Part shown: positions 1-14,127 of the stretch, in pieces
Position numbering within the stretch: position 1 is the first letter of the stretch
Layout: every line of letters begins with the position of its first letter
Assembly: GCA_028291305.1 (NCBI GenBank)
Contig: JAQGII010000075.1
Span: 1-14,127 of the forward strand
Origin: Caulobacteraceae bacterium
GTDB lineage: Bacteria; Pseudomonadota; Alphaproteobacteria; Caulobacterales; Caulobacteraceae
Direction of reading: 5' to 3'
DNA: 14,127 nt
Position numbers and translations under genes: made by a program
The notes under the pieces: generated by a model
Told to the model about the DNA's origin: nothing
Databases searched by the model: none
Seen by the model: only the letters and a program-made list of their open reading frames with translations

Positions 1-2
1 CG

Positions 3-230
3 GCCGTGTTCGCCATCGCCTCGCCGAGCTCCTCATTCAGCATGTTGGCGGGCACCAGCGGCACCATCGTGGTGACCACCTCCTTGAGCGCCGCCACCGG
101 CACGCTCAGCGGCGCCACCGGCAGCGCCGGCACCGCCAGTTTCACCGTCGGCGGCACCATGCCTCTGGCGGCCAACCAGGTCGCCGGCAACTACACCGGG
201 ACCTTCAACGTCACCGTCACCTACAACTGA
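3..230 (+). CDS. DUF4402-type pilin-like subunit, 5' end missing
   Basis: This is the C-terminal part of a gene that enters from the left edge; the reading frame is open to the first complete codon, so the GTG at position 6 is probably internal. About 75 residues are visible. They match the C-terminal half of the neighbouring subunit at 320-847 almost motif for motif: a Ser/Ala/Thr/Gly-rich stretch (LSAATGTLSGATGSAGTA), then FTVGGTMPL, and the ending YTGTFNVTVTYN. That ending is the last beta strand of a DUF4402-type fold. By analogy with chaperone-usher pilins, the final strand contacts the chaperone during assembly. It is probably a structural subunit exported to the periplasm, paralogous to the next gene and likely arising by tandem duplication. 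The signal peptide and N-terminal strand lie outside the window. Confidence 0.85.
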   Translation, partial: AVFAIASPSSSFSMLAGTSGTIVVTTSLSAATGTLSGATGSAGTASFTVGGTMPLAANQVAGNYTGTFNVTVTYN

Positions 231-268
231 GACGGCCGGTTACGGACTGATCTTTTGAGCTTAAACTC

Positions 269-298
269 GCGGCTCCGTCCCCCAGCGGATGGAGCCGC
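269..298 (+). terminator. Intergenic stem-loop between two pilin genes
   Basis: An inverted repeat between the first two subunit genes has arms 269-280 (GCGGCTCCGTCC) and 287-298 (GGATGGAGCCGC). It forms a 12-bp stem with one G-U pair and a 6-nt loop. The sequence after it (AATATTTC) has only a short T run, so it may be a weak or partial terminator, or an RNA-stabilising hairpin that sets subunit ratios. It ends 21 nt before the next start codon, just upstream of the ribosome binding site. Confidence 0.5.
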
Positions 299-319
299 AA
301 TATTTCCCGAAGGTTCGGT

Positions 320-847
320 ATGAAGCGTTCCCTGCATCTGATCGCCGTCGCGGCGCTGACGTTCGCCGGACCGGCCATGGCCCAGACCTCCGCCACGGCC
401 ACCGCCTCGGCCACCGCTACGGCCACGGTGCTGACGCCGATCTCCCTGAGCAAGACCACCGATCTGGCCTTCGGCTCGATGGTCCGTCCCGGAAACGGCG
501 CCAACACGATCGCAATCGACGCGACCACCGGCAACCGCACCCTGACCGGCTCGGGCAACGCCTCCCTGGCCACCTCCACGCCCACCCGCGCCGCCTTTTC
601 GGTCGGCGGCGACGGCGCGCAGACCTTTTCCATCACGGTTCCCTCGCCGATCAGCATCACCCGCACCGGCGGGACGGAAACCGTCCCGGTGACGCTCAGC
701 GCTTCGGCCGCCACCGGCCTGCTGAGCGGAAGCGCCGGCAACTCCGGGACCGCGACCTTCGGGGTGGGCGGCTCCCTCCCCCTGAACACGACGGTCGTGG
801 GCGGCAGCTACACGGGCACGTTCAACGTGACCGTGGGCTATAACTAG
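320..847 (+). CDS. DUF4402-type pilin-like subunit
   Basis: This is a 175-residue secreted protein. A Sec signal peptide (MKRSLHLIAV then AALTFAGPAMA) ends at an AMA|Q site near residue 21. The mature N terminus is a run of alternating small residues (TSATATASATATATV, about residues 23-37). This looks like the donor strand that chaperone-usher pilins insert into the neighbouring subunit. The conserved block DLAFGSMVRPGNG follows, and the protein ends in YTGTFNVTVGYN, the terminal strand of the DUF4402-type fold. It has no cysteine, so it lacks the classical pilin disulfide. The ATG has GAAGG 6 nt upstream. It follows the first subunit by 89 nt and precedes a third by 37 nt. Its position before a chaperone and an usher supports a structural pilus subunit. 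The DUF4402 assignment comes from the motif pattern, not from a search. Confidence 0.88.
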   Translation: MKRSLHLIAVAALTFAGPAMAQTSATATASATATATVLTPISLSKTTDLAFGSMVRPGNGANTIAIDATTGNRTLTGSGNASLATSTPTRAAFSVGGDGAQTFSITVPSPISITRTGGTETVPVTLSASAATGLLSGSAGNSGTATFGVGGSLPLNTTVVGGSYTGTFNVTVGYN

Positions 848-884
848 ACGCGTGTAGTTCGACGGGGGATCTGAGGCTCAGCAT

Positions 885-1442
885 ATGCGCGCGGCGATTG
901 CCTTCGGGGTCTGTATCTCGGCGATGCTCGCAACGCATCCGGCCTTCGCCCAGGCAACCTCGACCACCGAGGTGTCCGCCGATATCAGCGCGCCCGCGTC
1001 CATCTCCGTGGTCGACAACCTGAACTTCAACTTCTCGCCGCAGGCGCTCGGCAGCGGCCTGACCATCACCAGCAGCGCAGCCAACGGCGTGAACGCCAGG
1101 ATCCTGGTCGGCGGCGCGCTCGGCTCCGCGGTGTCCGTCTCGGTGCCGACGTCGATCGATGTGGTCAACGCCAGCGGCGGCCAGGTCGTCACGGTGCGGA
1201 CCGTCAGCTCGGCGACCGGCGGCGGCGGCAACACCGCCCCGGCGGCTTCCTCCGCAGGGATCGCAGGGACCGACGGGGCCGGCGCCCCGACCGGAGGCAT
1301 GTTCAACGCACCCGTGCAGGTGGTGGGCGTCCTGGACAACGACATGATGAGCTTCAGCGTCGGCGGCGCGGTGACGAACGCCAACAACCTGGTCCCCGGC
1401 GAGTACCACGGCGTCTTGACCGTGATCGCCCAGTACAATTAG
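885..1442 (+). CDS. DUF4402-type pilin-like subunit, divergent
   Basis: This is a 185-residue secreted protein with a signal peptide ending AFA|Q near residue 22. The mature part begins ATSTTEVSADISAPASISVV, giving a hydrophobic/polar alternating strand comparable to the donor strand of the upstream subunit. It ends PGEYHGVLTVIAQYN, which aligns with the YTGTFNVTVGYN ending of the other subunits. It differs in the middle: a Gly/Ala/Thr-rich loop (about residues 105-135) is followed by VVGVLDNDMMSFSVGGAV. It may be a minor or adaptor subunit rather than the main shaft pilin; that role is inference. A GAGG 8 nt before the ATG supports the start. It lies 37 nt after the preceding subunit gene and about 100 nt before the chaperone gene, so cotranscription is likely. 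Confidence 0.85.
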   Translation: MRAAIAFGVCISAMLATHPAFAQATSTTEVSADISAPASISVVDNLNFNFSPQALGSGLTITSSAANGVNARILVGGALGSAVSVSVPTSIDVVNASGGQVVTVRTVSSATGGGGNTAPAASSAGIAGTDGAGAPTGGMFNAPVQVVGVLDNDMMSFSVGGAVTNANNLVPGEYHGVLTVIAQYN

Positions 1443-1539
1443 CGCCCGGGGCGAAATTCACGTGCGGTTAACGCGAATCTATCGAGACTCCCGCTCCGAA
1501 GCCGCCGACAGTTCCGGGGTGCGAGCGGGGGAGCGACTC

Positions 1540-2538
1540 ATGCAAGGTGGCGCTTTGGTGCGGGCTGCGCGGCGGTTGCCGCGAGCGGTTGGGCGAGTGC
1601 GCCTGGCGATCGGCGTCGTCGCCGCCAGCCTGGTCGTCCTGCTCGGCCCCTCGACCGACAAGGCCGCCGCCCAGGCGCCCGCGGCGGCGGCGCCGGTCAA
1701 CAACGTCAGCGCCAACCTGAACATCTCGCCCAAACGGGTCACATTCGACCGGGCGGACCATTCGGCGACGGTCTACATCTTCAACCAGGGCAACGGTCCG
1801 GGCACCTTCGACATCACCCTGATCGACCGGGTGATGCTGCCGGACGGCGAAATCCTCCCGCTGAGCGAAGCCCAGGCCCGGCCCGAGCTGAAGGCCTACG
1901 TCGACGGCCTGAAATCGGCCCAGAGCATGCTGGTGGTCACGCCGCGCCGGGTCACCCTGGGGGCGGGCAAGGGTCAGACCATCCGCATCCGCGCCGCGGC
2001 CTCCGTCGCGGGCGCCGCGGGCACGCCGATGCCCGGCGAGTACCGCACCCACCTGACCGTGGCCACCATCCCGCCGCGGGACGCCGGCCTGACCGCCGAG
2101 CAGGCCGCCGCCACCGGGCCCCAGCAACTGAGTTTCCAGATCAATTCCGTATTCGGCCTGAGCATTCCCGTGATCCTCCGCGTCGGGCCGCCCGACGTGA
2201 GGGCCACGATCGAAGGCGCCAAGCTGACCACCGAAAACGTCTCGAGCGACGGCGTCGCTCCTCCACGTCCCGCCTCGATGCTGCGTTTCAAGCTGGTCCG
2301 CGGCGGCCCCAACTCCCTGTTCGGCAATATCGAGGTGCGCGGCTCCAAGGATAAGGCCGGGGCCGACCCGCTGGCCGCCGTCCGCGGCCTGGGCGTCTAT
2401 ACCGAGATCGACCACCGCGATATCCAGATGGTCCTTAAGCGTGCGCCGCTCCCTGGCGAGCAACTTGAAATCAGCTTCAAGGATGACGACACGGCCCCGG
2501 GCCGGTTGGTTGCCAAAGCCGTCATCAGCACACAGTAG
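1540..2538 (+). CDS. PapD-like periplasmic pilus chaperone
   Basis: The protein has 332 residues from the ATG at 1540. I chose this start because GGGAG sits 6 nt upstream and the product then begins with a good signal peptide: basic RRLPRAVGRVR, hydrophobic LAIGVVAASLVVLLG, and a cleavage region KAAAQA near residue 45. An in-frame GTG at 1462 would add 26 polar residues and has no such site. The mature protein matches the two-domain PapD fold: SPKRVTFD (R66 in the position of the cleft arginine), VYIFNQGNGPGTFDI, VVTPRRVTLGAGKGQTIRIR, PGEYRTHLTV and FGLSIPVILRVG. A second beta domain follows from about residue 218. It would hold the DUF4402-type subunits in the periplasm and hand them to the usher. 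It is longer than classical chaperones (about 230-250 residues), and the lysine expected before the domain junction is not evident. It overlaps the usher gene. Confidence 0.88.
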   Translation: MQGGALVRAARRLPRAVGRVRLAIGVVAASLVVLLGPSTDKAAAQAPAAAAPVNNVSANLNISPKRVTFDRADHSATVYIFNQGNGPGTFDITLIDRVMLPDGEILPLSEAQARPELKAYVDGLKSAQSMLVVTPRRVTLGAGKGQTIRIRAAASVAGAAGTPMPGEYRTHLTVATIPPRDAGLTAEQAAATGPQQLSFQINSVFGLSIPVILRVGPPDVRATIEGAKLTTENVSSDGVAPPRPASMLRFKLVRGGPNSLFGNIEVRGSKDKAGADPLAAVRGLGVYTEIDHRDIQMVLKRAPLPGEQLEISFKDDDTAPGRLVAKAVISTQ

Positions 2539-5392
2539 AGGGGCGGCGTGGCTAGCCCTGGCGCTGGGGTGTGCGGCGGCGGTGAATTCCGCGGTCGCCC
2601 AACCGACGCCTAGCACATCCACGCCAATTGCGGCCGCGGCTCTGCAAGGCCCGCCGCTAAGGCCCGCGGCCCCGCCCACCGGCATCCCCCCGGTCCCCAA
2701 CACGACCCTTTCCGCCCAGACCGCCGCGATCAAGCGCAACGCCACGGCCGAGGTCCACGAGGAGGACCTGCTGCTGCTGGCCGTCGATCTGGACGGCCTG
2801 TCCGTCACCGACGCCCTGCCGGCCTATGGCATGCAGGACGACCCCCTGCTGCCGATGGGCGAACTGGCCCGGCTGCTGGACCTGAACCTGACCGTTTCGC
2901 CGGTCGAGGGACAGATCATCGGCACCCTGGGCCAGGCCCAGCGCCCCGTGACCATAGACCTGGCCAGCGGCGCCTTCCGCGCCAACGGCAAGGAGATCGA
3001 TCTGTCCCCGGAAGACGTGGCGGTGACCAGCGTCGAGATCTACCTGCGCGCCTCGGCGGTCCAGCGCCTGCTGCCGCTGACCATCAAGGCCAATATCGAA
3101 GAGCTGCAATTGAAGCTGCACGCCCTGGAAAGGTTGCCGATCCAGGCCCGCCTGGACCGGCTGACGCAACTTCGCGACCTGCAGCCCGACGTCGACAACA
3201 ACAACGAACCGGCGCTGCGGATCCCGACGCCTTACCGCCTGATCACCCCGCCCGCCTTCGACATCGACGGCCAGCTGGGCTCCAGCGTCACCGGGCCGCA
3301 CTTCTCGCACAGCTACAATGTGCGGATCGCCAACGATTTCCTCTACACCGGTTTCCAGGGCTTCGTGGGCTCCGACCAGAACGGCGGGATCGCCAGCGCG
3401 CGCGCCACCTTCGAGCGTCACGACGCCAAGGGCGGCCTGCTGGGGCCGATCAACGCCACCAGCGCCAGCGGTGGGGACGTGTTCACCCCCGGCCTGCCCA
3501 TCGGACCGCGCGGCGCGAGCGGCCGCGGCTTCGAGTTTTCGACCGCGCCCCTCGAACAGACCAGCGTGTTCGACCGCATCGACCTGCGCGGGGAGCTGCC
3601 GGTCGGGTACGACGTGGAGCTCTACATCAACGACATCCTGCGCAGCGGCCAGCGCACGCCCGTGCAGGGCCGCTACGAGTTCCTCAACGTGCCCCTGGTG
3701 CGCGGCGTCAACGTCATCCGCATCGTCACCAACGGCCCGCGCGGGGAGCGCACCGAGCAGACCCGCATCGTCAACGTGGGCGGCGGCCAGATGGCCCGGG
3801 GCAAGGTGTCCTTCGCCGCCGGCGTGGTGCAGCAGGACACGGCGCTGATCAATCTGGGCAACGCGCTCACCGATCCCACCCAGCCCGCGCCCGTCGCCAC
3901 TCCCGGCGCCGGCAGCGTGCGGGTCAGCGCCAACGTCGCCTACGGGCTGACCGACAGCGTGACCCTCGTGGCCGGGGCGGCCCTCTTCCCGGTGGCCGAA
4001 GACCCCCTCAAGCCCAGCGCCATCACCGGGCGCGAACTGGTCACGGCCGGCGTGCGCACCTCGATTTTCGGGGCGGCGGTCCAGGTCGACGCCGCCGCCG
4101 ACAGCGCCCGCAGCGGAGCCCTGGCCTTCGGCATCGCCGGCCAGCCGTTCGGCGTGTCCACCCTGGTGCGCCAGGTCTTCTACAGAGGCCCCTTCATCGA
4201 CGAGACGGTGGCGGTCAGCACCACGGAAAAGCCGATCGCCAGCCACACCGAGATCAACACCGATTTCAGTGTGCGGGCGATGCACAACACGCTGCTGCCG
4301 CTGACCCTGCACGGCACCGTCGACGTGTTCGCCGACCGGTCCGTCACCACCACCGCAGGCTTCCGCGCGTCCGCCACCCTGCGCAACATCCTGCTTTCGG
4401 GGGGGTTCGACCTACAGTCCAACGCCGCCCCCGGAGCGGCGATCACGACCAGCACCACCGGGAACCTGTCGGTCTCGACCTATTACAATTTCCAATGGCA
4501 GCTGCGCGCCAGCCTCGACTACGTCCTCACGCCCGGGTTCACCGTCAACGCCCTCAGCGTCACCGCCGACCGGGAGCTCGGCGCCAACCAGGCCCTGCGC
4601 CTGGGCGTCGGCCAGGGCTTCGGCGTCGGCGGGGGCACCAGCTTCCAGGTCGGCGACATCCTGCACACCCGCTACGGCGACATGTCCCTGACCGGCAGCT
4701 TCACCACCCCGACCAACCAATGGCAGCTGGGCCTCACCTTCGCCACGGGGCTGGTGTTCGACCCCTACGCCAAACGCTACCTCCTGACCCGGCCGGGCCC
4801 CGCGTCGAGCGGCAGCATCGCCTTCCAGGCGTTCACCGACGCCAACGGAAACGGCGTCTACGACGACGGCGAGAAGCCGGCCCCCGGCGTCACCATCGAC
4901 GGCGGCGAGCGCAAGGCCGTCACCGACGCCAGGGGCGGCGCCATGATCATCGGCGTGGGCTCGGGCGCCAGCGGCCGCGTGCAGGTGGGGGTGGACGCCA
5001 TCGACGATCCCTACGTGCAGTCCCCGCCGCACACCCTCACCTTCGCTCCGCGCCCCGGGCTGGTGATCAAGTCGCCCTATCCGCTGACCTCGGCCAGCGA
5101 AATCATCACCCATGTGGTGCTGCGTCGGGACGGCAAGCTGCAGGGCCTGTCGGCCGTGCGCATCCGGCTCGTCCCCCGCAAGGGGACTGCGCCGCTGGAG
5201 GCGTCGACCGAATTCGACGGCAGCGCCGGCTTCGACAGCCTGTCGACGGGAACCTACGACTTCCTGCTCGACCCCGAACAGTCCGAGCGGCTGCACATGC
5301 ACATGACGGCGCCGGCCCAGATCGTCGTCCCCCCCGGCGGCGGACCTCTGCCCGACCTGACCGTGGAGGTCGCGTTCGACCAGCCCAAGTAG
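2483..5392 (+). CDS. Outer-membrane pilus usher with extra N- and C-terminal domains
   Basis: This 969-residue protein is inferred to be the assembly pore of the pilus. The start is uncertain. ATG 2483 overlaps the chaperone by 56 nt, has AAGG directly against it, and gives a signal peptide ending NSAVA|Q near residue 39; GTG 2441 would add 14 residues. After a Pro/Ala/Thr linker, residues about 96-200 contain LLPMGELARLLDLNL and an ANGKEIDL block that resembles a copper-amine-oxidase-N-like fold. Beta-rich sequence from about residue 258 fits the barrel. The block DLRGELPVGYDVELYINDIL (367-386) is the classical usher motif before the plug. Near residue 786, DANGNGVYDDGEKPAPGVTI is an SdrB/calcium-loop-like repeat, followed by Ig-like sequence to the C terminus. 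Canonical ushers are about 800-870 residues, so both ends are extended. Translational coupling to the chaperone is likely. Confidence 0.85.
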   Translation: MTTRPRAGWLPKPSSAHSRGAAWLALALGCAAAVNSAVAQPTPSTSTPIAAAALQGPPLRPAAPPTGIPPVPNTTLSAQTAAIKRNATAEVHEEDLLLLAVDLDGLSVTDALPAYGMQDDPLLPMGELARLLDLNLTVSPVEGQIIGTLGQAQRPVTIDLASGAFRANGKEIDLSPEDVAVTSVEIYLRASAVQRLLPLTIKANIEELQLKLHALERLPIQARLDRLTQLRDLQPDVDNNNEPALRIPTPYRLITPPAFDIDGQLGSSVTGPHFSHSYNVRIANDFLYTGFQGFVGSDQNGGIASARATFERHDAKGGLLGPINATSASGGDVFTPGLPIGPRGASGRGFEFSTAPLEQTSVFDRIDLRGELPVGYDVELYINDILRSGQRTPVQGRYEFLNVPLVRGVNVIRIVTNGPRGERTEQTRIVNVGGGQMARGKVSFAAGVVQQDTALINLGNALTDPTQPAPVATPGAGSVRVSANVAYGLTDSVTLVAGAALFPVAEDPLKPSAITGRELVTAGVRTSIFGAAVQVDAAADSARSGALAFGIAGQPFGVSTLVRQVFYRGPFIDETVAVSTTEKPIASHTEINTDFSVRAMHNTLLPLTLHGTVDVFADRSVTTTAGFRASATLRNILLSGGFDLQSNAAPGAAITTSTTGNLSVSTYYNFQWQLRASLDYVLTPGFTVNALSVTADRELGANQALRLGVGQGFGVGGGTSFQVGDILHTRYGDMSLTGSFTTPTNQWQLGLTFATGLVFDPYAKRYLLTRPGPASSGSIAFQAFTDANGNGVYDDGEKPAPGVTIDGGERKAVTDARGGAMIIGVGSGASGRVQVGVDAIDDPYVQSPPHTLTFAPRPGLVIKSPYPLTSASEIITHVVLRRDGKLQGLSAVRIRLVPRKGTAPLEASTEFDGSAGFDSLSTGTYDFLLDPEQSERLHMHMTAPAQIVVPPGGGPLPDLTVEVAFDQPK

Positions 5393-5664
5393 ACCTCGGC
5401 GCTGTTTTCGACACGCCGGACGCCCGGGGCCGGACCTTTCACCCGCCGGGGCGCAGAGCGCGTGGTCTACCAGGACAGTTGATGGTGACTCTTGAGTATG
5501 AGCGAGACCGGCGCGTCCGCAACTCGATGAATTCGCGCCGCGCGTTAGTGGATCTCTTCTTATCAACCCTCGGTTGAATTCCTCGCACAACCGTCGAACG
5601 GCGATGCGGCAGCGACGATTCGTCATCGTGCGCTCGCCGAATCATTCAGGTAGAACTGAAGGCG

Positions 5665-6693
5665 ATGAAAACTTGCCTGCGCTTCCTAGGTCTTGGCGCC
5701 ACCTCGCTGTTGCCTTTGGCGGCTGCGGCGCCCGCCGATGCGGGGCCTCCTGTGGTGACTGTGAAGTCCATTACGGCCAGCGCGCCTGCCCTGGGCACGG
5801 TGATCTCCGGCGCCACCGGCGACACCGTCTTCACCATCTCCAACGCCGGCCTGGTTTCGCGCTCCAGCGGGACGGGCGTCAGGACCACGACCGGCGGCGT
5901 CACCGCGGTGACCGTCACCATCCACTGCGGAGGCGCTATCTGCGCCGGCGGCAACGGCAAGATCCAGAGCACCGGCACGCCGGCCGGCCGCGCCGGGAGC
6001 TTGACCAACTTCACCCCGGTGAGCGGCACGGCCATCCTGGCCGCCATCAGCGGGACCAACCCGGTCACCTTCACCTTTCCGGCAAGCATCCCCAACAACA
6101 CCGACCTGACCTTCACCGTGGGGATGGATTTCCCCATCGACGGCAACGACAACACCAGCGGGACGGTAGCGGCGCTGAGCACCTCGAAGTTCCTGGTTTC
6201 GGTGGCCGAGGGCAGCACTACGCCAGGCTCGACCGGAACCGGGACGGCGACCGCCACCGTCTACCGCGCCCTGGCCATGACCAAGACCGGCGACATGGCG
6301 TTCGGCACGATCCTCAAGCCGCCCGGCGTCGCCGGCTCGGTGACCCTCGGCAACACCGGCGGCGCCGTCACGGTGTCCGGGGCCGGCTATGGCAAGATGT
6401 CGACGGGCCGGCCGTCCACCACGCCGTCCAGCGCCCAGTTCAAGATCAGCGGCGAGGCCGCCAGGGTCTATACCCTCAATGTGCCGAGCACCTTCGTGAT
6501 GGCGGGCACGGGCACCGACAGCCTGACCGTGAGCCTCTCGCCGACCGTTGCGAGCGGGCCCGCCACCTTCAGCGGAAGCGCGGGGGCGGCCTCGACCCTG
6601 ACCCTGGGCGTCGGCGGCTCGTTCAGCGTGGGCGCGGCGACCGGCTACGGGATCTACACCGGCACCTTCGCGGTCACCGCCACCTACAACTGA
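5665..6693 (+). CDS. Two-domain DUF4402-type protein, candidate pilus tip adhesin
   Basis: This 342-residue secreted protein has a signal peptide (LRFLGLGATSLLPLAAAAPADA|G, cut near residue 26). Residues about 30-185 form a first beta-rich domain with one close cysteine pair, Cys88 and Cys93 (HCGGAIC), unlike the cysteine-free subunit at 320-847. A Gly/Ser/Thr linker (GSTTPGSTGTG) leads to a second domain. It starts TATATVYRALAMTKTGDMAFG, which aligns with TATATVLTPISLSKTTDLAFG of that subunit, and ends YTGTFAVTATYN. The layout (unique domain, linker, pilin domain, last gene after the usher) matches tip adhesins of other chaperone-usher systems. The first domain may itself be a divergent DUF4402 copy. 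The ligand is unknown. The ATG has GAAGG only 2 nt upstream, a tight spacing. A 272-nt gap after the usher leaves room for its own promoter. Confidence 0.83.
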   Translation: MKTCLRFLGLGATSLLPLAAAAPADAGPPVVTVKSITASAPALGTVISGATGDTVFTISNAGLVSRSSGTGVRTTTGGVTAVTVTIHCGGAICAGGNGKIQSTGTPAGRAGSLTNFTPVSGTAILAAISGTNPVTFTFPASIPNNTDLTFTVGMDFPIDGNDNTSGTVAALSTSKFLVSVAEGSTTPGSTGTGTATATVYRALAMTKTGDMAFGTILKPPGVAGSVTLGNTGGAVTVSGAGYGKMSTGRPSTTPSSAQFKISGEAARVYTLNVPSTFVMAGTGTDSLTVSLSPTVASGPATFSGSAGAASTLTLGVGGSFSVGAATGYGIYTGTFAVTATYN

Positions 6694-6697
6694 ACGC

Positions 6698-6721
6698 CCG
6701 CGCGCGCAGCGGCCCGCGCGG
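6698..6721 (+). terminator. GC-rich hairpin after the adhesin candidate
   Basis: Arms CCGCGCG (6698-6704) and CGCGCGG (6715-6721) can form a 7-bp stem with a 10-nt loop, starting 4 nt after the stop codon. There is no U tract, so termination is only a possibility. The same hairpin would lie downstream of the oppositely oriented tRNA gene and could serve both. Confidence 0.35.
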
Positions 6722-6746
6722 TGCGGCTATCTTGTCTGGATGGGAA

Positions 6747-6821
6747 TGGTGGACGCGACAGGGATTGAACCTGTGACCCCCTCGATGTCAACGAGGTGCT
6801 CTCCCGCTGAGCTACGCGTCC
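6747..6821 (-). tRNA. tRNA-Val (anticodon GAC)
   Basis: Read on the - strand, the sequence folds as a complete 75-nt tRNA. The acceptor stem GGACGCG pairs with CGCGTCC. The D arm is GCTC-AGCGGGA-GAGC. The anticodon stem CCTCG/CGAGG carries the loop TTGACAT, with anticodon GAC. The T arm is ACAGG-TTCAATC-CCTGT. The discriminator A and CCA end are encoded in the DNA (6747-6750). A GAC anticodon reads GUC and GUU valine codons. It stands alone, 80 nt downstream of cpdR on the same strand and convergent with the pilus cluster. Confidence 0.97.
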
Positions 6822-6838
6822 GCTCCGGAAGAAGGGGC

Positions 6839-6867
6839 GGTATATCGACAGGGGCGAAGCGGCGCAA
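6839..6867 (-). promoter_or_regulatory. Probable promoter of the tRNA-Val gene
   Basis: On the - strand, TTGCGC (6862-6867) and TATACC (6839-6844) are separated by exactly 17 nt. They lie upstream of the tRNA 5' end at 6821, with a predicted start about 10 nt before the mature tRNA. Each hexamer matches 4 of 6 bases of the general sigma consensus. This suggests the tRNA is transcribed independently of cpdR. Confidence 0.45.
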
Positions 6868-6900
6868 GCGGCGCCGACACCCAACCTCCGCCGCGGGCCG

Positions 6901-7263
6901 CTAGGCCGCCGCCATCATCCGCTCGACCTCGGCCACGATCTCGCGCAGGTGGATGGGCTTGGACAGCACCTTGGCGCCCTGGGGGGCGCTTTCCTTGGCG
7001 GCCAGGGCCACCGCGGCGAAACCGGTGATGAACATGATGCGCAGCTCGGGCTGAACGGCGGCGGCCTGGCGGGCCACCTCGATGCCGTCGGCGCCGGGCA
7101 TGACGATGTCGGTCAGCAGCAGGTCCCAGCGCGCTTCGGGCAGGGCCTCCAGCGCCTCCTCGCCGTCGGCGCAGGCGCGGACCTCGTAGCCCGCGCGCTC
7201 GAGCGCGCGGGTCAGGAAGCCGCGCAGGGAATCATCGTCTTCGGCCAGCAGGATTCGGGTCAT
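6901..7263 (-). CDS. cpdR: Single-domain response regulator CpdR
   Basis: This 120-residue stand-alone receiver starts MTRILLAEDDDSLRGFL. It carries the acidic pair Asp9/Asp10, the phosphoacceptor Asp52 in LLLTDIVMPG, Thr80 in MFITGF, and Lys102 in LSKP. No output domain follows. The stretch IMFITGFAAVAL, the overall length and the C terminus EVERMMAAA are characteristic of CpdR. In Caulobacter, unphosphorylated CpdR acts as an adaptor that localises and primes ClpXP to degrade cell-cycle regulators, and its phosphorylation through the CckA-ChpT relay turns this off. The Ala-Ala tail seen here is the type of C-terminal degron by which CpdR itself is recognised by ClpXP. ATG 7263 is preferred over an in-frame TTG at 7278. 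It is divergent from the amidohydrolase gene, with 162 nt between them. Confidence 0.92.
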   Translation of the reverse strand: MTRILLAEDDDSLRGFLTRALERAGYEVRACADGEEALEALPEARWDLLLTDIVMPGADGIEVARQAAAVQPELRIMFITGFAAVALAAKESAPQGAKVLSKPIHLREIVAEVERMMAAA

Positions 7264-7339
7264 GGTCTCGATCAGCAACGCTCAAGCCGGCGCAGTGCGC
7301 GACTCGGTGAACAGGCCCGCCGATCTTAGCCGCCCAGGA

Positions 7340-7357
7340 GTAAACCGCCTATAAACC
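7340..7357. promoter_or_regulatory. TAAACC direct repeat, possible CtrA-type site
   Basis: TAAACC occurs at 7341-7346 and again at 7352-7357, exactly 11 nt apart (GTAA-N7-ATAA). The CtrA consensus in Caulobacterales is TTAA-N7-TTAA, so spacing is right and six of eight core bases match. It lies between the divergent cpdR and amidohydrolase genes and could serve either. Assignment to CtrA is inference. Confidence 0.35.
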
Positions 7358-7425
7358 TTGTCCCAACTTTCTCCCGCGCCTGCACCCGCGTTGACGCGGT
7401 CCCCCTCGTTTGCCCAAATGAGATC

Positions 7426-8349
7426 ATGACGGCATGGGAAGGCTTGTCCGGGCCAGAGGCGGATCTGGCGGCGCTGTCGCCGGGCGGCGAGGAGACGGTC
7501 CATGGACCGCCGTTCGCGCTGGTTCGCGCCCTGGGCATCCCCTCGCCCTTCGTGTTCGCCTCGCCCCACTCGGGCCGCGAATATCCCGCCGAACTGATGG
7601 ACGCCGCGGCGCTGGACGGCGCCGCCATCCGCCGCTCCGAGGACGCCTTCGTCGACGAACTGATCGGATCGGCGCCGGACAGCGGAGTGACCCTGCTCAC
7701 CGCCCGCTATGCGCGCGCCTATATCGACGTGAACCGGGAAGCCTATGAGCTGGACCCGGCCATGTTCGAGGATGAATTGCCGGCCTTCGCCCGCGCCCGC
7801 ACCGCACGGGTGGCCGCCGGGCTCGGCTCGATCGCCCGGGTGGTGGGCGACGGCCAGGAGATCTACCGCCGCAAGCTAACCTTCGAGGAGGCGCGGCGGC
7901 GCATCGAGGCGGTGCACCGGCCCTACCACGTGGCCCTGGCCGGCCTGCTGGAGGAGACCCGCGCCCTGCACGGCCGCGCGGCCCTGATCGACTGGCATTC
8001 CATGCCCTCGGCGGCCTCGGGCGACCCGGCCTATGGGCGCAAGGGGTGCGACATGGTGCTGGGCGACCGGTTCGGTTCGGCCTGCGCGCCGGGGCTGACG
8101 CGGCTGGTGGAGCGGGAGCTGGAGGCGATGGGTTACCGGGTGGCGCGCAACGCCCCCTATGCCGGCGGCTACACCACCGAATTCTACGGCCGCCCCGCCG
8201 AAGGCCTGCACGCCCTGCAGATCGAGATCAACCGCGGGGTCTATCTGGACGAGGCGGCGTTGAAGCCCAACGCCGGCTTTGGCCGCCTGAAGCACGATCT
8301 GGACCGGCTGTGCGCGACCCTGGCGCGCGACTGGCGCAAGGCTTTCTAA
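7426..8349 (+). CDS. N-formylglutamate amidohydrolase family protein
   Basis: This is a 307-residue cytosolic protein of the FGase family, zinc-dependent enzymes that remove the formyl group from N-formyl-L-glutamate or related N-acyl amino acids. Visible family motifs in order are FASPHSGREYP (44-54, metal-site histidine), AYIDVNREAYELDP (99-111), ALIDWHSMPS (186-195), GDRFG (213-217), NAPYAGGYTTEFYGRP (242-257) and QIEINRGVYLDE (265-276). The length is normal. No histidine-degradation genes lie nearby, so I do not call it hutG; it may act on another formylated or acylated substrate. The ATG lacks a clear ribosome binding site. Its neighbours are cpdR, divergent, and the candidate small RNA, convergent, 61 nt beyond its stop. 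Confidence 0.88.
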   Translation: MTAWEGLSGPEADLAALSPGGEETVHGPPFALVRALGIPSPFVFASPHSGREYPAELMDAAALDGAAIRRSEDAFVDELIGSAPDSGVTLLTARYARAYIDVNREAYELDPAMFEDELPAFARARTARVAAGLGSIARVVGDGQEIYRRKLTFEEARRRIEAVHRPYHVALAGLLEETRALHGRAALIDWHSMPSAASGDPAYGRKGCDMVLGDRFGSACAPGLTRLVERELEAMGYRVARNAPYAGGYTTEFYGRPAEGLHALQIEINRGVYLDEAALKPNAGFGRLKHDLDRLCATLARDWRKAF

Positions 8350-8410
8350 AGTGGCGGAGGGAGGAGCGCGAAGCCTTGGACCGCCTCGATTTCCGCCCTG
8401 CGCTCAGCGC

Positions 8411-8438
8411 AAAAAAAAGCCGCGCCAGACGGCGCGGC
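8411..8438 (-). terminator. Rho-independent terminator of the small RNA
   Basis: On the - strand, GCCGCGCC and GGCGCGGC pair as an 8-bp GC stem with a 4-nt loop (GTCT), followed directly by eight T (8411-8418). It is oriented to stop leftward transcription. No accepted leftward protein gene precedes it, so it fits the small RNA gene immediately upstream. On the + strand there is no U tract after the stem. Confidence 0.88.
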
Positions 8439-8494
8439 AAAGTCAATAGGGAGGAAACGCCCAGGAAGGGCAGCGGCGTCAGCGACGCCGCACA
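8411..8494 (-). ncRNA. Candidate trans-acting small RNA with anti-Shine-Dalgarno-like loop
   Basis: An RNA of about 84 nt is predicted on the - strand, from a start near 8493-8496 to the U tract at 8411. It has three modules. The first is a hairpin GCGGCGTC-GCT-GACGCCGC (8473-8491). The second is a small hairpin GCCC-TTCCT-GGGC (8459-8471). Then comes an unpaired stretch, GTTTCCTCCCTATTGACTTT (8439-8458), before the terminator hairpin. The exposed UUUCCUCCC is complementary to Shine-Dalgarno sequences. Similar CU-rich single-stranded motifs are known in alphaproteobacterial regulatory RNAs that block translation of many mRNAs. It has its own promoter and lies between two protein genes on the other strand. 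I do not recognise it as a named family. Targets and Hfq dependence are unknown. The 5' end is an estimate from the promoter position. Confidence 0.68.
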
Positions 8495-8500
8495 ACGAGG

Positions 8501-8529
8501 TTTATAGAGTGCATCGCAGCACCGGGCAA
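8501..8529 (-). promoter_or_regulatory. Promoter of the small RNA
   Basis: On the - strand, TTGCCC (8524-8529) and TATAAA (8501-8506) are separated by exactly 17 nt. The -10 matches 5 of 6 and the -35 matches 4 of 6 general consensus bases. A transcription start near 8493-8496 follows. An AT-rich TTTTTC/GAAAAA inverted repeat (8543-8559) lies just upstream, where an UP element would be. Confidence 0.6.
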
Positions 8530-8637
8530 CAGCCCAGTGCGATTTTTCGGGGTGAAAAACTGTCGCAGGTCCGGAAACCCCTGTTACTCCAATGACAAAA
8601 CAGGCGTTGCAGGCGGGCAACAGCATATTGCATCGCA
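8510..8637. repeat. Two swapped copies of a two-part motif upstream of the small RNA
   Basis: GGGCAACAGC occurs at 8524-8533 and 8615-8624. TGCATCGCA occurs at 8510-8518 and 8629-8637. In the first module TGCATCGCA precedes GGGCAACAGC; in the second the order is reversed. The first module overlaps the -35 and spacer of the small RNA promoter. A related inverted half (TGCGAT, 8538-8543) faces the first ATCGCA (8513-8518). Repetition in this position suggests a regulator binding region, but the protein is unknown. Confidence 0.4.
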
Positions 8638-8666
8638 CAATAGCCCTCGCTTGATACTTTAAAACC

Positions 8667-8681
8667 CCTTATTAAATAAGG
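8667..8681. promoter_or_regulatory. 15-bp perfect palindrome upstream of typA
   Basis: CCTTATT-A-AATAAGG is a perfect palindrome with a single central base, in an AT-rich patch (about 8650-8682) of an otherwise GC-rich genome. It lies 125 nt before the typA start. It could be an operator or part of the typA promoter region (TTGATA at 8651-8656 lies just upstream). The remainder of 8560-8805 shows no gene that I can support. Confidence 0.35.
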
Positions 8682-8738
8682 CCCGAGACGTCATCGCTTT
8701 GCAGCGTGACATATCAACATGTAGGCCGGGGGTGGCGT

Positions 8739-8755
8739 CGCGAGCCTCCCTCGCG
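8739..8755 (+). other. Small hairpin in the typA leader
   Basis: CGCGAG (8739-8744) and CTCGCG (8750-8755) pair as a 6-bp stem with a CCTCC loop, 50 nt before the typA start codon. No Shine-Dalgarno sequence is visible before that ATG (upstream bases TTCGCACTCCT). The loop bases would be complementary to purine-rich ribosome binding sequences. The role is unknown. Confidence 0.25.
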
Positions 8756-8805
8756 TACAAGGCCCGCGCCTTCCTCCCCCGAAATTTTTTCTGGTTCGCA
8801 CTCCT

Positions 8806-10641
8806 ATGGCCCTGCGCAATATCGCCATCATCGCCCACGTCGATCACGGCAAGACCACCTTGGTGGACCAACTGCTCGCTCAGTCGGGCATTTTCCGAGC
8901 CAACGAGGCCCACGTCGAGCGGGCCATGGACTCCAATGACCAGGAGCGCGAGCGGGGCATCACCATCCTGGCCAAGTGCACCTCGGTCATGTGGCACGGC
9001 AAGGCGGGCGACACCCGCATCAACATCATCGACACCCCCGGCCACGCCGACTTCGGCGGCGAGGTGGAGCGCATCCTGGGCATGGTCGACGGCTGCCTGC
9101 TGTTGGTGGACGCCGAAGAGGGCGTCATGCCCCAGACCAAGTTCGTGCTGGGCAAGGCGTTGAAGCTGGGCCTGCGCCCGATCGTGGTGCTGAACAAGGT
9201 CGACCGGCCGCACGCCGATCCCGACAAGGTGCTCAACGACGCCTTCGACCTGTTCGCCGCGATGGGCGCGGACGACGACCAGCTCGACTTCCCCCACCTG
9301 TACGCCTCGGGCAAGCAGGGCTGGGCGGTGGTCAACATGGGCGACCCGCAGGAAAGCCTGGCGCCGATCTTCGACAAGATCGTCGAGCATGTGCCCGCCC
9401 CCCAGGCCGAGCAGCGCATGGACGAGCCGGCCCAGATCCTGGCCGTGCTGATCGAAAACGACCCCTTCCTCGGCCGCCTGCTGACCGGCCGCGTCGAGGC
9501 CGGCCGCTTCACCCCCGGCCAGGCCATCCACGCCCTGTCGCGCGACGGCAAGGAGATCGAGAAGGGCCGGGTCACCAAGATCCTCGCCTTCCGCGGCCTG
9601 AAGCGCCAGCCGATCGACGTGGCCGAAGCGGGCGACATCGTCGCCATCGCCGGCCTGTCCAAGGCCACCGTGGCCGACACCCTGTGCGCCCAGGAAGTGA
9701 CCGAGGCCCTGCCGGCCCAGCCGATCGATCCGCCGACCATCTCCATGACCGTGTCGGTCAACGACAGCCCCCTGGCCGGCAAGGACGGCGACAAGGTGCA
9801 GTCGCGGGTCATCCGCGAGCGCCTGCTACGCGAAGCCGAAAGCAACGTCGCCATCAAGGTGTCCGAAACCGCCGAGAAGGACGCCTATGAAGTCGCCGGC
9901 CGCGGCGAACTGCAGCTGGGCGTGCTGATCGAGAACATGCGCCGCGAAGGCTTCGAGGTGTCGATCTCGCGACCGCGCGTGGTGTTCCGCAACGACGAGG
10001 AGACCGGCGCCCGCATGGAGCCTATCGAAGACGTCGTGATCGACGTCGACGACGACTACACCGGCGTGGTCATCGACAAGCTGTCGCAGCGCAAGGCCGA
10101 GCTGAAGGACATGCGTCCCTCCGGCGCCGGCAAGACCCGCATCACCCTGCAGTCGCCGTCGCGTTCGCTGATCGGCTACCAGGGCGAGTTCCTCACCGAC
10201 ACCCGCGGCTCGGGCGTGCTGAACCGCGTGTTCTCGCACTACGAGCCCTACAAGGGCGCCATCGAGGGCCGCCGCAACGGCGTGCTGGTGTCCAACTGCG
10301 ACGGGGAAACGGCGTCGTTCGCGCTGTGGAACCTGGAAGACCGCGGCGTGATGTTCGTGGGCGCCAACGAGGCCTGCTACCAGGGCATGATCATCGGCGA
10401 GAACTCGCGCTGGGACGACCTCGACGTCAACCCGATGAAGGCCAAGCAGCTGACCAACGTGCGCGCCTCCGGCAAGGACGAGGCCATCCGCCTGACCCCG
10501 CCGCGCCGCCCGACCCTGGAACAGGCGATCGCCTATATCGGCGAGGACGAACTGGTCGAGGTCACCCCCAAGGCGATCCGCCTGCGCAAGCGCGTGCTGA
10601 ACCCTTCGTTCCGCAAGAAGCGCATCCGCGAAGACGCGTAA
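8806..10641 (+). CDS. typA: Translational GTPase TypA/BipA
   Basis: This is a 611-residue ribosome-associated GTPase of the EF-G-like superfamily, involved in stress adaptation and large-subunit assembly in other bacteria. All GTPase motifs are visible: G1 AHVDHGKTT (10-18), G2 RGITI (50-54), G3 DTPGH (76-80), G4 NKVD (130-133) and G5 SGK (168-170). The EF-Tu-like domain 2 follows (LIENDPFLGRLLTGRVEAG), then the EF-G-like domains with GRGELQLGVLIENMRREG and the TypA-specific C-terminal domain, including TRGSGVLNRVFSHYEPYKG. The length is normal and the C terminus (NPSFRKKRIREDA) is complete. The ATG has no evident ribosome binding site. A strong hairpin follows the stop codon, so it is probably transcribed alone. 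Confidence 0.97.
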   Translation: MALRNIAIIAHVDHGKTTLVDQLLAQSGIFRANEAHVERAMDSNDQERERGITILAKCTSVMWHGKAGDTRINIIDTPGHADFGGEVERILGMVDGCLLLVDAEEGVMPQTKFVLGKALKLGLRPIVVLNKVDRPHADPDKVLNDAFDLFAAMGADDDQLDFPHLYASGKQGWAVVNMGDPQESLAPIFDKIVEHVPAPQAEQRMDEPAQILAVLIENDPFLGRLLTGRVEAGRFTPGQAIHALSRDGKEIEKGRVTKILAFRGLKRQPIDVAEAGDIVAIAGLSKATVADTLCAQEVTEALPAQPIDPPTISMTVSVNDSPLAGKDGDKVQSRVIRERLLREAESNVAIKVSETAEKDAYEVAGRGELQLGVLIENMRREGFEVSISRPRVVFRNDEETGARMEPIEDVVIDVDDDYTGVVIDKLSQRKAELKDMRPSGAGKTRITLQSPSRSLIGYQGEFLTDTRGSGVLNRVFSHYEPYKGAIEGRRNGVLVSNCDGETASFALWNLEDRGVMFVGANEACYQGMIIGENSRWDDLDVNPMKAKQLTNVRASGKDEAIRLTPPRRPTLEQAIAYIGEDELVEVTPKAIRLRKRVLNPSFRKKRIREDA

Positions 10642-10649
10642 AGCCATCG

Positions 10650-10680
10650 ATCCTCCCCCGGTCCGCCGGGGGAGGATTTC
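10650..10680 (+). terminator. Terminator after typA
   Basis: ATCCTCCCCCGG (10650-10661) and CCGGGGGAGGAT (10666-10677) form a perfect 12-bp stem with a 4-nt loop, 8 nt after the typA stop. Only TT follows the last stem base, so the U tract is short. The stem strength and position still support a terminator. Confidence 0.72.
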
Positions 10681-10750
10681 GCCATCCAGCCCAGGTCTTC
10701 TGAACACCGATGCCTCTTGGGCGGATCGGCGGTCGGGGCTAAGAGAGGGC

Positions 10751-11860
10751 ATGGCCGAAGGCGACGCCCGCACCGCCCGCAAGACCGACGCCGAGCCCTC
10801 CGGGTTCGGCAAGGGGTTCCTCTACGACATCTGGTACTTCGCCGCGCTGGGGTCGGACCTGAGGCCCGGCAAGCTGCAGCGCTATGAGATCATGGGCCAG
10901 CCGGTGCTGTTGGGCCGCGACCGCTCGGGCGCCGTCTACGCCCTGCGCGACATCTGCCCGCACCGCGCCGCGCCGCTGTCGGCCGGCAGGCTGGCGACCG
11001 ACGACAGCGGCGCCGAGGCGGTGGAGTGCCCCTACCACGGCTGGATGTTCCGCACCGACGGGGTCTGCTCCAAGGTCCCGTCCCTGGTGGCCGACCAGGC
11101 GATGGAGGTGTCGCGCATCCGCGTACGCCGCTATCCGGCGGCCGAAAGCCAGGGCCTGGTGTTCATCTGGATGGCCTCGGACGCGGCCCGGGAGGCCGAA
11201 CCGGACCAGCCGCCGCCGCTGTTCGAAGGCGTCGTCGGCGGGGCGCCCAAGCTGGTCGACCGGATGGCGTTCGACGCCCACATCGACCACGCGGTGGTCG
11301 GGCTGATGGACCCGGCGCACGGCCCCTATGTGCACCAGCAGTGGTGGTGGCGCTCCAAGTCCAGGCAACTGGAAAAGGCCAAGCCGTTCGAGCCGGTCGA
11401 GGCCGGCTTCCGCATGGTGCGCCACACCCCGTCCAGCAACAGCCGCGCCTACCGCCTGCTGGGCGGAGCGCCGGAAACGGAGATCAGTTTCCGCCTGCCG
11501 GGGCTGCGCTGGGAGCATATCCGCGTCGGGGAGCGGCAGGTGCTGTCGCTGACCTGCCTGACGCCGGTGGACGACACCCATACCCGCATCACCCAGATCA
11601 TCTGGTCCGACCATCCGGTGTTCAGCCTGCTGAAGCCGCTGATCCGCCTGGGCGCCCGCATCTTCCTGCGCCAGGACGGGGACATGGTGAACCTGCAGAA
11701 CCAGGGCCTGCGCTACGACCCGTCCCTGCTGTGGATCGACGACGCCGACCGCCAGGCCAAATGGTACCAGGCCCTGAAACGCGAATGGGCCGCCGCGCGC
11801 AAGGCAGGGCGGCCGTTCGTCAATCCGGTCAAGGCGGCGGTCCTGCGGTGGAAGAGCTGA
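10751..11860 (+). CDS. Rieske [2Fe-2S] non-heme iron oxygenase, alpha subunit type
   Basis: This is a 369-residue oxygenase. The N-terminal Rieske domain binds a [2Fe-2S] cluster through Cys69-Pro-His71 and Cys93-Pro-Tyr-His96 (DICPHR and ECPYHGW). The catalytic domain has the pattern Asp187-x2-His190-x4-His195 (LMDPAHGPYVH) for the mononuclear iron site, with the third ligand probably Asp309 or Asp311 (RQDGDMVN). The length fits alpha subunits that work as homotrimers, as in O-demethylases and other single-component terminal oxygenases. No reductase or ferredoxin gene is adjacent, so electron donors would come from elsewhere. GAGAGGG just upstream of the ATG supports the start. The substrate cannot be read from the sequence. 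It ends 9 nt from the end of a convergent TetR-family gene. Confidence 0.9.
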   Translation: MAEGDARTARKTDAEPSGFGKGFLYDIWYFAALGSDLRPGKLQRYEIMGQPVLLGRDRSGAVYALRDICPHRAAPLSAGRLATDDSGAEAVECPYHGWMFRTDGVCSKVPSLVADQAMEVSRIRVRRYPAAESQGLVFIWMASDAAREAEPDQPPPLFEGVVGGAPKLVDRMAFDAHIDHAVVGLMDPAHGPYVHQQWWWRSKSRQLEKAKPFEPVEAGFRMVRHTPSSNSRAYRLLGGAPETEISFRLPGLRWEHIRVGERQVLSLTCLTPVDDTHTRITQIIWSDHPVFSLLKPLIRLGARIFLRQDGDMVNLQNQGLRYDPSLLWIDDADRQAKWYQALKREWAAARKAGRPFVNPVKAAVLRWKS

Positions 11861-11869
11861 AGGACCTGT

Positions 11870-12508
11870 CTAGGCCCTGAAACCGCTGAGGATCAGGGCG
11901 ATTTGCAGCCGGTTGCGCGCGATCAGCTGGTCCTGCGTCCACTCGTCGAACAGGGCGCGGCGATAGTTGGCGACATAGGTGTCCCACAGGATTTCGGCGG
12001 TCAGCTTTAGATCGGTCCTGGCGGCAAGCTCGCCCCGCTCCACCGCGCGGGCGAGGACGCCGATCACGGCCTCCAGCGCCAGCCGGTAGCTCGGCCGGTC
12101 GCCGAATTCGCCGCCGAGCCCGGCCGACCAGGACAGGCTGATCGCCGCCTGGAGCAGGGGGAGCTGAGCGAAATGGAAGCTGTAGCCGACCTTGAAGATG
12201 GCCAGCACCGCCTCGTCGACGCCGGCGTCCAGCTGCTCGGCCTGCTTCACACCTTCCACCTGGCGTTGGAAGTCCTCGGCCATCACGGCGTTGAACAGGT
12301 CGGTCTTGTCCAGGAAACTGGCGAACACCGCGCCGGTGGAAAGGCCCGCGGCCGAGGCGATATCGCGGATGGTGGCGGCCTCGTAGCCGCGCTCCATGAA
12401 CAGGCCACGGGCGGACTCGAGCACCCGGCGGCGGGTTTTCAGTTTGGACTGGGCCCTCAGCGAGGTCGGTCCACCGGCCTCCTGGCGAAGTGAAGAAAGG
12501 ATATTCAT
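11870..12508 (-). CDS. TetR/AcrR-family transcriptional regulator
   Basis: This is a 212-residue DNA-binding regulator. The N-terminal TetR domain is clear: TRRRVLESARGLFMERGYEAATIRDIA (25-51), then the helix-turn-helix ending GLSTGAVFASFLDKTDLFNAV (55-75). The C-terminal ligand and dimer domain (about 80-212) is helical and not assigned to a ligand. ATG 12508 is chosen over GTG 12514, two codons upstream; neither has a strong ribosome binding site. It is tail-to-tail with the Rieske oxygenase gene, only 9 nt between stop codons, so the 3' ends of the two transcripts may overlap. Regulation of the oxygenase is plausible from neighbourhood but not shown, since the two genes do not share a promoter region. 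Confidence 0.9.
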   Translation of the reverse strand: MNILSSLRQEAGGPTSLRAQSKLKTRRRVLESARGLFMERGYEAATIRDIASAAGLSTGAVFASFLDKTDLFNAVMAEDFQRQVEGVKQAEQLDAGVDEAVLAIFKVGYSFHFAQLPLLQAAISLSWSAGLGGEFGDRPSYRLALEAVIGVLARAVERGELAARTDLKLTAEILWDTYVANYRRALFDEWTQDQLIARNRLQIALILSGFRA

Positions 12509-12657
12509 GTTCACGTCCGGCTGAGCGGCTGGGATGCGTAGGGGCCGAAAGCGGGGTCGGTCGGCGCGCCAGCTCGTTTCAATGAAGTTGAGGAAGCTAG
12601 GCTAGGCGCCGGGCGTCCCGACGACAATATGGCCAGTTGGATCATGTTTTTAAGTGC

Positions 12658-12721
12658 GGCGCCCCGTCTCCGTGCGTTTTCGCCGCACGCAGGCGGCGAA
12701 AGCGACCCAGCTTGGGGCGCC
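12658..12721. repeat. Nested inverted repeat, intergenic
   Basis: Outer arms GGCGCCCC (12658-12665) and GGGGCGCC (12714-12721) enclose a second hairpin: CGTTTTCGCCG (12675-12685) pairs with CGGCGAAAGCG (12694-12704) with one G-U pair and an 8-nt loop. The 64-nt element could form a cruciform or a structured RNA. It resembles a dispersed intergenic palindromic repeat in style, but I cannot test for other copies. It lies between the TetR gene and the HIG1-type gene. Confidence 0.45.
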
Positions 12722-12727
12722 ATATCC

Positions 12728-12754
12728 GCGCCCGGCGCCTTCTGGCGCGGGCGC
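12728..12754 (+). other. GC-rich hairpin before the HIG1-type gene
   Basis: GCGCCC (12728-12733) pairs with GGGCGC (12749-12754), and GCGCC (12735-12739) pairs with GGCGC (12744-12748), with one bulged G and a TTCT loop. It ends 23 nt before the start codon, so it lies in the leader or the promoter region of the next gene. The role is unknown. Confidence 0.3.
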
Positions 12755-12777
12755 TTCCGGCCCGTTACGATAGCGCC

Positions 12778-12984
12778 ATGCGCGATCTTTTCGACATCCT
12801 GATCCCCGTCTGCCTGCTGATCGTGCTGGGGGTGCTGGCCGTCGGCGTCTATTCGCTGTTTCGCGGCGGCAGTTTCGCCCGCTCCTACTCCAACAAGCTG
12901 ATGCGCCTGCGGGTGCTGACGCAGTTCATCGCCATCCTGGTGCTGGTGGCCGCCTTCGTGTGGCGCCGCCACGGGGCCCACTAG
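12778..12984 (+). CDS. HIG1-type twin-transmembrane protein
   Basis: This 68-residue inner-membrane protein has two hydrophobic segments: residues about 5-27 (FDILIPVCLLIVLGVLAVGV) and about 47-62 (LTQFIAILVLVAAFVW). They are joined by a basic loop, SLFRGGSFARSYSNKLMRLR. The GG...YSNKLMRLRV pattern between two helices is typical of the HIG1 domain. HIG1 proteins in mitochondria and relatives assist respiratory supercomplexes and cytochrome oxidase; the same role here is inference. The frame is open upstream to 12637, but that extension is Arg-rich and spans the hairpins, so ATG 12778 is preferred. It is 3 nt from the adenosyltransferase gene, indicating an operon. Confidence 0.82.
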   Translation: MRDLFDILIPVCLLIVLGVLAVGVYSLFRGGSFARSYSNKLMRLRVLTQFIAILVLVAAFVWRRHGAH

Positions 12985-12987
12985 GCC

Positions 12988-13521
12988 ATGCGCATCTACA
13001 CCCGCACCGGCGACCGGGGCGACACCGGCCTGACGGGCGGGGCCCGGGCGCGCAAATCGGACCTGCGGGTCGAGGCCCTCGGCGCCGTCGACGAGGCCAA
13101 CGCCGCCCTGGGGGTCGCCCGCGCCCACACCCGGGGGGACGACGCGCTCGATCCCGTCCTGGAGGGCCTGCAACACCGGCTGTTCGACCTCGGCGCCGAC
13201 CTGGCCTCGCCGGGCGCGCAGGGCCGCGTGGGCCAGGCGCACATCGACGCCGTCGAGCAGACCATCGACCGGCTCGAGGACGAGCTGGAGCCGCTGCGGG
13301 CCTTCATCCTCCCCGGGGGCGCGCCGGCCGCCGCCGCCCTGCACATGGCCCGCACCCTGGCCCGCCGCGCCGAGCGGGCGCTGGTGCGCCTGGGCGATGC
13401 GGGCGAGGCGGTCGATCCCGCCGCCGTGATGTTCCTGAACCGGTTGTCCGACCTGCTGTTCGTCGCCGCCCGCCACGCCAATCGGCAGGCGGGCGATGTG
13501 CTCTGGCGGCCCGGCGCGTAA
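12988..13521 (+). CDS. pduO: PduO-type cob(I)yrinic acid a,c-diamide adenosyltransferase
   Basis: This 177-residue enzyme transfers the 5'-deoxyadenosyl group of ATP to cob(I)alamin, giving adenosylcobalamin. Family motifs are present: MRIYTRTGDRGDTGLTGG (1-18, ATP-binding N terminus), DEAN (35-38), FILPGG (106-111), LHMARTLARRAER (118-130) and NRLSDLLF (151-158). The fold is a helical bundle that acts as a trimer. The length is close to the usual 180-190. It follows the HIG1-type gene by 3 nt and is probably translated from the same mRNA. The call as PduO type rests on the N-terminal TRTGD motif, which separates it from the CobA and EutT types. No cobalamin riboswitch is recognisable upstream. 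Confidence 0.92.
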   Translation: MRIYTRTGDRGDTGLTGGARARKSDLRVEALGAVDEANAALGVARAHTRGDDALDPVLEGLQHRLFDLGADLASPGAQGRVGQAHIDAVEQTIDRLEDELEPLRAFILPGGAPAAAALHMARTLARRAERALVRLGDAGEAVDPAAVMFLNRLSDLLFVAARHANRQAGDVLWRPGA

Positions 13522-13556
13522 GCGCCGGCCCTTCCGATGGGCTCTAGATCACAGAG

Positions 13557-13784
13557 TCAGCGCGACAGGGGCGTGAGCTTGGGCGCGCCGATCGGCCGGT
13601 GGGTCAGGTCCGGCAGGAAGATCGGCGTGGCGCAGACGCGGCCGAACGGATCCCACCAGCCGTTGTGTTCGAGGCAGCGCTTGGCCGGCATCACCCACAC
13701 CACCTGATAGACCGCGACCGCCACGCAGGAGACGGCGAAGATCCCGACGAACACCAGCGCCAGGCGCTGGATCATCTGGTTCAT
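13557..13784 (-). CDS. Small single-pass membrane protein, function unknown
   Basis: The product is 75 residues from ATG 13784. One transmembrane helix (residues about 6-30, LALVFVGIFAVSCVAVAVYQVVWVM) is followed by a short domain with CLEHNGWWDPFGRVCATPI. Two cysteines flank a WWD motif, suggesting a small disulfide-bonded loop; with the basic residue before the helix, this domain would face the periplasm. I remember similar C-x(n)-WWD-x(n)-RVCATP proteins as conserved hypotheticals in alphaproteobacteria but know no function. Starts at 13805 (ATG) or 13841 (TTG) are also in frame, and none has a good ribosome binding site. It lies about 60 nt downstream of the receiver gene on the same strand. 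Confidence 0.68.
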   Translation of the reverse strand: MNQMIQRLALVFVGIFAVSCVAVAVYQVVWVMPAKRCLEHNGWWDPFGRVCATPIFLPDLTHRPIGAPKLTPLSR

Positions 13785-13845
13785 GGGCTGTTCTGTGAGC
13801 TTCATGGTCTGCTCTATGGGGGGGTGAACGGCGGTCTGCAAGAGG

Positions 13846-14127
13846 CTAGCCGCCGATCAGGGCGGCGACGCGGAACAGCAGCTCGGAGGGATCGAACGGC
13901 TTTTGCAGCATCGGCTGGGCGCCCAGCTCCGACAGCACCGCCTCGTGCTCCAGGTAGCCGGTCATCATCAGGATCGCCTGCTCGGGGTTGTCGGCGCGCA
14001 CGGTGCGGGCCACTTCCGAGCCGGTCATGCCGGGCATGGCGAAGTCCAGCAGGATCAGGTCGAAGGGACCCTGCTCGCGCAGCGCGCTCAGGCCCGAGGG
14101 GCCGTCGACCGCCTCGGCCACCCCGTA
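13846..14127 (-). CDS. Receiver domain (response regulator or hybrid kinase C terminus), 5' end missing
   Basis: The 3' end of this gene lies in the window; the frame is open through the right edge. The visible 93 residues are the second part of a receiver domain. They show YGVAEAVDGPSGL, the phosphoacceptor Asp in LILLDFAMPG, the switch Thr in LMMTGY and the conserved Lys in LQKPFDPSELLFRVAALI. The protein stops right after the last receiver helix. LQKPFDPSELL at the end of a receiver is common in C-terminal receivers of hybrid histidine kinases, so the full gene may be a kinase rather than a stand-alone regulator; the missing 5' part would decide. It is followed on the same strand by the small membrane protein gene. 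Confidence 0.85.
   Translation of the reverse strand, partial: YGVAEAVDGPSGLSALREQGPFDLILLDFAMPGMTGSEVARTVRADNPEQAILMMTGYLEHEAVLSELGAQPMLQKPFDPSELLFRVAALIGG

Follow-up and report, generated by a model that had tools for sequence, protein, structure and literature searches.

A SisA-type alphaR8 small RNA gene between an N-formylglutamate amidohydrolase gene and typA in a Caulobacteraceae bacterium, with candidate PhaR-type palindromes at its promoter

The window analyzed in this study is the whole stretch of 14,127 nucleotides at positions 1 to 14,127 of contig JAQGII010000075.1 from a Caulobacteraceae bacterium. A predicted small RNA (sRNA) gene lies on its - strand at 8411..8494, flanked by a convergent gene for N-formylglutamate amidohydrolase (FGase; 7426..8349, + strand; PF05013, 248.1 bits, E 1.4e-73) and a divergent typA/bipA gene (8806..10641, + strand; BipA_C PF21018 plus GTPase domains). 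Elsewhere, the window contains a response regulator matching CpdR (6904-7278, - strand; NF046022, 191.8 bits, cut-off 180) and a tRNA-Val at 6747-6821. The + strand from 320 to 6693 encodes secreted repeat-like proteins as well as chaperone-like and large usher-like frames, which, judging from their translations, we take to resemble a chaperone-usher cluster.

The promoter of the sRNA (8501..8529, - strand), recognized from its sequence and from the upstream stretches of relatives, reads TTGCCC-N17-TATAAA, with the -35 element at 8529-8524, a 17-nt spacer, and the -10 element at 8506-8501. A simple promoter scan over 8300-8900 listed none; this promoter is missed because the scan requires T as the final base of the -10 box, where the window has A. 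With its 5' end placed from the -10 box and its 3' end from the U run, the transcript is predicted to be approximately 84 nt long, a length resting on the inferred 5' start. It would begin with an 8-bp hairpin (8473..8491), continue through a second hairpin of the form UGCCC-UUCCU-GGGCG (8458..8472) and a single-stranded anti-Shine-Dalgarno seed, UUUCCUCCCU (8448..8457; from fold, alignment, and count), and end in an intrinsic terminator (8411..8438) composed of an 8-bp all-GC stem (8438-8419) and eight T residues (8418-8411). The initial annotation had outlined a leftward unit at 8529-8411 in which a promoter precedes two hairpins, the exposed UUUCCUCCCU, and a terminator with an 8-bp stem and eight U, and all of these elements are present. 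The 92-nt segment 8495-8404 folds at -42.1 kcal/mol (z = -4.6), which was equaled by none of 200 shuffles, while cutting into the first hairpin (8487-8404) leaves a z of -2.3 that 5 of 200 shuffles equal. The stretch TTTCCTCCCT occurs once in the window, where 0.01 occurrences are expected.

The seed, hairpins, and terminator recur among relatives, as seen in an alignment of 27 sequences that omitted four linked copies with a differing 5' region (L017, L043, L030, and L031) and one near copy (L053) and additionally took in L021, L026, and L027; these relatives are non-independent samples. Two-sided changes were found at six of the eight pairs in both the 5' hairpin and the terminator stem. The second hairpin is nearly constant, showing no two-sided change with 91.9% of its cells paired; for the 5' hairpin the paired share is just 71.8%, apparently lowered in part by the misalignment of a few rows in that region. 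Covariation over the whole structure scored 0.272 versus 0.140 for shuffled alignments and 0.080-0.139 for slid controls. The longest invariant run across the 27 sequences is GUUUCCUCCC, which bears on the reading that the element merely terminates antisense transcription or readthrough arriving from typA and involves no regulatory RNA. The terminator does separate the sRNA from the convergent FGase gene, as that reading would have it, yet a terminator would need no seed, and we consider this explanation very improbable.

The RNA matches the Rfam covariance model RF00519 (suhB/MmgR, alphaR8) over its entire length (model positions 1-77 of 77; 8404-8478) with 63.7 bits against a cut-off of 41. 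Weak scores at the same place were obtained for GcvB (27.9, cut-off 42), SorX (23.2, cut-off 46.6), and SorY (23.5, cut-off 111). As described in the available text of PMC12559287, the hallmark of alphaR8 RNAs is the same 10-mer, UUUCCUCCCU, following a weak hairpin; in most species the alphaR8 gene has an FGase gene as its neighbor, and Caulobacter crescentus contains four members, SisA-D, of which the FGase-linked one is SisA. The 10-mer of the window is identical to the published one, and four RF00519 members were found over the cut-off in the window's own genome. The combination of the RF00519 match, the FGase neighbor, and the four copies is therefore most simply explained if the gene is the SisA ortholog. 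Judged by its sequence, the gene is a new member of the known alphaR8 family and the local SisA, and it very probably acts as SisA does, using its anti-Shine-Dalgarno 10-mer to pair with ribosome binding sites, a function assigned by orthology.

The initial annotation had considered the RNA undescribed and of no known family, and had proposed an Infernal search against Rfam as a check; that search, now run, places it above the cut-off of a known family whose usual neighbor is the FGase gene (PMC12559287, as far as its text is available). An undescribed family converging on an anti-Shine-Dalgarno motif could still be argued from the 5' hairpin (8491-8473), which lies largely outside a match that starts at 8478, and from the weak scores that GcvB, SorX, and SorY also receive. 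However, RF00519 is matched end to end while those three families stay below their cut-offs, and the FGase neighbor and the four copies agree with the published family, so this possibility is exceedingly slight, the Rfam match together with the neighboring gene having effectively disproved it. The companion suggestion, that the exposed motif resembles those with which regulatory RNAs occlude ribosome binding sites, agrees with the alphaR8 10-mer and with a family that silences carbon-use genes in this way. What was taken for an unknown sRNA becomes a member of a family with a worked-out mechanism, and predictions made for Caulobacter and Sinorhizobium can be transferred to it.

The RF00519 family was present in 37 of the 40 genomes searched, including the window's own, and was not found in G026, G030, or G038. 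The 33 family loci that were fetched (the four copies of the own genome and the best copy from 29 of the 36 other matching genomes) included 22 with an FGase match, among them the window's own, and 10 with a TypA match within approximately 1.5 kb. A TypA-based search found 74 loci, five of them beginning inside typA. Rfam identified the sRNA at nine of the 12 Caulobacteraceae-like typA loci with sufficient upstream DNA and at none of eight others tested in the same way; the three remaining Caulobacteraceae-like loci had neither an sRNA nor an FGase match. The sequence TTCCTCCCT was found in nine of the 74 typA loci, the same nine that were positive by Rfam, of which L039, L041, and L109 correspond to L023, L017, and L009. 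The initial annotation had held that a lack of conservation beside typA would count against the gene, and at these nine loci the gene is retained.

In the published work available to us, SisA acts with Hfq by pairing its 10-mer to leader sequences and repressing the targets, with eight of ten reporters repressed and compensatory mutations in support (PMC12559287), and MmgR of Sinorhizobium limits polyhydroxybutyrate (PHB) and phasins (PMC8401924). By analogy with these relatives, we infer that the window's sRNA is transcribed, binds Hfq, and represses targets. Transcription would proceed leftward out of the gap between typA and the FGase gene and stop at the RNA's own terminator; the unpaired UUUCCUCCCU would then bind ribosome binding sites of the GGGAGGAA type, with the help of Hfq by analogy, and such pairing may lower the translation of carbon-use genes. 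The pattern GGGAGGAA-N2-9-ATG returned 15 rows in the own genome versus two for the backward control; once three rows corresponding to sRNA copies and one duplicate entry are set aside, 11 target sites remain. A Pfam search of ten of the 11 target reading frames (a 16-residue frame was left out) assigned a family to eight: a TonB receptor plug, two PQQ dehydrogenases, two cytochromes c, an HbpS-like haem-degrading protein, a 2-oxoacid dehydrogenase acyltransferase (E2), and a helix-turn-helix protein. In 39 of the 40 genomes, among them G026 and G030, which have no sRNA, the start pattern outnumbered its backward control; in G038 the two were equal. An excess that is also seen in genomes without the sRNA, as for ribosome binding sites generally, is therefore no proof of targeting by itself.

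Predicted pairing is modest for the phasin leader (-9.2) and negligible for the typA leader (-2.5). Besides the four sRNA copies, the only exact occurrence of AGGGAGGAAA in the own assembly is at G000:C337:1989-1998 (L110), the ribosome binding site of the E2 gene, with a duplex of -16.9 kcal/mol. This best target match was considered as a conserved direct target and rejected: the E2 survey covered 30 loci (the own locus, 27 with a start, and two without), and the full match was absent from all 27 starts of relatives, including that of the same-genus genome G002 (CAGGAGGACACGCG). The E2 gene is therefore at best a species-level lead.

The promoter of the sRNA was compared with operators of the PHB-sensing regulator PhaR. 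The available portions of PMC12542648 give a PhaR motif for Sinorhizobium and place the mmgR promoter among those efficiently bound; mmgR is repressed by PhaR (PMC12542648, PMC8401924), and the PhaR (AniA) dyad of mmgR sits between its -35 and -10 elements (PMC8401924). A matrix was built from 15 efficiently bound Sinorhizobium sites in the available part of PMC12542648, with mmgR excluded. Its two best positions in the whole window are a distal palindrome at 8623..8643 (no strand assigned; core TGCATCGCA, 8629-8637), which has the top score of 14.7, and a proximal palindrome at 8504..8524 (- strand; core TGCGATGCA, 8518-8510), which scores a weak 8.9 and is positioned between the -35 and -10 of the sRNA promoter, as for mmgR. 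Within the genus the promoter palindromes score low (8.9, 9.7, and 11.4) compared with 20.5 for the mmgR site of S. meliloti. In shuffles of the sRNA upstream stretch, a score of 8.9 was reached in one of 100 and the core alone appeared in 19 of 100; across the window the core alone occurs 14 times versus 22 expected.

A palindrome preceding a TATA-like box recurs upstream of many FGase-linked copies. Of the 29 linked loci, 27 have the core YGCRNYGCR in the 110 nt preceding the seed, where shuffles predict 3.3; the two exceptions are L014 and L019. The core lies 51-65 nt before the seed, the position seen in the window, in 22 of the 29 and elsewhere in L016, L017, L018, L029, and L043. The set of 29 omits L039, L041, and L109 as copies of L023, L017, and L009, and retains the near-identical pairs L042/L053, L030/L031, and L017/L043. 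Ten other sRNA copies contained the core in five cases (1.5 expected). Among the remaining copies of the own genome, L003 (G000:C155) has a strong PhaR-type site upstream (20.8), and no site scoring at least 8 was present within 400 nt of L001 or L004.

Phasin loci served as controls for the matrix. Those of the genomes studied contained a match of at least 15 in 26 of 30 cases (anywhere in approximately 3.3 kb), versus about 7 of 30 predicted from a background of 37 matches in 472,816 bases, and the phasin loci of 19 other genomes, picked for having a typA site, reached at least 12 in 20 of 20; the matrix therefore marks PhaR-type operators in these lineages. PhaR itself (PF07879) was identified in 37 of the 40 genomes, including both same-genus genomes, and was missing from G026, G038, and the own assembly (G000), which is 79% complete. 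Both G026 and G038 lack the sRNA as well, while G030 has PhaR and no sRNA.

By the published precedent of mmgR, PhaR would hold the sRNA down until storage granules titrate it off. We lean toward this reading of the candidate spacer palindrome, in which PhaR represses the sRNA until PHB granules draw the regulator away, and consider the PhaR-type sites a plausible extension of the Sinorhizobium circuit on the basis of their sequence. It is also possible, though on the doubtful side, that the palindromes are operators of some different regulator or have no function, and that the sRNA is nearly constitutive, with a sponge RNA (for example CrfA) governing its activity. This explanation concerns only the promoter and is compatible with the SisA identity. 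In Caulobacter, SisA has been called nearly constitutive and is sponged by CrfA (PMC12559287, in its available text); in addition, the site is weak in this genus, the 79%-complete own assembly yielded no phaR match, and counts of a stricter palindrome in this genome give no clear enrichment (seven occurrences, including those on the phasin contig and at the distal site, versus five in the backward control). However, the strong matches of the Sinorhizobium matrix to phasin loci in both sets argue against it. The SisA paper does not use the word PhaR in its main text (PMC12559287), and PhaR control of SisA was not seen among the literature matches listed. Should the palindromes prove to be PhaR operators, PHB storage and the sRNA would be linked in Caulobacterales as well, and typA may join the circuit.

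The distal site bears on typA. A site scoring at least 8 is located at -176 to -197 from the seed in 13 of 16 typA-linked loci, and one at about -185 is found in L007, L021, and L027, where no TypA match is present in flanks of approximately 1.5 kb; the distal site may therefore serve the sRNA, typA, or both. Outside Caulobacteraceae, a score of at least 12 was observed no more than 250 nt upstream of typA in 25 of 50 loci, versus averages of 0.2 for shuffles (maximum 2) and 0.2 for permuted matrices (maximum 1) and 6 of 248 control windows from the same loci. Repeating the analysis with all 57 other typA loci having 250 nt upstream gave 31 with a site; one locus of the 57 with a Verrucomicrobia title had no PhaR-type site. 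Among L045-L105, the typA loci of Sphingomonadales mostly carry their PhaR-type palindromes around -58 to -74. Such a site is missing from L036, L038, and L047, three typA loci of Caulobacteraceae that lack the sRNA. Since PhaR-type sites recur before typA (in Sphingomonadales, Parvularculaceae, and others), typA may be an unrecognized PhaR target. In the available part of the Sinorhizobium study, the proteome table shows little change in TypA (-0.52 and -0.34, in two columns), in the direction that the authors call PhaR activation rather than repression, and the available part of Table 3 lists no typA site (PMC12542648). It is a tentative proposal, somewhat short of an even prospect, that the gap between typA and sisA is a shared control region in which PHB-titrated PhaR sets both the sRNA and the translation GTPase TypA, with typA an unrecognized target across Alphaproteobacteria. 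If true, carbon storage would be tied to ribosome assembly via typA throughout this class.

Compared to known systems, the locus is closest to SisA of C. crescentus (CCNA_R0014), with which it shares the alphaR8 family, the 10-mer, the terminator, a weak hairpin before the seed, the FGase neighbor, and the number of four copies (PMC12559287, available text). Going by the published description of SisA, it differs in having typA as its divergent neighbor and a PhaR-type palindrome at its promoter; the word typA is absent from the main text of that paper (PMC12559287). The MmgR RNA of S. meliloti (RF00519) likewise agrees in family, seed, and a dyad between -35 and -10 (PMC12542648 and PMC8401924, available portions). 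In contrast, MmgR is single in S. meliloti versus four copies here (PMC12559287, as available), and the window's PhaR-type promoter site is weaker (8.9 versus 20.5) and accompanied by a second site approximately 119 bp away. The SorX and SorY RNAs (RF02784, RF02651) are more distant, aligning in part through a CCUCCCU stretch and the terminator with scores far under their cut-offs.
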